This document shows positions 1 to 64,000 of a stretch of DNA of 64,000 nt, piece after piece. Position 1 is the stretch's first letter; every line of letters begins with the position of its first letter. The stretch lies in contig CALHOU010000055.1 in assembly GCA_938035945.1 (NCBI GenBank), forward strand, positions 1 through 64,000, read 5' to 3'. The position numbers were made by a program, and so were the translations under genes. The notes under the pieces were generated by a model, which worked only from the letters and a program-made list of their open reading frames with translations, made no database searches and had not been told where the DNA came from. Source of the stretch: an uncultured Granulosicoccaceae bacterium. Lineage in GTDB: Bacteria; Pseudomonadota; Gammaproteobacteria; Granulosicoccales; Granulosicoccaceae.

Positions 1-1
1 T

Positions 2-1405
2 AACAACGGCTGGACCAGTCACTTGTGGGCAGGCACATTAAACCTTGATGGTGACGAACCTGAAGAGTTGCATGTAAACGGAGTTGTTTACGATGATTTT
101 TTAAATAGCAATGGCGAATTTGTCGAAATTGCGGAAATACCCACCCGATACATATACCGAGGCGGTGGCAACAACGATCGTGCCCGTACCACGCGTGCCA
201 ACACTACCATGGTGACAGGTGATGTGACTGGTGACGGTCGCGAAGATATTATCGTTTACCAACCCAAATCGATTAAGGTTGGTAGAGGTACTAGTGGCAA
301 TAGCACATTTGACATTACGGCATTAGCCATTAGTGTTTGGTCAATCAAAGAAGTGCCGGGTGATGAATTCGAGGTTAATCATGTTGAAGAGATTGAATTT
401 GGTAATACCGACTATCCGAACAGTCCAATAATTCTGATCCCGGTTAATGTCGATAACGATAGCACCATCTTGCAATCGGTCACTAATTCACACGAGCTGG
501 TATTTAGCGAACCCATCGTGCATGCAGCATTGGCAGCTCCACCTTGTTGGAACAACGGTGTGCAGCAAACAGACGAGTGTCGAACCTCTTGGGGTCAAGG
601 CACATCAGTCAGCGCCGATGCATCTGTTTCGCACACAATATCCAGTAAAGCACATGTGGGCGTGAGCGCAGATTTTTCACTGCCGTTTGTTGGAACAGTG
701 GCAGAAGGTGAGGTTGAAAAAACGGCCGGTGTTAGTTTGACTGCCGAGGCGAGTTTAGGTTACGAACTTACGCGTACGCATACTTACACCACCGGTTCAA
801 TGGAAGATACGGTTATCGCAACTGTTATTCCTTATGACCGTTACACCTATAAAGTATTGGCTCATCCTTTATACGAAGACTTGGTCGGTGAGGAAATAAC
901 GATATCTTTGCCTCGTCGCCCTCGTACTATTCAGATCGAGCGATCGTTCTATAACAGCAGTATTGTCGGTGATGGTGCGCGTATAGATAACTCCGTGTTT
1001 TCGCACACTATAGGTAATCCGCGCAGTTACCCGAGTGCGCCGTCTGGCTTTCTTCATACGAAATTTGGTCCGTTTGATGTGGGCTTAAGCCGAGGTAGTC
1101 AAACGGCTGATATCTCCGAGGCGCGAGTTGCAGGGTTTAGTGCATCTGTTGCGGTATCGTACGAAACCACAGTAAAAGCCACTGCAGGTAAAGTGATGGG
1201 CGGCTTCACTGTGGGCAGTGAGACCAGCGCTACGCTAGGTGTTAGTACGGGTGATCTTGTGTCGTTCAGTGGAACCGTTGGTGATATTAATCCTGCAGAC
1301 GGTATCAATGATGACTTGGACTACAGCTTTGGGATATTCGCGTACAAGCAGTCTTCAAGTGCGCAAGATAGGCCATTTCAGGTTATAAATTATTGGGTTG
1401 AGTAG
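2..1405 (+). CDS. VCBS/FG-GAP-type secreted protein with beta-hairpin-rich C-terminus (5' end missing)
   Basis: The reading frame is open to the left edge, so the gene starts outside the window; the first possible internal start, a TTG at base 23, is unlikely to be real. Bases 218-247 encode GDVTGDGRED, a calcium-loop motif typical of FG-GAP/VCBS beta-propeller repeats. After a two-cysteine segment (PPCWNNG...DEC) comes a Ser/Thr/Val/Ala-rich stretch of alternating polar and hydrophobic residues (about bases 600-800), and a second such stretch at about 1120-1290. This pattern resembles the strand and insertion-hairpin regions of aerolysin-like proteins, but that is my inference from pattern only. 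A surface or secreted protein is likely. The exact function is unknown. Confidence 0.7.
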   Translation, partial: NNGWTSHLWAGTLNLDGDEPEELHVNGVVYDDFLNSNGEFVEIAEIPTRYIYRGGGNNDRARTTRANTTMVTGDVTGDGREDIIVYQPKSIKVGRGTSGNSTFDITALAISVWSIKEVPGDEFEVNHVEEIEFGNTDYPNSPIILIPVNVDNDSTILQSVTNSHELVFSEPIVHAALAAPPCWNNGVQQTDECRTSWGQGTSVSADASVSHTISSKAHVGVSADFSLPFVGTVAEGEVEKTAGVSLTAEASLGYELTRTHTYTTGSMEDTVIATVIPYDRYTYKVLAHPLYEDLVGEEITISLPRRPRTIQIERSFYNSSIVGDGARIDNSVFSHTIGNPRSYPSAPSGFLHTKFGPFDVGLSRGSQTADISEARVAGFSASVAVSYETTVKATAGKVMGGFTVGSETSATLGVSTGDLVSFSGTVGDINPADGINDDLDYSFGIFAYKQSSSAQDRPFQVINYWVE

Positions 1406-1422
1406 TTCGATTCATTAAGAAG

Positions 1423-1458
1423 ACGTGTGCTATCGCTATCTTACGCGGTAGCACATGT
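1423..1458 (+). terminator. Stem-loop after the VCBS protein gene
   Basis: Bases 1426-1435 (TGTGCTATCG) pair with 1446-1455 (CGGTAGCACA) with one G-U wobble around a 10-base loop, and the stem extends outward by three more pairs. It lies 20 bases past the stop codon. No run of T follows, so it may be a processing or stabilising hairpin rather than a true intrinsic terminator. Confidence 0.4.
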
Positions 1459-1587
1459 TCCTACCAAGCATGCTGCCTGTTTAGCTAGTATTATACGTGT
1501 AAGCTATTCTAGCGTTATAATCCAGTAGCAGCGAAACCGCTAGCCAAAACTTCTTTAACAAAAAACACTCGATAGTTTGATGTGGCC

Positions 1588-2226
1588 ATGCACATTCCCG
1601 AGATAGACATCAGTCAAATTGCAAGCAATGAGTACGCTATTGTTATTCTTGCTGCCGGCTTGTCTAAACGCATGGGAGCGGAAAATAAATTGCTTATGCA
1701 GCATAAGGGGCAGTCTTTGTTGGAGCGGTGTGTATCGGTTGTAGAAAAAACAGTTGTTGGAGAAGTAGTTGTTGTAGTCGGACACGAGCGTACCGCCACA
1801 GAACGAGCGCTTGCGGAATCTAACGTTAAATGTGTGCTTAATGAAAAGTACCTAACAGGTCAACAGAGTTCAGTCATATGCGGTTTGCAGTCGCTTAGTG
1901 GCAGACAAAAAGCGACGTTAATCTGTTTGGCAGATCAGCCTTTGATTGATAAGTCGCATTTGCTGAAGCTGATGTGGGCGTTTGAAAATAGGTCGGCGGG
2001 TAAGGAAGTTGTTGTTCCAATGTATAACAAGCAGCGTGGCAACCCAGTCGTGTTCAGTAATATAGCGCGTACTACTGTATTGGAGCAAATGGTAAAACCA
2101 GATTGTCGTAAGTACATTGATAACAATCCAGATCGTGTTAGCTGGGTATCTTTTGATGATCAAGCTTACATTCTCGATATTGATACGCCAGCGGATTTCT
2201 CTGCACTCGGTGATTCCGTCTCATGA
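1588..2226 (+). CDS. MocA/MobA-like nucleotidyltransferase
   Basis: This 212-residue protein belongs to the NTP-transferase (GT-A fold) group that includes molybdenum cofactor cytidylyltransferase MocA and MobA. The family signature LAAGLSKRMG...NKLL lies near the N-terminus and should bind the nucleotide phosphates. CLADQP supplies the metal-binding aspartate, and RGNPVVF is the typical later motif. The expected reaction is transfer of CMP or GMP to molybdopterin. No molybdoenzyme or other cofactor gene is adjacent, so the true substrate is uncertain. I chose the ATG at 1588; a GTG lies six bases upstream (1582). A TATAAT sequence at 1516-1521 could be a -10 box, but no matching -35 is evident. 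Confidence 0.8.
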   Translation: MHIPEIDISQIASNEYAIVILAAGLSKRMGAENKLLMQHKGQSLLERCVSVVEKTVVGEVVVVVGHERTATERALAESNVKCVLNEKYLTGQQSSVICGLQSLSGRQKATLICLADQPLIDKSHLLKLMWAFENRSAGKEVVVPMYNKQRGNPVVFSNIARTTVLEQMVKPDCRKYIDNNPDRVSWVSFDDQAYILDIDTPADFSALGDSVS

Positions 2227-2564
2227 CATTCTCGTCAATCTAATTGTCCCTTTGACCCATACCTGGCTTCAATTTTCGCCGCATTTCTCACATTTTCCGA
2301 TTACAGCAAAAAAACACAATCTAGTTTCGCTTTGGTAGGACAGCAGGTGTCTTCCAAGGCTTGTACCTGTGTGATTTAACGTGTAATTTGTAAGCTAACG
2401 TGGACTGCGAAGACGACTAACGATTTCGCCTCATAGAATAATTAATATCTGCATTGCTTCATGAATTTGGTTCTCAACATTAATTTAGGTCGCTACACAG
2501 CCATCATCGCTTTCTTGCAACCCTGCAAAGCCGACGGGCTTTCGTCGAAAAAAGGGCGGTTACG
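2227..2564. other. Intergenic stretch with overlapping hairpins before the binding-protein gene
   Basis: About 340 bases without a convincing gene separate the MocA-like gene from the PQQ-associated binding protein. The only structure I see is at the 3' end: AAAGCC (2527-2532) can pair with GGCTTT (2537-2542), or CGACG (2532-2536) can pair with CGTCG (2543-2547). The two stems share bases and exclude each other. They sit just upstream of the ATG at 2565. The block promoter is presumably here, but I cannot point to a clear -35/-10 pair. Confidence 0.5.
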
Positions 2565-3740
2565 ATGAGATTTGTGCACATGCTTCGCTTCTGTGTTGCC
2601 GTAATGATCTTGTTGTCACAATCCGTATACGCAAAAGACACCCTAACGATTCCTATTCTCTACATTGAAGAAGAAATCTCTCGACCACCAGTATTGTCGC
2701 GACTGGTTGTTTGGCCTGAAGATGAAGGCGTGCAAGGGGCGCAGTTAGGTGTGGATGATAACAACACAACGGGTAAGTTTCTAAATCAAGAATATCAGCT
2801 GCAAACCTTGATTGTGCCCGAAGGCGATTCGATCGATGCGCAATTTGTAGAAGCACTCGCAGGTTCCCAGGGACTGGTTGTCGCTAATGTTTCTACCGAC
2901 ACCTTGCTCAGGCTAAGTGCATTGCCAGAAGCCCAAGATGTTTTGTTTTTCAATGCGCTGCAATCAGCCGATGAATTACGATCTGCTGCTTGCCGCTCAA
3001 ACGTGTTGCACACCATGGCTTCGCGCTCAATGCTCAGTGATGCACTGATGCAGTTTTACAATTTTCGTAAGTGGCGTGATGTCTTTCTCATCGAAGGCAC
3101 GCATGAGGGGGACAATGCGTACGCGCAAGCCTTGCGGCGATCAGCAAAAAAATTCGGTATCAAAATCAGACACGATAAAAAGTGGCTGGTGAATGCCGAT
3201 ATCCGTCGAACGGCCGCACAGGAAATACCAGCATTTACACAAGCCCGCAAATACGATGCATTAGTGGTGGCTGATGAACAAAGAGACTTCGCGCCTTACT
3301 TGTTATACAACACGTGGCTACCACGGCCTATGGGTGGCTCAGCTGGCTTAAAGCCTGAGGTTTGGTCGCCAGTAGTAGAACAGTGGGGTGCGGTGCAGTT
3401 GCAAACACGATTTAACAAGTTGGCCAGTCGCGGCATGAGTGGTGTGGATTATGCGAACTGGGCGGCCGTGCGTTCAATTGGGGAAGCCGTTACGCGAACA
3501 AATTCAAGCGATGCGACTGTGATTCGCGATTACTTACTATCTGACAATTTCGAGCTGGCCGGATTTAAAGGTGCCGCGCTGAGTTACCGCGCGTGGAATG
3601 GGCAGTTGCGGCAACCCATAACCTTAGTGCACCCAGAAGCTGTTGTTGCCACAGCACCACTGGCTGGTTTTTTACATCAAACCAATGAGCTGGATACGCT
3701 AGGGCTTGATCAATCTGAAACACAATGCAAGGAATTTTAA
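2565..3740 (+). CDS. ABC transporter substrate-binding protein, PQQ alcohol dehydrogenase system
   Basis: The 391-residue protein starts with a signal peptide (hydrophobic core CVAVMILLSQS, cleavage after VYA) and reads through as a type-1 periplasmic binding fold. Its opening after the signal (LTIPILYIEEE, then PEDEGVQGAQLGVDDNN) matches the family annotated as the binding component of the PQQ-dependent alcohol dehydrogenase ABC system (TIGR03863 type). Its usual partners, an ATPase and a PedC-type permease, lie 20 kb away at 24023-25608. In P. putida the related PedA1A2BC system is reported to support lanthanide- and calcium-dependent ethanol growth, so a role in metal or cofactor trafficking is plausible. 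The gene is followed after four bases by the beta-propeller gene, which indicates co-transcription. Confidence 0.85.
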   Translation: MRFVHMLRFCVAVMILLSQSVYAKDTLTIPILYIEEEISRPPVLSRLVVWPEDEGVQGAQLGVDDNNTTGKFLNQEYQLQTLIVPEGDSIDAQFVEALAGSQGLVVANVSTDTLLRLSALPEAQDVLFFNALQSADELRSAACRSNVLHTMASRSMLSDALMQFYNFRKWRDVFLIEGTHEGDNAYAQALRRSAKKFGIKIRHDKKWLVNADIRRTAAQEIPAFTQARKYDALVVADEQRDFAPYLLYNTWLPRPMGGSAGLKPEVWSPVVEQWGAVQLQTRFNKLASRGMSGVDYANWAAVRSIGEAVTRTNSSDATVIRDYLLSDNFELAGFKGAALSYRAWNGQLRQPITLVHPEAVVATAPLAGFLHQTNELDTLGLDQSETQCKEF

Positions 3741-3744
3741 TCTT

Positions 3745-4731
3745 ATGAATATGTCCTCAGTACCGGCGCTTGTTTTATTGCTTTTAGGTGGCTCCGGCGT
3801 GGCAGTCGCTGATTGGATTTATGTGTCTAACGAAAAGGATGACACCATCAGTGTTATCGATACCAAAAGTAACGAAGTGGTTAACACCATTGATGTTGGA
3901 GAGCGGCCGAGGGGTGTAACTCTAAGTAAAGATAATAAGTTATTGTTTATCTGTGCATCGGATTCGGACACGGTGCAGGTAATGGATGTTGCGACTAATA
4001 AAATTCTATTTGAATTGCCCAGTGGCGAAGACCCTGAACAATTTGCACTCCATCCTAATAACAAGCACCTGTATATAGCGAACGAGGACGATGCGATTGC
4101 AACAGTGGTTGATATTGAAAGTCGAACGGTGATTGCACAAATCGACGTGGGTGTAGAGCCTGAAGGCATGGCCGTGAGTCATAACGGAAAATGGGCGATA
4201 GTGACATCCGAGACCTCGAACATGGCGCATTGGATTGACACGGAGCGCAATGAAATCGTCGCCAATACTTTGGTTGATCAGCGCCCACGCGATGCTGAAT
4301 TTAATGCTGATGACACAGAGCTTTGGGTATCATCCGAGATTGGTGGAACCGTGTCTATCGTCGACGCAGAAACGCAGCTTATTAAAAAGGTGCTCAATTT
4401 TGAGATACCTGGTATATCGGCTAGCCGTATTCAGCCCGTGGGGATGGAGTTAACCAGCGATGGTAAGTTGGCTTTTATCGCGTTAGGACCTGCCAACCAT
4501 GTGGCGGTTGTTGATCGCAGCAATTATGAAGTTATTGAATATATTTTGGTTGGCCGGCGCGTATGGCATTTGGCGCTCACACCGGATGAATCCAGGTTGT
4601 ACACCAGCAATGGTGTTTCGGGTGATGTGACCATGGTCGATGTGGCAAAATTAAAACCTGTTAAAACCATTAAAGTCGGGCGCTTTCCATGGGGACTGGC
4701 TGTGCTACCTGAGAGTGCGATACCGCAGTAA
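3745..4731 (+). CDS. PQQ-dependent catabolism-associated beta-propeller (YVTN) protein
   Basis: This is a 328-residue exported protein made almost wholly of YVTN-type blades: WIYVSNEKDDTISVID, LYIANEDDAIATVVD, LWVSSEIGGTVSIVD and LYTSNGVSGDVTMVD mark successive repeats, consistent with a seven-bladed propeller. A signal peptide (ALVLLLLGGSG...AVA) precedes the first blade. I use the ATG at 3745 because it lies just past the upstream stop (3738-3740) with AAGGA upstream; an in-frame ATG at 3706 would overlap that gene. The family (TIGR03866 type) occurs with PQQ alcohol oxidation clusters. Its biochemical role is not established; binding of the cofactor, the metal or the dehydrogenase is possible. 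Confidence 0.85.
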   Translation: MNMSSVPALVLLLLGGSGVAVADWIYVSNEKDDTISVIDTKSNEVVNTIDVGERPRGVTLSKDNKLLFICASDSDTVQVMDVATNKILFELPSGEDPEQFALHPNNKHLYIANEDDAIATVVDIESRTVIAQIDVGVEPEGMAVSHNGKWAIVTSETSNMAHWIDTERNEIVANTLVDQRPRDAEFNADDTELWVSSEIGGTVSIVDAETQLIKKVLNFEIPGISASRIQPVGMELTSDGKLAFIALGPANHVAVVDRSNYEVIEYILVGRRVWHLALTPDESRLYTSNGVSGDVTMVDVAKLKPVKTIKVGRFPWGLAVLPESAIPQ

Positions 4732-4741
4732 CTAACAGTAT

Positions 4742-6304
4742 TTAAATACTGATCGGCGGCAGATACTCATCTGTCGTCTTTTTTGTTTTTTCAATTTGCA
4801 ATAGCGGTAGGCTCGCATTTGTTTGTGAGCTGGGATGGGGCTGGCCGAATAGTCTAAGTTCGCAATGCGCTTTAATCGTTCTAAATGCTTGCGTATCACG
4901 AATATCATTGGGCGCCGATTCAAGTAGTTTCCATGCTTTAGACCATTGTTGCTTTTTCACACAATGGTTGATTTTGCGAATGCGTTGATTGTTGCGCCTG
5001 GTGCGAAACCAGTTTGCTGCCAGGTTAGATCGAGTAAGCCAAACGTAAGCAGCGATTAACAAAGCCAACAGTGCAGTGGGTAGTTTCCAATCAACGCCTG
5101 AGCTTCTCACATACAGTTTTAATCGTTCCCAGGGCGAGCGCCTGAGCGCAAGGTTAGCAAGCACATCGGCGCGTTGAGGTAGACCTACGTTAATTCGTCG
5201 TGCTGGTACGATTGATTCGCTCATCTTGTTCTCGATCGTGTTCCACCAAGGCACTCTAATCGTATCCAAGAAAACCGGTATGGGACTTTGTGCCGTCATT
5301 CTAAATTTAAATACAGCTGTACTGGTCATAGTGTTTTCAATAAGCGTTTGTTCTCGTTGGCTGCTGATCAACACAGAACTGATAGCACGACTGGCCAGCG
5401 GAACAACATCGGGTATTTGCTGGCTTAAAACGCCAGTTGCGCTAAGCGTGACTGTGCGAATGACTTCATCCCCTGCGGACAACTCAATCACAGGACTGGA
5501 CCAGCTGTCTTTTAGTGATACGCTTTTTGCGGGCAACCACCATCCCTCTGCCGTGGTTGCCGGTTTAACAGCAAGCTTGGTCGCTTTGGGTTCTAGTGAG
5601 AATTGGCCGCGTTGCGTTCGCGACTTCACCATAAGCCCAGACCACGCCGGACCATTGAACGCAATTTCGCCAGACACTTTTGGGTGGATTAACCAGCGCC
5701 AACTAATTAAACGCCAACCCGAATCGGTTTGGTCAAGGGTTCTGCGCTGTTCAAACACGGGCACCACATCGAACTGACTAAAGTCGGGTAGTTGAATTGA
5801 TTCATCTGCAACGGGGTAGCGATGCTTTAACACCATATCGGCAACGATCTGTTCATGTATAAAAGGTGCAGAATTATTGAGTGTAAATTCAAGTGCTACA
5901 TCTTGTTCGCTTGGTGTCCATTGTACTACGCTAGCTTCAGAGACTTGTATGGAGATGGCGTTTGACGTTATATCTCCATTGGTAGCAATGCCCGCTAAAG
6001 GGCCAAAAATTAGTGTGTCACTTTTGTTGGCGGTAAATTCCATACGCCTGATTTTTATCTCGACTACTTTGCCTTCAATAACAGCAATGCGAGTGCCGTA
6101 GGTTTCTCGATCGAATCGTGCGACGGCCTTTAATGGTTCCACATTTAATGGTTCCAGTAGACCGGTGCTCTCTATATCGATGATGATGGCATCGCCAACG
6201 AATACTTGCGCATTCTCTGTGCTCAGGCGAATTGACGCTTGATCTGCAATGCAAATTGCAGGAATCAGAGCGTAAAGAAATAAAGCAATGCCTAGCCTTA
6301 CCAT
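4742..6304 (-). CDS. batD: BatD-like membrane-anchored protein
   Basis: The 520-residue product has a signal peptide (LGIALFLYALIPAICIAD), a long beta-rich periplasmic region and one transmembrane helix near residues 400-422 (LPTALLALLIAAYVWL). A basic cytoplasmic tail of about 95 residues follows. This is the BatD arrangement (oxygen-tolerance protein family). Its start overlaps the TPR gene by seven bases, making it the last gene of a translationally coupled seven-gene operon that begins with MoxR. Within a PQQ dehydrogenase block, such operons resemble the mxa accessory genes needed to load metal into methanol dehydrogenase; the role here is inferred from that. It converges with the propeller gene only ten bases away. 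Confidence 0.85.
   Translation of the reverse strand: MVRLGIALFLYALIPAICIADQASIRLSTENAQVFVGDAIIIDIESTGLLEPLNVEPLKAVARFDRETYGTRIAVIEGKVVEIKIRRMEFTANKSDTLIFGPLAGIATNGDITSNAISIQVSEASVVQWTPSEQDVALEFTLNNSAPFIHEQIVADMVLKHRYPVADESIQLPDFSQFDVVPVFEQRRTLDQTDSGWRLISWRWLIHPKVSGEIAFNGPAWSGLMVKSRTQRGQFSLEPKATKLAVKPATTAEGWWLPAKSVSLKDSWSSPVIELSAGDEVIRTVTLSATGVLSQQIPDVVPLASRAISSVLISSQREQTLIENTMTSTAVFKFRMTAQSPIPVFLDTIRVPWWNTIENKMSESIVPARRINVGLPQRADVLANLALRRSPWERLKLYVRSSGVDWKLPTALLALLIAAYVWLTRSNLAANWFRTRRNNQRIRKINHCVKKQQWSKAWKLLESAPNDIRDTQAFRTIKAHCELRLFGQPHPSSQTNASLPLLQIEKTKKTTDEYLPPISI
4758..4791 (+). terminator. Intrinsic terminator of the binding protein/propeller transcript, inside batD
   Basis: GGCAGAT (4758-4764) pairs with ATCTGTC (4769-4775) across a four-base loop, with one G-U pair. 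Six T, one G and six T follow (4779-4791). It ends the plus-strand transcript of 2565-4731 but lies within the coding region for the C-terminus of the convergent batD gene. A perfect 16-bp palindrome (CAGTATTTAAATACTG, 4736-4751) sits directly upstream. Confidence 0.75.
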
Positions 6305-7164
6305 ACGCTGCCTCCATCGGGGGCACTTTGGCCTGCGTCAGCGCGTCTTTTTAATTCTAGGTGTATGCGTTTTTGTAGAAAACGAGCCGGGTCGTGATTA
6401 ATATTGTTTAGCCATTGTTCGGTGGCTTGGTTTTCTTCTATTTTGCTGCGCATGCCAGCAGCACGTTGATTGTCGGAGTCCCCTTCGTTTTCTGAACCTC
6501 CGGAAGGGCGGTCGCTAATCTGTTCGCTGTTATTCTCACCGCGCATGTTCGCCAAGCCTTGTTCACCTTTGGGTGTGTCCTCACCTTTACCCGCATTGCC
6601 AGACTTTCCACTTTCACCGCTGGGCGCATCCTTGTTCGCCTCCTCACTTTGTCCCGGGTCACCTGAGGAGCCTTCACTGGAATCTACTTTTTCATCGCCG
6701 GTTGCTGCATCACCGGATTCGGCATCATCTGCATTGACACGTTCCAGCTCCTCTAGCTCTGGTTTGAGTAAGGCCTGTGATTCATTGTCTTTGTCATCCT
6801 CTTCCAGCAGTTTTAACATCAAATCTCGATTGAATGCAGCGTCTGCATGATCAGGTTCCAGTGCCAGCGTTTGTTGGTAGGCTTCAAGTGCTAGTGCGTA
6901 GTAACTTAATTTCACGTAGCTGTTACCTAAATTGAACGTTGAATCAGCATCGTTGGCACGAATAAAAGCTTCGGCGGCACGCCACCATTGTTCTGATCGA
7001 TAGAGTGCGGTGCCTTTCCACGCAGGATCTGTGAACAGTTCGGCCGCTTGAGCGTAGTTACCTTCCTTGTACAGTTCGAACGCCAGTCTGTCGTTGTCCA
7101 CAGCTGTGGCAGGTGATGATAAAACCGCAACCAATAGTAACGTCATTAACACCTTTATAGTCAT
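6298..7164 (-). CDS. TPR protein, BatC-like, with acidic low-complexity tail
   Basis: The 288-residue protein has an N-terminal signal sequence (VLMTLLLVAVLSSPATA), then TPR-like helices (residues about 25-115; repeats around YVKLSYYALALEAYQQTLALEP). A region rich in Glu, Asp, Gly and Ser of about 110 residues follows (EEDDKDNESQ, DAATGDEKVDSSEGSSG). The C-terminus (NNINHDPARFLQKRI) is the conserved end motif seen in BatB/BatC-type TPR proteins. It overlaps the upstream VWA gene by four bases (ATGA) and the downstream batD by seven. It is probably periplasmic, acting as a scaffold between the membrane VWA proteins and their target; that role is inferred. Confidence 0.8.
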   Translation of the reverse strand: MTIKVLMTLLLVAVLSSPATAVDNDRLAFELYKEGNYAQAAELFTDPAWKGTALYRSEQWWRAAEAFIRANDADSTFNLGNSYVKLSYYALALEAYQQTLALEPDHADAAFNRDLMLKLLEEDDKDNESQALLKPELEELERVNADDAESGDAATGDEKVDSSEGSSGDPGQSEEANKDAPSGESGKSGNAGKGEDTPKGEQGLANMRGENNSEQISDRPSGGSENEGDSDNQRAAGMRSKIEENQATEQWLNNINHDPARFLQKRIHLELKRRADAGQSAPDGGSVW

Positions 7165-8081
7165 GTTGCGTTGTACTCACGATAAATGCCAGGCAACAGC
7201 GGCAACAATAACAACAACAGCCAGTGAGATTGGTTTTGCCAATGAATCGCTCGTTGCGCTGCATTTTGCACAGCTACCTTGTCGTTGTTTAGCGATAGCT
7301 CGGATAAATCAACTGCACCCAAACTGTCTGCATGCACAAGTTTACCGCCACCGGTACTGGCCAACTGTTGCGCAAGCTCCATATCCAGTTGTTGATTGGC
7401 ATCGTTGTTGGCTTCCGAGTTGCCAAAAGTAATGAGATCGAGCCGGTGACCTTGTGTTGATAAAAACTTGGCTGCGGCGATGGCGTTATTGGAAATACCG
7501 CCAGTATCATTGAGTACAAAAACTCTGGCCTGAGTCATGCCGCTTTCGGCAATGCTTGACACTGCTAGGGATATGGCACGGGTTAAGTTGGAACCATCTT
7601 TTTCTATAACCCCGTACTCTAGCAGTGCGGCGGTTTGCGCTAACTGCTGTTTATCAAATGACGGTGGTACCACCATGAACGCATCTGCCGTGTAAATAAT
7701 CAATGCCGTGGCTTTTGCACCAGAAGCCGTGGTTAGTTCGGTGAGTGCGTTTCGCATTGCTGCCAGTCGTGAAGGCAGCACATCTGTCATGGTCATCGAA
7801 CGTGATAGGTCAGCCAGTAGAAACCATCCGTCCGTATGTTGAAACGCGTCTGATTCAGGGTTGCGTGTAGATGGAGAGCTGAGTGCAGCGGCAACGATGG
7901 CGGCGGCTAATAGTAATTTGTTTACGAACGCTTTCGAAGGTAAGTGATTGATGAGTAAGTTTAATACAGCTTTCGACATAAGCTTATGCCAGGCACTGCG
8001 CAACCCTGCGCTGCGATAAATAAATGCACATGCAAACAAGAATGCGCTAACAAGCAGCCAATAGGGGTGTTGAAAGATCAC
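7161..8081 (-). CDS. batB: VWA-domain membrane protein, BatB-like
   Basis: I place the start at the GTG at 8081, which overlaps the TGA of batA in a GTGA junction and gives VIFQHPYWLL, the usual BatB/BatA opening. A longer TTG-type start at 8156 would run deep into batA. The 306-residue protein has two N-terminal hydrophobic segments, a VWA domain with the MIDAS metal motif DLSRS, and a C-terminal transmembrane helix (WLLLLLLPLLPG). It is the second VWA protein of the operon; mxa clusters likewise carry two (MxaC and MxaL). Membrane-bound metal-dependent protein binding is expected. Confidence 0.85.
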   Translation of the reverse strand: MIFQHPYWLLVSAFLFACAFIYRSAGLRSAWHKLMSKAVLNLLINHLPSKAFVNKLLLAAAIVAAALSSPSTRNPESDAFQHTDGWFLLADLSRSMTMTDVLPSRLAAMRNALTELTTASGAKATALIIYTADAFMVVPPSFDKQQLAQTAALLEYGVIEKDGSNLTRAISLAVSSIAESGMTQARVFVLNDTGGISNNAIAAAKFLSTQGHRLDLITFGNSEANNDANQQLDMELAQQLASTGGGKLVHADSLGAVDLSELSLNNDKVAVQNAAQRAIHWQNQSHWLLLLLLPLLPGIYREYNAT

Positions 8082-9064
8082 GAGGTATGCCTCGCTACAT
8101 TGCCACTTGCAGTCCGTTGCAATACAAACATGAGCAATAACACAACGAATAAACACAGTAATGCCGCATTGCGTAAATCTAGCTCAAGCAGTACAGGTGG
8201 CGTGTCGCTTACCGCAGACTCTAGCGTGTTCAAGTTTGCATACACTGTTTGCAAGTCTTCAAAGGTGCGCACCCTGTAGAAACTGCCCTCGGCACTCTCG
8301 GCTATCGATGCCAGTGTGTCTTCATCTAAGTCCGCCGACGGGGATGTTGCAAAGCCTGATGTTTTTTCAACTTCGCTGCCAAGTGCAATGCTGTGAATGC
8401 GAATGCCGAATGAGTTGGCAAGGTTTGCCGCGTTTTCGGGTTCAGTGGTGCCTGCGTTGTTAGTACCGTCCGATAACAGTATGATCGCTTTCTCGTTGGC
8501 GGGGTCATTGTTCAGTAGTTTGATGGCCAAGCCGATGGCATCACCAATGGCGGTGGAACGGCCAGCCATGCCCGTGCCTGCACTGTTTAAATTATTGACA
8601 ATAGCCGAAACATCAAAGCTCATCGGGGAGGCGATAAACGCTTCGCTGCCAAACAGCACCAAGCCCAGGCGATCACCTTTGCGTTGCTCAATAAATTCAC
8701 CAGCAACTTTTTTAACAGCGCTTAGCCGATCGATATTGACACCATCAATAAGAAAGTCATTGCGCGACATGCTGCCTGAAACATCAACGACCATGGCAAT
8801 GGCTCGCCCCGTTGCTGCCTGCACGGTTGCTTTGCCGGTTTTATAAGGTTGTGCCAACGCAATTAAAAACAACAGCCAAACCAACCACGGTAAGCTGCGA
8901 GAAATGATTTGACTCAAATCGGATGAATTGTCTATCTGTTTCAATGCAGCCGCGACTCGTGGTGGCACATCAACAACGTCCACCGCCTTGCCTGCTTTAT
9001 AGGATTTAGGTAAAAGCAATGGCAGCGGGAGCAGTAAGAATATCCAAGGCCAGACAAAGTTCAT
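8078..9064 (-). CDS. batA: VWA-domain membrane protein, BatA-like
   Basis: The 328-residue protein has the full BatA layout: an N-terminal membrane helix (FVWPWIFLLLPLPLLL), a second hydrophobic stretch (LPWLVWLLFLIALAQP), a VWA domain with a perfect MIDAS (VVDVSGSMS) and the later LLSDGTNNAG loop, and a C-terminal helix (LLCLFVVLLLMFVL). Its start overlaps the DUF4381 gene by four bases (9061-9064). The family works with MoxR ATPases. In methylotroph mxa clusters, the related proteins are needed for an active PQQ dehydrogenase. Confidence 0.88.
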   Translation of the reverse strand: MNFVWPWIFLLLPLPLLLPKSYKAGKAVDVVDVPPRVAAALKQIDNSSDLSQIISRSLPWLVWLLFLIALAQPYKTGKATVQAATGRAIAMVVDVSGSMSRNDFLIDGVNIDRLSAVKKVAGEFIEQRKGDRLGLVLFGSEAFIASPMSFDVSAIVNNLNSAGTGMAGRSTAIGDAIGLAIKLLNNDPANEKAIILLSDGTNNAGTTEPENAANLANSFGIRIHSIALGSEVEKTSGFATSPSADLDEDTLASIAESAEGSFYRVRTFEDLQTVYANLNTLESAVSDTPPVLLELDLRNAALLCLFVVLLLMFVLQRTASGNVARHTS

Positions 9065-9516
9065 GTGGAAGACCTGGGTTTGTTATTAATTAGGTTTTCC
9101 AGTTGGTCGCAGAGATGTTCGGTATTGATTTGAGTGGCGCTCTCTTTATACAAATTTTCACCAAACACTCGACCACTATCTTCAGTAAAATAAGAGGTGT
9201 TGAATCGCGCATTAAGAACGGCTAGCCAAGCGTCTCCTTGGGCCTGACTATCACCTTTGCCGGTTTCAATAACCTTACTTCTTAGTAGGCGAGCTAATCT
9301 AATTAATGCCTGCGCCGGCGCTTCGGTTCGAGCTGCGTTTATTTGTGCGTTGGCTATGGATTCGGTTCTTCGTGGTCGGATTTTCCATATTACAAAGAGC
9401 AGGCCCAATCCAAATACAACAGCCGCAAGTAACCAGGGCCAGCCGGGTTCGGGTGCTAAGGGTTCTTGTATATCGCGAACCTGCGCCAGTAGGGCTGCTT
9501 TGTCGGTGCTGCTCAT
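9061..9516 (-). CDS. DUF4381 domain membrane protein
   Basis: The 151-residue product has a short N-terminal segment (DIQEPLAPEPGWP), one transmembrane helix (WLLAAVVFGLGLLFVIW) and a basic cytoplasmic region, as in the DUF4381 family found between DUF58 and BatA genes. I chose the ATG at 9516 because it gives the same four-base ATGA overlap with the preceding stop as the other junctions of this operon; an ATG at 9531 is also in frame. MxaA/MxaK-like small membrane proteins take this place in methanol oxidation clusters. Molecular function is unknown. Confidence 0.8.
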   Translation of the reverse strand: MSSTDKAALLAQVRDIQEPLAPEPGWPWLLAAVVFGLGLLFVIWKIRPRRTESIANAQINAARTEAPAQALIRLARLLRSKVIETGKGDSQAQGDAWLAVLNARFNTSYFTEDSGRVFGENLYKESATQINTEHLCDQLENLINNKPRSST

Positions 9517-10448
9517 GCCAGAATCTGCCATTGGTACAAATGCCGCACAACTTCTGACATTCCATCTCGAATAGACACCGTCCGTGCACCTGCTTGTTGT
9601 AATCGATCAAGCAGTTCAAGTTTGTATTGTGCGAGTACGTTTGTTAACTGAGTGGCACTCGCGGTATCAATTCGCACAAATTCATCATTGTGCTTAAAGC
9701 GGTACCCGTAGCGACCAGTTGGCATTGGCTGCCATTCCATCGGGTCTTCAACTAATACCCATGCGATGGTTGCTGATTGACTTAGCACGGGCATAAGCTG
9801 GTCGAAAGCGGTGCCAAGCTCATCACCTGCGCTGATCAACACAACTGAGCCGGTAAAACGGCCATTGGCTAATAAGTGTTCGAGCAAGGGCTTTAAATCA
9901 GTCTGTGCGTTGGCGTCACGTTTCTTAATCGCATAATCGAAAGTATCGGCTATCAATTTGCACGCGTTTAACGCAGTAGTTATTCCGGTTGCCGGTGGCA
10001 GCGTGTGTAATTGCTGATCCGTTTGAATGGTTAGGTTGCAGCGATTACTTAAATCCGCTGCTTGCCATATCACTTTTGCGGCCAATAGCCCGGCTGTGAC
10101 TGCGCTCAATGTTTGACTGCCGGTAAACATCGAAGATCTAAAATCTAATGCGACAGTCAGTAAACGCTCTTTCTCTTCACGGTAAAGCCGAGTATAGGTT
10201 GTGTTGCGCCGAGCAGTGACTTTCCAGTCGATGTGCCGTGTGTCATCGCCAGGGATGTATTGGCGCAGGTCGTCGAAATCTAACCCTTGACCGTGTTTGA
10301 GGCCACGGTGTGGGCCGGGCCAAGGTCCATTGCCAGGTGCTACATTTGATAATGGCGTGGCTGAATGTCGTTGTTCTAGTAAAGCCTCTAGTGGCAAGCT
10401 GATATTGAGTTCTTTGTGGGCCATGCGTTTAGAGTGCAGGTGTTGCAT
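9513..10448 (-). CDS. DUF58 domain protein
   Basis: The 311-residue protein carries the DUF58 signature, GQGLDFDDLRQYIPGDD followed by HIDWKVTARR and YTRLYREEKER. A VWA-like fold lies beyond it (LDFRSSM, then VLISAGDELG). There is no obvious membrane helix. It follows the MoxR gene with a 20-base overlap; an alternative ATG at 10424 would remove the overlap. DUF58 proteins are standard partners of MoxR ATPases (MxaS in mxa operons). Confidence 0.85.
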   Translation of the reverse strand: MQHLHSKRMAHKELNISLPLEALLEQRHSATPLSNVAPGNGPWPGPHRGLKHGQGLDFDDLRQYIPGDDTRHIDWKVTARRNTTYTRLYREEKERLLTVALDFRSSMFTGSQTLSAVTAGLLAAKVIWQAADLSNRCNLTIQTDQQLHTLPPATGITTALNACKLIADTFDYAIKKRDANAQTDLKPLLEHLLANGRFTGSVVLISAGDELGTAFDQLMPVLSQSATIAWVLVEDPMEWQPMPTGRYGYRFKHNDEFVRIDTASATQLTNVLAQYKLELLDRLQQAGARTVSIRDGMSEVVRHLYQWQILA

Positions 10449-11418
10449 CTAAAATGGATTTAATCACATCACGTTGCGTCATACCTTGTGCGCGAGCCTG
10501 GTAGTGCAACACGATACGGCCACTGAGTGTGTCCGGTGCTAATTGTCGAATATCCTCGGGTGATATGTAATCACGGCCGGCCAACCATGCTTTAGCTTGC
10601 GCTGCAACCGATAAGAAAATGGAACCTCTGGGGCTGGCAGGGTGTGCGATGTGTTTTGCTATTTCCCCAGCCGGGCCTTCGCCACGCGTGGCTGTAATGA
10701 TTCTAACAATATAATCTTTGATGGCATCGCTAACGTGTACGGCGCTGACATGTTTACTGGCTTGTTCAATGGTTTGTGTGTTGCTTATGGCATGCTGCGC
10801 AAGTTGTACGGCTGCGCTGTTGCGCTCGCTCAGTACCTGGTTAAGAATTTTCATTTCAGCCTGCGCATCTGGCATTTGTACATTGACAAAAAACATAAAA
10901 CGATCAAGTTGCGCCTCAGGTAGCGGGTAGGTGCCTTCGTGCTCAATCGGGTTTTGTGTCGCAGCCACCAAGAAAGGAGATTCAAGTAAACGCGTTTGCC
11001 CACCGGAGGATATTTGTTTCTCACCCATGGCTTCTAACAATGCGCTTTGTACTTTTGGTGGTGCGCGATTGATTTCGTCCATCAAAATTATGTTGTTAAA
11101 CAGTGGACCCTTAATAAAACGAAACTCGCCACTTTGTTGGTGGTACATATCAGTACCAGTCAAATCAGCGGGCAGTAAGTCAGGTGTGGCCTGAATGCGG
11201 ACGAAGCGCGCATCAATTAATTGCGCAAACTGGTTGATGGTGCGTGTTTTGGCCAGCCCTGGCGCGCCTTCGATAAGGATGTGACCACCGGTGAGTAGCG
11301 CGATAAGCAATCGTTCGATGAGCGCTTCGTGACCTACCAGTTTTTGTTGCAATTGTGTTTGTACGGATTGCAATTGCAGCAACGCATCATGGCTGTTTAT
11401 ATTAACATCGCTGGTCAT
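10429..11418 (-). CDS. moxR: MoxR-family AAA+ ATPase
   Basis: The 329-residue ATPase has Walker A EGAPGLAKT, Walker B IILMDEINRAPP, sensor-1 region VAATQNP followed by EGTYPLPEAQLDRFMF, and the C-terminal lid. MoxR proteins act as chaperone-like ATPases with VWA partners. The original member, MxaR, is encoded with methanol dehydrogenase and its metal-insertion genes. Here it is the first of seven same-strand genes whose ends all overlap. The rhodanese-like gene lies 70 bases upstream on the same strand, so it may share the promoter. Confidence 0.92.
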   Translation of the reverse strand: MTSDVNINSHDALLQLQSVQTQLQQKLVGHEALIERLLIALLTGGHILIEGAPGLAKTRTINQFAQLIDARFVRIQATPDLLPADLTGTDMYHQQSGEFRFIKGPLFNNIILMDEINRAPPKVQSALLEAMGEKQISSGGQTRLLESPFLVAATQNPIEHEGTYPLPEAQLDRFMFFVNVQMPDAQAEMKILNQVLSERNSAAVQLAQHAISNTQTIEQASKHVSAVHVSDAIKDYIVRIITATRGEGPAGEIAKHIAHPASPRGSIFLSVAAQAKAWLAGRDYISPEDIRQLAPDTLSGRIVLHYQARAQGMTQRDVIKSILDATPAL

Positions 11419-11488
11419 AGTAAGAGCCCATAGTGGTGTTCATCATTGGCATGCATTAGATAGAGCTCTTGGGTAATGGGTAAACAAT

Positions 11489-12550
11489 CTATTTAGGGCG
11501 AATGATCAACTTGGGAAATCGACGGGCAGAGGATTCATCGATAAATTCTCCCAAATCGATCGGTCTTGTATTTGGTTCGGGTGGTGACTGCAATACGTTT
11601 AAGTCGCCGGATAAGGCCGTGCCAACAATAACTTGTGGTTGAGCCAACGCTAATTTGAAATACAAGCCATTCCACGCATCAATACCAAATTCACTGGGTG
11701 ATTTCAAAACAAACAATAATTGATACTCAAGGTCTGTTAAATCGGCGCTGCTGATGGTGTTGTTTAATTCGTATGGATACTGCAAATAGCAGTACCATTC
11801 TTTTGGATCGGTGATGCAATTGAATGGACGCATCGATAAAAACTGATCGCTAAACACGTCGCCCTCTATTTCTACTTTAATACCAAACGTATTTTCATCA
11901 TTGGTACTGAAGCGTATCGAACCTATTGCTGTTTCGTTGCCGCTTTGATCTACAAGGAAGACTGCGGCCGCCGGTGGAAACAATGGTGGTGTTGTATCGG
12001 TTAGAAAATTAACGGGCAAAACAGGCGTTAGCGCGTTGCCGCTTTCTTGCCAACCGTCAGTACCGGATGGATACCAGTAGATATTTTTGTACCCCAGTTG
12101 TGATGCTCGCTTACTCGCATTCCAACTCTGCCAGCAATCGGCTGTGCAAAAAAACACGAACTTTGTTTCTGGGTTGTCATTGCTAAGTCGCTTTAGGTTT
12201 CTTTCAAAAAAATCTTGATGTTCGTCGGATAAAAAGCCTCGTCCGACTTCGGGCAACCAAATGGCACCTTCAACGGTGTAACGCGGTTCACTGATAAGCC
12301 AATGGCCCTCAAGTGGGTCGGCACCCAAGCCCACCGGTGGTAATACATCAATGAAAACAGCATCAGATAGTAAAGTTTTGGCTTCTTCAGTTGAAATGGT
12401 CGTGCCACCAGGCACCGACTCTGGAACCGGTGCGCGGTAGCGCTCCATGCGAAAACCTGTTTCGCTATCAATGTCGTATTGCTCGGCTAAGGCATTGTTT
12501 GTAAAACCAAACATTAGAGCGATGGCGATCAAGCAAGAGCGGGTGTTCAT
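11489..12550 (-). CDS. PQQ-associated CXXCW-motif rhodanese-like protein with extra C-terminal domain
   Basis: I use the ATG at 12550, which begins directly at the signal peptide (MNTRSCLIAIALMFGFTNNALA); the frame is open further upstream. The first half matches the PQQ-dependent catabolism-associated CXXCW family (TIGR03865 type): a rhodanese-like fold with FFCTADCWQSWNASKRA, where the two cysteines precede the tryptophan. That family is usually much shorter, to my recollection about 160-200 residues. This protein continues for about 165 residues with a beta-rich region I do not recognise. A thiol, sulfur-transfer or redox role in dehydrogenase maturation is likely but unproven. Confidence 0.8.
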   Translation of the reverse strand: MNTRSCLIAIALMFGFTNNALAEQYDIDSETGFRMERYRAPVPESVPGGTTISTEEAKTLLSDAVFIDVLPPVGLGADPLEGHWLISEPRYTVEGAIWLPEVGRGFLSDEHQDFFERNLKRLSNDNPETKFVFFCTADCWQSWNASKRASQLGYKNIYWYPSGTDGWQESGNALTPVLPVNFLTDTTPPLFPPAAAVFLVDQSGNETAIGSIRFSTNDENTFGIKVEIEGDVFSDQFLSMRPFNCITDPKEWYCYLQYPYELNNTISSADLTDLEYQLLFVLKSPSEFGIDAWNGLYFKLALAQPQVIVGTALSGDLNVLQSPPEPNTRPIDLGEFIDESSARRFPKLIIRPK

Positions 12551-12707
12551 AAGTGGACTCGCGAAGTAAAAATTACAGCGGGACATTTTGACCAGTATGG
12601 GGCAGTGGTTATGGCCTCGCACTGGTACCAAAGTCTAACGAATTAGCTTAAGGTCTGTACAGTTGTTCCAGTAGACTGATATTTAAACCGCATTGAGGAG
12701 ATTTATT

Positions 12708-13691
12708 GTGAACGGTCAATCACTACCTAGCAGATTATTGGCAATCATCGCCTTGTGGGCGCTGGCGGCGAACATTGCGTGGGCTGGCACAGTCAAGGTG
12801 GGCGTGCTGAAGTTTGGAACCGTTAACTGGGAGCTCAAAGCACTAAAAAACGCAGGCTTCGACAAAGAAAATGGGTTTGATTTAGAAATTGTCCCGTTTG
12901 CCGGTGGCGATGCGACCAAAATCGCATTGCAAGGAGGCGCTGTGGATATCATCGTGTCTGACTGGCTTTGGGTGTCGCGACAACGTGCTGATGGCGTGGC
13001 CGTGAGCTTTGTCCCGTACAGCTCATCGGTTGGCGCAATGATGGTGGCTGGTGATAGCCCGATCAAATCATTGGCTGACCTTAAAGGCAAGAAACTTGGC
13101 GTGGCCGGTGGGCCGTTAGATAAGAGTTGGTTGTTACTGCAAGGATTGGCAAAACAGGAACACGGGCTGGACTTGGCCGCTGAGAACGAAATTGTGTTTG
13201 GGGCACCGCCATTGTTGGCTGAAAAAACACGCGATGGCGAGTTAGATGGTAGCTTGAACTATTGGCACTATTGCGCTCGGCTTGAAGCGGATGGTTTCAA
13301 ACGCCTTATCAGTGTTGAAGAGGCGACAACCGCACTGGGCGCGAGCGGGCCCATTTCATCTTTAGGTTACGTCTTTAACGAATCCTTTGCAGAAGGCAAT
13401 CCTGACTTACCTGCATTTACCAAAGCAATCAGACAAACCAAGCAACTACTCGCTGAGTCCGATGAGCAATGGGAAGCGATGGCGTCTGAGGGCATCATTA
13501 AAGACAAAGGCGATGCGCTGCTAAAATTGCGCGATCGTTTCCGCGAAGGCATACCTTATCGTGAGTTAAACGATGAAATCCGAGACGCTGAAATCGTTTA
13601 TCAGTTGCTCGATGATTTGGGCGGATCGAAATTAGTTGGCGAATCCGCCGTATTGGTTGATGGCACGTTCTGGGAGGGTGCTGGCTCCTAA
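12708..13691 (+). CDS. ABC transporter substrate-binding protein (NitT/TauT type)
   Basis: The gene starts at GTG 12708, seven bases after a GAGGAG ribosome-binding site; in-frame upstream codons are unlikely to be used. The 327-residue protein has a signal peptide (AIIALWALAANIAWA) and a type-2 periplasmic binding fold of the NMT1/TauA class (VGVLKFGTVNWELKALK, then LKGKKLGVAGGP). It begins a three-gene importer operon divergent from the CXXCW/MoxR operon. Substrate is unknown. Its position inside the alcohol dehydrogenase block suggests import of something needed for the pathway. Confidence 0.85.
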   Translation: MNGQSLPSRLLAIIALWALAANIAWAGTVKVGVLKFGTVNWELKALKNAGFDKENGFDLEIVPFAGGDATKIALQGGAVDIIVSDWLWVSRQRADGVAVSFVPYSSSVGAMMVAGDSPIKSLADLKGKKLGVAGGPLDKSWLLLQGLAKQEHGLDLAAENEIVFGAPPLLAEKTRDGELDGSLNYWHYCARLEADGFKRLISVEEATTALGASGPISSLGYVFNESFAEGNPDLPAFTKAIRQTKQLLAESDEQWEAMASEGIIKDKGDALLKLRDRFREGIPYRELNDEIRDAEIVYQLLDDLGGSKLVGESAVLVDGTFWEGAGS

Positions 13692-13747
13692 ACGCCTTGG
13701 CTTCTATGTCCATTCTAAGGGCTGATTTGGCGTTACACTAAACCTGT

Positions 13748-14521
13748 ATGAACGCCAATCTCAGCCGCCCACTCGTCGCACTCCTGTCCCTCACGTCCCT
13801 GCTAGTCTTGTGGTGGTTGGTTGCTGGCGCGCTTGGTGATCGCTCTTTGCCAGGTCCTGTCGCTGTTGCGCAGTCGCTGATGCAAGAGGCACGTAGTGGG
13901 GAGTTGTTCACACACTTAGGCGCCACTCTATTGCGAGTTCTGGCCGCTTTTGTGCTGGCCATGTTAATCGGTTCGGCCATTGGCATAGCCATGGGTCTGA
14001 ATCAATCACTCAATCAGTTTGTCGACCCTTGGTTGGTGCTATTACTGAACATTCCAGCCTTGGTTATCATTGTCTTAGCGTATATCTGGTTTGGTCTAAA
14101 TGAGGCAGCTGCCATAGGCGCAGTGGCTTTGAATAAAATCCCTAATGTGGTGGTCACTTTACGCGAAGGTGCGCGTAGCCTCGACCCGCAAACAGCCGAG
14201 ATGGCAAAAGTATTTAAGTTTGGTTTTTATAAAACGCTTAAACATGTTGTATTGCCGCAATTGCAACCCTTCTTTGCCTCAGCCATGCGTTCGGGAATTT
14301 CGCTTATTTGGAAAATTGTGTTGGTCGTGGAGTTGCTTGGTCGATCTAATGGTGTGGGTTTTCAAATCCATTTGTATTTTCAGTTATTCGATGTGGCAAC
14401 CATTCTGGCTTATACCTTGGCGTTTGTGTTTGTGATGTTAAGTGTTGAATACTTCGTATTGCAACCGCTTGAAAAACGCAGCCGTCGCTGGCGTGCGAAA
14501 AGCGCGGGCGGTAGTCGATGA
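13748..14521 (+). CDS. ABC transporter permease (NitT/TauT type)
   Basis: The 257-residue permease has about six transmembrane helices and the binding-protein-dependent transport (EAA) loop around EMAKVFKFGFYKTLKHVVLPQ. It belongs to the TauC/SsuC group. It lies 56 bases after the binding protein and overlaps the ATPase gene by four bases (ATGA at 14518-14521), so the three genes form one importer. Confidence 0.9.
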   Translation: MNANLSRPLVALLSLTSLLVLWWLVAGALGDRSLPGPVAVAQSLMQEARSGELFTHLGATLLRVLAAFVLAMLIGSAIGIAMGLNQSLNQFVDPWLVLLLNIPALVIIVLAYIWFGLNEAAAIGAVALNKIPNVVVTLREGARSLDPQTAEMAKVFKFGFYKTLKHVVLPQLQPFFASAMRSGISLIWKIVLVVELLGRSNGVGFQIHLYFQLFDVATILAYTLAFVFVMLSVEYFVLQPLEKRSRRWRAKSAGGSR

Positions 14522-15240
14522 CTAGCACAGACATATTAACTGCCAATATTCGCGCAAAGGTATTCGATGCTGCCGAAGGCGGCATTATGCAGGCGATAAG
14601 TAATCTTGCTTTTTCATTAAAGCGCGAAACCTTTACCTGTGTTATCGGGCCATCGGGCTGTGGCAAGACCACAACGCTGCGTTTGCTACTTGGGCTTGAT
14701 AAAGAGTTTGATGGCGAGATTAACTTCTCGCAAAATCGCACCATGACTGCTGTGTTCCAGGAGCCGCGATTGTTACCGTGGCGAACGGTAGAGCAAAACG
14801 TACGCCTAGCCTTATCCAACGCAAACAATGCGGTGGCTTTGGATGATCTATTCATAGAATTAGGCTTAGAGGATGTTCGGCAATTTTATCCAGCTGAATT
14901 ATCCTTAGGCATGGCCAGGCGTGCATCGCTGGCGCGTGCGTTCGCTGTTATGCCAGACCTGCTCATTCTAGACGAACCCTTTGTATCCCTGGACGATGCA
15001 ACCGCCCAGCGGTTGCGACAGATGTTGCTATCACTGTGGAAATCGACGGCGTGCACGGCGTTAATGGTGACGCACAATGTGGAAGAGGCCGTGATGCTCG
15101 CGGATGAAGTCATTGTGCTTAGCGCACGTCCCGCAACACAGTTGGGTAAATTAAGCCTCGATGTGCCCCGAGAGAGCAGAAATTCTGCCTACATTAGTGA
15201 GATGAGTGACAAATTGCGACAAGTTGGGCTTGTCGAATAA
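14518..15240 (+). CDS. ABC transporter ATP-binding protein (NitT/TauT type)
   Basis: The 240-residue ATPase has Walker A GPSGCGKTT, Q-loop FQEPRLLPW, signature LSLGMARRASLARA, Walker B LLILDEPFVSLDD and H-loop MVTHNVEEAV. The signature has Leu in place of the first Gly of LSGGQ, which is frequent in this subfamily. It starts inside the stop of the permease gene and completes the importer. Confidence 0.92.
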   Translation: MTSTDILTANIRAKVFDAAEGGIMQAISNLAFSLKRETFTCVIGPSGCGKTTTLRLLLGLDKEFDGEINFSQNRTMTAVFQEPRLLPWRTVEQNVRLALSNANNAVALDDLFIELGLEDVRQFYPAELSLGMARRASLARAFAVMPDLLILDEPFVSLDDATAQRLRQMLLSLWKSTACTALMVTHNVEEAVMLADEVIVLSARPATQLGKLSLDVPRESRNSAYISEMSDKLRQVGLVE

Positions 15241-15323
15241 TTTCAGGCTGTTAAGCTGAAATCTGCTGCAATTATGGGCCTGCGTGCCAAAGTACCATAT
15301 TGGAAAAGCAGTGAATTTGTTAT

Positions 15324-15341
15324 AAGCCGTGCTGGCTTTTT
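15324..15341 (+). terminator. Weak terminator after the ABC importer operon
   Basis: AAGCC (15324-15328) pairs with GGCTT (15334-15338) over a five-base loop and runs into TTTT. The stem is short, so the call is tentative. It separates the importer operon from the cytochrome gene. Confidence 0.35.
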
Positions 15342-15385
15342 AACTATACGTAGTGAATAAATTACGTAGCAATTTAGGTGATTCG

Positions 15386-15826
15386 ATGAAAATTAAATTT
15401 GTGGCGCTTGCTACCATTGTTGTTGGTGCATTGCACATGGCATTTATGCAAAGCAGTCTTGGTCATGGTGATGTGCAACCTCAGGCGGTTGATACCGAAG
15501 GCTTAGATGCTTTACCCGAAGAATTCGCGTTGGAAAACCCATACCGATTACTCGGTGGTGAGCAATATGAATTGGCTGTACAAATCGGCGCCTCAGGGTA
15601 CAACCAGAACTGCGCACGTTGTCATGGCTTGGAGGCGATCAGCGGCGGCATCGCACCAGATTTACGTATGCTCGAAGATGGCGAATTCGGCGACGAGTGG
15701 TTTATGGAGCGAGTGCGAAACGGATATAGCCAAAACGGTGCGTACAAAATGCCTCCGTTTGAAGAATTGTTATCGCAAGAAGCGATGTGGGCAATTCGTT
15801 CCTACACAGAAACAAGGCCGAAATAA
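15386..15826 (+). CDS. pedF: Cytochrome c-550 PedF
   Basis: The protein is a small periplasmic c-type cytochrome of 146 residues. An N-terminal signal (FVALATIVVGALHMAFM) is followed by the family-typical GHGDVQPQAVDTEGL. The heme-binding site is C76-A-R-C79-H80, with a methionine in KMPPFEE as likely axial ligand. I recognise PedF, the electron acceptor paired with PedE/PedH and ExaA-type quinoprotein dehydrogenases. The ATG at 15386 has AGGTGA six bases upstream; the in-frame GTG at 15353 lacks such a site. It opens the five-gene series pedF, binding protein, SoxYZ carrier, hydrolase, dehydrogenase, the same order I recall from P. putida. Confidence 0.93.
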   Translation: MKIKFVALATIVVGALHMAFMQSSLGHGDVQPQAVDTEGLDALPEEFALENPYRLLGGEQYELAVQIGASGYNQNCARCHGLEAISGGIAPDLRMLEDGEFGDEWFMERVRNGYSQNGAYKMPPFEELLSQEAMWAIRSYTETRPK

Positions 15827-15854
15827 GGGCCGAATCTGGTCATAGAGTCACATC

Positions 15855-16718
15855 ATGAATCGCACGCAAATAAAAATCATAACTAAAGCTGCGCTCGGCA
15901 TACTCCTATGTTTGGCCATTACGTCTATCGCAGAAGCACGTCCATTGGATGATGTGGTCGATAGCGGCGAGATCACCATATTTGTTTATAGTGATTACGC
16001 ACCCTACTCATACGAGCAGGACGGAAAGGCGGTTGGAATCGATGTAGACATTGCCAAGGAACTTGCCAATGCCCTGGGTGTCGAACTCAAATTGTTAATG
16101 CGCGGTGCTGATGAAAACTTAGACGATGATTTGCGCATCAATATTTGGAAAGGTGATTTGATCCATCGCAAAGTGGCTGATGTCATGATGCACGTACCGG
16201 TCGATTATGAAGTGGACAACCGTAATGAGTTCGCTGTCATTATGGGTGGCTACTTTCAAGAAACGGTGGCTGTCATATTCAATAAAGATGTTATCCCAGA
16301 AGTGAAAACCTTCGGCCGGTTTGTTTCACAACAAATCGGCGTAGAGCTCGACACCGGGTACGACTTTTTTCTTTCCAGTGCGTTTCGTGGGCAGTTGCTA
16401 CAAAGCGTTAGGCGAGGGCGCACCTTTAAAGATGCGGTAGCGCTTTATGCCGATGGTGAAGTGCCGGCATTGCTCGCATCGCGTGCGCAAACCGAATGGG
16501 TAGCAACGCAAACGCCTGGTCTGAATTCGTCCGTTGTCCAACCACCCATGCCCGGTATGGTGCGTTTGGGCTGGCCCATTGGTATTTCTGTTAAGCACGA
16601 CAGCCGTGATTTAGGCTATGAACTCACAGATGTGTTGAGCGAGTTACAGAACTCTGGCAAGCTGGCTGCTATATATAAGCAGTATGGCGTGACGTATCTA
16701 CCGCCTATCATTGAATGA
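15855..16718 (+). CDS. PedG/MoxJ-like periplasmic binding protein, quinoprotein dehydrogenase-associated
   Basis: The 287-residue exported protein (signal ALGILLCLAITSIAEA) has a type-2 binding fold (ITIFVYSDYAPYSYEQDG, GIDVDIAKELANALGV). It includes the features of the quinoprotein dehydrogenase-associated family: LRINIWKGDLI and ADVMMHVPVDYEVDNRN. MxaJ/XoxJ are thought to help activate or mature their dehydrogenase, and PedG holds the same place in ped clusters. It lies 28 bases after pedF. A maturation or partner role is more likely than nutrient import, since no transporter genes are attached. Confidence 0.88.
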   Translation: MNRTQIKIITKAALGILLCLAITSIAEARPLDDVVDSGEITIFVYSDYAPYSYEQDGKAVGIDVDIAKELANALGVELKLLMRGADENLDDDLRINIWKGDLIHRKVADVMMHVPVDYEVDNRNEFAVIMGGYFQETVAVIFNKDVIPEVKTFGRFVSQQIGVELDTGYDFFLSSAFRGQLLQSVRRGRTFKDAVALYADGEVPALLASRAQTEWVATQTPGLNSSVVQPPMPGMVRLGWPIGISVKHDSRDLGYELTDVLSELQNSGKLAAIYKQYGVTYLPPIIE

Positions 16719-16825
16719 TTACATTTTGTTCGTGAGTAACATCTTACTGATCATGCGTTATTGGCCGTGCTTTATTGGCCATGTGACAGCAAGAGAAAGC
16801 TGACAGCAGAACAAGAGGAGCAAGC

Positions 16826-17632
16826 ATGGTTCACTCTAAAAAATTTCTATCTATTTCTAAGCTTATGCTTAGTGCTGTGTTGCTGGCATGCTCAGCGCTT
16901 GCGCAAGCTGCAGCACCTGCTGATCCGTTTGGTTCGGTTATGTGGCAGGCCATGGTTGATCGTTATTTCACTGGTGGCGATGTTGTGTTCGATCAACGTG
17001 TGAAAGTCATTGCGCCATACAGTGCTGAAAACCAAATGCACGTACCCATCACTGTCGATGCAACTGGGCTTGAGAATGTTAAACAAATTGTTGCCGTTGC
17101 AGACCTGAATCCGATTCAACATGTATTAACCGTTCGGCCAAAACAAGCGTTATCGTTTATTGGATTTCGCTTAAAGCTACAGCAATCATCGCCTATTCAC
17201 GTGGGCGTTCAGACCGAAGACGGCACATGGCATATGGGTGGTGCGTTAATTGATGCAGCAGGTGGTGGTTGTACTGCGCCCGCTGCTGCGCATGGCACAA
17301 GCAATTGGATGCAAACCCTAGGTGAAACACGCGCCCTGGTGCGTCGCGACAGCAAAGGCGATGCACGCATGACGGTCCGTATGCGTCACCCAATGGACAC
17401 AGGTTTAGCGGCAGGTATTCCGGTATTTTATATGAACAAGATGGTGGTTAAAGACGAGGCGGGTGGTGTGATAGCTGAGCTTGATCTGTTTGAGCCAGTC
17501 AGTGAAAACCCAACCATCACCTTAAAGCCTGCAGTGGGTAGCTCGGCGAGTCAGCTGGCTGTATCAACCCGCGACACGGAAGGGAATGAATTTTCATTTC
17601 CATTATCGGTTCCTGCGGTAACAACACAATAG
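16826..17632 (+). CDS. Quinoprotein dehydrogenase-associated SoxYZ-like carrier protein
   Basis: The 268-residue periplasmic protein (signal SAVLLACSALAQA) fuses a SoxY-like and a SoxZ-like immunoglobulin-type domain. At the join is GGGCTAPAAA, whose single cysteine corresponds to the swinging-arm cysteine of SoxY. In SoxY that residue carries a sulfur intermediate at the C-terminus; here it is internal. The C-terminal half (TVRMRHPMDTG, VFYMNKM) is SoxZ-like. Five bases separate it from the metallohydrolase gene. The carried group in alcohol oxidation clusters is not known. Confidence 0.87.
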   Translation: MVHSKKFLSISKLMLSAVLLACSALAQAAAPADPFGSVMWQAMVDRYFTGGDVVFDQRVKVIAPYSAENQMHVPITVDATGLENVKQIVAVADLNPIQHVLTVRPKQALSFIGFRLKLQQSSPIHVGVQTEDGTWHMGGALIDAAGGGCTAPAAAHGTSNWMQTLGETRALVRRDSKGDARMTVRMRHPMDTGLAAGIPVFYMNKMVVKDEAGGVIAELDLFEPVSENPTITLKPAVGSSASQLAVSTRDTEGNEFSFPLSVPAVTTQ

Positions 17633-17637
17633 ACATA

Positions 17638-18609
17638 ATGACGATCGATTCCCAGCAAAGGCGCGCTCTGCTTAAAGTCCTTGGTGCGGGGTGTGGTTGT
17701 TGTATCTGCGGCGCTGCCGGTGCTCGTTTGCTCGAGTATCCGTTGCACGCCACTGAAATAGCCAGCAAAACCTGGGCTGTGCATGGCGAACTAAGTCACT
17801 TCAATTTAGAAAACGGCGGCAACATCGTCAATGTTGCGTTCATAGAAGTGCCCGATGGTGTTGTGGTTATTGATACCGGACCATCGAAGCGCTACGGTCA
17901 GGCCTTGCTAACACTCATTGAAAAAACCGTGCCTGGCAGGCCTGTTCTGCGCGTGTATAACACGCATCATCATCCTGATCATTGTTTTGGCAATCAGGTG
18001 TTCGACCAGTCGCTTATTGCGGCTCCTCAAGGCGTTATTGACAACATCAACTTGGATGGTAATGGTTTTGCGGACAATATGTACCGGTTGGTTGGTGACT
18101 GGATGCGAGGGACAGCGCCCGTCGCACCAGGCGTGGCCTTGGAGGCGGGCAAGGAGGAAATCGGTGGTCGCCAATTTTCCTTGTTTTATTTGTCGGGCCA
18201 CACCAGTGCCGATTTCGTTGTACGCGACGACACCACAGGCGTTGTGTTTTCGGGTGATTTAGCCTTTTTGTTCAGAGCGCCAACCACACCGCATGCCGAT
18301 ATTGCTACCTGGCAGGGCGCTATCAATGAGCTCAGCGGCTTAGACAAGGATCTGATATTGCCAGGTCATGGGCCAGCCGATAAGCGTGGTGAGTCGCTTG
18401 TGCAAACCAGCGACTACCTGGCCTGGTTAGAAGATACGCTCACGGGGGCGGTAGATAGCGGTTTAACCATGAACGAAGCCATGCAATTGCCTATCCCGGA
18501 CGGATTCTCATCGCTCAGTGTGGTGCGAGAGGAATTTGAACGCTCAGTTGTGCATTTATATCCCGCTCTCGAAGATCAACTCATGCCATTGATCGATGTA
18601 ACTCGTTGA
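17638..18609 (+). CDS. Quinoprotein relay system zinc metallohydrolase (MBL fold)
   Basis: The 323-residue protein has a metallo-beta-lactamase fold: THHHPDH gives the H-x-H-x-D-H zinc motif, with further ligands in LSGHTSADF, FSGDLAF and LPGHGPAD. The N-terminus has a twin-arginine-like start (QRRALLKVLGAG) and an unusual cysteine cluster at residues 19-24 (C-G-C-C-I-C). It is related to SoxH and to the hydrolases called quinoprotein relay system zinc metallohydrolase. Together with the SoxYZ-like carrier directly before it, it probably forms a two-protein periplasmic relay. The substrate is unknown. Confidence 0.87.
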   Translation: MTIDSQQRRALLKVLGAGCGCCICGAAGARLLEYPLHATEIASKTWAVHGELSHFNLENGGNIVNVAFIEVPDGVVVIDTGPSKRYGQALLTLIEKTVPGRPVLRVYNTHHHPDHCFGNQVFDQSLIAAPQGVIDNINLDGNGFADNMYRLVGDWMRGTAPVAPGVALEAGKEEIGGRQFSLFYLSGHTSADFVVRDDTTGVVFSGDLAFLFRAPTTPHADIATWQGAINELSGLDKDLILPGHGPADKRGESLVQTSDYLAWLEDTLTGAVDSGLTMNEAMQLPIPDGFSSLSVVREEFERSVVHLYPALEDQLMPLIDVTR

Positions 18610-18712
18610 TCTGTTCCGGCCCAGCGGCCTGAGCTATTGCCGCTCGATTCTCCACGGTGTACCTTAGTTCTATATGGGGTTTTTTACTATTTAGTTAGAC
18701 TGTTCGTGGCGC

Positions 18713-18757
18713 ACGTATCTAATTTCCACGTACCCAATTTCGATGTACCCAATTTGG
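18713..18757 (+). repeat. Three 15-bp tandem repeats before the dehydrogenase gene
   Basis: Three adjacent 15-base units are ACGTATCTAATTTCC, ACGTACCCAATTTCG and ATGTACCCAATTTGG. Units two and three differ at two positions. The last unit ends three bases before the AGGAG ribosome-binding site (18761-18765). The position fits either a regulator-binding array or a 5' leader element. Confidence 0.85.
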
Positions 18758-18771
18758 AAGAGGAGAGCTAC

Positions 18772-20541
18772 ATGATAAAAATGAAAGTCTGGTTGGCAGC
18801 CGCGGTTGGTGCCGCCTGCCTGAGTAGTACAGCAATTGCAGATGTAAGCATTGAGGATATTGTTGCCGATCAAGCTTCGGGTGACGATATCGTCTCTTAC
18901 GGCCTTGGGCCGCGTGGTCAACGTTACAGCCCACTAACCACGCTCAACAAAGGCAACGTTAAAAATCTGTTTCCAGTTTGGTCGTTTTCGTTCGGTGGCG
19001 AGAAGCAACGTGGTCAGGAGTCTCAGCCGCTAATCAAAGACGGCGTCATGTACGTGACCGGTTCCTACAGTCGTATGTGGGCGGTCGATATACGCACTGG
19101 TGAAGAAATTTGGCAGTACGATGCGCGTCTACCTGAAGGCATCTTGCCTTGCTGTGATGTTGTTAATCGCGGCGCCGCTATCTTGGGCGACAAAGTGTTT
19201 TTTGGAACACTCGATGCCAAGATCGTGGCACTCAACGCCAAGACCGGTAAAGTGGTTTGGCGTAAAACCATTGGTGACTACCAGGCCGGTTACTCCTATA
19301 CGGCAGCCCCTCTTATTGTTCCAACGGAAGCACATGGTCCCTTAATCGTTACCGGTAACTCTGGTGGTGAATTCGGTATTGTGGGTGAAGTGCAAGCACG
19401 TAACCCAGAAACGGGTGAGCTTGTTTGGTCACGTCCAACCATTGAAGGCCACATGGGCACACTCAATGGTGCTGACTCAACCATGACGGGTAAAAAGAAT
19501 GAATCATGGCCGGGCGATCTATGGCAAAACGGCGGTGGTGCGCCATGGCTTGGCGGCACTTACGACCCTGATACCAAGTTGGTTTTCTTTGGCACAGGTA
19601 ACCCTGCACCTTGGAACTCTCATTTGCGCCCCGGTGATAACAAGTGGACCTCGGCACGTATCGCAATTGACCCAGAAGATGGCAAGATTGCTTGGGGTTT
19701 CCAAACCACGCCACATGATGGTTGGGACTACGATGGTGTGAATGAGTTTATTTCATTCGACATGGAAAAAGATGGCGAAACCATCAAAGCCGGTGCCAGT
19801 GCTGACCGTAATGGTTTCTTCTATGTATTAGATCGCACTAACGGTGAATTCGTATCAGCCGCACCGTTTGTGCAAAACATTACGTGGGCAGAAGGCATTG
19901 ATGAAAATGGCCGACCACTCTATGTTGATGACAACCGACCCGGTAACCCTGTTGAATCTGCCGATGGCAAGAAAGGTAAATCCATTTTCGCCATTCCAAG
20001 TTTCCTTGGTGGCAAAAACTGGATGCCAATGGCGTATTCGCAAGACACCAAGTTGTTCTACATACCGTCAAATGAGTGGGGTATGGACATCTGGAACGAG
20101 CCTGTTACTTACAAAAAAGGCGCAGCATTTCTGGGTGCCGGTTTTACCATTAAGCCTATCTTCGATGACTATATTGGTTCTTTGAAAGCATTAGACCCAG
20201 TCAGTGGCGAAGTGAAGTGGGAATACCGCAACAAAGCGCCGCTATGGGGTGGCGTTCTAACCACGGCTGGTGGTTTGGTATTCACGGGTACTCCTGAAGG
20301 TTACCTGAAGGCATTTGATGCAGAAACCGGTGAGGAGCTTTGGAAGTTCCAAACAGGCACCGGCATTGTATCTTCGCCTATTACCTGGGAACAGGATGGC
20401 GAGCAGTGGGTAGCGATCACAACGGGCTGGGGTGGTGCAGTACCGCTTTGGGGTGGTGAGGTTGCTAAGTTTGTTAGCTATTTGAATCAAGGTGGCTCTG
20501 TGTGGACGTTCAAAATCCCCGAATCTCTTGCTTCCAAATAA
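18772..20541 (+). CDS. PQQ-dependent alcohol dehydrogenase, lanthanide type (PedH/ExaF/XoxF-like)
   Basis: The 589-residue periplasmic quinoprotein has a signal peptide ([18 protein letters not shown]) and an eight-bladed propeller with W-docking motifs. It also has the vicinal disulfide cysteines C127-C128 ([10 protein letters not shown]) that stack on PQQ. The catalytic segment [14 protein letters not shown] holds Asp319, the catalytic base, and Asp321. Calcium enzymes such as MxaF and ExaA have Ala or Ser at the latter position, whereas XoxF and PedH have Asp that helps bind a lanthanide. I use the ATG at 18772 (AGGAG six bases upstream; the signal peptide starts there); the frame is open from 18637. 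It oxidises primary alcohols and passes electrons to PedF. Confidence 0.93.
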
Positions 20542-20562
20542 GCGTATAAGCTGTTAAAAATA

Positions 20563-20590
20563 GGGGCCAGCTTTTGCTGGCCCTTTTTTT
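20563..20590 (+). terminator. Intrinsic terminator of the dehydrogenase transcript
   Basis: GGGCCAGC (20564-20571) pairs perfectly with GCTGGCCC (20576-20583) over a TTTT loop, followed by seven T (20584-20590). It lies 22 bases after the stop codon. Confidence 0.93.
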
Positions 20591-20632
20591 ATTGCGTTAG
20601 AAAAAGGCGGACGTTCTACCTTGGCATTGCAA

Positions 20633-21334
20633 ATGACCGATCTATCAAAAGTGCTAATCGTTGATGATCACCCGATGTTTCGGGTAGCGTTGAGTAGTGC
20701 AATTAAAACGGTTTACTCATCCGTTATAACCAAAGAAGCCTCATCAATAGATGAAGCAAGCGATTTACTCGGCCGCGATCGCAATTTCGATATCGCTCTG
20801 CTCGATTTAAACATCCCCGGTGTCAATGGTTTCGATGGCTTGTTGCGGCTTCGCACAGAACACCCTCGGCTTCCCATATTGGTTGTATCTGGTCTTGAAA
20901 ATTCGCAAATAATAGAAGAGTCACTCCGTTACGGTGCCGCTGGGTTTCTGCCTAAGTCACACGGAGGTGATGTGCTGGCTGAAGCCATTGGCACAGTGCT
21001 GCAAGGCGATGTGTACAACCCATCCCACATTGAACACGATACCGATACGTTGCCGGATGCTGTGAAAGAGAAAAACGAGTTGATCGATCGCATGCTGAGC
21101 CTGACACCACAGCAGCTCAAAGTATTGTTTATGCTGCGCGCAGGTATGTTAAATAAACAAATTGCTTTTGAGCTGGATGTCGGTTCCAGTACAGTGAAAA
21201 AGCACGTTTCCGAAATTTTGCGAAAGCTATGTGTTTATAGCCGCACACAAGCGGTGATTGAAGTATCGAAGTTAGAACAATCGGAAATGAAAGATATTGA
21301 AGCGCGTTTTTGTCGCCAACCTAAACCGAGCTAG
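20633..21334 (+). CDS. LuxR-type response regulator (AgmR/ExaE/PedR-like)
   Basis: The 233-residue regulator has a receiver domain with acidic pocket D11-D12, phospho-acceptor D58 (LLDLNIPG) and K108 (FLPKSHGG). A LuxR-type helix-turn-helix (LTPQQLKVLFMLRAG, NKQIAFELDVGSSTVKKHV) follows. Similar regulators (AgmR/ErbR, EraR, PedR) control PQQ ethanol oxidation genes. I start at the ATG at 20633; the in-frame TTG twelve bases upstream is less likely. It sits directly after the dehydrogenase terminator and converges with the hybrid kinase gene, which may be its kinase. Confidence 0.88.
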   Translation: MTDLSKVLIVDDHPMFRVALSSAIKTVYSSVITKEASSIDEASDLLGRDRNFDIALLDLNIPGVNGFDGLLRLRTEHPRLPILVVSGLENSQIIEESLRYGAAGFLPKSHGGDVLAEAIGTVLQGDVYNPSHIEHDTDTLPDAVKEKNELIDRMLSLTPQQLKVLFMLRAGMLNKQIAFELDVGSSTVKKHVSEILRKLCVYSRTQAVIEVSKLEQSEMKDIEARFCRQPKPS

Positions 21335-21352
21335 TGTGGCGAGTCATTCGCC

Positions 21353-22726
21353 CTAGTCACTGACCAAGTGCGTAAGCAACGCACGTAATTGCGCAGGCTT
21401 TACAGGCTTTAGCAACACCTCTATGCCGTTTTTCTCGGCTTCTCGCGTAAGTTCCTTCGATGGGTTGGCTGTGACGATAACAGCGGGGATGTTTTCACCG
21501 CTGAGCGTATGCAGATGATTGATGGTGGTTGTGCCCAAATCATCCCCATCAAGGTGTTGGTCGGCAATAATAATGTGCGTTTGCCAGGTTTTATCGGCGA
21601 CAATATCCAGTGCTTGTTGTGTTGCAGTGGCTGTGCGCAGCTTGCAACCCCATTGCGTTAAAAGCGACTCCATTGCCGATAGCACGTCTAAATCATTTTC
21701 AATCAATAAAATGTTGGTGTTATGCAAGCGAGAGCCAACTACCGCATCATTCGTAAAGCGTTGCATTGTGTCGCTAGTGGGCGTGTGTATACTTGGCTCT
21801 GCGCCGAGCATACTTAACTGAAAGCAGCTGCCTTGCCCCACACGGGAGTTTAACGTTAGCGAATGATTTAGGGTCCGCACCATACGTTGAACAATGGCTA
21901 AGCCCAGCCCTAAACCTGCGTCGGGTTGGTCTTGAGTATGTGGGATCCGGTTGCAGCGATGAAATTCTTGGAATATTTTTTCGTACTGTTGTTCTTCAAT
22001 GCCAATGCCTGTATCAGCTATGCGTATGCGCACTCTGTCACCATGTTTGCCTGCAATCAGCGCCACTCCACCGTCATTTGTATAGTAGATCGCGTTAGCG
22101 ACAATGTTCTGCAGTATGCGGCGTAGCATGGTCGGGTCGGAGTGTACGTGCAGATCTTTGTGCGCGAATCTAAACTTTAAATTCTTTTGGCTAATCACCG
22201 GCTCAAAGTCAGACATTATTGAATCAAACAGCGCTTTTATCGACACGCTTTGCCATTCGGGTTGTATATCTCCAGCATCCAGACGGGTTATGTACAGTAG
22301 TGATCGCAACAATGCAGTCATGGTTTGCAAAGATCGATCAATCTGCCCACACAAGCGTTCACCTTGATCAGTGTTTTGTATTGTACTCAGTGAAGAGACG
22401 AGTAAGGTTGCGGCGTTGAGTGGTTGCAGTACGTCGTGACTGGCTGCGGCTAGAAACTGAGTCTTTGACAGGTTCGATCTTTCAGCGTTATCTTTTGCGG
22501 TTTGCAACTCGTGGTTAGAGCGTTCCAAGTGCGCAAGCGTGGTTGAAAGTTCTTGTGTACGCCGCTTGATTTGCCCTTCAAGGTTAATCGCTGTTTGAAA
22601 AATAGAAAATGCGCTGCCTTGTTGATCCATAGAACGTTCGACATGATCCATCAAGGCTTGGTTGATTTTTTTAAGACGTCTGATTTCTTCGTCTTTTGAA
22701 ATTGTATTGGCGTTGAGCTTATTCAT
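21353..22726 (-). CDS. nahK: Hybrid sensor histidine kinase (NahK/ErcS'-like)
   Basis: The 457-residue protein is cytoplasmic: no membrane helix is visible. An N-terminal coiled coil (residues about 10-90) leads into a HisKA domain with H97 in AAASHDVLQPL, then a HATPase domain (N-box NIVANAIYYTNDGG, G1 ADTGIGIE, G2 GLGLGLAIV). A C-terminal receiver (LLIENDLDVL, IIADQHLDGDD, LLKPVKP) closes the protein. In P. aeruginosa, the homologue NahK (ErcS') lies in the exa ethanol region beside the FIST protein NosP. The same pair and context occur here, so nitric-oxide control of kinase activity is plausible. A separate response regulator or phosphotransfer protein would be the output. Confidence 0.82.
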   Translation of the reverse strand: MNKLNANTISKDEEIRRLKKINQALMDHVERSMDQQGSAFSIFQTAINLEGQIKRRTQELSTTLAHLERSNHELQTAKDNAERSNLSKTQFLAAASHDVLQPLNAATLLVSSLSTIQNTDQGERLCGQIDRSLQTMTALLRSLLYITRLDAGDIQPEWQSVSIKALFDSIMSDFEPVISQKNLKFRFAHKDLHVHSDPTMLRRILQNIVANAIYYTNDGGVALIAGKHGDRVRIRIADTGIGIEEQQYEKIFQEFHRCNRIPHTQDQPDAGLGLGLAIVQRMVRTLNHSLTLNSRVGQGSCFQLSMLGAEPSIHTPTSDTMQRFTNDAVVGSRLHNTNILLIENDLDVLSAMESLLTQWGCKLRTATATQQALDIVADKTWQTHIIIADQHLDGDDLGTTTINHLHTLSGENIPAVIVTANPSKELTREAEKNGIEVLLKPVKPAQLRALLTHLVSD

Positions 22727-22734
22727 TTAGGTAC

Positions 22735-23925
22735 TTAAAGCGGATGGCCGAAAGCAACCCCTGTGAAGGTTTGATTTATGTGCATAGAGTTAAATTGCTC
22801 ACCGTAGGTATTGAAGCCGATAAAGTTGTGCTCCTGGTACAAGGATTCCATTCGGCCCACCACATTTCGGTGTTGGGCATCAAGTTTGCGGTAGATACAA
22901 TCAAAGCCGAGCATGACATCAATTTTACCTACCTGATGCTCAATGCGCTCAATCGCGGCGCGGGTAGAGCGCACCATGCCTTCGGAACGAGCAACGGTTA
23001 ACACTACTCCATTATCTATGGCGCAGAAAAAAGTCAGCGATAAGTCGTCGTTATGTTGTTGTATAGCGCGGCAGTAGTACTCGCCACCAACACGAACCAC
23101 TACAGCATGCGATGCATAGTTTCGTGATGAAAGTTCTTCGTGAGATAGGCCAATCGCGTTCGCGTAGGCAATGGCCGCAGGCTCAGCATTAAATTCTTTA
23201 ACAGTGCGTTGGTCGGGGTCTGATTCAGTTACCACCAATTTGTGTGGTGTAGGTACAAAATTGTTTTCGGTATAAAGTGAAAAAGGTAAGGAGCACTTAG
23301 TGAGTGTAACCACCGCGGCACGGCTGTAGCTTTTGCCATTGACAATTTGCGATGTGCCAGTAAAGGCCAGATCATCGCCGGCTGACCCACCGATCAGTGG
23401 GATGCTACCTAAGCCGCGCGCTAAAGCGGCTGTGACAGGTTCTTCAGAATAAGTCAATCCGTCAATTAACAGCGTTGCGTAGATATCATCGGTGTTGCTG
23501 GTGTTTAGCTGGGCAAGAAAATTTGTTTTGTGTTCGGATGCTTGCTGCGATACGGCATGCATTCCCAAAGAGTCTACTTGTTCAATGACTTGGATAGATA
23601 CTTCAAACCATTTTGTAGGCAATAATACGGCTATGGCGCCGTAGTCCTGCATGCCATCGGGTGTTATCTCGCCACAAGTTGAGCAGCCGTAGAAGGGTAA
23701 GTGTGGTTGTTCTGCCGCTAAGATAGCGGATAGTTCGGCTGCGTCGTGGCTGCGGCTGGAATAGTAGACCGTGCAACCGGCGATACGTTGCTTTTCACAT
23801 TCCTTGGATATTTGCTGGCAAAACGCAACCGTATCGGAACCTGTGGTCCAGACTATAGTAATGCCTGAATGGTATTGTCGTCGTTGCACCAATTGCGTTA
23901 TTTTCCAATTGACAAATCCTACCAC
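22735..23925 (-). CDS. nosP: FIST-domain sensor protein (NosP-like)
   Basis: The 396-residue protein has FIST_N (residues about 35-225, with YGCSTCGEI and IPLIGGSAGDD) and FIST_C (residues about 240-380, with VVRVGGEYY and GFNTYGEQF). There is no signal peptide. NosP proteins of this family bind heme and sense nitric oxide, and they modulate a co-encoded hybrid kinase. Here the kinase gene follows after eight bases on the same strand. Heme binding cannot be judged from the sequence by eye; the gene pair and location next to alcohol oxidation genes support the NosP call. Confidence 0.8.
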   Translation of the reverse strand: MVGFVNWKITQLVQRRQYHSGITIVWTTGSDTVAFCQQISKECEKQRIAGCTVYYSSRSHDAAELSAILAAEQPHLPFYGCSTCGEITPDGMQDYGAIAVLLPTKWFEVSIQVIEQVDSLGMHAVSQQASEHKTNFLAQLNTSNTDDIYATLLIDGLTYSEEPVTAALARGLGSIPLIGGSAGDDLAFTGTSQIVNGKSYSRAAVVTLTKCSLPFSLYTENNFVPTPHKLVVTESDPDQRTVKEFNAEPAAIAYANAIGLSHEELSSRNYASHAVVVRVGGEYYCRAIQQHNDDLSLTFFCAIDNGVVLTVARSEGMVRSTRAAIERIEHQVGKIDVMLGFDCIYRKLDAQHRNVVGRMESLYQEHNFIGFNTYGEQFNSMHINQTFTGVAFGHPL

Positions 23926-24022
23926 CGGCCAATAATGCCCCTAGTAGCTCAGAGAAGTTTGACATAGAATGCAAGTCTACCCAAGGGAATAGTGACGTGC
24001 CAGATCACAATTATTTAATAAC

Positions 24023-24802
24023 GTGTTCAACAGTGGCGTTGTGCCCTTGAGCGACACGAAAAACGCCAGTCTGATTGCACGAAATATCAATTTTAGCTTC
24101 GGCCAAAAGCGCGTTGTTGATCACGTTGAAATAGAAGTACCCAGTGGAAAATTTGTTGCTTTGCTGGGTCAAAACGGTGCAGGTAAAACCACGCTATTTT
24201 CTATTATCACAGGCTTGTATGCCGCTGATGAAGGTGAGATTCGCATAGGCGGGCATGAATTAGTAAAAGACACCGAATCTGCTCTGGGTTCTATTGGTGT
24301 TGTGTTCCAGCGTCCCACTCTCGATCGGGACTTAACCGTCTTACAGAACCTAAGGTACTTTTGTAATTTGCATGGCATTTCAAACGCAGATGCTCGAGCA
24401 AGGGCTGACATCGCACTGGAACGTTATGGCCTATCGGATTTAAAGGCGCGTAAAGTTGCCCAGCTTAGTGGTGGTCAGCAACGGCGGGTGGAACTTGTAC
24501 GCTCAACACTTCATGAACCACATTTTTTACTGCTGGATGAACCCACGGTTGGGCTCGATCATGCCAATCGAATGGAATTTGTTGATAGCGTAAAAACCTT
24601 GTGCAAAGAGCACGATGTGGGTGTGTTGTGGGCAACGCACCTAATGGATGAGGTAGAGGATGCGGATTATATTTATATTTTGCATAACGGTAAAATCATA
24701 TATGAAGGTGGCTCAGAAGAACTACTTGAAACACACAAGAAACAAAGTATCGCCGAGCTTTATAGTCACCTTACCAACCCAAAGCGTGATATCGCCTCAT
24801 GA
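24023..24802 (+). CDS. ABC transporter ATP-binding protein, PQQ alcohol dehydrogenase system
   Basis: The 259-residue ATPase has Walker A GQNGAGKTT, signature LSGGQQRRVELVRS, Walker B FLLLDEPTVGLD and H-loop WATHLMDE. It is the ABC-2 (export-like) type seen with PedC permeases (TIGR03864 type). The start is uncertain: GTG 24023 is the furthest upstream, and shorter GTG/TTG starts follow within about 30 bases. It overlaps the permease gene by four bases. The matching binding protein is at 2565-3740. Confidence 0.87.
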   Translation: MFNSGVVPLSDTKNASLIARNINFSFGQKRVVDHVEIEVPSGKFVALLGQNGAGKTTLFSIITGLYAADEGEIRIGGHELVKDTESALGSIGVVFQRPTLDRDLTVLQNLRYFCNLHGISNADARARADIALERYGLSDLKARKVAQLSGGQQRRVELVRSTLHEPHFLLLDEPTVGLDHANRMEFVDSVKTLCKEHDVGVLWATHLMDEVEDADYIYILHNGKIIYEGGSEELLETHKKQSIAELYSHLTNPKRDIAS

Positions 24803-25608
24803 ACACCAAGCACGCTCTCAGTTGTTTTAAGGGCATACTAACGCGCGAATGCTTGCGCTTTTTACATCAACGCGCACGTTTTTTTGCAGCGCTAGTCAGA
24901 CCGCTAGTTTGGTTGTTTATCTTTGCCGCTGGATTCCGATCTGTGCTGGGTGTGTCCATCATTCCTCCTTATCAAACTTATATTGTGTATGAGGAATACA
25001 TCACGCCCGGTTTGTTGGGCATGATCTTGTTATTCAATGGTATGCAAAGCTCGCTGTCGATGGTTTATGATCGCGAAATGGGTAGCATGCGGCTATTACT
25101 CGTATCTCCCTTGCCCAGATGGTTTTTGTTGTTCTCTAAGTTACTCTCTGGCGTGATAGTCGCTGTTTTGCAGGTGTATGTGTTTTTACTTGTGGCCTGG
25201 TTTTGGGATGTGAGGCCGCCGGTTGTGGGTTATTTTATGGTGATACCGGCACTCATATTGTCTGGCTTGATGTTGGGTGCCCTGGGATTGATGTTGTCGT
25301 CATTTGTCACGCAGCTAGAGAACTTTGCGGGTGTCATGAATTTCGTTATCTTTCCCATGTTCTTCGCATCGTCCGCATTGTATCCGTTATGGCGGCTACA
25401 GGAATCCAGTGAATTGTTGTATTGGATTGCCTATCTGAATCCATTTACCCATGCCGTTGAATTTGTGCGTTTCGCTTTGTACTCGCAAATCAGTTGGCAG
25501 TCCGGGTTTATCACTCTAGTTTGCACTGTGATCTTTTTAGCCATCGCCATCTGGGGCTACGACCCGCAGCGTGGTTTTCTACCGAAAAAAGGTGGATCAA
25601 CTGCTTAG
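24799..25608 (+). CDS. pedC: ABC-2 type permease PedC
   Basis: The 269-residue protein has about six membrane helices of the ABC-2 class (for example LVWLFIFAAGFRS, YFMVIPALILSGLMLGALGL, FVIFPMFFASSALYPLW). It carries the loop MVYDREMGSMRLLLVSPLP typical of this family. It matches the alcohol ABC transporter permease PedC family. The reported phenotype in P. putida is impaired lanthanide-dependent growth on alcohols when this transporter is lost. It is the last gene of the PQQ block. Confidence 0.87.
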   Translation: MNTKHALSCFKGILTRECLRFLHQRARFFAALVRPLVWLFIFAAGFRSVLGVSIIPPYQTYIVYEEYITPGLLGMILLFNGMQSSLSMVYDREMGSMRLLLVSPLPRWFLLFSKLLSGVIVAVLQVYVFLLVAWFWDVRPPVVGYFMVIPALILSGLMLGALGLMLSSFVTQLENFAGVMNFVIFPMFFASSALYPLWRLQESSELLYWIAYLNPFTHAVEFVRFALYSQISWQSGFITLVCTVIFLAIAIWGYDPQRGFLPKKGGSTA

Positions 25609-25642
25609 CGCGCAGGCGTTTTAATTTATGGCAGGCGTTAGG

Positions 25643-26776
25643 TTAACGAAGCGCTAAGAAGCGGCTCATATATAGAATGAAATCCCATATAGAGCCTTCG
25701 TAGTCATCTGGCGCAAGAGGTCCGCCTTGATAATGGCGGGTCTTTAGCGCGACCTGTAACACTTCGAGCTTTTCTCGATCTTCAGCATTAAAGTCTTTGC
25801 ACAAAGATACGTAATCTTTAACCATTTGCGTGTCTGGATCGTTTTCCAGCCCAGTTACTCCCCAACGAATGTTCACTTTGTCTACACCGTTTGGTCGTAG
25901 ACACATGAATAACGTAAAGTTAGTCGCCATACCAACCACTAAGTTAGGATAAACGCCATACATTGGTGAGTTAATTTTTTCATCTTCGGTTAAATCGGGG
26001 TGGAATGGTCCACGTGGTGGGTAGTTTGGGTCGTAGTAGGCGTGATACCCAGTCCAGCCTTCACCTGAGCCCATCTTTTTACACAAACGTGTTGGGGTTA
26101 TTTTATGCAGTGTGTTTTTATGTGTCGTACTTAGGTGATAGCCTTCCATAAAATTTTCGAACAAACATTTCCAATTGCAGTTCCAAGTGTCTTCTTCTAT
26201 AAAAACGAGGAAACGTTCTTCTTGATGATAATTTTTTATAAGCTGTTGCAAGTCTGTTAAGCGTGGCTCTAGCGGTGCCGCGTTGCCATCAAGGTTTACA
26301 AAAATCCAGCCATTCCATATCTCTGAATCAAATTCTGGTAATGCACATTTGCTTTTATCAAAACTGGGCTTGTCTTGCATAAATGGAGCAGAAAGAAGTT
26401 TGCCTTTGTTGTCGTAGCTCCATGTGTGGTATTGGCAAACAAAGCGCTTGCTATTGCCCGAACCTTCAGCAATGCGATTACCTCTATGGCGACAAACGTT
26501 CGATAGCACTCTCACAACATTATCTATATCGCGTGTAATCAGTAGTTGTTCATCCAAAATTTCTGTCGTGAAAAAGTCGCCTGCATTAACAATTTCTCCA
26601 ACGTGTCCAACGCATAGCCATTCGCGGCGCAGCAATTGCGCGCTTTCTAGTTCAAGAAAATCAACTGAGGTATAGAATTCAGCTGGCATTGCCCGCGCGT
26701 GCTCCTTCGGTATAGATTGTATGGCCGCTAAGGTTTTGCGTAGATTTAAGACGGTGTTGTTATTTGTATCCGGCAT
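25643..26776 (-). CDS. Rieske-type oxygenase alpha subunit
   Basis: From the ATG at 26776 the protein has 377 residues (an ATG at 26851 would add 25). The Rieske [2Fe-2S] site is C95-x-H97 and C114-x2-H117 (VCRHRGN, VCQYHTW). The mononuclear iron site has H214 and H219 (EGYHLSTTH), with an aspartate near the C-terminus (SIWDFILY). This is the ring-hydroxylating/quaternary-amine demethylating family. No ferredoxin or reductase gene is adjacent. It diverges from a polar amino-acid importer, which hints at an amino-acid-like or betaine-type substrate, but this is only contextual. Confidence 0.88.
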   Translation of the reverse strand: MPDTNNNTVLNLRKTLAAIQSIPKEHARAMPAEFYTSVDFLELESAQLLRREWLCVGHVGEIVNAGDFFTTEILDEQLLITRDIDNVVRVLSNVCRHRGNRIAEGSGNSKRFVCQYHTWSYDNKGKLLSAPFMQDKPSFDKSKCALPEFDSEIWNGWIFVNLDGNAAPLEPRLTDLQQLIKNYHQEERFLVFIEEDTWNCNWKCLFENFMEGYHLSTTHKNTLHKITPTRLCKKMGSGEGWTGYHAYYDPNYPPRGPFHPDLTEDEKINSPMYGVYPNLVVGMATNFTLFMCLRPNGVDKVNIRWGVTGLENDPDTQMVKDYVSLCKDFNAEDREKLEVLQVALKTRHYQGGPLAPDDYEGSIWDFILYMSRFLALR

Positions 26777-26908
26777 TCGGCAAGTCTTGTCAGTGAGTGA
26801 TACCACCAGTAATTCTACCGTGTACTCACAGCCTTCGCGCAGCATAGTCATTTTGCGTTTCTAACGGTGTTTTAAATGGCCTGAAACGGCATTGGGTTGC
26901 GGATTTAG

Positions 26909-27026
26909 GCAATTTTAAATTGCAATCATTCTACGATTGATGCATGGTATCCGATTAGAGCAATGTGCTCGGGCGATACGCGTTTTTTGTGCTCGAAGCC
27001 TTACTTTTTCACACCTGCTAGCAGGT
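26909..27026. promoter_or_regulatory. Divergent control region with three palindromes
   Basis: Between the Rieske gene and the importer ATPase are GCAATTTTAAATTGC (26909-26923, seven-base arms), GAGCAATGTGCTC (26958-26970, five-base arms) and ACCTGCTAGCAGGT (27013-27026, a perfect 14-bp palindrome about 30 bases before the ATG at 27056). They look like operator sites for a dimeric regulator. No regulator gene is next to them. Confidence 0.5.
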
Positions 27027-27055
27027 AAGTAGCCTTAGTTTCTGGTCTTTAATTT

Positions 27056-27859
27056 ATGTCGCAAGCAGTTGCTAGTCAAAGTGATAGTCATAGCGATACG
27101 TCCGCTGTGCATGTGGAAGACTTGCATAAAAGCTATGGTAGTCTTGATGTGCTCAAGGGCGTCTCGCTTGATGCGCACGATGGTGATGTGATTTCCATTA
27201 TCGGCTCATCTGGTTCGGGAAAATCTACTTTTCTGCGCTGCATCAATTTGCTTGAACTGCCTTCGGCAGGAAAAATTACGATTGCCGGTGAAGCCGTTAA
27301 GTTTAAACCGCCAAAAAAAGGCGAGATGCAAGCAGCAGATGCCAAACAGATTCAGAGGCTACGTACTAATCTGGGCATGGTGTTTCAAAGCTTTAATCTG
27401 TGGCGTCACATGACGGTTTTGCAAAACGTCACCGAAGCACCTATTCATGTTCTAGGCATGAACAAGGCAGAAGCTATAGAAAAAGGCGAGGCGATGCTGC
27501 ATCGTGTTGGCCTTTACGATAAACGCGACCAGTACCCTGCGTTTTTATCCGGTGGCCAGCAACAACGTGCAGCGATAGCCCGTGCGTTAGCCATAGAGCC
27601 GCAAGCCATGTTATTTGACGAGCCAACGTCGGCGCTGGATCCTGAATTGGTCAGTGAGGTATTAAAAGTCATTCGTTCTATAGCTGACGAAGGCAGGACG
27701 ATGATCTTAGTCACCCATGAAATGGCTTTTGCTCGCGATGTTTCGAGCCATGTGATTTTTCTCGACGAAGGTCGAGTTGAAGAGGAAGGGGCACCTGATA
27801 AGGTGTTCAATAATTCATCGAGTGAGCGCTTTAGGGCGTTTGTTAAATCGGTACGCTAA
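27056..27859 (+). CDS. Polar amino-acid ABC transporter ATP-binding protein
   Basis: The 267-residue ATPase (HisP/OccP class) has Walker A GSSGSGKST, Q-loop FQSFNLWRHM, signature LSGGQQQRAAIARA, Walker B MLFDEPTSALDPE and H-loop VTHEMAFARD. It is the first gene of a four-gene importer, followed after 26 bases by the binding protein. Confidence 0.93.
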   Translation: MSQAVASQSDSHSDTSAVHVEDLHKSYGSLDVLKGVSLDAHDGDVISIIGSSGSGKSTFLRCINLLELPSAGKITIAGEAVKFKPPKKGEMQAADAKQIQRLRTNLGMVFQSFNLWRHMTVLQNVTEAPIHVLGMNKAEAIEKGEAMLHRVGLYDKRDQYPAFLSGGQQQRAAIARALAIEPQAMLFDEPTSALDPELVSEVLKVIRSIADEGRTMILVTHEMAFARDVSSHVIFLDEGRVEEEGAPDKVFNNSSSERFRAFVKSVR

Positions 27860-27885
27860 CTTTAAAATTAGATTGGGGATAACCA

Positions 27886-28650
27886 ATGAAACTACTTAAA
27901 TCAATCCTTGCAGCGGTCGTTGTCTCTGCAAGTTTTTCATCTCTCGCCAATGCAGAGCTTCGCCTTGGCCTTGATTCAGCTAACTACGAGCCGTTCTATT
28001 CGCGCAGTGCAAATGGTGAGTGGGCTGGTTGGGAAATTGAAATTGGAGACGCACTTTGTGCGGCTATGCAAGAAGACTGTGTGTGGGTGCCTATTGCTTG
28101 GGATGGCATCATTCCAGCACTTACCGCTAAGAAGATCGATCTTATATTCGGTTCAATGTCTATTACTGATGAGCGTAAGAAAACCATCAATTTCTCCAAC
28201 AAGTACTACAACACACCCGCAGCTTTAATAGCGCCAAAAGGAATGTCAATTTCTTCAATTGATGATTTGAAAGGCAAGAAAGTGGGTGTGCAGGTATCCA
28301 GCACACACTCTAACTATGCCGAAAAATACTTATCCGATGGCACAGACATAAAAATCTATCAAGACTTCAATGAACATAACCAAGACTTATTTGCTGGTCG
28401 AGTCGATGCTGTCGTAGCGGATAGTTTGGCACTTGCACCATTTCTAGAGTCTGCCGAAGGTGCTTGCTGTGAAATCAAAATGGAACTCAACGACGAAGAA
28501 GTATTTGGAATTGGCGTAGGCGCTGGAATTCGCAAGGAAGACACAGATCTACTCGATAGAGTCAATGCTGCGATTGTTAAAATTCGCGAAGACGGCACCT
28601 ACGATGAGATTGCCAAGAAGTACTTCAACTTTGATATTTACGGTGGCTGA
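27886..28650 (+). CDS. Polar amino-acid ABC transporter binding protein
   Basis: The 254-residue periplasmic protein (signal KLLKSILAAVVVSASFSSLANA) matches the lysine/arginine/ornithine/histidine-binding group: LGLDSANYEPF, GWEIEIGDALC, FGSMSITDERKKTINFS and LKGKKVGVQ. Two cysteine pairs are likely disulfides. A cationic or amine-type substrate is plausible from similarity; the divergent Rieske oxygenase may act on the imported compound. Confidence 0.9.
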   Translation: MKLLKSILAAVVVSASFSSLANAELRLGLDSANYEPFYSRSANGEWAGWEIEIGDALCAAMQEDCVWVPIAWDGIIPALTAKKIDLIFGSMSITDERKKTINFSNKYYNTPAALIAPKGMSISSIDDLKGKKVGVQVSSTHSNYAEKYLSDGTDIKIYQDFNEHNQDLFAGRVDAVVADSLALAPFLESAEGACCEIKMELNDEEVFGIGVGAGIRKEDTDLLDRVNAAIVKIREDGTYDEIAKKYFNFDIYGG

Positions 28651-28685
28651 TTTAAGTCACTAGCTTAAGCTATCCGTTTTCGAAA

Positions 28686-28717
28686 AAGGGTTGTGCAGGT
28701 TCTTCTGCACAACCCTT
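28686..28717 (+). other. Strong intercistronic hairpin between binding-protein and permease genes
   Basis: AAGGGTTGTGCAG (28686-28698) pairs perfectly over 13 bases with CTGCACAACCCTT (28705-28717), leaving a six-base loop. No T-run follows, so it probably stabilises the upstream mRNA or attenuates read-through, giving more binding protein than permease. Confidence 0.75.
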
Positions 28718-28759
28718 CATTCGTTGAAGACTGACTATTAATAATAGGTTTTAATTGGC

Positions 28760-29476
28760 GTGGATTTTATTATCAGCACGGCGAATCTACTGCATGAGTG
28801 GGGACCTAATTTTCTTCGCGGATTAAAAGCTACATTGCTCATTGCCATCGGTGCGTATGCACTCGGAATTACAATTGGCGTTTTCGGTGCGCTCGGAAAA
28901 ATCTATGGTGGTAAGTTTCTAAAACTCTTTCTTGAAATTTACACAACATTGATTCGGGCCGTGCCTGAGCTCGTTTTAATCCTGCTACTTTATTTCGCTG
29001 GCACCAGTTTGCTTAATCAAATATTGGAGGCAATGGGGTATCGGCCAGTGGATATCAGCGGTGTCGCCGCTGGTATTGCCGTTCTTGGTCTGGTTCAAGG
29101 TGCGTATGCCACTGAAGTAATACGAGGTGCATTGCTGGCTGTTCCCAAAGGTGAGACCGATGCAGCCATTGCGTTTGGCATGTCTAAAATCAAAGCCTTC
29201 CGTCGCGTGATACTACCGGCGATGATTCCGCTGGCTTTACCGGGCATGGCAAATTTGTGGATGATCGTTACCAAAGACACGGCCTTGTTGGCGGTTGTTG
29301 GTTTTGAAGAGCTAGCACTGGTGACCAAGCAAGCAGCCAGTAAATCGCGCTTGTTTCTAGAAGCGTTTACGGTTGCTGCCTTTCTGTACCTGTGTATAAC
29401 GCTGCTTTCCAATTATTTCTTTAAACTGCTCGAGCGACGCACCATGCGCGGTCAGCCTAAGTTAGATCAGGTATAG
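28760..29476 (+). CDS. Polar amino-acid ABC transporter permease 1
   Basis: The 238-residue HisM/HisQ-class permease starts with GTG. Membrane helices alternate with the EAA loop AIAFGMSKIKAFRRVILP. A perfect 13-bp hairpin lies between it and the binding-protein gene. Ten bases separate it from the second permease. Confidence 0.92.
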   Translation: MDFIISTANLLHEWGPNFLRGLKATLLIAIGAYALGITIGVFGALGKIYGGKFLKLFLEIYTTLIRAVPELVLILLLYFAGTSLLNQILEAMGYRPVDISGVAAGIAVLGLVQGAYATEVIRGALLAVPKGETDAAIAFGMSKIKAFRRVILPAMIPLALPGMANLWMIVTKDTALLAVVGFEELALVTKQAASKSRLFLEAFTVAAFLYLCITLLSNYFFKLLERRTMRGQPKLDQV

Positions 29477-29485
29477 GGGCAGACC

Positions 29486-30181
29486 ATGGTTTGGGATTGG
29501 CTACCAGTATATTTACCCAGATTTGTAGAAGGGCTTTGGATTACCATCAAGCTGTTTAGCCTTTCCATTTTTTTCGGATTTGCTCTGGCTATTCCAATAG
29601 GTTTAGTACAAGTAGCAGGTCCTAAATGGTTGGGGTATATCGCACACGGGTTTTGTACTTTATTTCGCGGAACTCCTTTGCTTATTCAACTTTGGTTGTT
29701 GTACTACGGTTTGGGATCGGTTTTTCCCTATTACCCTGGTCTGCGCGAATCTTTTATTTGGCCCATTTTGGTTGAGGCATTCCCTTATGCGATTGTTGCA
29801 TTTTCATTATCAGTAGCGGCCTACGAAGGGCATGTGATGAAGGGTGCGTTTCAATCCGTACCTAAAGGTGAGCTCGAGGCTGGGCGAGCGTTTGGCATGA
29901 GTGGTTTTACATTGCTTTGGCGTGTTTGGTTGCCGCGGGCTTTGCAAAACGTTTTACCCACCTTAGCTGGTGAAGCCGTTCTGACATTAAAGTCAGTGCC
30001 CCTGGCATCAACTATCACGATTTTCGGTGTTTATGGTGTGGGTTCAATAGTTCGACAAGATACCTATCGTACTTACGAACCTTTGTTATTTGTTGGGTTT
30101 ATCTATATATGTATTACTGGGCTGATCGTGGTTTTGTTTAGGTGGTTGGAAAACCGCGTTCCGTCTGAGAGCCAAATGTAG
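29486..30181 (+). CDS. Polar amino-acid ABC transporter permease 2
   Basis: The 231-residue permease of the same class has the EAA loop AGRAFGMSGFTLLWRVWLP and about five helices, starting FVEGLWITIKLFSLSIFFGF. It forms the heterodimeric channel with the preceding permease. Confidence 0.92.
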   Translation: MVWDWLPVYLPRFVEGLWITIKLFSLSIFFGFALAIPIGLVQVAGPKWLGYIAHGFCTLFRGTPLLIQLWLLYYGLGSVFPYYPGLRESFIWPILVEAFPYAIVAFSLSVAAYEGHVMKGAFQSVPKGELEAGRAFGMSGFTLLWRVWLPRALQNVLPTLAGEAVLTLKSVPLASTITIFGVYGVGSIVRQDTYRTYEPLLFVGFIYICITGLIVVLFRWLENRVPSESQM

Positions 30182-30310
30182 TCCTAAGCTAAATACTCGA
30201 ACGCTATAAAAGTGTTACAAATTGATTCCATTAACTGGCAATCCTGCAATTCTCCTATATGGTTGTGCATGAAGGCTGCTAATTCAGCCATAGATTCGGA
30301 GTACTCATTA

Positions 30311-30889
30311 ATGAGTAAAAAAAGCGTAAGTAATAAAAGCGATAAACCCAATATTCAACGCAGGCGTGTGATGCAAGGCGCTGCTTTATCAACAGCGGCA
30401 ATGGCAGCACCTGGTTTGGCTAATGCGGTATGCAATTCTGCGGCACATAAGCTAGCATCAGAACAAAGCACAACTGAGTTGGGTTCTATACTGACCAGCG
30501 AAGATATAGCTATAGAATTGGTTGAAACTGAACATTCGTTAAAGCACGGTCAATTGGCACGTGTCACTATCACTAACAGCAGCCACCGACCAATAAAACT
30601 CAACCGAGTATCACCAGGTGCTATATCAACGCAGAAAGGTGTGTATCAACTCAACGCAACCTTGAGCGAAAATCCATTGAGCATTCGATCTGGTGGTGTT
30701 TATCAATTCTGGCTAACGCCAGATGACGGTTCGCAAGCATCGATGTCGAGCAAAGCAAACTCTGTGTCGGGTGATCAAAATGTGTTGGGTGATCAAAATA
30801 AGATAACGCCGTTAGAAGTATCAGTAGTAACAAAGCTCGAGTCTGGTCTTTGGACAGGGACTCAGCGCGTGCATGCTTTGTTGTCGTAG
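30311..30889 (+). CDS. Uncharacterised Tat-exported protein
   Basis: From the ATG at 30311 (GGAG nine bases upstream) the product has 192 residues. It has a clear twin-arginine signal (QRRRVMQGAALSTAAMAA, cleavage near GLANA). The mature part is a single beta-rich domain (LVETEHSLKHGQLARVTITN) followed by a short duplicated GDQN segment. I do not recognise the family. It follows the importer operon by 130 bases and may or may not belong to it. The Tat route suggests folding or cofactor binding before export. Confidence 0.65.
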   Translation: MSKKSVSNKSDKPNIQRRRVMQGAALSTAAMAAPGLANAVCNSAAHKLASEQSTTELGSILTSEDIAIELVETEHSLKHGQLARVTITNSSHRPIKLNRVSPGAISTQKGVYQLNATLSENPLSIRSGGVYQFWLTPDDGSQASMSSKANSVSGDQNVLGDQNKITPLEVSVVTKLESGLWTGTQRVHALLS

Positions 30890-30900
30890 GTTCTTAATCT

Positions 30901-30931
30901 CAGCTTGGGTGAGGCAGGCTTACCCAAGCTG
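30901..30931. terminator. Hairpin between convergent genes
   Basis: CAGCTTGGGTGAG (30901-30913) pairs with CTTACCCAAGCTG (30919-30931) with one G-U pair. It lies 12 bases after the Tat protein stop and before the convergent monooxygenase gene. It lacks a T-run on either strand, so termination efficiency is unclear. Confidence 0.55.
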
Positions 30932-31018
30932 TTGTAGAAATGCCCAGCCAGTAACTGAAATTAATCTTCGTGTTTTAAGAAGCCATTTGTTGCTGAAACT
31001 GTGGCCGGTGTGAAATGG

Positions 31019-31330
31019 CTATTCAGCCGCACGCAAAATATGGATAACGCGATCATCAAGTAAGTGGCCCACTTGCTTGGCATACTCCGTCATATGCGCT
31101 GATTTGCCATGCGCCTCTAAGGTCGCAGACGACGTCCACTTTTCAATAACCACAAATGTATTGTTACCACACGGTGTTTGAATACTGGGTGCATCGCTTG
31201 CATCGACGGTGGGGCCATACTCAATGCAACCTTCTTCTGCGTGAACAGCTGGAATGATTTCGCGAAATGCGCGGAGTACTTCTTCTCGCTTACCTGGTTT
31301 TGTTGTGATTATTGCAACAACATGAATCAT
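31019..31330 (-). CDS. Antibiotic biosynthesis monooxygenase-domain protein
   Basis: The 103-residue protein has the ABM fold signature: VVAIITTKPGKREEVLRAF, then EEGCIEYGP and FVVIEKW. It is YgiN-like, a family of small dimeric quinol or polyketide monooxygenases that often act in detoxification. It stands alone between convergent and divergent neighbours. The substrate cannot be predicted. Confidence 0.85.
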   Translation of the reverse strand: MIHVVAIITTKPGKREEVLRAFREIIPAVHAEEGCIEYGPTVDASDAPSIQTPCGNNTFVVIEKWTSSATLEAHGKSAHMTEYAKQVGHLLDDRVIHILRAAE

Positions 31331-31593
31331 GATGTGTCCCGACTGGATGTCAAATTATGAGGATGCCTGATACTAACAGGATTGTTGTGTATCGGTTGAT
31401 GTGGTCGTGCTAGCGGCAATTAGCTAGGTAAACTGTTAACCATTTCCCTAAATTATACGTATATCTCAGCATTGCAGCGTCTCAGCCGCTATTTCTATTG
31501 TGATCGACTCATCTGATATGGAGTGTTAGATGATCTCGCTCACAAGGATATTCTTCGTTAATTCAAGTACCGATATCGGTTTGGACCTAGGTG

Positions 31594-32874
31594 ATGATCG
31601 CTGTATCTACACATATTTTTCAACAGGTTTTCGCAGTTCGGCGAAAGTCGCGGAGTTTAAGCCTTTGCGCATTAGTTGTTCTGCTCAGTGCTTGTGGTGG
31701 TGCGCAGAAGAAAGTCGAAGGGCAGGGTAACTCAGGTCCGTCATGGTCGGTTAGCCGGGTAGTTAATACCAATCACTCAATGATCACATTGCTCGACCCA
31801 TCTGATCTTGTACATCATCAAGCTGAACCATCGAATTGGTTTTTGCATGACTTTGCTATAAAAGACGACTTGCAAACAGGGCGTTTCGCAGCGGTTTTAA
31901 CCGAACGCTCGGGTAAATTCAACGTACGTGTAACGTTTGGTGAGTTAACCAAGAGCGAACAAGCGGTGGCTGGACCTGAAGCAAAATTGCGACTTCGCGT
32001 TATTAATCACAGGTTGCTATTAAGCGGTGGGGATGCATGGCCATCGGTTAAAACCGACTATCGCCGCTACGCGCACGATCCTCGCTGGATAGATGTACCT
32101 AATGGCGACTACGGCGTAATTATCACCGCACTAAAACCTGGCGCTGTTAAGGCCGACTATGTATTTCAGCTGATTCGTGTAGATGCAATGCCAAGGGTGA
32201 AGCACGCGCCGGGAGTGCCGCAGCTTATTTATGGAGAAAAGGCAGCGGTTGTTGGCGTGAACGCGAAAGGATTTCAATTTAATGAACAGTGCCATGATGT
32301 GCCCAATAAAGCGACTTGGGCTCCATTGGCTGAGCGGTCCATGCCAATACCAGGCGCTAGGCAAGCGGTTGAGCTGCCTCGCGAAATACATGAGAGGGCG
32401 ATCGTTCAGCAGCAATCTGGGAGTAATGCCACGATACCGATGGTGTTATCCAGAAATCCTGAAGTAGGTAGCTACGGCTTTTTTCTCAAGCCGAGTAGTT
32501 GGAATCAATCACAAGTGCAAGCCAATGGCGATGTGCATGTGAGTACCTTGATTCGATGTGCGGTAAAAATTACTGCCATAGATGCCTCACCTAATAACTT
32601 TGCGTTACAACTAAAACCGATTCCAACAGCAAATGACCGTTTGCCATCAACAATGAAGAAACGTTTAATGCGTAGCTTCAATGAGTGGTTGCGCGAGAAA
32701 AATGATCCTGCCTGGCGATTTAAAGAAGCGAAGGTGGAGCGCAGCACCAGCGACGCTGCCATGATATTAGGTATTGTGGATTACTTGCAATTGAGTTCTA
32801 AAGAGTCAGAAAAAATGCTACCGATGAGCAACGCCTTAAGAGTTGAGTACCTGTTAGATCGCTTGGAGCATTAG
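31594..32874 (+). CDS. Uncharacterised lipoprotein
   Basis: The 426-residue product has a lipobox (LVVLLSAC) after a basic start, so it is probably a lipoprotein. The signal region is long because a 25-residue segment precedes the hydrophobic core. A GTG lies three bases before the ATG used. The body is beta-rich with no motif I can name; the C-terminal 80 residues look helical. It precedes a small membrane protein gene on the same strand. Function unknown. Confidence 0.65.
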   Translation: MIAVSTHIFQQVFAVRRKSRSLSLCALVVLLSACGGAQKKVEGQGNSGPSWSVSRVVNTNHSMITLLDPSDLVHHQAEPSNWFLHDFAIKDDLQTGRFAAVLTERSGKFNVRVTFGELTKSEQAVAGPEAKLRLRVINHRLLLSGGDAWPSVKTDYRRYAHDPRWIDVPNGDYGVIITALKPGAVKADYVFQLIRVDAMPRVKHAPGVPQLIYGEKAAVVGVNAKGFQFNEQCHDVPNKATWAPLAERSMPIPGARQAVELPREIHERAIVQQQSGSNATIPMVLSRNPEVGSYGFFLKPSSWNQSQVQANGDVHVSTLIRCAVKITAIDASPNNFALQLKPIPTANDRLPSTMKKRLMRSFNEWLREKNDPAWRFKEAKVERSTSDAAMILGIVDYLQLSSKESEKMLPMSNALRVEYLLDRLEH

Positions 32875-32913
32875 CGCACAAGGAATAGGCAAGTGGGCAA
32901 GGACGAATACACA

Positions 32914-33162
32914 ATGAGCGATAGAATTTGGGGATTCGTTGGCATCAGCCTGGTCATCACAATATCCAGCGCAGTTTTTACGCTTCTTGTTTCGCTCATA
33001 TTTTTCCAAATAGGTGGTGAGACAGCGTTTGTCAAACCATTGTTCCTTTCTTGCTTTGGCGTTCTGATGGTACTGCAAGTGCTTTTCCCGAAATTACTTG
33101 CCTCGGCTATGGGTGTATTGTGGCGTGTGATCGGCGGTCTTTTCACTCACGGACACCGGTAG
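32914..33162 (+). CDS. Small two-helix membrane protein
   Basis: The 82-residue protein has two hydrophobic helices (VGISLVITISSAVFTLLVSL and LFLSCFGVLMVLQVLF). An in-frame GTG at 32893, with AAGGA eight bases upstream, is an equally good start. It lies about 40 bases after the lipoprotein gene, so the two may be co-transcribed. No family recognised. Confidence 0.55.
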   Translation: MSDRIWGFVGISLVITISSAVFTLLVSLIFFQIGGETAFVKPLFLSCFGVLMVLQVLFPKLLASAMGVLWRVIGGLFTHGHR

Positions 33163-33527
33163 CTACTGCCGATTTATTGCACGGCCAGCGTATTTGCGTC
33201 AAAATGAGCCGTATCAGCCCCTATTCGGCTAAATCTAGTACTTAGCGCGGTGTTGCTTTGATGCTTTCGCCAGATTTTCGATTTCTGTCCTGCATAGAAC
33301 ACTGGCTTTAAGCAGGTCAGCTGGGATGAGCTGGGATGAGCTGGGATGAGCAGCGATCTTATCATTAGAACCCTATGCCCCAATCGCTGTCCTATGCAGT
33401 TATGAACTAGATCGTACTGGTAGGCCGGAACGATACAACTGATGTGACTTGGCGGGTCGAGTCGTATCGCCAATAATTGATAAAATATAGGGCTCCCGAG
33501 CCGGTTAAAACAGGAAACCAAACAACG
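33163..33527. repeat. Intergenic region with a 10-bp triple repeat upstream of icd
   Basis: About 365 bases hold no convincing gene. Three perfect 10-base units (CTGGGATGAG) run head to tail at 33321-33350, preceded by a partial AG copy. The spacing is close to one helical turn, so the units face the same side of the DNA. The icd ribosome-binding site (AGGAAACC, about 33512) and ATG lie about 180 bases downstream. Confidence 0.6.
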
Positions 33528-35762
33528 ATGTCAGATAGCAAGCAGAAAATTATATACACCAAGACCGACGAAGCCCCTTCGCTAGCCACTGCATCATTAC
33601 TGCCGATTATTAAAACCTTTACCGCTGCGGCCGGAATAGAAGTAGAAACCAGCGATATTTCGGTAGCTGCTCGTGTGTTGGCAGAATTTCCTGACTATTT
33701 AAGCGACAAACAAAAATTGCCGAATAATCTGGCCGAACTGGGTCGACTTACACAAGACCCTAATACCAATATCATCAAATTACCGAACATCAGTGCCTCG
33801 GTGCAGCAATTGAAAGGGTGCATCAGTGAATTGCAAGCCAAAGGCTTTGCATTACCTGACTACCCCGAAGACCCGCAAAACGATGTTGAACTTGAATTGC
33901 AAAAACGCTACAGCAAAGTGTTGGGCAGTGCTGTTAACCCCGTATTGCGTGAAGGGAACTCAGATCGTCGTGCACCGAAGGCGGTAAAGAACTTCGCCAA
34001 GAAAAATCCTCACTCCATGGGTGAATGGAAACAATGGTCGCGCACGCATGTCTCGCACATGCACAGCGGTGATTTCTATCACGGCGAACAATCACTCACT
34101 ATAAACAAAGCGCGCACAGTACAAATGGAGCTAGTTGGTGATAGTGGCGAAACGCACGTATTAAAATCTGATTTGCCTTTGTTGGATGGTGAAATCGTAG
34201 ACCTGATGTTCATGAGCAAAAAAGCCCTATGTGATTTTTACGAACAGGAAATGGAAGATTGTCGTGAGTCTGGCATTTTGTTTTCATTGCACGTGAAAGC
34301 CACCATGATGAAAGTATCTCACCCCATCGTGTTCGGTCATGCGATCAAAATTTATTATAAGGAAGCGTTTGACAAGCATGGTAAATTTTTCGATGAGCTT
34401 GGTATCAATGTTAATAATGGCATGGCAACCTTGTATGAAAAAATTGCTGAGCTACCAGCTTCACAACGCGAAGAGATTGAACGCGACTTGCAAGCATGTA
34501 AAGTCCGCCGACCACGGCTCGCCATGGTTAATTCAGACAAAGGCATAACAAACTTCCATTCACCAAGCGATGTAATCGTTGATGCATCCATGCCAGCGAT
34601 GATTCGTTCTGGTGGGCAGATGTGGGGTGGTGATGGCAACTTGTATGATTGTAAAGCAGTTATTCCGGAGTCCACATTTGCTCGTATCTATCAGGAAATT
34701 ATAAATTTTTGTAAGTGGCACGGTAACTTTGACCCCGCTACGATGGGTACGGTACCCAATGTTGGCTTAATGGCGCAAAAAGCGGAAGAGTATGGCTCGC
34801 ATGACAAAACGTTTGAAGCCTCCGAGGCTGGTATCGCACGTATCACCGATGCAAGCACGGGCGAGGTCATTCTTGAAAAACATGTGGAAGAGGGCGATAT
34901 CTTTCGTATGTGTCAAGTTAAGGATGCGCCTATTCGTGATTGGGTTAAATTAGCGGTACGTCGAGCGCGCGAATCCGATACGCCGGTTGTATTCTGGCTC
35001 GACCCATATCGTCCACACGAAAATGAAATCATCAAAAAGGTAGAGTTGTATTTGAATGATCATGATGTAGAGGGTCTTGATATTCAAATCATGTCGCAAG
35101 TGAGAGCTATGCGTTACACGCTGGAACGTGTGGCACGTGGTCTGGATACGATCTCTGCCACCGGCAACATTTTACGTGACTACCTAACTGATCTGTTCCC
35201 AATACTTGAACTGGGTACCAGTGCAAAAATGCTATCGATCGTGCCGTTAATGGCTGGCGGTGGATTGTTCGAAACGGGTGCTGGCGGTTCTGCACCAAAG
35301 CATGTGCAGCAACTAATGGAAGAGAATCATTTACGTTGGGATTCATTAGGTGAATTTTTAGCTCTGGCTGTGTCTATTGAAGAAATGGGCCTAAAACACG
35401 GCAATGCCAAAGCCACCGTGCTTGCCACCACTCTCGACGCCGCTACCGGACGCCTACTCGACAACGATAAATCGCCGTCGCGTAAGGTTGGTCAATTAGA
35501 TAATCGCGGTAGTCATTTCTATCTGTGTTTGTATTGGGCCGAAGAGCTTGCGAACCAAACCGACAATGCTGAACTGGCTGCTCAGTTTAAAACCTTGTTC
35601 GAACAGCTCAGTGAGAAAGAGGAACTTATCGTCGAAGAGCTAAACTCAGTGCAAGGTCAGCCCGTTGATATTGGTGGATACTACTACGCCGATCCGGACG
35701 TGTGCGATGCGGTAATGCGGCCCAGCCAAACCTTTAATTCGATTCTGGATTCGGCAACTTAA
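33528..35762 (+). CDS. icd: Monomeric NADP-dependent isocitrate dehydrogenase
   Basis: The 744-residue protein is the monomeric IDH type. It opens with [21 protein letters not shown] and contains the family blocks [23 protein letters not shown] (split here as positions about 85-108), [17 protein letters not shown] and [20 protein letters not shown]. It converts isocitrate to 2-oxoglutarate with NADPH formation in the cytoplasm. The ATG at 33528 follows an AGGAAACC site and gives the usual family length; an ATG at 33477 is in frame but too far upstream. The flavin dehydrogenase gene starts 11 bases after the stop. Confidence 0.95.
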
Positions 35763-35773
35763 GCCGCGTTGCA

Positions 35774-36892
35774 TTGGATTTTGACTATCTCATTGTTGGC
35801 GCTGGAATCTCCGGCGCTGCACTGGGCTATGAGTTAGCGGCCAGTGGTAAAACGCTGCTAGTTGACATGGAGGCCCATGCAGGTTTTCATAGCACCGGTC
35901 GCTCAGCAGCTCTATACACACCAAACTACGGACCAGACTTGGTTCGGCAGATAAATAAACTCAGTTATTCTTTTCTAAATTCCCCACCAGCTGCATTTTC
36001 GCACACGAGCCTACTTACGCCGCGCGGCATGATGACGGTGGCCAATCATGGTTGCGAGTCGCGCCTTAATGATTTGCTTGACTCGGGCGCAGCTTATTTA
36101 CAGAGACTCAGTGCTAAACAAGTTATTGATCGTGCCCCGTTCTTGCGCCCGCAAAACGTGATAGCAGCTGCCTATGAAGATGGCGTTTTCGATATGGATG
36201 TAAATGCGTTACACCAAGGCTTTCTGGCAGGGTTTAAGGCAAATGGTGGCATTTGTAAATACAAAGCAGAGCTCCTGTCGCTAACGCAGAATCCCAATGG
36301 TTGGACTGCGGTAGTAGGTCAGGAACAGATTAGTGCACGAATAGTTGTTAATGCCGCCGGTGCGTGGGCCGATAAAGTGGGCGCCATAGCCAATGCAACG
36401 CACATTGGTTTGCAAGCGAAGTGTCGAACAGCGATGCTAATCGATCCACCGCCTTCCTTGGATATGGGAAAATTGCCAGCAATTGATATTCTGGGCGTTG
36501 AAAATTACATCAAACCTGAGGCGCAACAACTCATGGTGTCACCTGGTGACGAAACGCTGGTTGATCCTTGTGATATACAAGCGAATGATTTAACCGTAGC
36601 GACACTGGTGGATTGGTTGGAGCGTGAAACTAATATCGAGGTAAGCAGAGTGAATCATCAGTGGGCTGGTTTACGATGTTTTGTTGATGACGGTAAACCG
36701 GTTTTTGGGTTTGACCCTAAACAACCTGGATTTTTCTGGTTAGCTGGGCAAGGTGGCTATGGGATTATGATGTCCTCAGCGTTGGGTCGTGCAGCGGCAT
36801 CTTTGATCACAACAGAGCATCTTCCAGATGACTTTATAAGCTCAGGCCTTGATATACGCGCTTTAGGCATAGAGCGTTTCGATCATACTTAG
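35774..36892 (+). CDS. FAD-dependent D-amino acid dehydrogenase (DauA-like)
   Basis: The 372-residue DAO-family flavoprotein has the FAD-binding motif GAGISGAALGYEL, the second motif HSTGRSAALYTPNYG seen in D-arginine dehydrogenase DauA, and the C-terminal GQGGYGIMMSSALGRAAA. No signal or membrane anchor is visible. The start is TTG at 35774; no ATG or GTG in frame is nearer to the expected N-terminus (DYLIVGAG). It follows icd by 11 bases. It probably oxidises an amino acid to the 2-oxo acid with release of ammonia; the exact substrate is not predictable. Confidence 0.83.
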   Translation: MDFDYLIVGAGISGAALGYELAASGKTLLVDMEAHAGFHSTGRSAALYTPNYGPDLVRQINKLSYSFLNSPPAAFSHTSLLTPRGMMTVANHGCESRLNDLLDSGAAYLQRLSAKQVIDRAPFLRPQNVIAAAYEDGVFDMDVNALHQGFLAGFKANGGICKYKAELLSLTQNPNGWTAVVGQEQISARIVVNAAGAWADKVGAIANATHIGLQAKCRTAMLIDPPPSLDMGKLPAIDILGVENYIKPEAQQLMVSPGDETLVDPCDIQANDLTVATLVDWLERETNIEVSRVNHQWAGLRCFVDDGKPVFGFDPKQPGFFWLAGQGGYGIMMSSALGRAAASLITTEHLPDDFISSGLDIRALGIERFDHT

Positions 36893-36899
36893 GAATGAT

Positions 36900-38132
36900 A
36901 TGAAAAGTCGTGCAATCAGTTTGCTGGTAATCGCATGGCTTGTTTTGGAGTCAGGGGCTGGCGCTGTGTGGGCATCGCCGCCAGATAACGCCAGCGCAAC
37001 CATTGATTCTGTATTACTGCCAAGCCCATCCACACCCTTACACAACTCAATTCCAACCACGGCTGAAAAAAGAGTTACCTTTTACCATAGCTATGGATTC
37101 GAGATAGGGCAGAACTGGCATATCCCAATTACGCTTTGGGTGTCTGAAAGGCCTGATTCACTGCGTCGACTTACAGCGAAAAGTGCACAGAAAGTTTTAA
37201 TTAAAAAAGCAAACATGCAGGTGCTAAGTGATAGGCAAGCGCTTCGTTACAAAGAAGTTGTTGATGGCTTTATTGCTGATAGTGAGTCGAATGAAAACGT
37301 ATCAATTACCTTTGCAAACGATCCGCAAAAGCAACAATATCCACTAATCGATGTGAATCAAAACAGTAAAACTGATCGTAATGGGAATCTTGTTGCGCTG
37401 CTTGTTATTAGTCGTGATCGGGTTGATCAATTGCTGCGTGCGCAGCAGTCGCAACACGGGTGGCTTGAGTTTCATGCTGTATCGGCTAAGCATGTTGGTG
37501 CCGGCTTTACCCGAATGATAAAGCCTGTCGGCTTATCCGTTATTTCAGACATAGACGACACAATCAAGGATACCGGCATCATCGAAGGTGATGATGTTGT
37601 TCTAAGAAATACGTTTTTCAAACCGTTCGAAAAAGTGAAATGCATGCCGCAGCTGTATCAGCAATTGGATGCATCGGTTTCAATTCACTATGTTTCTGGT
37701 GCGCCGTGGCAGTTGTATGTGCCGTTAGTTGATTTTATGTTTAGTGATAAGGTTGCCTATCCTATGGGCAGTTTGCATATGAAAAGCGTACGCACAAATC
37801 TGACAACAACGGCTGCGTATTCTGATATCTGGAAACTGGTGAGCGGGGGTTCTAAACAGGTAACTTTTGAGCAGAAGTTGGCGCAAATTACGCAGCTTAT
37901 AAATCACTTTCCGGCTAGACAATTTATTCTAATTGGTGATTCGGGCGAGCGCGACCCTGAAGTGTTTGCTGAAATCCGCAACCGTTTCCCAGCACATATT
38001 GAAAAAATCATTATTCGTGATTTAGGGAATACAGACGATAACCGTGCACAGCGTTATGCAGGTATGGCATTGATACCGGGTAACGCCAACGAAGAAACCG
38101 GCTGCGGCAACATAAATGCACTTCTACCTTAG
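36900..38132 (+). CDS. App1-family phosphatase (DUF2183)
   Basis: The 410-residue exported protein (signal AISLLVIAWLVLESGAGAVWA) has a C-terminal App1 domain with the HAD-like catalytic motif ISDIDDTIKDT. YVSGAPWQLYVPLVDFM and ILIGDSGERDPEVF follow. Eukaryotic App1 is a phosphatidate phosphatase; bacterial relatives are uncharacterised. It lies seven bases after the DauA-like gene. The stop codon overlaps the stop of the convergent MipA-like gene by four bases. Confidence 0.82.
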   Translation: MKSRAISLLVIAWLVLESGAGAVWASPPDNASATIDSVLLPSPSTPLHNSIPTTAEKRVTFYHSYGFEIGQNWHIPITLWVSERPDSLRRLTAKSAQKVLIKKANMQVLSDRQALRYKEVVDGFIADSESNENVSITFANDPQKQQYPLIDVNQNSKTDRNGNLVALLVISRDRVDQLLRAQQSQHGWLEFHAVSAKHVGAGFTRMIKPVGLSVISDIDDTIKDTGIIEGDDVVLRNTFFKPFEKVKCMPQLYQQLDASVSIHYVSGAPWQLYVPLVDFMFSDKVAYPMGSLHMKSVRTNLTTTAAYSDIWKLVSGGSKQVTFEQKLAQITQLINHFPARQFILIGDSGERDPEVFAEIRNRFPAHIEKIIIRDLGNTDDNRAQRYAGMALIPGNANEETGCGNINALLP

Positions 38133-38980
38133 TCAGAACTGTAAACGTCGATGGTTTGTTTACTTTGTAGAGCTGACCAAACCACACCTACCGCATATTG
38201 AACGCTTGAATTAGTCTCAAATAATGGGCTTTGCTCATTAGCCGAGTTTTTATAGTTAAACAGTCCAAGGCCTGTAAAGATACGCAATTTGGGTTGTGGT
38301 TTTAAAGCTAGGCCTACGAATACTCGCGTTTCTGTGTAACCGCCAATCGCCGTATAAGCTGCGCGTGTGTCTGTTGCAAATTCTGCAGGAACGGAATAGA
38401 TGTAGTCATTAAAGCGTTGATCATTAAAGCTGATATCGGCATTTACAATAAAATCGACCTTGTCTTTAATAATATCTTTTTGTCGTAACCCGAAACCTGA
38501 GCTCAATACAAAGCCGCGTGTTTGTAGTGACTCAAAATCGGTTGAAAAAATAGCACGCAGCTTAGTGTCCCAAGTGATTTCACTGCGTGAACCGTTTGGC
38601 CATGATTTGCGTAAAAACTTGTATTGTAATCGCGGTCCAAATCCAAACAGTAAATCTAAATCTGGCATACCAGCACGAACGGAATCTGGTTCGGGCTCTG
38701 CGTTTAATGCACCACCTAATGAGATATCGAGTTTCAGTCGTGGTTCCTCAACCGCTACCGCGCCAACACCACCGTCGCCAACTCTGAAAATACTACTTCG
38801 GTATATAAAAAACGGTAGGGCGAACTGTGCGGTGTTGGGATCTTTTGAGCCAGGGTAGTCTATACCAGATAAATACCCAACACCGAGTCCAGCCTCCCAA
38901 ACCGGTTTCTTCTCCAAGCTGAATTGCGTCGATTGACCATATGCTTTTAAAGAAGTAAGCGCGGTGAAAACAAATATCAT
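38129..38980 (-). CDS. MipA/OmpV family outer-membrane protein
   Basis: The mature part begins WEAGLGVGYLSGIDYPGS, and alternating amphipathic strands run to the C-terminus (VFVGLALKP, YAVGVVWSAL), as in MipA/OmpV proteins. The start is problematic. The frame is open to a TTG at 39142 that overlaps the next gene by 100 bases. The ATG used here (38980) gives a signal lacking its basic region. The natural-looking signal (KQSLRRITLNTLCMIFVFTALTSL) would start at an ATT/ATC near 39022-39028. Role: outer-membrane beta-barrel, possibly a scaffold for murein hydrolases (MipA) or a small-solute channel. Confidence 0.75.
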   Translation of the reverse strand: MIFVFTALTSLKAYGQSTQFSLEKKPVWEAGLGVGYLSGIDYPGSKDPNTAQFALPFFIYRSSIFRVGDGGVGAVAVEEPRLKLDISLGGALNAEPEPDSVRAGMPDLDLLFGFGPRLQYKFLRKSWPNGSRSEITWDTKLRAIFSTDFESLQTRGFVLSSGFGLRQKDIIKDKVDFIVNADISFNDQRFNDYIYSVPAEFATDTRAAYTAIGGYTETRVFVGLALKPQPKLRIFTGLGLFNYKNSANEQSPLFETNSSVQYAVGVVWSALQSKQTIDVYSSD

Positions 38981-39042
38981 GCACAGGGTGTTTAGCGTGA
39001 TTCTGCGTAGAGACTGTTTGATGGTAATAACCTGTAGTAACC

Positions 39043-40047
39043 TTAAGTGAAACGTAAACTCTGGCCAAGTCCATTGGCTTCGGCTTTCTTCCAGATGGCA
39101 TGGCCAAGCGCAATATCGGTGGTGCTTAAACCGCGGTGCCAAAATAAGTTGGTTTCATCTGCGCTTTCTCTTCCCGACTTTTGTCCTGCAACTATCTGGC
39201 CTAGCTCACCATGAATAGTTTCTTCACTTACTTTTCCTTCATCCACGTGGCGTCGTAAGGACCCAAACGGTTTTCCGGGCGCGCACTGGCCCCAGTCATC
39301 AACAACAATTTTATCCATTATATCGGTCAATGAGAATTCAACAGCGCTCATGGTGCCGTAGGGCACAATCAGGGACCCTGGTTTAACCCATTGCGTTAGC
39401 AGGTGAGGGTGAGGTTCAGGTAGGCGTGATGCTTCGACCAGAATGTCAGCATTGTCTAAACAGTCTTTCCAATTGTCGGTGACGATAATGTCCCGATTAA
39501 GATCGGTCCGTAGTTTTTTAGCAAATGCATTTTGACTCTCTGGGCGTCTGGAATGTACTCTAATTTCTGAAAGATCAAACAGATGGTTTAGCAAACGTAC
39601 ATTCCAATAGGCGGTACCACGTGCACCAATGTGCCCAAGTATTTTACTCTCTTTGTTCGCAAGGTATTTAGCGCCAAGTGCTGTCATCGCACCGGTGCGC
39701 ATGTCGGTGATAGAGCTGGCATCAATAATGGCTTTGGGCACGCCCGTTTCTGGGCAAAACAAAGTAAGCACTGCAAGTTCAGACGGTAAGTCTTGTTTGT
39801 AGTTATTAACGAAATCTCCGACGACTTTTACACCAGCAACATCTAATGACTTAACAACGCCTCGCAAAACATTAAAATGCCCCTTGTCTGATGTTTCTGG
39901 TACGAGGTGCACGCGGGGTTCTATTACGGTGTCACCAGTGCCTTGTGCGAGTAGGGCGGATTCAACGGCACCTAGAATTTCATCATTGCTTAAAGCCAGT
40001 TTACGTATATCAACACCGTTGATGTAACTGATGTTTATTTGCTGCAT
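39043..40047 (-). CDS. Ornithine cyclodeaminase/mu-crystallin family protein
   Basis: The 334-residue cytoplasmic protein has the family Rossmann motif (ILGHIGARGTAYWNV; the usual GxGxQA reads GARGTA), the conserved lysine region GVKVVGDFVNN and the loop ITDMRTGAMTALGAKYLA. Members act as ornithine cyclodeaminase, alanine dehydrogenase, ketimine reductase or imine-forming enzymes. Its gene lies 13 bases after the HAL-family gene on the same strand, so the two probably act on the same amino acid or imine. Substrate unknown. Confidence 0.83.
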   Translation of the reverse strand: MQQINISYINGVDIRKLALSNDEILGAVESALLAQGTGDTVIEPRVHLVPETSDKGHFNVLRGVVKSLDVAGVKVVGDFVNNYKQDLPSELAVLTLFCPETGVPKAIIDASSITDMRTGAMTALGAKYLANKESKILGHIGARGTAYWNVRLLNHLFDLSEIRVHSRRPESQNAFAKKLRTDLNRDIIVTDNWKDCLDNADILVEASRLPEPHPHLLTQWVKPGSLIVPYGTMSAVEFSLTDIMDKIVVDDWGQCAPGKPFGSLRRHVDEGKVSEETIHGELGQIVAGQKSGRESADETNLFWHRGLSTTDIALGHAIWKKAEANGLGQSLRFT

Positions 40048-40060
40048 CTATTTATCTCTT

Positions 40061-41593
40061 TCATTGTGAAAAAGCTCCATGTTCTATCAGTGAGGCAAGT
40101 TGTTCTATTTCCGCGCCTAGTGCTCGATCACTTTCCAATGGTGCTGATACGGAACGCACCTTTGCATGGATTGGTATGAGTGTGCGCGCAATGGGTTTGG
40201 TGAGTTTTCTTAGATCTATCGCTTGTGCTGCAACTATCGCCTCTATCGCCGAAAGCTGCCGTAAGCGTTTGGCGATCGGAAAAAGATTTTTTGTGGGTAT
40301 AGCTGCGTGGGTTACTACATCTTCAAGTCCGTCTGCTGAAATGCCGGGATAAATTGGCGGTGGTGTGGCCAAGTGTGAAATTTCTGCGAATAAAGCTTCC
40401 ACCGTTTTCATCACTGGTCCTAAACCTGCTCCTTCAGCGCCTGCGTAAGATAGGCCGTTGGAGAGCCCTGAGAATCGTTCAAAGAGTTGCTTGGATATAC
40501 GAGATGTTTGCAGTGCAGCTAAATGGACAAAGGCTTGCGCCGTTGCGTTTAAGGTAACACTAATGTGTGGTGGCAAATATCCACCGTTTGACAGTATTTC
40601 ATTTGATTCTAAAATTACAGCAGGGTTATCTGAGGCGCCATTGATTTCGCACATTAATGCTTCTAGCGATACGTTTAACATCGCGTGGACCGAACCGTGC
40701 ACCTGAGCGATGTTGCGAATGCTTAAGGGGTCTTGTAAGCGTCGCGCCTCACCTGCAACAAACAACTCGCTCCCTTCAAGACGATCTCTTAAGCCTTTGG
40801 CTGCATCGAGTTGCCCTGGCTGTGGTCGTAATGCTAATACGCGTTGATCGAGTGGAGATAAGTTCGCGCGAAATGCTTCCATGGATAAAGCTGCACTGGT
40901 TTGTGAGGCTTCATAACAGTGTTTTAGTTCCTGCCAACCCAGTGCGGCCATGCCGGCCGTGATGGTTGAGTGTGAAACCAATGCTAGCCCTTCGCGCGGC
41001 TGCGGTTTAAACGGTGTTATACCAGCTGCTGCCATAGCCTGTGCCGCGTTTTCTATACTGCCATCCGACGTTTGCATTTGACCTTCACCAATCATCGCCA
41101 TACCTAAAGCGCCACCCCAACATAAATCGGCAACGCCAATCGTTCCACTCGTTGGAATGACGGGCGTAAGCTGGGCATTCAAACATTCGCAAAGGTGATC
41201 GGCCAATTCTGGTCTAGCCCCCGCTGCACCCAGCAACAAAGTGTTTATTCGCACGGCGACGCCTGCTCGTACATTTTTTTGGGGTAACGGGTCGCCAACA
41301 CCGTGTGCTCTGCCACGAATGGTATTTATAGAGAAGGTATCCATCGCATCGTCAGGCATGGTTTGCGTTACTCGCGGACCTAGCCCTGTGGTGACGCCGT
41401 AGACGGGTAAGCGTGTTTCGATGGCGTGCTCTATAACGTTTCGTGCCGCCGCCATGGTGGCCAGTGCATCGGGAGCGAGGTTGATTTTTGCACCGTTGGC
41501 GATTACGAGAAGATCGGCAGGTGTTAGATTGTGGCCATTGAGTGTGATGGTTTGTGCTGTCATGCGCCAATTACCGAAGGTGTCTGAGGCCAT
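40061..41593 (-). CDS. HAL/PAL-family protein lacking the MIO Ala-Ser-Gly triad
   Basis: The 510-residue protein is a clear homologue of histidine/phenylalanine ammonia-lyases: VYGVTTGLGPRV (catalytic Tyr loop), QDPLSIRNIAQVHG, GASDNPAVILE and GLEDVVTHA are all conserved. The MIO-forming region, normally GSVGASGDLAPL, reads GTIGVADLCWGG (residues 150-161), so the Ala-Ser-Gly triad is replaced by Val-Ala with one residue lost. The following NGT motif also reads SHS (207-209). The DNA confirms both. Ammonia elimination by the known mechanism is therefore unlikely. An alternative ATG is at 41563. It is probably co-transcribed with the ornithine-cyclodeaminase-family gene. Confidence 0.88.
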   Translation of the reverse strand: MASDTFGNWRMTAQTITLNGHNLTPADLLVIANGAKINLAPDALATMAAARNVIEHAIETRLPVYGVTTGLGPRVTQTMPDDAMDTFSINTIRGRAHGVGDPLPQKNVRAGVAVRINTLLLGAAGARPELADHLCECLNAQLTPVIPTSGTIGVADLCWGGALGMAMIGEGQMQTSDGSIENAAQAMAAAGITPFKPQPREGLALVSHSTITAGMAALGWQELKHCYEASQTSAALSMEAFRANLSPLDQRVLALRPQPGQLDAAKGLRDRLEGSELFVAGEARRLQDPLSIRNIAQVHGSVHAMLNVSLEALMCEINGASDNPAVILESNEILSNGGYLPPHISVTLNATAQAFVHLAALQTSRISKQLFERFSGLSNGLSYAGAEGAGLGPVMKTVEALFAEISHLATPPPIYPGISADGLEDVVTHAAIPTKNLFPIAKRLRQLSAIEAIVAAQAIDLRKLTKPIARTLIPIHAKVRSVSAPLESDRALGAEIEQLASLIEHGAFSQ

Positions 41594-41707
41594 TGTGACT
41601 TGTTCGGATGGATTTTTGTGGGATCGAGAACGTTAATCTCGAAACGATTAGTCAAAAAAATTAGAAAAGGGCGTTGGCAGAGAGTTCGAGGGTGAAAAAC
41701 CTATTTA

Positions 41708-41743
41708 TTGACAACAATCAGTGTTCAATTCAGTTAGGATAAT
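41708..41743 (+). promoter_or_regulatory. Possible tex promoter
   Basis: A perfect TTGACA (41708-41713) lies upstream of tex, followed by AGGATAAT-like sequence at 41736-41743. The spacing of 21 bases or more is longer than the usual 17, so this is tentative. Confidence 0.3.
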
Positions 41744-41783
41744 TGGCCCATTAAATCTGTATTTTGTGAATAAAATTTTGCCT

Positions 41784-44162
41784 ATGAACAACTCTCATCA
41801 ACAGCTTTATCAACGAATTGCAGAATTTATTGAAGCCACCGCAAAGCAAGTGAGTGTGGCTGTTGAATTACTCGATGGTGGTGCAACCGTACCGTTTATT
41901 TCTCGGTACCGAAAAGAGGCCACAGGTGGCCTAAGCGATACACAGCTTAGGAATCTGGAACAGCGTTTAATCTACCTGCGTGAATTTGATGATCGCAGAA
42001 GTAGCATATTGTCTGCCATCGAAGAGCAGGGTAAGTTAGATGAAAGTTTGCGCAAAAAGATAATGGCTGCCGACACCAAATCGGCATTGGAAGATTTGTA
42101 CTTACCGTTTAAAAAGAAACGGCGCACGAAAGGCCAGATTGCGATAGAGGCGGGCTTAGAGCCACTGGCCGATAAACTCTGGCATAACCCAGACGAATCA
42201 CCCGAGCAACTGGCCAAAACCTACATTGATAGCAATCTTGGCGTTACAGATGAAAAGGCCGCACTGGATGGTGCGCGAATGATTTTAGTTGAACGCTTTG
42301 CTGAAGACGCATCACTAATTGCACGCGTACGCGATTTACTGCAAAGCAAGAGTTATCTATGCACCGGTGTTGTTGTTAAAAAGGCTGAGGAAGGCGAAAA
42401 ATTTCGCGACTATTTTGATCATCAAGAACCGTTTTCCAAAATCCCGGGCCATCGCGCCCTGGCAATGTTTCGTGGACGAGCTGATGGTGTGTTGTCGATG
42501 CGGCTGCTGGTAAAAGACGGAGATGAGTTCAGTGATGCCGCCTGTGTTAGTGCAGTTGCATCCCACCTAAACTTTACTAATAAAAACAAAAAAGCAGATG
42601 CGTGGCGCGAACAGGTAGTGGCATGGGTGTGGAAAGTTAAGTTATCCCTGCATTTAGAAACAGAACTGTTTAGCTCATTGAAAATGAAAGCAGATGCTGA
42701 AGCCATCAGTGTCTTTGCAGCCAATCTGCAAGACTTGCTGCTGTCAGCGCCAGCAGGTGCGCGCCCAACGCTTGGGCTAGACCCCGGTTATCGATCTGGT
42801 GTGAAGGTTGTTGTAATTGATGCTAACGGTAAAGTTATGGAGCACGCAACGGTTTATCCTCATGCGCCCCAAAAACAATGGGACTTGGCGCTAAAAACCC
42901 TATCAGGCCTGTGCAAAAAATTCAGCATAGAATTAATCGCGGTGGGTAATGGCACCGCCAGTCGGGAAACAGAAAAGCTGGCTGATGAAATTATTAAGCA
43001 AGCGCACAGATCTGGGTTTACATCTGGGCTTACTAAAGTGTTGGTGTCCGAGGCCGGAGCATCAGTGTACTCAGCATCGAAGCTTGCCGAAGATGAGTTT
43101 CCCGATTTGGATGTCACCATACGCGGCGCAGTGTCGATTGCCAGACGCTTGCAAGACCCACTGGCAGAGCTTGTGAAGATAGACCCTAAAGCTATCGGTG
43201 TGGGTCAATATCAACATGATGTGTCGCAGCCTGCACTGGCAAGAAGTTTAGAAGCAACGGTTGAAGACTGTGTAAACGCAGTGGGAGTAGACTTGGATAC
43301 TGCGTCTGCAGCTTTATTGTCGCGCGTTGCTGGTCTTACCCCAACGCTTGCTGAGAATATTGTGGCCTACCGCGATGAACACGGTGCGTTTAAAAGTCGG
43401 GCTGAATTAAAAAAAGTACCACGCCTTGGGCCAAAGGCTTTTGAACAGTCAGCTGGTTTTTTGCGCATACGATCGGGTACCAATGCACTGGATGCATCCG
43501 GTGTGCATCCTGAGAGTTATCCCGTGGTTAAGCGCATTGTAGAACATGCAGGGAAGCCGTTGGCCGAACTCATTGGTGATACGCACTATTTAGCATCTGT
43601 AAACCCTGCGCAATTTACCGACGAACAATTTGGTGAGCCCACGGTTGTTGATATTTTATCTGAGCTAGAAAAGCCGGGTCGCGACCCTCGGCCTGAGTTT
43701 AAAACGGCTAAATTTGCCGATGGCGTAGAAAGTATTAAGGACCTAAAGCCTGATCAGATACTTGAAGGGCAAGTGACGAATGTCACCGCTTTTGGTGCCT
43801 TTGTGGATATTGGTGTTCATCAGGACGGTCTGGTTCATATCTCGGCCTTAGCCGATACCTTTGTCAAAGACCCCAGATCTGTGGTTAAGGCCGGCGATAT
43901 CGTTAAAGTAAAAGTCATGAGTTGTGATGTTGCGCGTAGTCGCATTGCACTCTCGATGCGTATGACTGATAGCGCAGAAGATGTGGAAAATGGTCGACGC
44001 GCTAAGCCATCAAGCACCCGAGAACAGAAGAAACCGGCTAGAGCTTCAACGCAGGCAAAAGGTCAAGGCAATAATAATGTGAGTACTCGCAACCGATCAA
44101 CTAAAGCCGACCCACCATCAGCATTGGCTATGTCGTTAAAAGCGGCGCTTGAGAAAAAGTGA
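41784..44162 (+). CDS. tex: Tex family transcription accessory protein
   Basis: The 792-residue protein has the complete Tex layout: N-terminal helical region ([23 protein letters not shown]), YqgF RNase H-like domain ([17 protein letters not shown]), helix-hairpin-helix pair ([39 protein letters not shown]) and an S1 RNA-binding domain ([20 protein letters not shown]). The tail is basic and Ser/Lys-rich. The ATG at 41784 gives the conserved start; upstream in-frame codons are not needed. It is a housekeeping RNA-binding protein. Confidence 0.96.
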
Positions 44163-44183
44163 TGCCCAGTGTAGGTTGATGCA

Positions 44184-45584
44184 ATGGATCATTTTCACAT
44201 TGTTATAGCCGGTGGTGGTAATGCTGGCTTGTGCGCAGCTATCTCGGCTGCGCGAGCTGGCGCTTCAGTGTGCGTTTTAGAAGCGGCTCCTAAGGATTGG
44301 CGTGGTGGCAATACTCGGCATACGCGTAATATGCGAGTTGCACATGATGAAGGTAATGGAATACTAACCGGGCCTTATCCGGTTGACGAATACATGGATG
44401 ACTTAACCCGTGTAACTAATGGCAATACAGATACCGAGCTTGCCAGTTTAACCCTCGAAAAATCATCCGAACTTTGGGATTTCCTCGCGCAACAAGGCGT
44501 TCACTATCAACCATCACTCGGTGGTACTTTGTCTTTGGGAAGAACGAATGCGTTTTTTCTTGGTGGTGGCCGATCCATGCTAAATGCACTGTATCGCACG
44601 GCTCAGGCGCTGGGCGTTAGCGTTTTCTACGATGCAAAAGTAAGTGCGCTAGACATAGAAAACGGATTTTTCGAATCGGCCGAAGTCACTCATAATTGGC
44701 AGTCGTCTAACCCGCGAAAGTCGGTTATACACGGACGGGCTTTTATTGCGGCAGCGGGTGGTTTTGAAGCGAACATTGAATGGCTGAAAGAAGCCTGGGG
44801 GCCGGCGGCTGAGAATTTTCTTATTCGTGGAACACCTTACAACCGCGGCGATGTGCTCAAGCAATTGATCGATGCTGGTGTACAGTCTGTTGGCGATGCC
44901 AAGCAATGCCATGCGGTGGCGATTGACGGTCGTGCACCAAAATTCGATGGTGGCATTGTCACACGATTAGATTGTGTGCCATTTGGCATTGTATTAAATA
45001 ATCGGTGTGAGCGATTTTATGACGAAGGCGAAGACTTTTGGCCTAAGCGATACGCCATTTGGGGGCGCCTGGTTGCAGCTCAGCCAGACCAGGTTGGGCA
45101 TGTCATTATCGATTCAAAATCCATTGAACTGTTTATGCCTTCTGTATTTCCGCCTTTACAGGCGGATACCCTAGAAGAGCTGGCAACGCTGATCGGCATC
45201 GATGCGATGTCGTTGAATAAAACTGTTGCGAGTTTTAATCAAGCCTGCCGCGGAAAACAGTTCGATCACACTGTTCACGATGATTGTCATACTGAAGGTA
45301 TCGAACCTCCTAAAACCCATTGGGCCAGAGCCATTGATACGCCACCGTACTACGCCTATACATTACGCCCTGGCATCACCTTTACCTACCTTGGTGTTAA
45401 AGTTGATCGCGATGCACGCATGATCATGAGCGATGGTACGCCAAGCGCTAATCTCTATGCTGCTGGCGAGATAATGGCTGGAAACGTTCTTGGTGAAGGT
45501 TACCTGGCAGGGATTGGTATGACGATAGGTAGCGTGTTTGGGCGTATTGCTGGTGATACGGCGGCCAAACGTGTGAGTAACTAA
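44184..45584 (+). CDS. tcuA: FAD-dependent tricarballylate dehydrogenase TcuA
   Basis: The 466-residue flavoprotein opens with HIVIAGGGNAGLCAAISAARAG, an FAD dinucleotide motif. It contains WRGGNTRHTRNMR, the hallmark of TcuA/CobZ, and ends with the FAD-contacting NLYAAGEIMAGNVLGEGYLA. It oxidises tricarballylate to cis-aconitate and passes electrons to TcuB, encoded 26 bases downstream. No tcuC transporter or tcuR regulator gene is adjacent. An AGG lies eight bases before the ATG. Confidence 0.93.
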   Translation: MDHFHIVIAGGGNAGLCAAISAARAGASVCVLEAAPKDWRGGNTRHTRNMRVAHDEGNGILTGPYPVDEYMDDLTRVTNGNTDTELASLTLEKSSELWDFLAQQGVHYQPSLGGTLSLGRTNAFFLGGGRSMLNALYRTAQALGVSVFYDAKVSALDIENGFFESAEVTHNWQSSNPRKSVIHGRAFIAAAGGFEANIEWLKEAWGPAAENFLIRGTPYNRGDVLKQLIDAGVQSVGDAKQCHAVAIDGRAPKFDGGIVTRLDCVPFGIVLNNRCERFYDEGEDFWPKRYAIWGRLVAAQPDQVGHVIIDSKSIELFMPSVFPPLQADTLEELATLIGIDAMSLNKTVASFNQACRGKQFDHTVHDDCHTEGIEPPKTHWARAIDTPPYYAYTLRPGITFTYLGVKVDRDARMIMSDGTPSANLYAAGEIMAGNVLGEGYLAGIGMTIGSVFGRIAGDTAAKRVSN

Positions 45585-45610
45585 CTGCTCGGTAAACACA
45601 ACGACACTCA

Positions 45611-46723
45611 ATGAATACCATCATTCCAATTACTGAAATACAAACCGAAGCCGTGCGTCAAATGGGTGTATGCAATGCCTGTCGATATTGTGAAGGTGTT
45701 TGTGCCGTGTTTCCGGCCATGGAATTGCGACGTTCTTTGTCGGGGCAGGATGTTGATTACCTGGCGAATCTGTGTCACAGCTGCGGTGCTTGTCATTTTG
45801 ATTGTCAATACGCTAAGCCGCATGAATTTGCGATTGAGATACCAGCACTTATGTCTCAGCTTCGTGAAGAAACGTATTCACGCTATGTTTGGCCTTCGGC
45901 ACTTGCACCTGTTTTTGCACGCAATGGTTTGTGGATAAGTATCATCACCGCCATCACGGTTGCTTTATTTATTATTGGCTTTATTAGTTTTACAGAACCG
46001 AGTGTTTTATTTGCCAGTGGCAGTGAGGAGGGTGCGTTTTATCGAGCAATGCCACACAACGCCATGGTGGCTATATTCGGGTCGGTGTTTTTATTTTCCA
46101 TTCTAGCCATGAGCTTAGGTGTTCGACGTTATTGGCGCTCCACAGGTGCGCAAGGCAGTATGACTTGGCGCAGTCTTTGGCAAGCAGCCAAAGACGCTGG
46201 GCAACTGCGTTATCTTGATGGTGGTGGAATGGGCTGTATGCACGAAAGCGAAGAACCAAGCAACAGCCGACGCGTAGCGCATCATTTCACCTTCTATGGG
46301 TTCTTGCTTTGCCTGGCATCAACATCAGTGGCTACGATCATGCATTATGTGTTTGGCGTGCAAGCGCCATACCCCTGGTGGTCGCCAACAGTGGTACTGG
46401 GTACTCTGGGTGGAATCGGTTTAATTGTAGGACCTATCGGATTGCTAAAAGCCAAACGTGAGAAACACGACGCTTTGAAGCCCGAACGCAGTTCTGGGAT
46501 GGATGTTGCGTTCTTGTACATGTTGCTCGCCACCAGCATCACCGGCCTATTGTTGCTGGTGTTTAGAGCGACGCCTGCAATGGGGTTATTGTTGGCGCTG
46601 CATTTAGGCATTGTTTTTTCGTTGTTCTTAAGCATGCCCTATGGGAAGTTTGTACATGGTTTGTATCGCTATGCGGCGTTAATGCGGCATGCGCATGAGC
46701 AAGCGCAAATTAACAAACACTAA
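45611..46723 (+). CDS. tcuB: Tricarballylate utilization protein TcuB
   Basis: The 370-residue protein has two N-terminal [4Fe-4S] motifs (CNACRYCEGVC and CHSCGACHFDC) and a membrane region with six hydrophobic helices (for example IITAITVALFIIGFISF). This matches the TcuB/CitB family that reoxidises TcuA and delivers electrons to the quinone pool. Its stop overlaps the stop of the convergent pbpC by three bases. Confidence 0.93.
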   Translation: MNTIIPITEIQTEAVRQMGVCNACRYCEGVCAVFPAMELRRSLSGQDVDYLANLCHSCGACHFDCQYAKPHEFAIEIPALMSQLREETYSRYVWPSALAPVFARNGLWISIITAITVALFIIGFISFTEPSVLFASGSEEGAFYRAMPHNAMVAIFGSVFLFSILAMSLGVRRYWRSTGAQGSMTWRSLWQAAKDAGQLRYLDGGGMGCMHESEEPSNSRRVAHHFTFYGFLLCLASTSVATIMHYVFGVQAPYPWWSPTVVLGTLGGIGLIVGPIGLLKAKREKHDALKPERSSGMDVAFLYMLLATSITGLLLLVFRATPAMGLLLALHLGIVFSLFLSMPYGKFVHGLYRYAALMRHAHEQAQINKH

Positions 46724-49116
46724 TTCACTATACTCGTTCTGACTGAACTTCTACTTGATCGTCCTACATTGTCGATCACGGTTACGCTGAAGTCGCCTTG
46801 TCTGGCGCGCCATAGTAGGGGTTGATTCGGTTGTGAGTGACCGATGTATTGATTGTTGATAAACCAATACAATTTGTTTGCATCACTTGCCACATTTGCA
46901 GTGAGTGGTATTCGCTCCGTGTCCAATCTATCCGATTGCAGGGCATAGGTTAAGCTTGGATTTGGTGAGGTTATATCAGGCGCATCCACGGCAATCGACT
47001 GATGAAACTGATCGCAGCCAGGCATAAAGGGAGGCGGCTTCTTTTTTTCGATGCCAGCGTTGCTGAAGGCGCGAGCAATATCACTAGGCCAAAATTCGAA
47101 TATGTTTAGTTCGGTATTGCCTGCATGTGAATTACAAGCTCTTAAACCCGTTTCTCTGTCAATGGGTATTTCGCGAAATACCCTTTTTGATTTAATAGGC
47201 GATATGCCTGGAATAAACCAATCTAATTTAACATCAGGGCAGTGTTCGATATCCAGATCACCACTGGTTTGACAAATTTCAATTTGTTTCAGATTTAAGC
47301 GGTGAGTATTTGTCCAAACATTGTTTCTACCCGCGTCATGCTGTTGGAGGTGGTCTGCAATGTTAAAAAACAAGGGCGCAGCAGCGCGTCTTCCAATAAA
47401 GGCAGGATTGGCTTTACCATCAAAATTGCCTACCCAAACGGCTAGCACATATTGTCCAACTACGCCGATGCTCCAAGCATCGCGAAACGCATAAGATGTT
47501 CCGGTCTTCCATGGAATGTTTTGTGACAAGTCACTAGCGGAATAAAGTGCCTTGTTAATCGGATTTCTTCTTGGTCTTGGATTACTACTTAACATCTGTA
47601 GTGTTAGATAACTTGCTTCAGGGCTTAGTAGATAATCAGGTTCTGGTGTGGCTTGCTTGTTTTTTGGTCCGATTACTGATCGTGCAATGTTAAACCGGCC
47701 GTGATTTGCAAGTGTTGCATACCACTGCACCAGTTCCAACATGCTGACTTCGTTGCCGCCCAGTGCCAAGCTCAATCCATAGTGGTCGCTTGACTCTAGC
47801 CTCCGTGGATTTGACTGAGCCAACCATTCATGAAACGTAGGCGCTTTTAGCTCGTTCATTAGTGAAACGGCTGGTATGTTTCGGCTTCTTACCAAAGCAT
47901 CGCGCGCACTCAGTGGCCCAGTAAATTGCTTATCGTAATTCTCAGGGGAATAGGCGCTGAACTGTTTTGGGGTGTCCTTTAGAATGCTGCTAGGATGAAT
48001 GATGCCTTGCTCAGTTGCCAGTGCATAAATAAACGGTTTTAACGTAGAACCGGGTGAACGTAACGCACGTGTACCATTAACTTGGCCCAAAATAGTATTA
48101 TTGAAGTAATTGACGGAGCCTAACTCGGCTTTGATTTGCATATCGGTGTAGTCCAAAACGAGTACGCTAGTATTAAACACTCCTTTGATATGGTTTTGTT
48201 CGATATACCGTTTTGCCAGAATTTCTATTGTACTTTGTAGTTCCAGCGACAAGGTGCTTGAATTAATATCATTTTGTAACAAGGTTTCGTTTTGCGTTTT
48301 CTGGATTAGCCGATCGACAAAGTGCGGTGCAAGAAAGGGGAGTTGTTTTGGTGAATGAACCAGTAGGGCTTGCGATAAATTGTGTTTGTCCATATTGGAT
48401 AAAGATCGGGTCTCTAACCACATTTCAATTAATCGCTCACGCGCGAGGCTAGCTTGTTTGTAGCCAGCTTGTGTGCTGGGTAGACGACGATTTGGGTTTT
48501 GCGGGACCACGGCTAACAGTAAAGATTCAGCTGTGGTTAGTTCAATGGATTGTTTATGAAAATAAGTAAGACTAGCAGCGGCGATCCCCTGAATATTGTG
48601 CCCGTAAGGTGCAAGGTTGAAGTACGCCTCTAAAATCTCTGCCTTTGAATAATGCCGCTCCAGAATCAGGGCTTGCCAGATTTGATTGAGCTTACCCGGT
48701 ATGCGCGTTGTGTTTAAATTAAATCGAAGCCTTGCCAGTTGCATGGTGATTGTCGATGCCCCCATGCGACGCCCATTGCTAAAATAGCTACTGTAAGTTG
48801 CCCGTAGTAGTGAGAAAAGATTTACCCCGTGGTGTGAGTAAAAATATTGATCTTCATACAGTAATGTTGCAGCTTGAAGATCTGCAGGTATGTCTTTCAA
48901 GGATACAGACAATCTGTATTGCTGATCACCGCTTAAGCTTAAACGTAGAAGTTTTCCTTCGCTTGAATAATAAGCCTGTGAATTTTTCGTATCGGGATAC
49001 AACACAGGCTTGGGTGCCGCATACAGAGACACCATCGCTATGACTGCAAATAGAGCTAATATCGCTAAAGCCCATTGACCTACGTTTCGCCAAGCAAGTG
49101 CAATGTAACCAGTCAT
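46720..49116 (-). CDS. pbpC: Penicillin-binding protein 1C
   Basis: The 798-residue bifunctional enzyme has an N-terminal membrane anchor (WALAILALFAVIAMVSLYA). Its glycosyltransferase domain has YEDQYFYSHHGVNLFSLLRA and STITMQLARL. Its transpeptidase has SPGSTLKPFIYALA (SxxK), SRNIPA (SxN) and KTGTSYAFRDAW (KTG). A C-terminal BiPBP_C domain follows. It polymerises peptidoglycan on the outer face of the inner membrane. The gene lies five bases after the alpha-2-macroglobulin gene, the conserved pairing of PBP1C with periplasmic macroglobulins. Confidence 0.96.
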   Translation of the reverse strand: MTGYIALAWRNVGQWALAILALFAVIAMVSLYAAPKPVLYPDTKNSQAYYSSEGKLLRLSLSGDQQYRLSVSLKDIPADLQAATLLYEDQYFYSHHGVNLFSLLRATYSSYFSNGRRMGASTITMQLARLRFNLNTTRIPGKLNQIWQALILERHYSKAEILEAYFNLAPYGHNIQGIAAASLTYFHKQSIELTTAESLLLAVVPQNPNRRLPSTQAGYKQASLARERLIEMWLETRSLSNMDKHNLSQALLVHSPKQLPFLAPHFVDRLIQKTQNETLLQNDINSSTLSLELQSTIEILAKRYIEQNHIKGVFNTSVLVLDYTDMQIKAELGSVNYFNNTILGQVNGTRALRSPGSTLKPFIYALATEQGIIHPSSILKDTPKQFSAYSPENYDKQFTGPLSARDALVRSRNIPAVSLMNELKAPTFHEWLAQSNPRRLESSDHYGLSLALGGNEVSMLELVQWYATLANHGRFNIARSVIGPKNKQATPEPDYLLSPEASYLTLQMLSSNPRPRRNPINKALYSASDLSQNIPWKTGTSYAFRDAWSIGVVGQYVLAVWVGNFDGKANPAFIGRRAAAPLFFNIADHLQQHDAGRNNVWTNTHRLNLKQIEICQTSGDLDIEHCPDVKLDWFIPGISPIKSKRVFREIPIDRETGLRACNSHAGNTELNIFEFWPSDIARAFSNAGIEKKKPPPFMPGCDQFHQSIAVDAPDITSPNPSLTYALQSDRLDTERIPLTANVASDANKLYWFINNQYIGHSQPNQPLLWRARQGDFSVTVIDNVGRSSRSSVRTSIVN

Positions 49117-49121
49117 CTGGG

Positions 49122-52100
49122 TTAGTGTGCGTTTACGGTAAATTTGCTTGCACTAGAGTGACCATTCACGGTGTCGTCATACATAGCATTTGCGTAGGTT
49201 GCGGGTACCGTGAATTCGCCCGCAGTGCTAAGGCGAGCCTTATAGGTGATCTGCAAACCACCAGGAGTTATGGTTGCATACGCGACTAGCCGGTCTTCGC
49301 GTATATCTAAGTAGTCGACTATGTCAGTGGCTTGTTGGCGTTGACGAGCATCTTTCGCATCGATCTCAAAACCACCTGGGAGTAAGTCCACTATAGCAAC
49401 GGCCTGATGTTGTTGTTGATCGGTGCTGCGTATAGACAGTTTGACTAATACATCATCCCCCTGTGCGGGCGCGTTTAGTAATTTTGTTCCCTCAGCACTG
49501 AGTATTTCTTTAGATACCGCTATACCATTGTCTAGCTCAAGGGTAGGTGGGTTAGCGTCAAAACCCGTTTGCGTTGCTTGATAGTAGGCGGGCAGCTCGC
49601 TCAACAATTTACCCGCTTTTATATTTGTTGCCAGAGTGGCCGTGTATTTGTTGTTCTCGCTGTCAAATTCCACCTCTGTATAGGGTTGCCAACGTGCCGA
49701 TGAATTTCGATTTTTATCGTCAAGCGTCTCTGTGGTTTCTACACGTAACTCCATTAATTGGCTTTTGGCTATATTTGAATACGCTTTTAATGCGATTAGC
49801 GCGCGGCCGGACGAAAACGTGTTGATGTCGTTATTTAAAATGGGCTCAATGATGGCGTCTACCCTGTTAACATCTTTGTCATTGAATATTTGCTTAAAAT
49901 GTCTGGCCAGTAGATAGACAACCATAGAATCCCGGTACAATGCCGAATCATAGTGAGACTTGTTTTCGTGTTTTTCGCGAAATACATAATGTCTGATTAG
50001 CTTATCTGCATCTTCATCTCTATGCAGAAGCTTAAAGCTCGAGGCGATGTAAGCGCCGATCAACTGCTTTTGCCATGTTGCTTTTCTCGTGTCACTTCTG
50101 TCTAAAATTGCTTGAAGCTGTATTAGAGTATTGTTGGTTTGTTCACCTTGTCTGGTCAATAGATACAGTGCATAGGCGGTTAACTCAGGTTTGTTGCGCA
50201 TGTTCTTCGGGTCTAGGCTAAATGTCTTCAAATAGCTCACGCCTTTTTGGATAATGGATGCTGGTACTCTAATTTCTTGTTCCTCTGCATCAATCATTGC
50301 GTGCAGAACATGAACACTGGCAACATCTTCCACTTGCCCTGATTTTGGCCAAAGGCTAAAGCCACCACTTGGTAGTTGTCGCTGGCCTAAACTGACAAAC
50401 GCTGACTCAATTTGTCTGAGTTTATCCACCGGAGACCCTAAGTAGTTGGGATGATCAATAAAGCTAAGCTTAGGCACAAGCTTGGATATTATTTGTTCAG
50501 TGCAGGCATGTGGAAATACATCCAGGTAATGCGTGAGTCCATCGATCAGTATGCTTGGGTTGTTGGATGCAACAAGCATTGACGTTGATCTGTCTTTAAG
50601 TAAGCTGCGTTCAACCGTGATAATTGTCTCTGTCTCAGTGGTTTTTCCGCGCTTAACCGTGCTGCGCCGTAATGTGGCTGGACGAATACTCACCGTTGCA
50701 GTCACACGACGTGCGACGGTGCCTGGAATGTTTACGTTGTACGCCGATGCAGTAAAGGACAAGTCAGCCGACCCTAATTTTTCTTTCGCCTGTAATTCGA
50801 ACAGGTAAGTATGTTCATCACCATTGTTTATTACATGACTTAAACTTGATTTACTTAATATCTTAAAATAAGGAGACCGCATAAGTTCAAGTTCAATCTC
50901 GCTCACATCGGGCGCCTTATCCATTTGATTGGACACGCCAATAGCTACTGTAAATCTATCCCCGGGTGATACCGCCAAGGGGAGGTTTGGTGTAACCACA
51001 AAGGGGCCTTTAACGATAACTTTAGCACTTGTGCTGTCGAAGCGATGATCGTCAAGTGCGATCGCCATCACGCGAAGTGTGCCGTCGAAGTGATCAGGTA
51101 AATCGAATTTCATGGATTGGCTTGTTGTACCTGCAGGCACGATTCCCGACCAAAACGCGACCGGGTCTTTTACTTTACGCGCAAATGGATTTAAGTTGCT
51201 ACCAGTGGTTTCCGCTACGTCGGTATCCATGTCGCCACCGCTGGCTGAATATTCGTACAACAGATTGAATTCTGGTAAAAGAAGGTCGAACATTTGGTAG
51301 GTATCAACTTGCAACGCGCGTTTTTGTAGGAAGAAACTTAAAGGATCTGGGGTAGCATAATTACCGGCTTGTAGAATGCCTTCATCTACGGCAAATATAA
51401 TCGCACGACCTTTATGTGTACTTTTGTACTTAACTTCGAGTGTTTCTCCTGGCTTTACTTGGGTCGGCGTGTCTAGGGTCAAATTCATTTTAAATTTATC
51501 CTTCGATAAATCAAACGGTGCAACTGCGTAGCTCAATGGTGCTGTGAATACTTCCGTCGAGCCGGGTGTGCGCACAAAAGCCACTTGCACATACGCGTTT
51601 CCGTGCAGTCCTTCAGGCACTTGAATACGTTTTATGCTTTGCGTGGTGGTGGATCTGAACCATTCGAACGAGTGTGTTTTCTCGGTTTCGATGCTGATTA
51701 ACCCTGAGCCCGTGTAGGGTGCTTTTATTTGCAGTTCTATCCAGTCACCCGGTGCGTAGGCTGCTTTATCCAGTACAAGCTCTAACTGCGTGTCTTTGTC
51801 TAGTTTCGCGAATGTGCTGTCGTTGCCGACCACGCTATAGTCAATTGTTTGTCTGATATCGCCTTCGCTATCAATAAAAACGAGTTGGAATTTCCCGGTT
51901 TGCTGTGTATTTACTTCGTGTACGTACCCGTTAGACCCTATAGTCATAGGCTTTTGGCTTAGTTGGTTTATTTTGGGAATTGACTTATACCGATAAGTCC
52001 CATTTGCTAGCTCTACCAAGGTCGAAATGGTCTCAATTTGGTTAACCCGCATCTCGAAGTCGCAGTCCATGCTATTAATGTATTTGTCGATACATAACAA

Positions 52101-54920
52101 TTTAATATCGTGAGTATGGGATTGTTTCAGATAAAACTGATTTTCGATGTTGTAGCCAACAAGATACTCTCTGGGTGAGAACCTAAAGGTGTTTTGTGCA
52201 TGAACGCTTCTGCCACCATTTTGTTCGAAACCTTGTGTATGCAGTTTTACTTGATAGGTCCCGCCGGAATATTTGTTAACATTTAGTTTTAAGTGTGCGC
52301 GACCTTCAGTATCGGTGTTAGTTGCAGCGACATCTCCATTGTTTTGCGGTTGGTGGTTGGTTTTGCTACTGACATTTTCAGTAAACGTATAGTTTGGGTA
52401 TTTGGAAAATCTAAATGCCGTACGGTTAAGACTAAAGCTAGCTGTGATTTTTCTCTGTTGAGCTGGTGCGCCGAATAAATTATGCAATGAAACTTGAAAA
52501 TCTAGCTCATTGTTGTTTAACCATCCTTTGATAGCGTTATTGTCTTCTCTGTCTGCACGAGACTGCAAGATGTTGTTAGATAATGCGCTCTTTATTTTAA
52601 GCCGATCTGGTTCGAATTCTTCAACCATGAAATTTACCGCGCCTAAATGCTTGTAGTGGTGTCCATTAACATGCAGGCTAAGGTTTGCCTCATAGTTACC
52701 GGTGTTGAATTCGCGGGTGGTATCTAAGTCAATCTCCAGTAAGCCATCCGTTCCGAGTAGATGTGGTTTTTGATAGATGGTGTTGCCGCGCGGGTCAACT
52801 ACACTGATTCGCACGCTAAAGGGCTCGTCTATTCGAATTTTCTCGTCTCTCACAATTGCGGCAATGTTCACAGACTCGCCTGGTCGATAAAGTCCACGAT
52901 CAGTGAACATAAATGCACTTAGCGAATGTGGTTCGTTAGCGTTTAGGTATTGTCCGCCGGTTTCAAACCGTGACAGATTCAGTTGACGGTTTGGGTTTGA
53001 TAATGGCAGGTAAGCTAAGTCGTTTTCAGATTGCACGACGATTGCCACAGGTTCTTTGTCGTCGCGAAGATAGCTTAGGTTAGGGAGCTTTGCATGTCCC
53101 CGATTGTTGGTAGTTACATCTAACGCGGACCGTCCGTTGCGCCCCAACACTGAAACGTTTGCGTTTGCCAGAGACATTTTTTTGCTGATTTTTTGTACAA
53201 ACACATCACGTGTGCCGTCAGCATTGTGTTTGGTGATAAAGCCGATGTCGGTGATAAGTACGAGTTGGCGTTTCAATTCCATTCTGGAGTCATCAAAATT
53301 ACTTGCGGTTGCTTCAATCATGAAAACACCGGTCGGTTTATTTTTATCGACCAGATCACTGGTTAGGTCATAGGAGGAATAGACCGCCTGAGCAGGGTTT
53401 GAATTATTGAGTTGAATTTTTTTACTTGTGATAACGGCTAGATCGGCCATCGTAAAATTCTGAGTAAGGCGGATATCATCAAATCGACCATGAGATTGGC
53501 TAATTAGATGATTTAGATCCTGTTGGTCGACTCGACCTACTTCAACATATAGCGCGTGATAGTTTCGTGTGACAAACCCGATTTTATGTGTTCCATGGCT
53601 ATCGAGTACATTACCTTCACCAAGAAATGCCAGTTCTGTGGGAAATTGAGGTGCATCGTGGATTTCAGCATAGTCTTTATTGCTGATGTAACCGGCAGAC
53701 GAAGCCAGTCCTTTACGCACTCGCAGTACTATTTGCCGGTTCTCGGGCGCTGCAAATACCAAACTAAAATGCCGGGAGTTCTTCCGCGCAGTGGGAAGCA
53801 GTTTAAATTCAATGTCGGTTAGCTGTTTTTCAATGGCAGGGGTGATTTCATTGGTACTTAGCCATTGTCCGGTTACACCTTTTCGCTTTTTCTTGGGAAG
53901 GAGTTTGACTTCAAGATGATCTCGCACGGCTTCCAGGTTAGTGACAATGCTAAACCGTAGCGCGATTGCCTGTTGCGGGACATTGTCGTCGTTTCTTACA
54001 ATTAAGGATTCTGTTTTTTCTATGTTAAAAATATCATCTACGCTGGGGATTTGTATGTTGTTATACACCAGCTCCTTTTCAATTTTATTGTGTTGAGTTG
54101 GCACCTCTCTAAGAGTTGTAGGTTTTTTGATCCCTTTTACTGCAAACTCTGGTGGAAGGGATGCGGTTAGAAACCGTGTTTTATTGTTGATATCGATTTT
54201 TTCAGAATTAATATAGAACAGTCTATTAGGCTGGAATCCCTCACGCACGTCTCGTGTGATGTCATAAGTTAAATTAACATCACCCTGTGTATCATCGGCT
54301 ATAACCAACTTGTAGTGTTGTTGAAGTACATCTTCGTTTATCGGGTGTGAGAACTCCAATGTACTGATATATCGAAATTCGCCGTCCATGGACGGGTCAG
54401 TATGTAGCTCGCTGTTTCTTACCAAGACCTTTAAAGAGCGAGTAGTAAATTCGTGCTTTTTGTTGTTAAACCGTACATGGTCTAAAAATAGTTCTGGCGC
54501 CAATGACATTGTGTAGGTCACGTTTGCCGGCCAGTGGTATTTCGGTTGAAACGTGAATTGGTTACCGGTTTTTGTCCAGTTACCTTCAACCTTGGGTTCG
54601 AGTTTAATTTTTTGATTTAGAGTCTTTTGATTAATGTTTGCACGCAAAACTCGCGAAAATTGATCATCCTCGTAGTTGATAGTCCTAGCCGCGTGTTTTT
54701 TTGCTTTTTCCAATGCTTTGATGTTGGCGGGGAAGTTGACAACTAAAGCAGATGGCGTTTTGGCGCTTAACGAAGGCACGGTCGGTGCACTGATTGAAAC
54801 GTCGTAAGTCAACGTAGGATTGTTATCTCCCAGCAGTCGATCGCAAGCCGATAGTGTAAGAACCGCAAGTACCCAAAATAGGCACAGCAGTCTTGTTTTT
54901 GCTTTACTTCTAATGTCCAT
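49122..54920 (-). CDS. Bacterial alpha-2-macroglobulin lipoprotein with thioester
   Basis: The 1932-residue protein has a lipobox (LAVLTLSAC) and a long series of beta-sandwich macroglobulin domains. The thioester motif C-T-E-Q has its cysteine at residue 1473 (bases 50493-50504), in FPHACTEQI. Helical thioester-domain repeats (QLPSGGFSLWP, LTAYALYLLTRQGE) follow, then a C-terminal receptor-type domain. E. coli YfhM has about 1650 residues, so this one is longer. It should trap attacking proteases in the periplasm, and PBP1C from the adjacent gene would repair the wall. It is the first gene of the pair. Confidence 0.95.
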   Translation of the reverse strand: MDIRSKAKTRLLCLFWVLAVLTLSACDRLLGDNNPTLTYDVSISAPTVPSLSAKTPSALVVNFPANIKALEKAKKHAARTINYEDDQFSRVLRANINQKTLNQKIKLEPKVEGNWTKTGNQFTFQPKYHWPANVTYTMSLAPELFLDHVRFNNKKHEFTTRSLKVLVRNSELHTDPSMDGEFRYISTLEFSHPINEDVLQQHYKLVIADDTQGDVNLTYDITRDVREGFQPNRLFYINSEKIDINNKTRFLTASLPPEFAVKGIKKPTTLREVPTQHNKIEKELVYNNIQIPSVDDIFNIEKTESLIVRNDDNVPQQAIALRFSIVTNLEAVRDHLEVKLLPKKKRKGVTGQWLSTNEITPAIEKQLTDIEFKLLPTARKNSRHFSLVFAAPENRQIVLRVRKGLASSAGYISNKDYAEIHDAPQFPTELAFLGEGNVLDSHGTHKIGFVTRNYHALYVEVGRVDQQDLNHLISQSHGRFDDIRLTQNFTMADLAVITSKKIQLNNSNPAQAVYSSYDLTSDLVDKNKPTGVFMIEATASNFDDSRMELKRQLVLITDIGFITKHNADGTRDVFVQKISKKMSLANANVSVLGRNGRSALDVTTNNRGHAKLPNLSYLRDDKEPVAIVVQSENDLAYLPLSNPNRQLNLSRFETGGQYLNANEPHSLSAFMFTDRGLYRPGESVNIAAIVRDEKIRIDEPFSVRISVVDPRGNTIYQKPHLLGTDGLLEIDLDTTREFNTGNYEANLSLHVNGHHYKHLGAVNFMVEEFEPDRLKIKSALSNNILQSRADREDNNAIKGWLNNNELDFQVSLHNLFGAPAQQRKITASFSLNRTAFRFSKYPNYTFTENVSSKTNHQPQNNGDVAATNTDTEGRAHLKLNVNKYSGGTYQVKLHTQGFEQNGGRSVHAQNTFRFSPREYLVGYNIENQFYLKQSHTHDIKLLCIDKYINSMDCDFEMRVNQIETISTLVELANGTYRYKSIPKINQLSQKPMTIGSNGYVHEVNTQQTGKFQLVFIDSEGDIRQTIDYSVVGNDSTFAKLDKDTQLELVLDKAAYAPGDWIELQIKAPYTGSGLISIETEKTHSFEWFRSTTTQSIKRIQVPEGLHGNAYVQVAFVRTPGSTEVFTAPLSYAVAPFDLSKDKFKMNLTLDTPTQVKPGETLEVKYKSTHKGRAIIFAVDEGILQAGNYATPDPLSFFLQKRALQVDTYQMFDLLLPEFNLLYEYSASGGDMDTDVAETTGSNLNPFARKVKDPVAFWSGIVPAGTTSQSMKFDLPDHFDGTLRVMAIALDDHRFDSTSAKVIVKGPFVVTPNLPLAVSPGDRFTVAIGVSNQMDKAPDVSEIELELMRSPYFKILSKSSLSHVINNGDEHTYLFELQAKEKLGSADLSFTASAYNVNIPGTVARRVTATVSIRPATLRRSTVKRGKTTETETIITVERSLLKDRSTSMLVASNNPSILIDGLTHYLDVFPHACTEQIISKLVPKLSFIDHPNYLGSPVDKLRQIESAFVSLGQRQLPSGGFSLWPKSGQVEDVASVHVLHAMIDAEEQEIRVPASIIQKGVSYLKTFSLDPKNMRNKPELTAYALYLLTRQGEQTNNTLIQLQAILDRSDTRKATWQKQLIGAYIASSFKLLHRDEDADKLIRHYVFREKHENKSHYDSALYRDSMVVYLLARHFKQIFNDKDVNRVDAIIEPILNNDINTFSSGRALIALKAYSNIAKSQLMELRVETTETLDDKNRNSSARWQPYTEVEFDSENNKYTATLATNIKAGKLLSELPAYYQATQTGFDANPPTLELDNGIAVSKEILSAEGTKLLNAPAQGDDVLVKLSIRSTDQQQHQAVAIVDLLPGGFEIDAKDARQRQQATDIVDYLDIREDRLVAYATITPGGLQITYKARLSTAGEFTVPATYANAMYDDTVNGHSSASKFTVNAH

Positions 54921-55032
54921 AATGTAGTCACACGTAATGAGTGCTACATTTTTACCGTAGTTGGTCTAGCTAAACTATCGATCAACTAGGCTTGACTGCG
55001 ATTTATCCTAATTGAACATATTTCGTCAGATT

Positions 55033-56166
55033 TCAATTCAACAGAACTTTCTGTAATTGCAAAAGACTTGGCAAGTTGTGTGCGCTTAGATAATGTGTAA
55101 GGTATGGCTTGATTGGCTGCATTCGTGGATCGGGGTGATCATCTGTTATACGACCCAGTAATGGATTAACCCAGATGACGCGCCGGGCACGATTCGAGAA
55201 AATGCGAACTTGTTCAGCCAGGCTTTCTGGTGAGTCAGTATCGCAGCCATCACTAAACACGAGTATAGTCGTGTGTGATTTAACTAATGTGTTTAAGTGG
55301 TGTTCATTAAAGTGAGAGAAAGATTTTGCTATACGTGTGCCTCCAATCCACCCTTGGGATGCATTATTAATGGTGTGTTCAAAATCAGATTCTTCTAAGG
55401 TGTGAAACCCCCTACCAAGATCGATGAGTTCAATGTTGAACGCAAACGCGTGAGAACTTTCAAATACGGAAAGTAGTTTTCTAGTAAAACGCAGAAACAA
55501 CCGGGCATAGACATCCATCGACTGGCTTATATCCAATAGCAGTACAAAGCTTGGTAGTTTCTTTTGCTTTGCATGATACTTAAGTTGAAACATGGTGCCT
55601 TGGTAGCGTAAAGACTGTTTAATCGATTGTGGTAGTGCGACTCGGGTGCCAGAATTCGCCAGCCGTGTTTTTTTTATAAAGCGCCGCCTGCAGCGTTGGC
55701 CTAGCTCATCAACATACTGATCTATCAGTTTCTTTTCGTGCGGATTAAACACGAAGCGAAAGTCAGCCATCGACAGTGCGGAATAATCGCCTGAGCCATA
55801 CACATTAATGCTCTGCTCATTTTCACTGGATGTGCCAGCAAAACCGATCATTCGATGCTGTTGTGTCGATGTGAGGACTTGGCCGTGGGTGCTCGGTGTC
55901 GCTGTTTCTTCTGTTGTGCCAATTTGGTCGGTCCAGAACGCTGCGAACAATTGATCGAACTTTTTCCATTGCTCAGGTGTTTTACAAAAACAGGCTCTGA
56001 GTCCGTGTTGCAATAGGTGGTGATCGTGAACACTTAACTCGCATGCGATACGAAGTGCATCGTTGATGCTACTTGGGTTAGCAGGGTAGGCGCTGGCTCG
56101 AAGAAGATGGGCAAACGCCAGGATACGACTGGTTACATTAGGAAGGCTATTGTTGTTCGTTTGCAT
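55033..56166 (-). CDS. CoxE-like VWA domain protein
   Basis: From the ATG at 56166 the protein has 377 residues and overlaps the AAA+ gene by 20 bases. The VWA domain is C-terminal with MIDAS DISQSMD, then LVFSDGCDTDSPE. The middle basic segment (QRCRRRFIKKTRLA) is typical of the CoxE family. CoxE works with the AAA+ protein CoxD in maturing the metal centre of CO dehydrogenase. No molybdenum hydroxylase genes are near, so the client here is unknown. Confidence 0.85.
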   Translation of the reverse strand: MQTNNNSLPNVTSRILAFAHLLRASAYPANPSSINDALRIACELSVHDHHLLQHGLRACFCKTPEQWKKFDQLFAAFWTDQIGTTEETATPSTHGQVLTSTQQHRMIGFAGTSSENEQSINVYGSGDYSALSMADFRFVFNPHEKKLIDQYVDELGQRCRRRFIKKTRLANSGTRVALPQSIKQSLRYQGTMFQLKYHAKQKKLPSFVLLLDISQSMDVYARLFLRFTRKLLSVFESSHAFAFNIELIDLGRGFHTLEESDFEHTINNASQGWIGGTRIAKSFSHFNEHHLNTLVKSHTTILVFSDGCDTDSPESLAEQVRIFSNRARRVIWVNPLLGRITDDHPDPRMQPIKPYLTHYLSAHNLPSLLQLQKVLLN

Positions 56167-57103
56167 CTTGGCTGTGTCCGTACAGAGCGGCTTGTTCGCG
56201 CTTGAGCAGGGCAAGATCGTTACGTGTTTTTACCAAACACGATTGCGTGCTTTGTGTCAGTTCTGGTTCGGCATAAATATCATCTACGCCAATCGCCATT
56301 AACGCGCTTGCCCAATCTATGGATTCAGCTACGCCAGGTGTTTTACGCATACCGACTGTTCTTAATTTTTGCACATAAGAGACCACTTGTTTGGCTAAGG
56401 CTTCATCAATATCGGGTAGCCTTGATTTTATTATCTGTTTTTCTTTTTCACTTTCTGGGTAGTCAATATAGTGATACAAGCAGCGACGTCGTAGAGCGTC
56501 GCTGAGATCGCGAATTCCATTCGAGGTCAATATTACTAAAGGTTGTGATTTCGCCTCAACGGTGCCAAGTTCAGGAATACTGATTTGAAAATCCGAAAGT
56601 ATTTCCAGTAACAGTGCCTCAAATTCTTGATCAGCACGATCTACTTCGTCGATGAGCAATACAACCGGTTCTTCAGATGCTATTGCTTCAAACAGCGGCC
56701 GTTTAAGTAAGTAGTCTTCACTGTAAAGACTGGTTTTTAAATCCAAACTGAGGTTGTCATCGCTTGAATTTGATTGTTGTGCGCTAAGGCCGTTCATTTG
56801 TATTGCTAAAAGTTGACGCTGATAGTCCCAATCATATAATGCGTGTTGCGCATCAAGTCCTTCGTAACATTGCAAGCGAATCAGTTTTCGCCCTTGCGCT
56901 TTTGCCAGGCATTTGGCAATTTCTGTTTTACCGACACCTGCTTCACCTTCTACCAGCAACGGTTTGCCTAGGCGCTCTAGCAAATACAGACTGGAGATTA
57001 GCGAAGGATCCGTGATGTAGCCTTGTTGAGCCAACGCATCGCTAAGCTGCTGTCGTTCTTGCTGATCATTTCGTTGCGGTGGTGTTGTGGACAAGTGGCT
57101 CAT
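56147..57103 (-). CDS. MoxR/CoxD-like AAA+ ATPase
   Basis: The ATG at 57103 gives 318 residues starting MSHLSTTPP; the longer in-frame start at 57220 is less likely. Walker A is EGEAGVGKTEIAK, Walker B VVLLIDEVDRADQ, and sensor-1 VILTSNG followed by DLSDALRRRC with the arginine finger region. It is paired with the downstream CoxE-like gene by a 20-base overlap. It is distinct from the MoxR protein encoded at 10429-11418. Confidence 0.9.
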   Translation of the reverse strand: MSHLSTTPPQRNDQQERQQLSDALAQQGYITDPSLISSLYLLERLGKPLLVEGEAGVGKTEIAKCLAKAQGRKLIRLQCYEGLDAQHALYDWDYQRQLLAIQMNGLSAQQSNSSDDNLSLDLKTSLYSEDYLLKRPLFEAIASEEPVVLLIDEVDRADQEFEALLLEILSDFQISIPELGTVEAKSQPLVILTSNGIRDLSDALRRRCLYHYIDYPESEKEKQIIKSRLPDIDEALAKQVVSYVQKLRTVGMRKTPGVAESIDWASALMAIGVDDIYAEPELTQSTQSCLVKTRNDLALLKREQAALYGHSQDANEQQ

Positions 57104-57319
57104 GTATCGCCTTTGGTTGTAGTTTTGCAGTAGTGTTCTGGTTAAGGCTAATCTAGCAGACTTAAAGCCGAGATCCCATAGGTTTGAGTCGGGGCGGGCT
57201 GGCGTGCTCTGCATAAACATGCAGCTTTGGGTATTCTATGTCGGTATGCGAATTAGTTTAAACTGGTGCCGCTAGTAACGCGTGTTACATGCTTATATCA
57301 ACCCAACAAGGCCGAATGG

Positions 57320-57940
57320 ATGAGTGACTTTAAAATTACCTATTTTGACATAGACGGTGGGCGAGCAGAGCCTATACGCATAGCACTGCATTCTGCTGGC
57401 GTAGCGTTTGAGGATGTGCGTTGGTCATTTCCTGAATTTGGCGAGAAACGCCAAAGCGCTCGATTTCACGCTGTGCCATTTTTGGAGATTGATGGCGAGG
57501 TCATCACGCAGTCGAATGCAATCAGTCGGTATGTTGGAAAAATGAGTAATCTTTATCCTGAAGATGCCAAGCAAGCCTTGTATTGCGATGAAGTTCTCGG
57601 TGCACTGGAAGACTTAAATCACTACGTAGTTCAAACATTTTCATTGCAAGGCGATGAGCTTAAAGCTGCGCGTGAAGCTTTGATGGATGGGCGTTTGAAA
57701 GTTTTTCTAAAGGGTTTGGACGAACTGCTAACTCGTGGCGGCGGACAGTACTTTGCCAATCACAAGCTAAGCATCGCCGACTTGAAAATGGCAACGCAGT
57801 TAAAAATGTTGCGTTCAGGCAATCTCGATCATATACCAGCAGACTTTGCTGACAAGCTTGTGCCGAACCTAGCGGCGATGCAGGAGCGTATTGAAAATGA
57901 AGATATAGTAAAGGCGTACTATGCAGCGAGAAGTGCGTAG
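57320..57940 (+). CDS. Glutathione S-transferase family protein
   Basis: The 206-residue protein resembles sigma-class transferases: ITYFDIDGGRAEPIRIAL carries the catalytic-site tyrosine region, HAVPFLEIDG has the cis-proline, and TQSNAISRYVG is the glutathione gamma-Glu site. The C-terminal helical domain includes HKLSIADLKM. AAGG lies eight bases before the ATG at 57320; an in-frame start at 57266 is less likely. Confidence 0.9.
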   Translation: MSDFKITYFDIDGGRAEPIRIALHSAGVAFEDVRWSFPEFGEKRQSARFHAVPFLEIDGEVITQSNAISRYVGKMSNLYPEDAKQALYCDEVLGALEDLNHYVVQTFSLQGDELKAAREALMDGRLKVFLKGLDELLTRGGGQYFANHKLSIADLKMATQLKMLRSGNLDHIPADFADKLVPNLAAMQERIENEDIVKAYYAARSA

Positions 57941-57964
57941 CTAATATTTCCTAGCTAATATTTC
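57938..57964 (+). repeat. Tandem duplication across the GST stop codon
   Basis: TAGCTAATATTTCC (57938-57951) is followed by TAGCTAATATTTCA (57952-57965), identical at 13 of 14 bases. The first TAG is the stop codon of the transferase gene. It looks like a recent slippage duplication. Confidence 0.7.
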
Positions 57965-57991
57965 ATAGTTGAACACAGAATAGAGAAACCA

Positions 57992-58930
57992 ATGCAAAGC
58001 CAAAATCAATCGCTAGCTATTGCCTGTGTTGGCGAGGCGATGGCGGAGTTAATGCTCGGTAGTAGCGATGACGAATCGCCAGCACTTGGTTTTGCTGGCG
58101 ACACAATGAACACCGCCATCTATTTGAAGCGGTTATTACAAGACTCTGGTGATGTGTCTTATGTGAGTGTGGTGGGGCAGGATACCTTGTCTGATCGGCT
58201 TGTTAGGCGATTACAGAGCGAGTCTTTAAACACCGATCGCATAGTGCGTTCAACCGCTCGTTTGCTAGGTCTCTATGCCATAACCACCGATGCGCAAGGC
58301 GAACGTACCTTTAGCTACTGGCGAAGTGAATCTGCTGCAAGAACCCTGTTTCAAGGTGCTGACACCCTAAACTTTAATGCTCTAGCAGGTTTTGATGTCA
58401 TCTATTTCTCGGCCATATCTCTGGCGATCTTGCCAAACCCTGTTCGCAAAGCCTGGATTGCTGAACTCGATTCGCTGCGTCAAAACCATAATGTCACCAT
58501 TGCCTTCGACTCCAATTATCGCCCTGCGCTTTGGGAGTCGGTCGATGTTGCTCAAGACATTATTTCATCGGCTTGGCGAATAACTGATTTAGCGTTGCCA
58601 TCGGTTGATGATGAACAGGCACTGTTTAACGACGCTGATGAAGCCGCTGTAATTACCCGGCTACGCGGCTATGGTGTTAGTGCAGGTGCATTAAAACGAG
58701 GAGCCATTGGACCTTTGTCATTATCGTTAAATGAATCAAATATCCTTGTTGATTACACGAAGGCCTCATCTGTGGTGGATACCACGGCCGCAGGTGACAG
58801 CTTTAATGCCGGGTACTTAAGTGCTGTTTTAAGCGGACAGGATGAGGCGAGTGCATTGAAAGCGGGTCATGATTGCGCGCTTAGGGTGATTGCGCATCGC
58901 GGCGCTATTATTCCGAAAAGTGAATGGTAG
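57992..58930 (+). CDS. kdgK: 2-dehydro-3-deoxygluconokinase (PfkB family)
   Basis: The 312-residue sugar kinase opens with IACVGEAMAEL, has GFAGDTMNTAIYLKRL in the substrate-binding lid and ends with the PfkB signature DTTAAGDSFNAGYLSAVLSG (catalytic Asp). This is the KdgK pattern; it phosphorylates 2-keto-3-deoxygluconate for the Entner-Doudoroff/uronate route. No other uronate gene is adjacent. It is convergent with glyA. Confidence 0.83.
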   Translation: MQSQNQSLAIACVGEAMAELMLGSSDDESPALGFAGDTMNTAIYLKRLLQDSGDVSYVSVVGQDTLSDRLVRRLQSESLNTDRIVRSTARLLGLYAITTDAQGERTFSYWRSESAARTLFQGADTLNFNALAGFDVIYFSAISLAILPNPVRKAWIAELDSLRQNHNVTIAFDSNYRPALWESVDVAQDIISSAWRITDLALPSVDDEQALFNDADEAAVITRLRGYGVSAGALKRGAIGPLSLSLNESNILVDYTKASSVVDTTAAGDSFNAGYLSAVLSGQDEASALKAGHDCALRVIAHRGAIIPKSEW

Positions 58931-58940
58931 CTAGCTAAAA

Positions 58941-58965
58941 GAGCCCGAGCACACTTGTGCTCGAG
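58941..58965 (-). terminator. Possible glyA terminator
   Basis: CGAGCAC (58946-58952) pairs with GTGCTCG (58957-58963) over four bases. Read on the minus strand the stem is followed by GGCTCTTTT, so it could end glyA transcription. The stem is only seven base pairs. Confidence 0.5.
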
Positions 58966-58994
58966 CCCGCTTATAGATTTACCGGTCGGTAAAC

Positions 58995-60308
58995 TTAGTA
59001 GATTGGAAATTTCGCGGTTAATTCCAATACCGATGCCTTCACTTGTTTTTCAAGTTCAGCGTTACCTTCTTCGCCGTTAGCCGAAAGCCCATCAAGCACT
59101 GTATTGATCATCTCGCCCACTTGAACAAATTCAGCTGTGCCAAAACCGCGTGACGTTGCCGCAGGCGATCCTAAGCGAACGCCTGAAGTAACAAACGGTG
59201 ATTCAGGATCGAACGGGATGCCGTTTTTATTGCAGGTGATACCTGCATTGCCCAGCGCAGCTTCAGCGGCTTTGCCAGTGATTTTCTTGGCCCTTAGATC
59301 GACCAACATCAAGTGCGTATCTGTGCCGCCAGATACGATGTCTGAGCCACCATTAGCGATGGTCTGAGCCAGAACACGTGCATTATCAACCACATTTTGC
59401 GAGTAGGTTTTGAATTCGGGTTGTAAGGCTTCGCCAAATGCTACGGCTTTGGCGGCGATAACGTGCATCAGTGGTCCGCCTTGCAGGCCTGGGAATACTG
59501 ATGAATTTAATTTTTTGCCCAATTCAATATCGTTGGACAGGATCATGCCGCCGCGCGGACCACGCAGGGTTTTGTGTGTTGTGGTGGTGACAACGTCTGC
59601 ATGGTCTAACGGATTGGCATGGACGCCCCCGGCAACCAGTCCTGCAAAGTGGGCCATGTCTACCATTAGCTTTGCACCAACACTGTCGGCAATTTTTCTG
59701 AATCGAGCAAAGTCCAAGGTGCGCGGATATGCTGAGCCACCAGCAATGATCAGTTTTGGTTTGCACTTGGCTGCCTGCTCCTCCACTTCATCGTAGTTGA
59801 TCACGTGCGTGGTTTCGTCAACGCCATAGGGTTCTACGTTAAACCACTTGCCAGATTGGTTAACAGGTGAGCCATGGGTTAGGTGGCCACCGGCAGCAAG
59901 ATTCAACCCCATATAGGTGTCGCCCGGTTCAAGCAAGGCAAAAAACACGGCTTGGTTAGCTTGTGCGCCGGAGTGTGGTTGTACGTTTACGAACTCGCAG
60001 TTAAATAGCTTTTTTGCACGTTCGCGTGCGAGCTCTTCCGCGATATCAACATATTCGCAACCACCGTAGTAGCGTCGCCCAGGGTAGCCTTCCGCGTATT
60101 TATTAGTCATGACTGAGCCTTGTGCTTGCATGACCGCCTGCGACACGATGTTCTCAGATGCAATAAGTTCGATTTCATTTTGCTGACGACCAAGCTCCGC
60201 ATCAATAGAGCGTTGGATGTCTGGGTCTGATGTAGCAAGATCGTTGTTAAGGGCTGATTGCGCAGCCATGTTGGTAGCGTTTGAAGTGCTCATAGATTTA
60301 CTGGGCAT
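58995..60308 (-). CDS. glyA: Serine hydroxymethyltransferase
   Basis: The 437-residue PLP enzyme has the lysine site [15 protein letters not shown], the N-terminal [13 protein letters not shown] and [17 protein letters not shown], all typical of GlyA. It interconverts serine and glycine with tetrahydrofolate. The N-terminus is about 15-20 residues longer than usual; a second ATG at 60293 would shorten it. A GGAGAGGG site (60328-60335) lies unusually far upstream of the ATG at 60308, with a hairpin between them. Confidence 0.96.
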
Positions 60309-60336
60309 TGTGCGGTGGATGACCGCGCCCTCTCCA
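60309..60336 (-). promoter_or_regulatory. glyA ribosome-binding site separated from the start by a hairpin
   Basis: On the minus strand, GGAGAGGG (60335-60328) is followed by GCGGTCATCCACCGC (60326-60312), which folds into a five-base-pair stem with a five-base loop, then ACA and the ATG. Folding of the hairpin would shorten the effective spacing to a normal distance. The start codon may therefore depend on this structure. Confidence 0.5.
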
Positions 60337-60611
60337 ATTTAAAGTCAGTGTTTGGGTTAGTCTCTAGCCAATGGCTTTGGTGTTCTTAAGACGATAGGTA
60401 TCTCTATGATACCGCTTTTAGTGGTGTGTGTAATGGCGCAATCGACATGGCTATTGAGCGTAAAAGGGATAAGTGTGAGGGAGCCGACACCCAGCAAGTG
60501 TAGTAGCATCAAAGTGTGGTTGTTGGGGCGCTATTTTGACAATGAGCGGCAATTTCAGGTAACTGTCAATTTGATTATCGGCTGATTAGACAAGGACTAT
60601 TTAGATTTATT
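60337..60611. other. Divergent intergenic region upstream of glyA
   Basis: I see no gene and no recognisable riboswitch in these 275 bases. Promoters for glyA (minus) and for the hydrolase remnant/ndh (plus) should be here, but no consensus -35/-10 pair stands out. Confidence 0.4.
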
Positions 60612-60794
60612 ATGAAAAACGATTTGGTAATCGAAATAGATAAAAACATTCAAGTGCATGGCGCCAAGCTAGAAGGCACTTTGTGCCTACCTGCTGCAAC
60701 CAAACCCGAACAAGTCGTGTTGATGATTTGCGGTAGTGGCGAGGTCGATGCGCACATGCCAGCGCTCATCATCGATTGGCAAAAGCCGCGATAG
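60612..60794 (+). pseudogene. Truncated alpha/beta-hydrolase N-terminus
   Basis: The 60 codons start like an esterase or dienelactone-hydrolase-type protein: VHGAKLEGTLCLPAATKPEQ, then VVLMICGSGEVDAH, which matches the first strand and oxyanion turn of alpha/beta-hydrolases (usually HGSG). The frame then ends at TAG 60792-60794, two bases before ndh. The catalytic Ser, Asp and His regions are absent. It looks like a deletion remnant placed before ndh, though it could now serve as a translated leader for ndh. Confidence 0.6.
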
Positions 60795-60796
60795 TC

Positions 60797-62089
60797 ATGG
60801 CAGAACAAATTGTTATTGTGGGTGGTGGTGCAGGTGGTTTAGAGCTGGTCGTTAAGCTTGCAAGGAAATATAGAAAAAATAAAGACGTAAACGTGACGCT
60901 AGTCGATTGCAATCCAACCCATATCTGGAAGCCTCTATTGCACGAGATTGCAACGGGTTCCTTAAATAGCAATCACGACGAAACCAGTTATTTGATGCTG
61001 GCAAGAAAACACCGGTTTTCTTTTGTGTTGGGTCGGGTTGATTCAGTAAACGCTAATCAACAGCACATTCATATTGAAACTATCTTAGACGAGTCGGGCG
61101 ATGTGCTTGTTGCTGAGCGTACGCTTACGTTTTCTCGCTTAGTGTTGTGCGTAGGAAGCCTGTGCAATGACTTTGGCACGAAAGGGGTTATGGAGCATTG
61201 TTTGTTATTAGATACGCGAGTGCAGGCAGAGAAGTTCCACCAACAATTTATAAATCAACTTCATCGAATTCATGCAAGTACGGATGCCAGTGCGCGATTG
61301 TCTGTAGTTATAGTGGGAGCTGGTGCAACCGGTGTGGAGTTGGCAGCCGACCTGCACAACGTTGCCAAGCGTTTGCCCGAATACGGATTCAATGCGTTTT
61401 CAAGCGATCGTCTAAGGGTCATGATTGTGGAGGCGGCGCCACGAATACTGGCACAACTGCCAGAGCGCATTAGCGAATCTGTCACCGGTGAGCTTGAGAA
61501 AATTGGGGTGGAGGTTCGTACGGAAACAATGGTAAGTGCCATTGAACCTGATGCGGTGATAACGCAAACGCAAGAGAACATCAGTGCAAACCTTGTGGTT
61601 TGGGCTGCTGGTATTCGGGCTCCGGCTTTTCTAGCGGCAAGTGAACTTCCGTGTGATCGTATCGGTCGAGTTAAGGTAAATACTTACTTGCAAGTGAATG
61701 GTGTTGAGAATATTTTTGCGATTGGTGATTGCTGTGCGTGCCCTATGGCTGATGGCTCATTCGTGCCACCGCGTGCGCAGTCGGCGCATCAAATGGCGGC
61801 AGTGGCCTATAAAAATCTGGTGTCGAGTATTAATGGTTCGAAGCTGAAAGCATTTAAATACCAAGACTTAGGCAGTCTGATCAGTTTGAGTGAATTTTCT
61901 ACCGTTGGAAATTTGATGGGCAACCTGATGAAGGGGACGGTGTTTATTGAGGGTTGGTTGGCCCGCTTGTTTTATTTGTCGTTGTACCGCATGCACCAAA
62001 GTGCGATACACGGTTTTGGCGCGATGTTGTTGATCATGTTGGGTGACTCCATTTATAAAGCCACCAGGGCCGATATTAAGCTGCATTGA
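60797..62089 (+). CDS. ndh: NDH-2 type NADH dehydrogenase
   Basis: The 430-residue flavoprotein has the FAD motif IVIVGGGAGGLELVVKLA, the NAD motif VVIVGAGATGVELAADL and the FAD-closing IFAIGDCCACP. A hydrophobic C-terminal region (IHGFGAMLLIMLGDSIY) anchors it to the membrane. It oxidises NADH and reduces quinone without proton pumping. The ATG at 60797 starts directly before the FAD motif, two bases after the stop of the hydrolase remnant. Confidence 0.92.
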   Translation: MAEQIVIVGGGAGGLELVVKLARKYRKNKDVNVTLVDCNPTHIWKPLLHEIATGSLNSNHDETSYLMLARKHRFSFVLGRVDSVNANQQHIHIETILDESGDVLVAERTLTFSRLVLCVGSLCNDFGTKGVMEHCLLLDTRVQAEKFHQQFINQLHRIHASTDASARLSVVIVGAGATGVELAADLHNVAKRLPEYGFNAFSSDRLRVMIVEAAPRILAQLPERISESVTGELEKIGVEVRTETMVSAIEPDAVITQTQENISANLVVWAAGIRAPAFLAASELPCDRIGRVKVNTYLQVNGVENIFAIGDCCACPMADGSFVPPRAQSAHQMAAVAYKNLVSSINGSKLKAFKYQDLGSLISLSEFSTVGNLMGNLMKGTVFIEGWLARLFYLSLYRMHQSAIHGFGAMLLIMLGDSIYKATRADIKLH

Positions 62090-62126
62090 CTTGGTTTGCA
62101 GGGCAGTCGCGTTGTAAAAAATCGCC

Positions 62127-62157
62127 AAAAAAAAGCCCCGGCTAGCGGGGCTTTCTT
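62127..62157. terminator. Bidirectional terminator between ndh and the binding-protein gene
   Basis: AAGCCCCG (62133-62140) pairs with CGGGGCTT (62146-62153) over GCTAG. A run of eight A precedes it and TTTCTTT follows, so it can end transcription from both convergent genes. Confidence 0.93.
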
Positions 62158-62184
62158 TCAACTCAATTAAGAGTTAGCAAACGA

Positions 62185-63162
62185 TTACTTCAAGAAAGAA
62201 GTATCGATAACTTTGCTGTAGTCTTCAAGCGCTGGGTTTTCGTCAGTTGCGAATGCGCCACCAACAACAGCAATAGCTTGAGCAGCCAGGCCGCCTTCAC
62301 TGAAGTACTCACTTAGCTGTTCAGCATTTGAAGGTAGAACGAAGTCTGCCATTTGGTTCATGGTAGTTTCTTTGTCCATACCAGATTCAGCAGCAATCAT
62401 GTCTAGCTTGCTTTGGTCTGCAGCGAATGCAGCGTTAGCTTCGTCAGTGACTTCCATGAATGCTTTAACTAGGTCTGGGTTTTCTTTAGCGAACGCATCA
62501 GTTACTGATACAACGTCAAAGCTGATGATGCCAGCTTTCTGCATGTCAGCGTCAGACATTAGCTTGTCGCCAGCTTCTAGAGCGTTCTTGATTGAGTCAC
62601 CACCGAATAGGCAAGCAACGTCAACACTACCGTCAGTTAGTGATACAACTGCATCAGCTGGCACTTGGTCAACGATAGTCAGCGTGCTTAGGTCAACGTC
62701 AAGCGCGCGCATTTGCATGCGAAAGCTGTAGTCAGCCATGGTTGCTAATGGAACAGCGACTGTCTTGCCTTCTAATTCTGAAGCGTTGTCCATAGTGATA
62801 CCAGAACCGCTTTTAACGATACATGGGTTCGCTGGATAACCTACCGCGATACCAACCGTCTTGATTGGTGCGTTAGCGTTAACGCCAGTGATGAAAGGAG
62901 CAAGGCCCTGGCTGTAAGAGATATCGATATCGCCCGCAAGCATCGCTTCTGTCATTTGAGTACCAGCTTCAAAGTTAATCCAGTTAACTTTAACGCCCAT
63001 CGCATCGTCATAAGCTTTTTCAACTTTAGCGATCATGTTAGGTGTAGCCCACTCAAGGAAGAACGCTACGTTTACTTCGTCAGCGGCTTGAACCGGAGCG
63101 CTAACTGCGAATGCAGTGGCAGTAGCGGCGAAAAGGCCGGCAAACTTCTGTGGTAATTTCAT
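62185..63162 (-). CDS. Taurine/NitT-type ABC transporter substrate-binding protein
   Basis: From the ATG at 63162 (AGGA seven bases upstream) the protein has 325 residues with a typical signal (FAGLFAATATAFAVSAPVQA). The type-2 binding fold includes VNVAFFLEWATPNM, AMLAGDIDISYSQGLAPFI and GKTVAVPLATMADYSF, the TauA-like pattern. One disulfide is likely (the two cysteines in NPCIVK and VACLFGG). No permease or ATPase follows in the window. The divergent neighbour is an FAD amine/amino-acid oxidase, so an organic amine is a possible ligand. Confidence 0.88.
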   Translation of the reverse strand: MKLPQKFAGLFAATATAFAVSAPVQAADEVNVAFFLEWATPNMIAKVEKAYDDAMGVKVNWINFEAGTQMTEAMLAGDIDISYSQGLAPFITGVNANAPIKTVGIAVGYPANPCIVKSGSGITMDNASELEGKTVAVPLATMADYSFRMQMRALDVDLSTLTIVDQVPADAVVSLTDGSVDVACLFGGDSIKNALEAGDKLMSDADMQKAGIISFDVVSVTDAFAKENPDLVKAFMEVTDEANAAFAADQSKLDMIAAESGMDKETTMNQMADFVLPSNAEQLSEYFSEGGLAAQAIAVVGGAFATDENPALEDYSKVIDTSFLK

Positions 63163-63331
63163 AATAAATCCTGTAATTAATGTTGGTTTTACAAGTGGCA
63201 GCCTGTGTTGGCAAGCGTATTTCAGCTTAAAATGCAGGTTGCTCAGAGCAGGGCACGCGACCAAATTTCTGGTGTAGTGATTCGTGTGATTCCTGCAAAT
63301 ACTCCAATATGGCTGGAACGCTAACTTTATC

Positions 63332-64000
63332 ATGACTCGAAGCAAGCTCATAGACGGTTTTGCCGACTCGCTGTGGAACGCCACGGCAAGTGACGCTCCT
63401 GCCACAGAACCACTTCACGAAAGCCATTATTGTGACGTGGTTATCGTCGGTGCCGGCTTCACTGGACTCAATGCAGCATTGAAACTGGCGTCAAACGGCG
63501 TTGATGTTTGCGTCCTGGAGGCGGGTGAGTTGGGCGTTGGTTCTTCCGGCCGCAGTGGCGGGCAGGTCAACTTGGGCTTGAACTTGAGCCCAAATGAGCT
63601 AGTTGCAAAATTTGGTACACAACAAGGTGAGCGTCTGGTTGAGGCTGTGGTCGATGCGCCGAGTCATGTGTTCAACGTAGTGCGTGAGCATGGCCTGCAA
63701 TGTGACGCGGTGCAAAACGGATGGGTGCAGTCGGCTACCAACCACTTTTACTTGCAGCAACAGCAAAAACTTATTGCTGAGTATGCGCCGTTCGGTTTGC
63801 AGCTAGAGGCTTTGGATAAAAACGAGCTGCTTGCGCGAACGGGCACATCAAACTATATCGGCGGCATGTTTTGTCCGATAGCGGGCTCAATTCAACCCTT
63901 ATCGTATACCCGCGAAATGGCGCGTGCAGCGATTGAGCTGGGTGTACAACTGTTTACGAATTCGGCCGTGACACAGTTGGTGAAACGCAGTGATGGTTGG
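63332..64000 (+). CDS. FAD-dependent amine/amino-acid oxidase (PuuB-like), 3' end missing
   Basis: The frame from the ATG at 63332 stays open to the window end (223 codons). After about 38 residues comes CDVVIVGAGFTGLNAALKLA, the FAD-binding motif, then EAGELGVGSSGRSGGQVNLG, which matches gamma-glutamylputrescine oxidoreductase PuuB and related DAO-family enzymes. It oxidises a primary or secondary amine; the exact substrate cannot be told from this part. It diverges from the binding-protein gene with 169 bases between them, a likely shared control region. Confidence 0.85.
   Translation, partial: MTRSKLIDGFADSLWNATASDAPATEPLHESHYCDVVIVGAGFTGLNAALKLASNGVDVCVLEAGELGVGSSGRSGGQVNLGLNLSPNELVAKFGTQQGERLVEAVVDAPSHVFNVVREHGLQCDAVQNGWVQSATNHFYLQQQQKLIAEYAPFGLQLEALDKNELLARTGTSNYIGGMFCPIAGSIQPLSYTREMARAAIELGVQLFTNSAVTQLVKRSDGW

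Follow-up and report, generated by a model that had tools for sequence, protein, structure and literature searches.

The window analyzed here, a stretch of 64,000 nucleotides from an uncultured Granulosicoccaceae bacterium, encodes a member of the histidine ammonia-lyase (HAL) family that lacks the residues from which the MIO cofactor forms and, directly next to it, an unusual member of the ornithine cyclodeaminase (OCD) family. The explanation that we consider best, and moderately probable, is that the first protein is an MIO-free lyase that acts on an imidazole betaine, ergothioneine sulfonate being the most likely one, and releases trimethylamine, and that the second acts on the product as an OCD-like reductase. 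The features involved are the following:

40061-41593, minus strand: MIO-free HAL-family lyase, a predicted trimethylamine (betaine) lyase (PF00221, 363 bits; motifs, residues, own clade)
41123-41146, minus strand: GTIGVADL segment of the lyase (residues 150-157), at the site of the MIO-forming Ala-Ser-Gly (translation and alignment)
39043-40047, minus strand: OCD-family partner, 334 aa, with IGARGTAYWN and VHSRRP, a predicted NAD(P)H-dependent reductase (PF02423, 166 bits)

The lyase (510 aa, ATG start, stop included in the coordinates) is a full-length member of the HAL fold, with residues 23-480 matching PF00221 (HAL/PAL) far above the cut-off of 27.3 bits. However, the Ala-Ser-Gly triad of the MIO-dependent HAL/PAL ammonia-lyases is missing: in the alignment with the P. 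putida HAL, GSVGASGDLAPL corresponds to GTIGV-ADLCWG, that is, Val-Ala replaces Ala-Ser-Gly with one residue deleted, and LLNGTQ corresponds to LVSHST, so that NGT becomes SHS; the protein also carries a QDPLS motif. Val-Ala-Asp cannot yield MIO, there being no Ser to dehydrate. A sequencing error or frameshift was ruled out as the source of this change by comparison with relatives: a profile of 16 aligned proteins, run against genome contigs, gave 307 confirmed relatives, and among the best 80 of these, all in named genome records, every locus has the pattern [GA][ST]xG..-DL with one residue deleted. GTIGVADL itself recurs in two relatives (L062 and L063), each 75% identical to the window lyase. 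In 21 of the 80 loci, the motif reads GSIGAS-DL, with the Ala-Ser pair retained and only the Gly gone; for these, MIO formation is not strictly excluded from the sequence alone. An ordinary HutH identity was rejected as well: the only other PF00221 gene of the source genome is a canonical HAL on contig C82 (24508-25908) with an adjoining urocanase, and the window lyase reaches only 309.9 bits against the NCBIfam hutH equivalog cut-off of 539.15. The EgtD-type methyltransferase family PF10017 has no match in the source genome, whose assembly is 86% complete.

An MIO-free lyase of the HAL family is already known, namely ergothionase, which releases trimethylamine and which, according to a passage in PMC13405746 citing Maurer et al. 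2019, works without the MIO cofactor. The ergothionase of Treponema denticola (6s7j/6s7q) is the best PDB match of the window lyase (178 bits; 28% identity over 487 columns in blastp), and in the alignment it reads SSIGEGDI, VSCN and QDPLSFR where HAL reads GSVGASGDL, LNGT and QDPYSLR. Active-site positions were compared over 71 aligned rows, including 28 of the window clade, 9 other OCD-type, 4 ergothionase-like and 17 canonical ones; the names Tyr280, His83, Arg283 and Glu414 follow HAL numbering. The window lyase retains Tyr65, Gln287, Arg293 and Glu424; the loop tyrosine is Y in all 71 rows, and Glu424 is E in all except four canonical ones. The Tyr280 position, in contrast, is Y in 17/17 canonical rows versus L, I or V in 28/28 window-clade rows and in 80/80 clade loci, the window lyase having Leu rather than the Tyr of MIO-dependent lyases. 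The His83 position is Arg in the window lyase and in 28/28 rows of its clade, and a Lys absent from HAL has been gained at K396: this column is K in 28/28 window-clade, 9/9 other OCD-type, 3/4 ergothionase-like (K in T. denticola, Ala in S. meliloti) and 0/17 canonical rows. Of the 80 clade loci, 79 retain each of Y65, R95, K396 and E424, the exception being a gap in one truncated row, and all 80 retain R293. Thus, in lacking the MIO triad, in having Leu at the Tyr280 position and in the Lys and Glu of its pocket, the window lyase matches ergothionase.

The initial annotation had read the triad replacement, the deletion and the NGT change from the letters, and the alignment bears it out on all three. 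Its further statement that the tyrosine loop and the other active-site blocks are intact holds for the four retained residues but not for the Tyr280 and His83 positions or for the gained Lys. Ergothionase overturns the assumption that MIO is required by the known lyases of the fold, since its sequence has no triad and the source cited above describes it as having no cofactor; of the two roles derived from that assumption, other chemistry is precedented by ergothionase, and there is no need to invoke a protein that only binds.

The best 80 of the 307 relatives come from Granulosicoccaceae, Rhodobacterales, Rhodospirillales, Hyphomicrobiales, Streptomyces and other Actinomycetota, and one Oceanobacillus. 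In the tree of 71 rows, the 28 window-clade rows form a single clade (support 99) which joins the nine other OCD-type rows (95), and the four ergothionase-like rows form a clade of their own (98); the join of the OCD-type group with the ergothionase-like clade is weak (support 32). A tree from which the motif columns and three long rows had been removed gives the same result (99, 95 and 99, respectively); in it, a branch supported at 69, which neither establishes nor rejects their grouping, sets all 51 MIO-less rows apart. Neither tree calls for repeated loss of MIO, since a single change of state is enough on each.

Other motif variants are present in the family. A second MIO-less type, with GSVGY---L (three residues deleted) and QD[PA]LS, groups with canonical HALs (support 100) and was found in L041, L050, L056, L061, L123:17049-18570, L215, L216, L217, L250 and L253; in L193, a lyase of this type sits among hut genes and a BCCT transporter. 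A third MIO-less type, with GSIGQA-DL and QDPLAFK, is found in two Streptomyces loci (L127:15430-17247 and L152:15013-17226) that also carry a urocanase and a window-type lyase. Finally, very divergent PF00221 proteins on G660:C54 and G384:C68 (L221, L226) have SAG-EI or GAG-EI in place of ASGDL and QAPVS in place of QDPYS.

The OCD-family gene starts 13 bp downstream of the window lyase, on the same strand. Its product matches PF02423 (OCD/mu-crystallin), has alanine dehydrogenase 1omo as its best PDB relative, and also matches the model of the iminosuccinate reductase BhcD, below the cut-off of that model. Among the 61 partners aligned besides that of the window, [IVL]GAR[GA][TS][AS]YWN replaces the usual glycine motif in 59, HS[RK] is present in all 61, and PYG[TS] occupies the GADGPGK segment of 1omo in 60, with GAD in none. 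The window partner lacks the catalytic Asp of ornithine cyclodeaminase, reading PYGTMSA in the GxD..GK segment that we take to be the site of this residue; its HSRRP, as a sequence motif, suggests NADP(H). The OCD is the more conserved of the two proteins (75% in Rhizobium beringeri, against 37% for the lyase).

The presence of OCD was counted by tblastn, gene calling in GC-rich loci having missed the annotated OCD of one of them (L076). Among the best 80 of the 307 relatives, OCD is found in 56 loci and lies within 1 kb of the lyase in 54 (33 upstream on the same strand, 6 downstream on the same strand and 15 in the opposite orientation); it is also present in all 6 plasmid loci of the first search. 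None of the 47 canonical HAL loci that served as control (flanks of about 1.5 kb) has an OCD, compared with 11 of the 26 MIO-less loci from the genome searches within flanks of 1.5 kb; four GSVGY rows and several cut contigs are among the 15 MIO-less loci without it. In 17 of the 24 clade loci without OCD, more than 2 kb of sequence is available on either side of the lyase; some members of the clade therefore do without a neighbouring OCD. Three window-clade lyases without OCD (L116, L119 and L122) have an amidase-family cluster just upstream, identified as such for L119.

At the genome level, with "lyase" meaning the -DL type at the search cut-off, kinship uncorrected and one genome classed from an N-terminal fragment, 13 of 48 same-family genomes have both genes, 2 only the OCD, 4 only the lyase and 29 neither. 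The corresponding numbers for 398 genomes of the phylum, likewise uncorrected for kinship, are 9, 2, 0 and 387, and hold when the one genus contributing six of the nine genomes with both is counted once (4/2/0/387); in all nine phylum genomes with both, the lyase and OCD are within 1.2 kb of each other. One locus, L187 (G467:C2), speaks against a strict lyase-OCD pair because there the OCD sits among canonical hut genes beside a canonical HutH, the only PF00221 match of that genome, with no MIO-less lyase found; this locus seems to tie the OCD reaction to the hut pathway itself. The coupling to an OCD-family gene proposed in the initial annotation is thus confirmed well beyond the window, and the active metabolic role that was derived from it is likely. 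The homologues also behave as expected under the check suggested there, forming a separate clade with the same recurring neighbour, albeit one missing from 24 of the 80 loci.

The genes around the relatives (raw counts throughout, taken without a formal null) point to betaine uptake and the hut pathway. Of 87 loci, 23 (20 from Actinomycetota and 3 from rhizobia) encode a betaine-type substrate-binding protein scoring above 100 bits, which annotated records name glycine betaine ABC transporter; 9 have MTTB-family genes, three of them only 27-30% alike, and urocanase, HutF, HutI and HutC-like genes occur in 6, 4, 3 and 5 loci, respectively. All six urocanases exceed the hutU cut-off and fall below the cut-offs for both thiourocanate hydratase and S-methyl thiourocanate hydratase; no thiourocanate hydratase was recognized in these pathway clusters, and none of the six urocanases lies in the window. 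Because these urocanases are canonical hutU products by the cut-offs, the pathway seems to enter at plain urocanate. The hut linkage recurs in Alpha- and Gammaproteobacteria and in Streptomyces, and in one locus (L193), HutU, a BCCT betaine transporter, a GSVGY-type lyase, HutI, HutG, an OCD-type MIO-less lyase, a betaine substrate-binding protein, an OCD, a PhnD-like protein and ABC genes lie on one strand.

Sulfur-related neighbours are rarer. Among 113 loci that overlap in part, 5 encode a YeiH-type protein; 3 of the 5 represent one cluster type, and the window has none. The gene lies 192 bp from the OCD in Paracoccus saliphilus and, in Polaromonas, in one stretch with an ergothionase-type lyase and an OCD. 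YeiH is needed for sulfite resistance in Salmonella, according to PMC12880088. In L132, a CysN/C protein follows the OCD, and 2 of 92 proteins scanned match CysN/C domains, the second presumably from L134. Beside the lyase-OCD pair of the window itself, no betaine transporter, hut gene or sulfur gene was recognized. TcuAB, IDH, Tex and other window genes were considered as partners and dropped; besides the lyase and the OCD, only a small cluster (c94, 3 loci) recurs, and the 100 neighbours scanned include a single isocitrate-dehydrogenase-family protein.

Several further observations concern these neighbourhoods. The window encodes homologues of TcuA and TcuB, a tricarballylate dehydrogenase pair, at 44184-46723, where the TcuA models and one TcuB model exceed the NCBIfam cut-offs. 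A PhnD-like protein (PF12974) is present in 19 of 113 loci, often directly after or near the OCD (L187, L192, L193, L202, L232-L239 and others); the starts inspected have no evident signal peptide and, going by these sequences, the protein may be cytosolic. A desaturase-like protein, assigned to PF00487 where scanned, is encoded repeatedly in the vicinity of lyase, OCD or MTTB-family genes (L099, L113, L118, L126, L128, L129, L130, L135, L136 and L235), and luciferase-like (LLM) monooxygenases, one of the NtaA/DmoA type, lie upstream of the OCD and lyase in L078, L079, L197 and L236.

Taking the missing triad together with a residue set like that of ergothionase, a clade of its own, the link to an OCD subfamily and the genes nearby, we infer the following route. 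An imidazole betaine would be imported from outside; the loop tyrosine of the lyase would take the beta proton, and the trimethylammonium group would depart as trimethylamine. Because a quaternary trimethylammonium leaves in this form, the electrophilic MIO would not be needed. These first two steps are suggested by homology, residues and neighbours; MIO-free amine elimination by the window lyase is, in our estimate, highly probable, and an imidazole betaine is its probable substrate. Ergothioneine sulfonate fits best among the imidazole betaines since the usual partner belongs to the OCD family, which transfers hydride to C=N bonds: the partner would reduce C2 of the sulfonated urocanate, expelling sulfite, and the resulting plain urocanate would enter the ordinary hut pathway, with trimethylamine passing to methyltransferases in some genomes. 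This choice of substrate, with its reductive desulfonation, is put forward tentatively, as a serious candidate whose chances we place slightly below even. The OCD step is proposed partly by analogy with the bacterial ergothioneine-sulfonate pathway, reportedly described by Yan, Huang and Zhang in ACS Catal in 2022, in which a trimethylamine-lyase is followed by an NAD(P)H-dependent desulfonating reductase, yielding urocanate and sulfite.

The main alternative substrate is hercynine (Nalpha-trimethylhistidine), elimination of trimethylamine from which would give urocanate directly, with the OCD handling a secondary compound, for instance an N-methylated histidine. The canonical HutU in the loci, the betaine importers and hut genes nearby, and the 24 of 80 loci without OCD, which pose no problem for such an enzyme, all agree with it; nevertheless, we regard it as unlikely, as it leaves both the highly conserved, frequent OCD partner and the YeiH and CysNC neighbours unexplained. 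A true ergothionase, converting ergothioneine to thiourocanate and trimethylamine, would account for the MIO-free residue set, which is the same as in ergothionase, but it is quite improbable given that the window clade stands apart from the ergothionase-like rows, two separate supported clades being recovered, that identity to the T. denticola enzyme is 28%, and that the hydratases in the loci score below the thiourocanate and S-methyl thiourocanate hydratase cut-offs.

It is similarly doubtful that the substrate is a non-imidazole betaine or carries another beta leaving group, with the OCD partner reducing an enamine or imine product. The iminosuccinate reductase BhcD, which acts after a dehydratase, offers an analogue, and the partner does match the BhcD model, below its cut-off; moreover, hut genes lie near only a minority of the loci (urocanase in 6 of 87). 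The recurrence of the hut linkage in Alpha- and Gammaproteobacteria and Streptomyces, however, argues against this reading. Loss of the cofactor together with changes in HAL active-site residues could also mark a pseudoenzyme or non-catalytic ligand-binding protein, which we consider very improbable because Tyr65, Arg293, Lys396 and Glu424 are strictly conserved across phyla and a catalytic MIO-free relative, ergothionase, exists.

If the preferred reading, removal of trimethylamine from an imidazole betaine followed by the OCD-like reductase, is correct, genes labelled hutH would be betaine lyases releasing trimethylamine. All six of the MIO-less plasmid genes that were checked (L078, L079, L080, L234, L236 and L239) are annotated as histidine ammonia-lyase or hutH; annotated records thus mislabel genes of the clade despite the missing MIO triad. 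MIO-free elimination, otherwise a matter of a few ergothionases, would then also be found in many Proteobacteria and Actinomycetota and in at least one record from Bacillota, and the OCD family would gain a new kind of reaction. More speculatively, and with rather low confidence, the lyase and the altered OCD could be the core of an undescribed, widespread catabolic route for imidazole betaines, in which the OCD would catalyse a reaction new to its family, stripping the C2 substituent reductively from an aromatic imidazole, the PhnD-like protein may add a step, and the betaine may be an unrecognized nutrient. A literature search on MIO-free lyases, ergothionase, betaine lyases, hercynine and ergothioneine sulfonate, mostly among papers available without subscription, found ergothionase and no account of the window clade or its OCD partner.

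In comparison with known systems, the window lyase shares with HutH (of P. putida and of its own genome, L001) the fold family, most of the scaffold, the loop Tyr, and the Arg283 and Glu414 positions, whereas HutH has ASG, Tyr280, His83 and NGT, and its equivalog cut-off lies far above the score of the window lyase. With the T. denticola ergothionase, it shares the HAL family, the lack of the MIO triad with one residue deleted at that site, Leu at HAL Tyr280, the pocket Lys and Glu, and the retained loop Tyr and Arg; unlike ergothionase, it has Arg at HAL His83, shows low overall identity and belongs to a separate clade, whose loci often include an OCD partner and, among relatives, canonical HutU. 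The OCD partner resembles the OCD/mu-crystallin family, for example 1omo, in its PF02423 match and in the conserved Lys (GVK/GLK) and Arg (RTGA) positions, but differs from 1omo in having GARGTAYWN instead of GCGTQAYFQ, PYGTMSA instead of IGADGPGK, and HSRRP. The likeness to the pathway reportedly described by Yan et al. 2022 would lie in the lyase-then-reductase logic. An HAL-family enzyme without MIO therefore has a precedent, and it is the clade, the residue set and the OCD partner that are new among MIO-free lyases.
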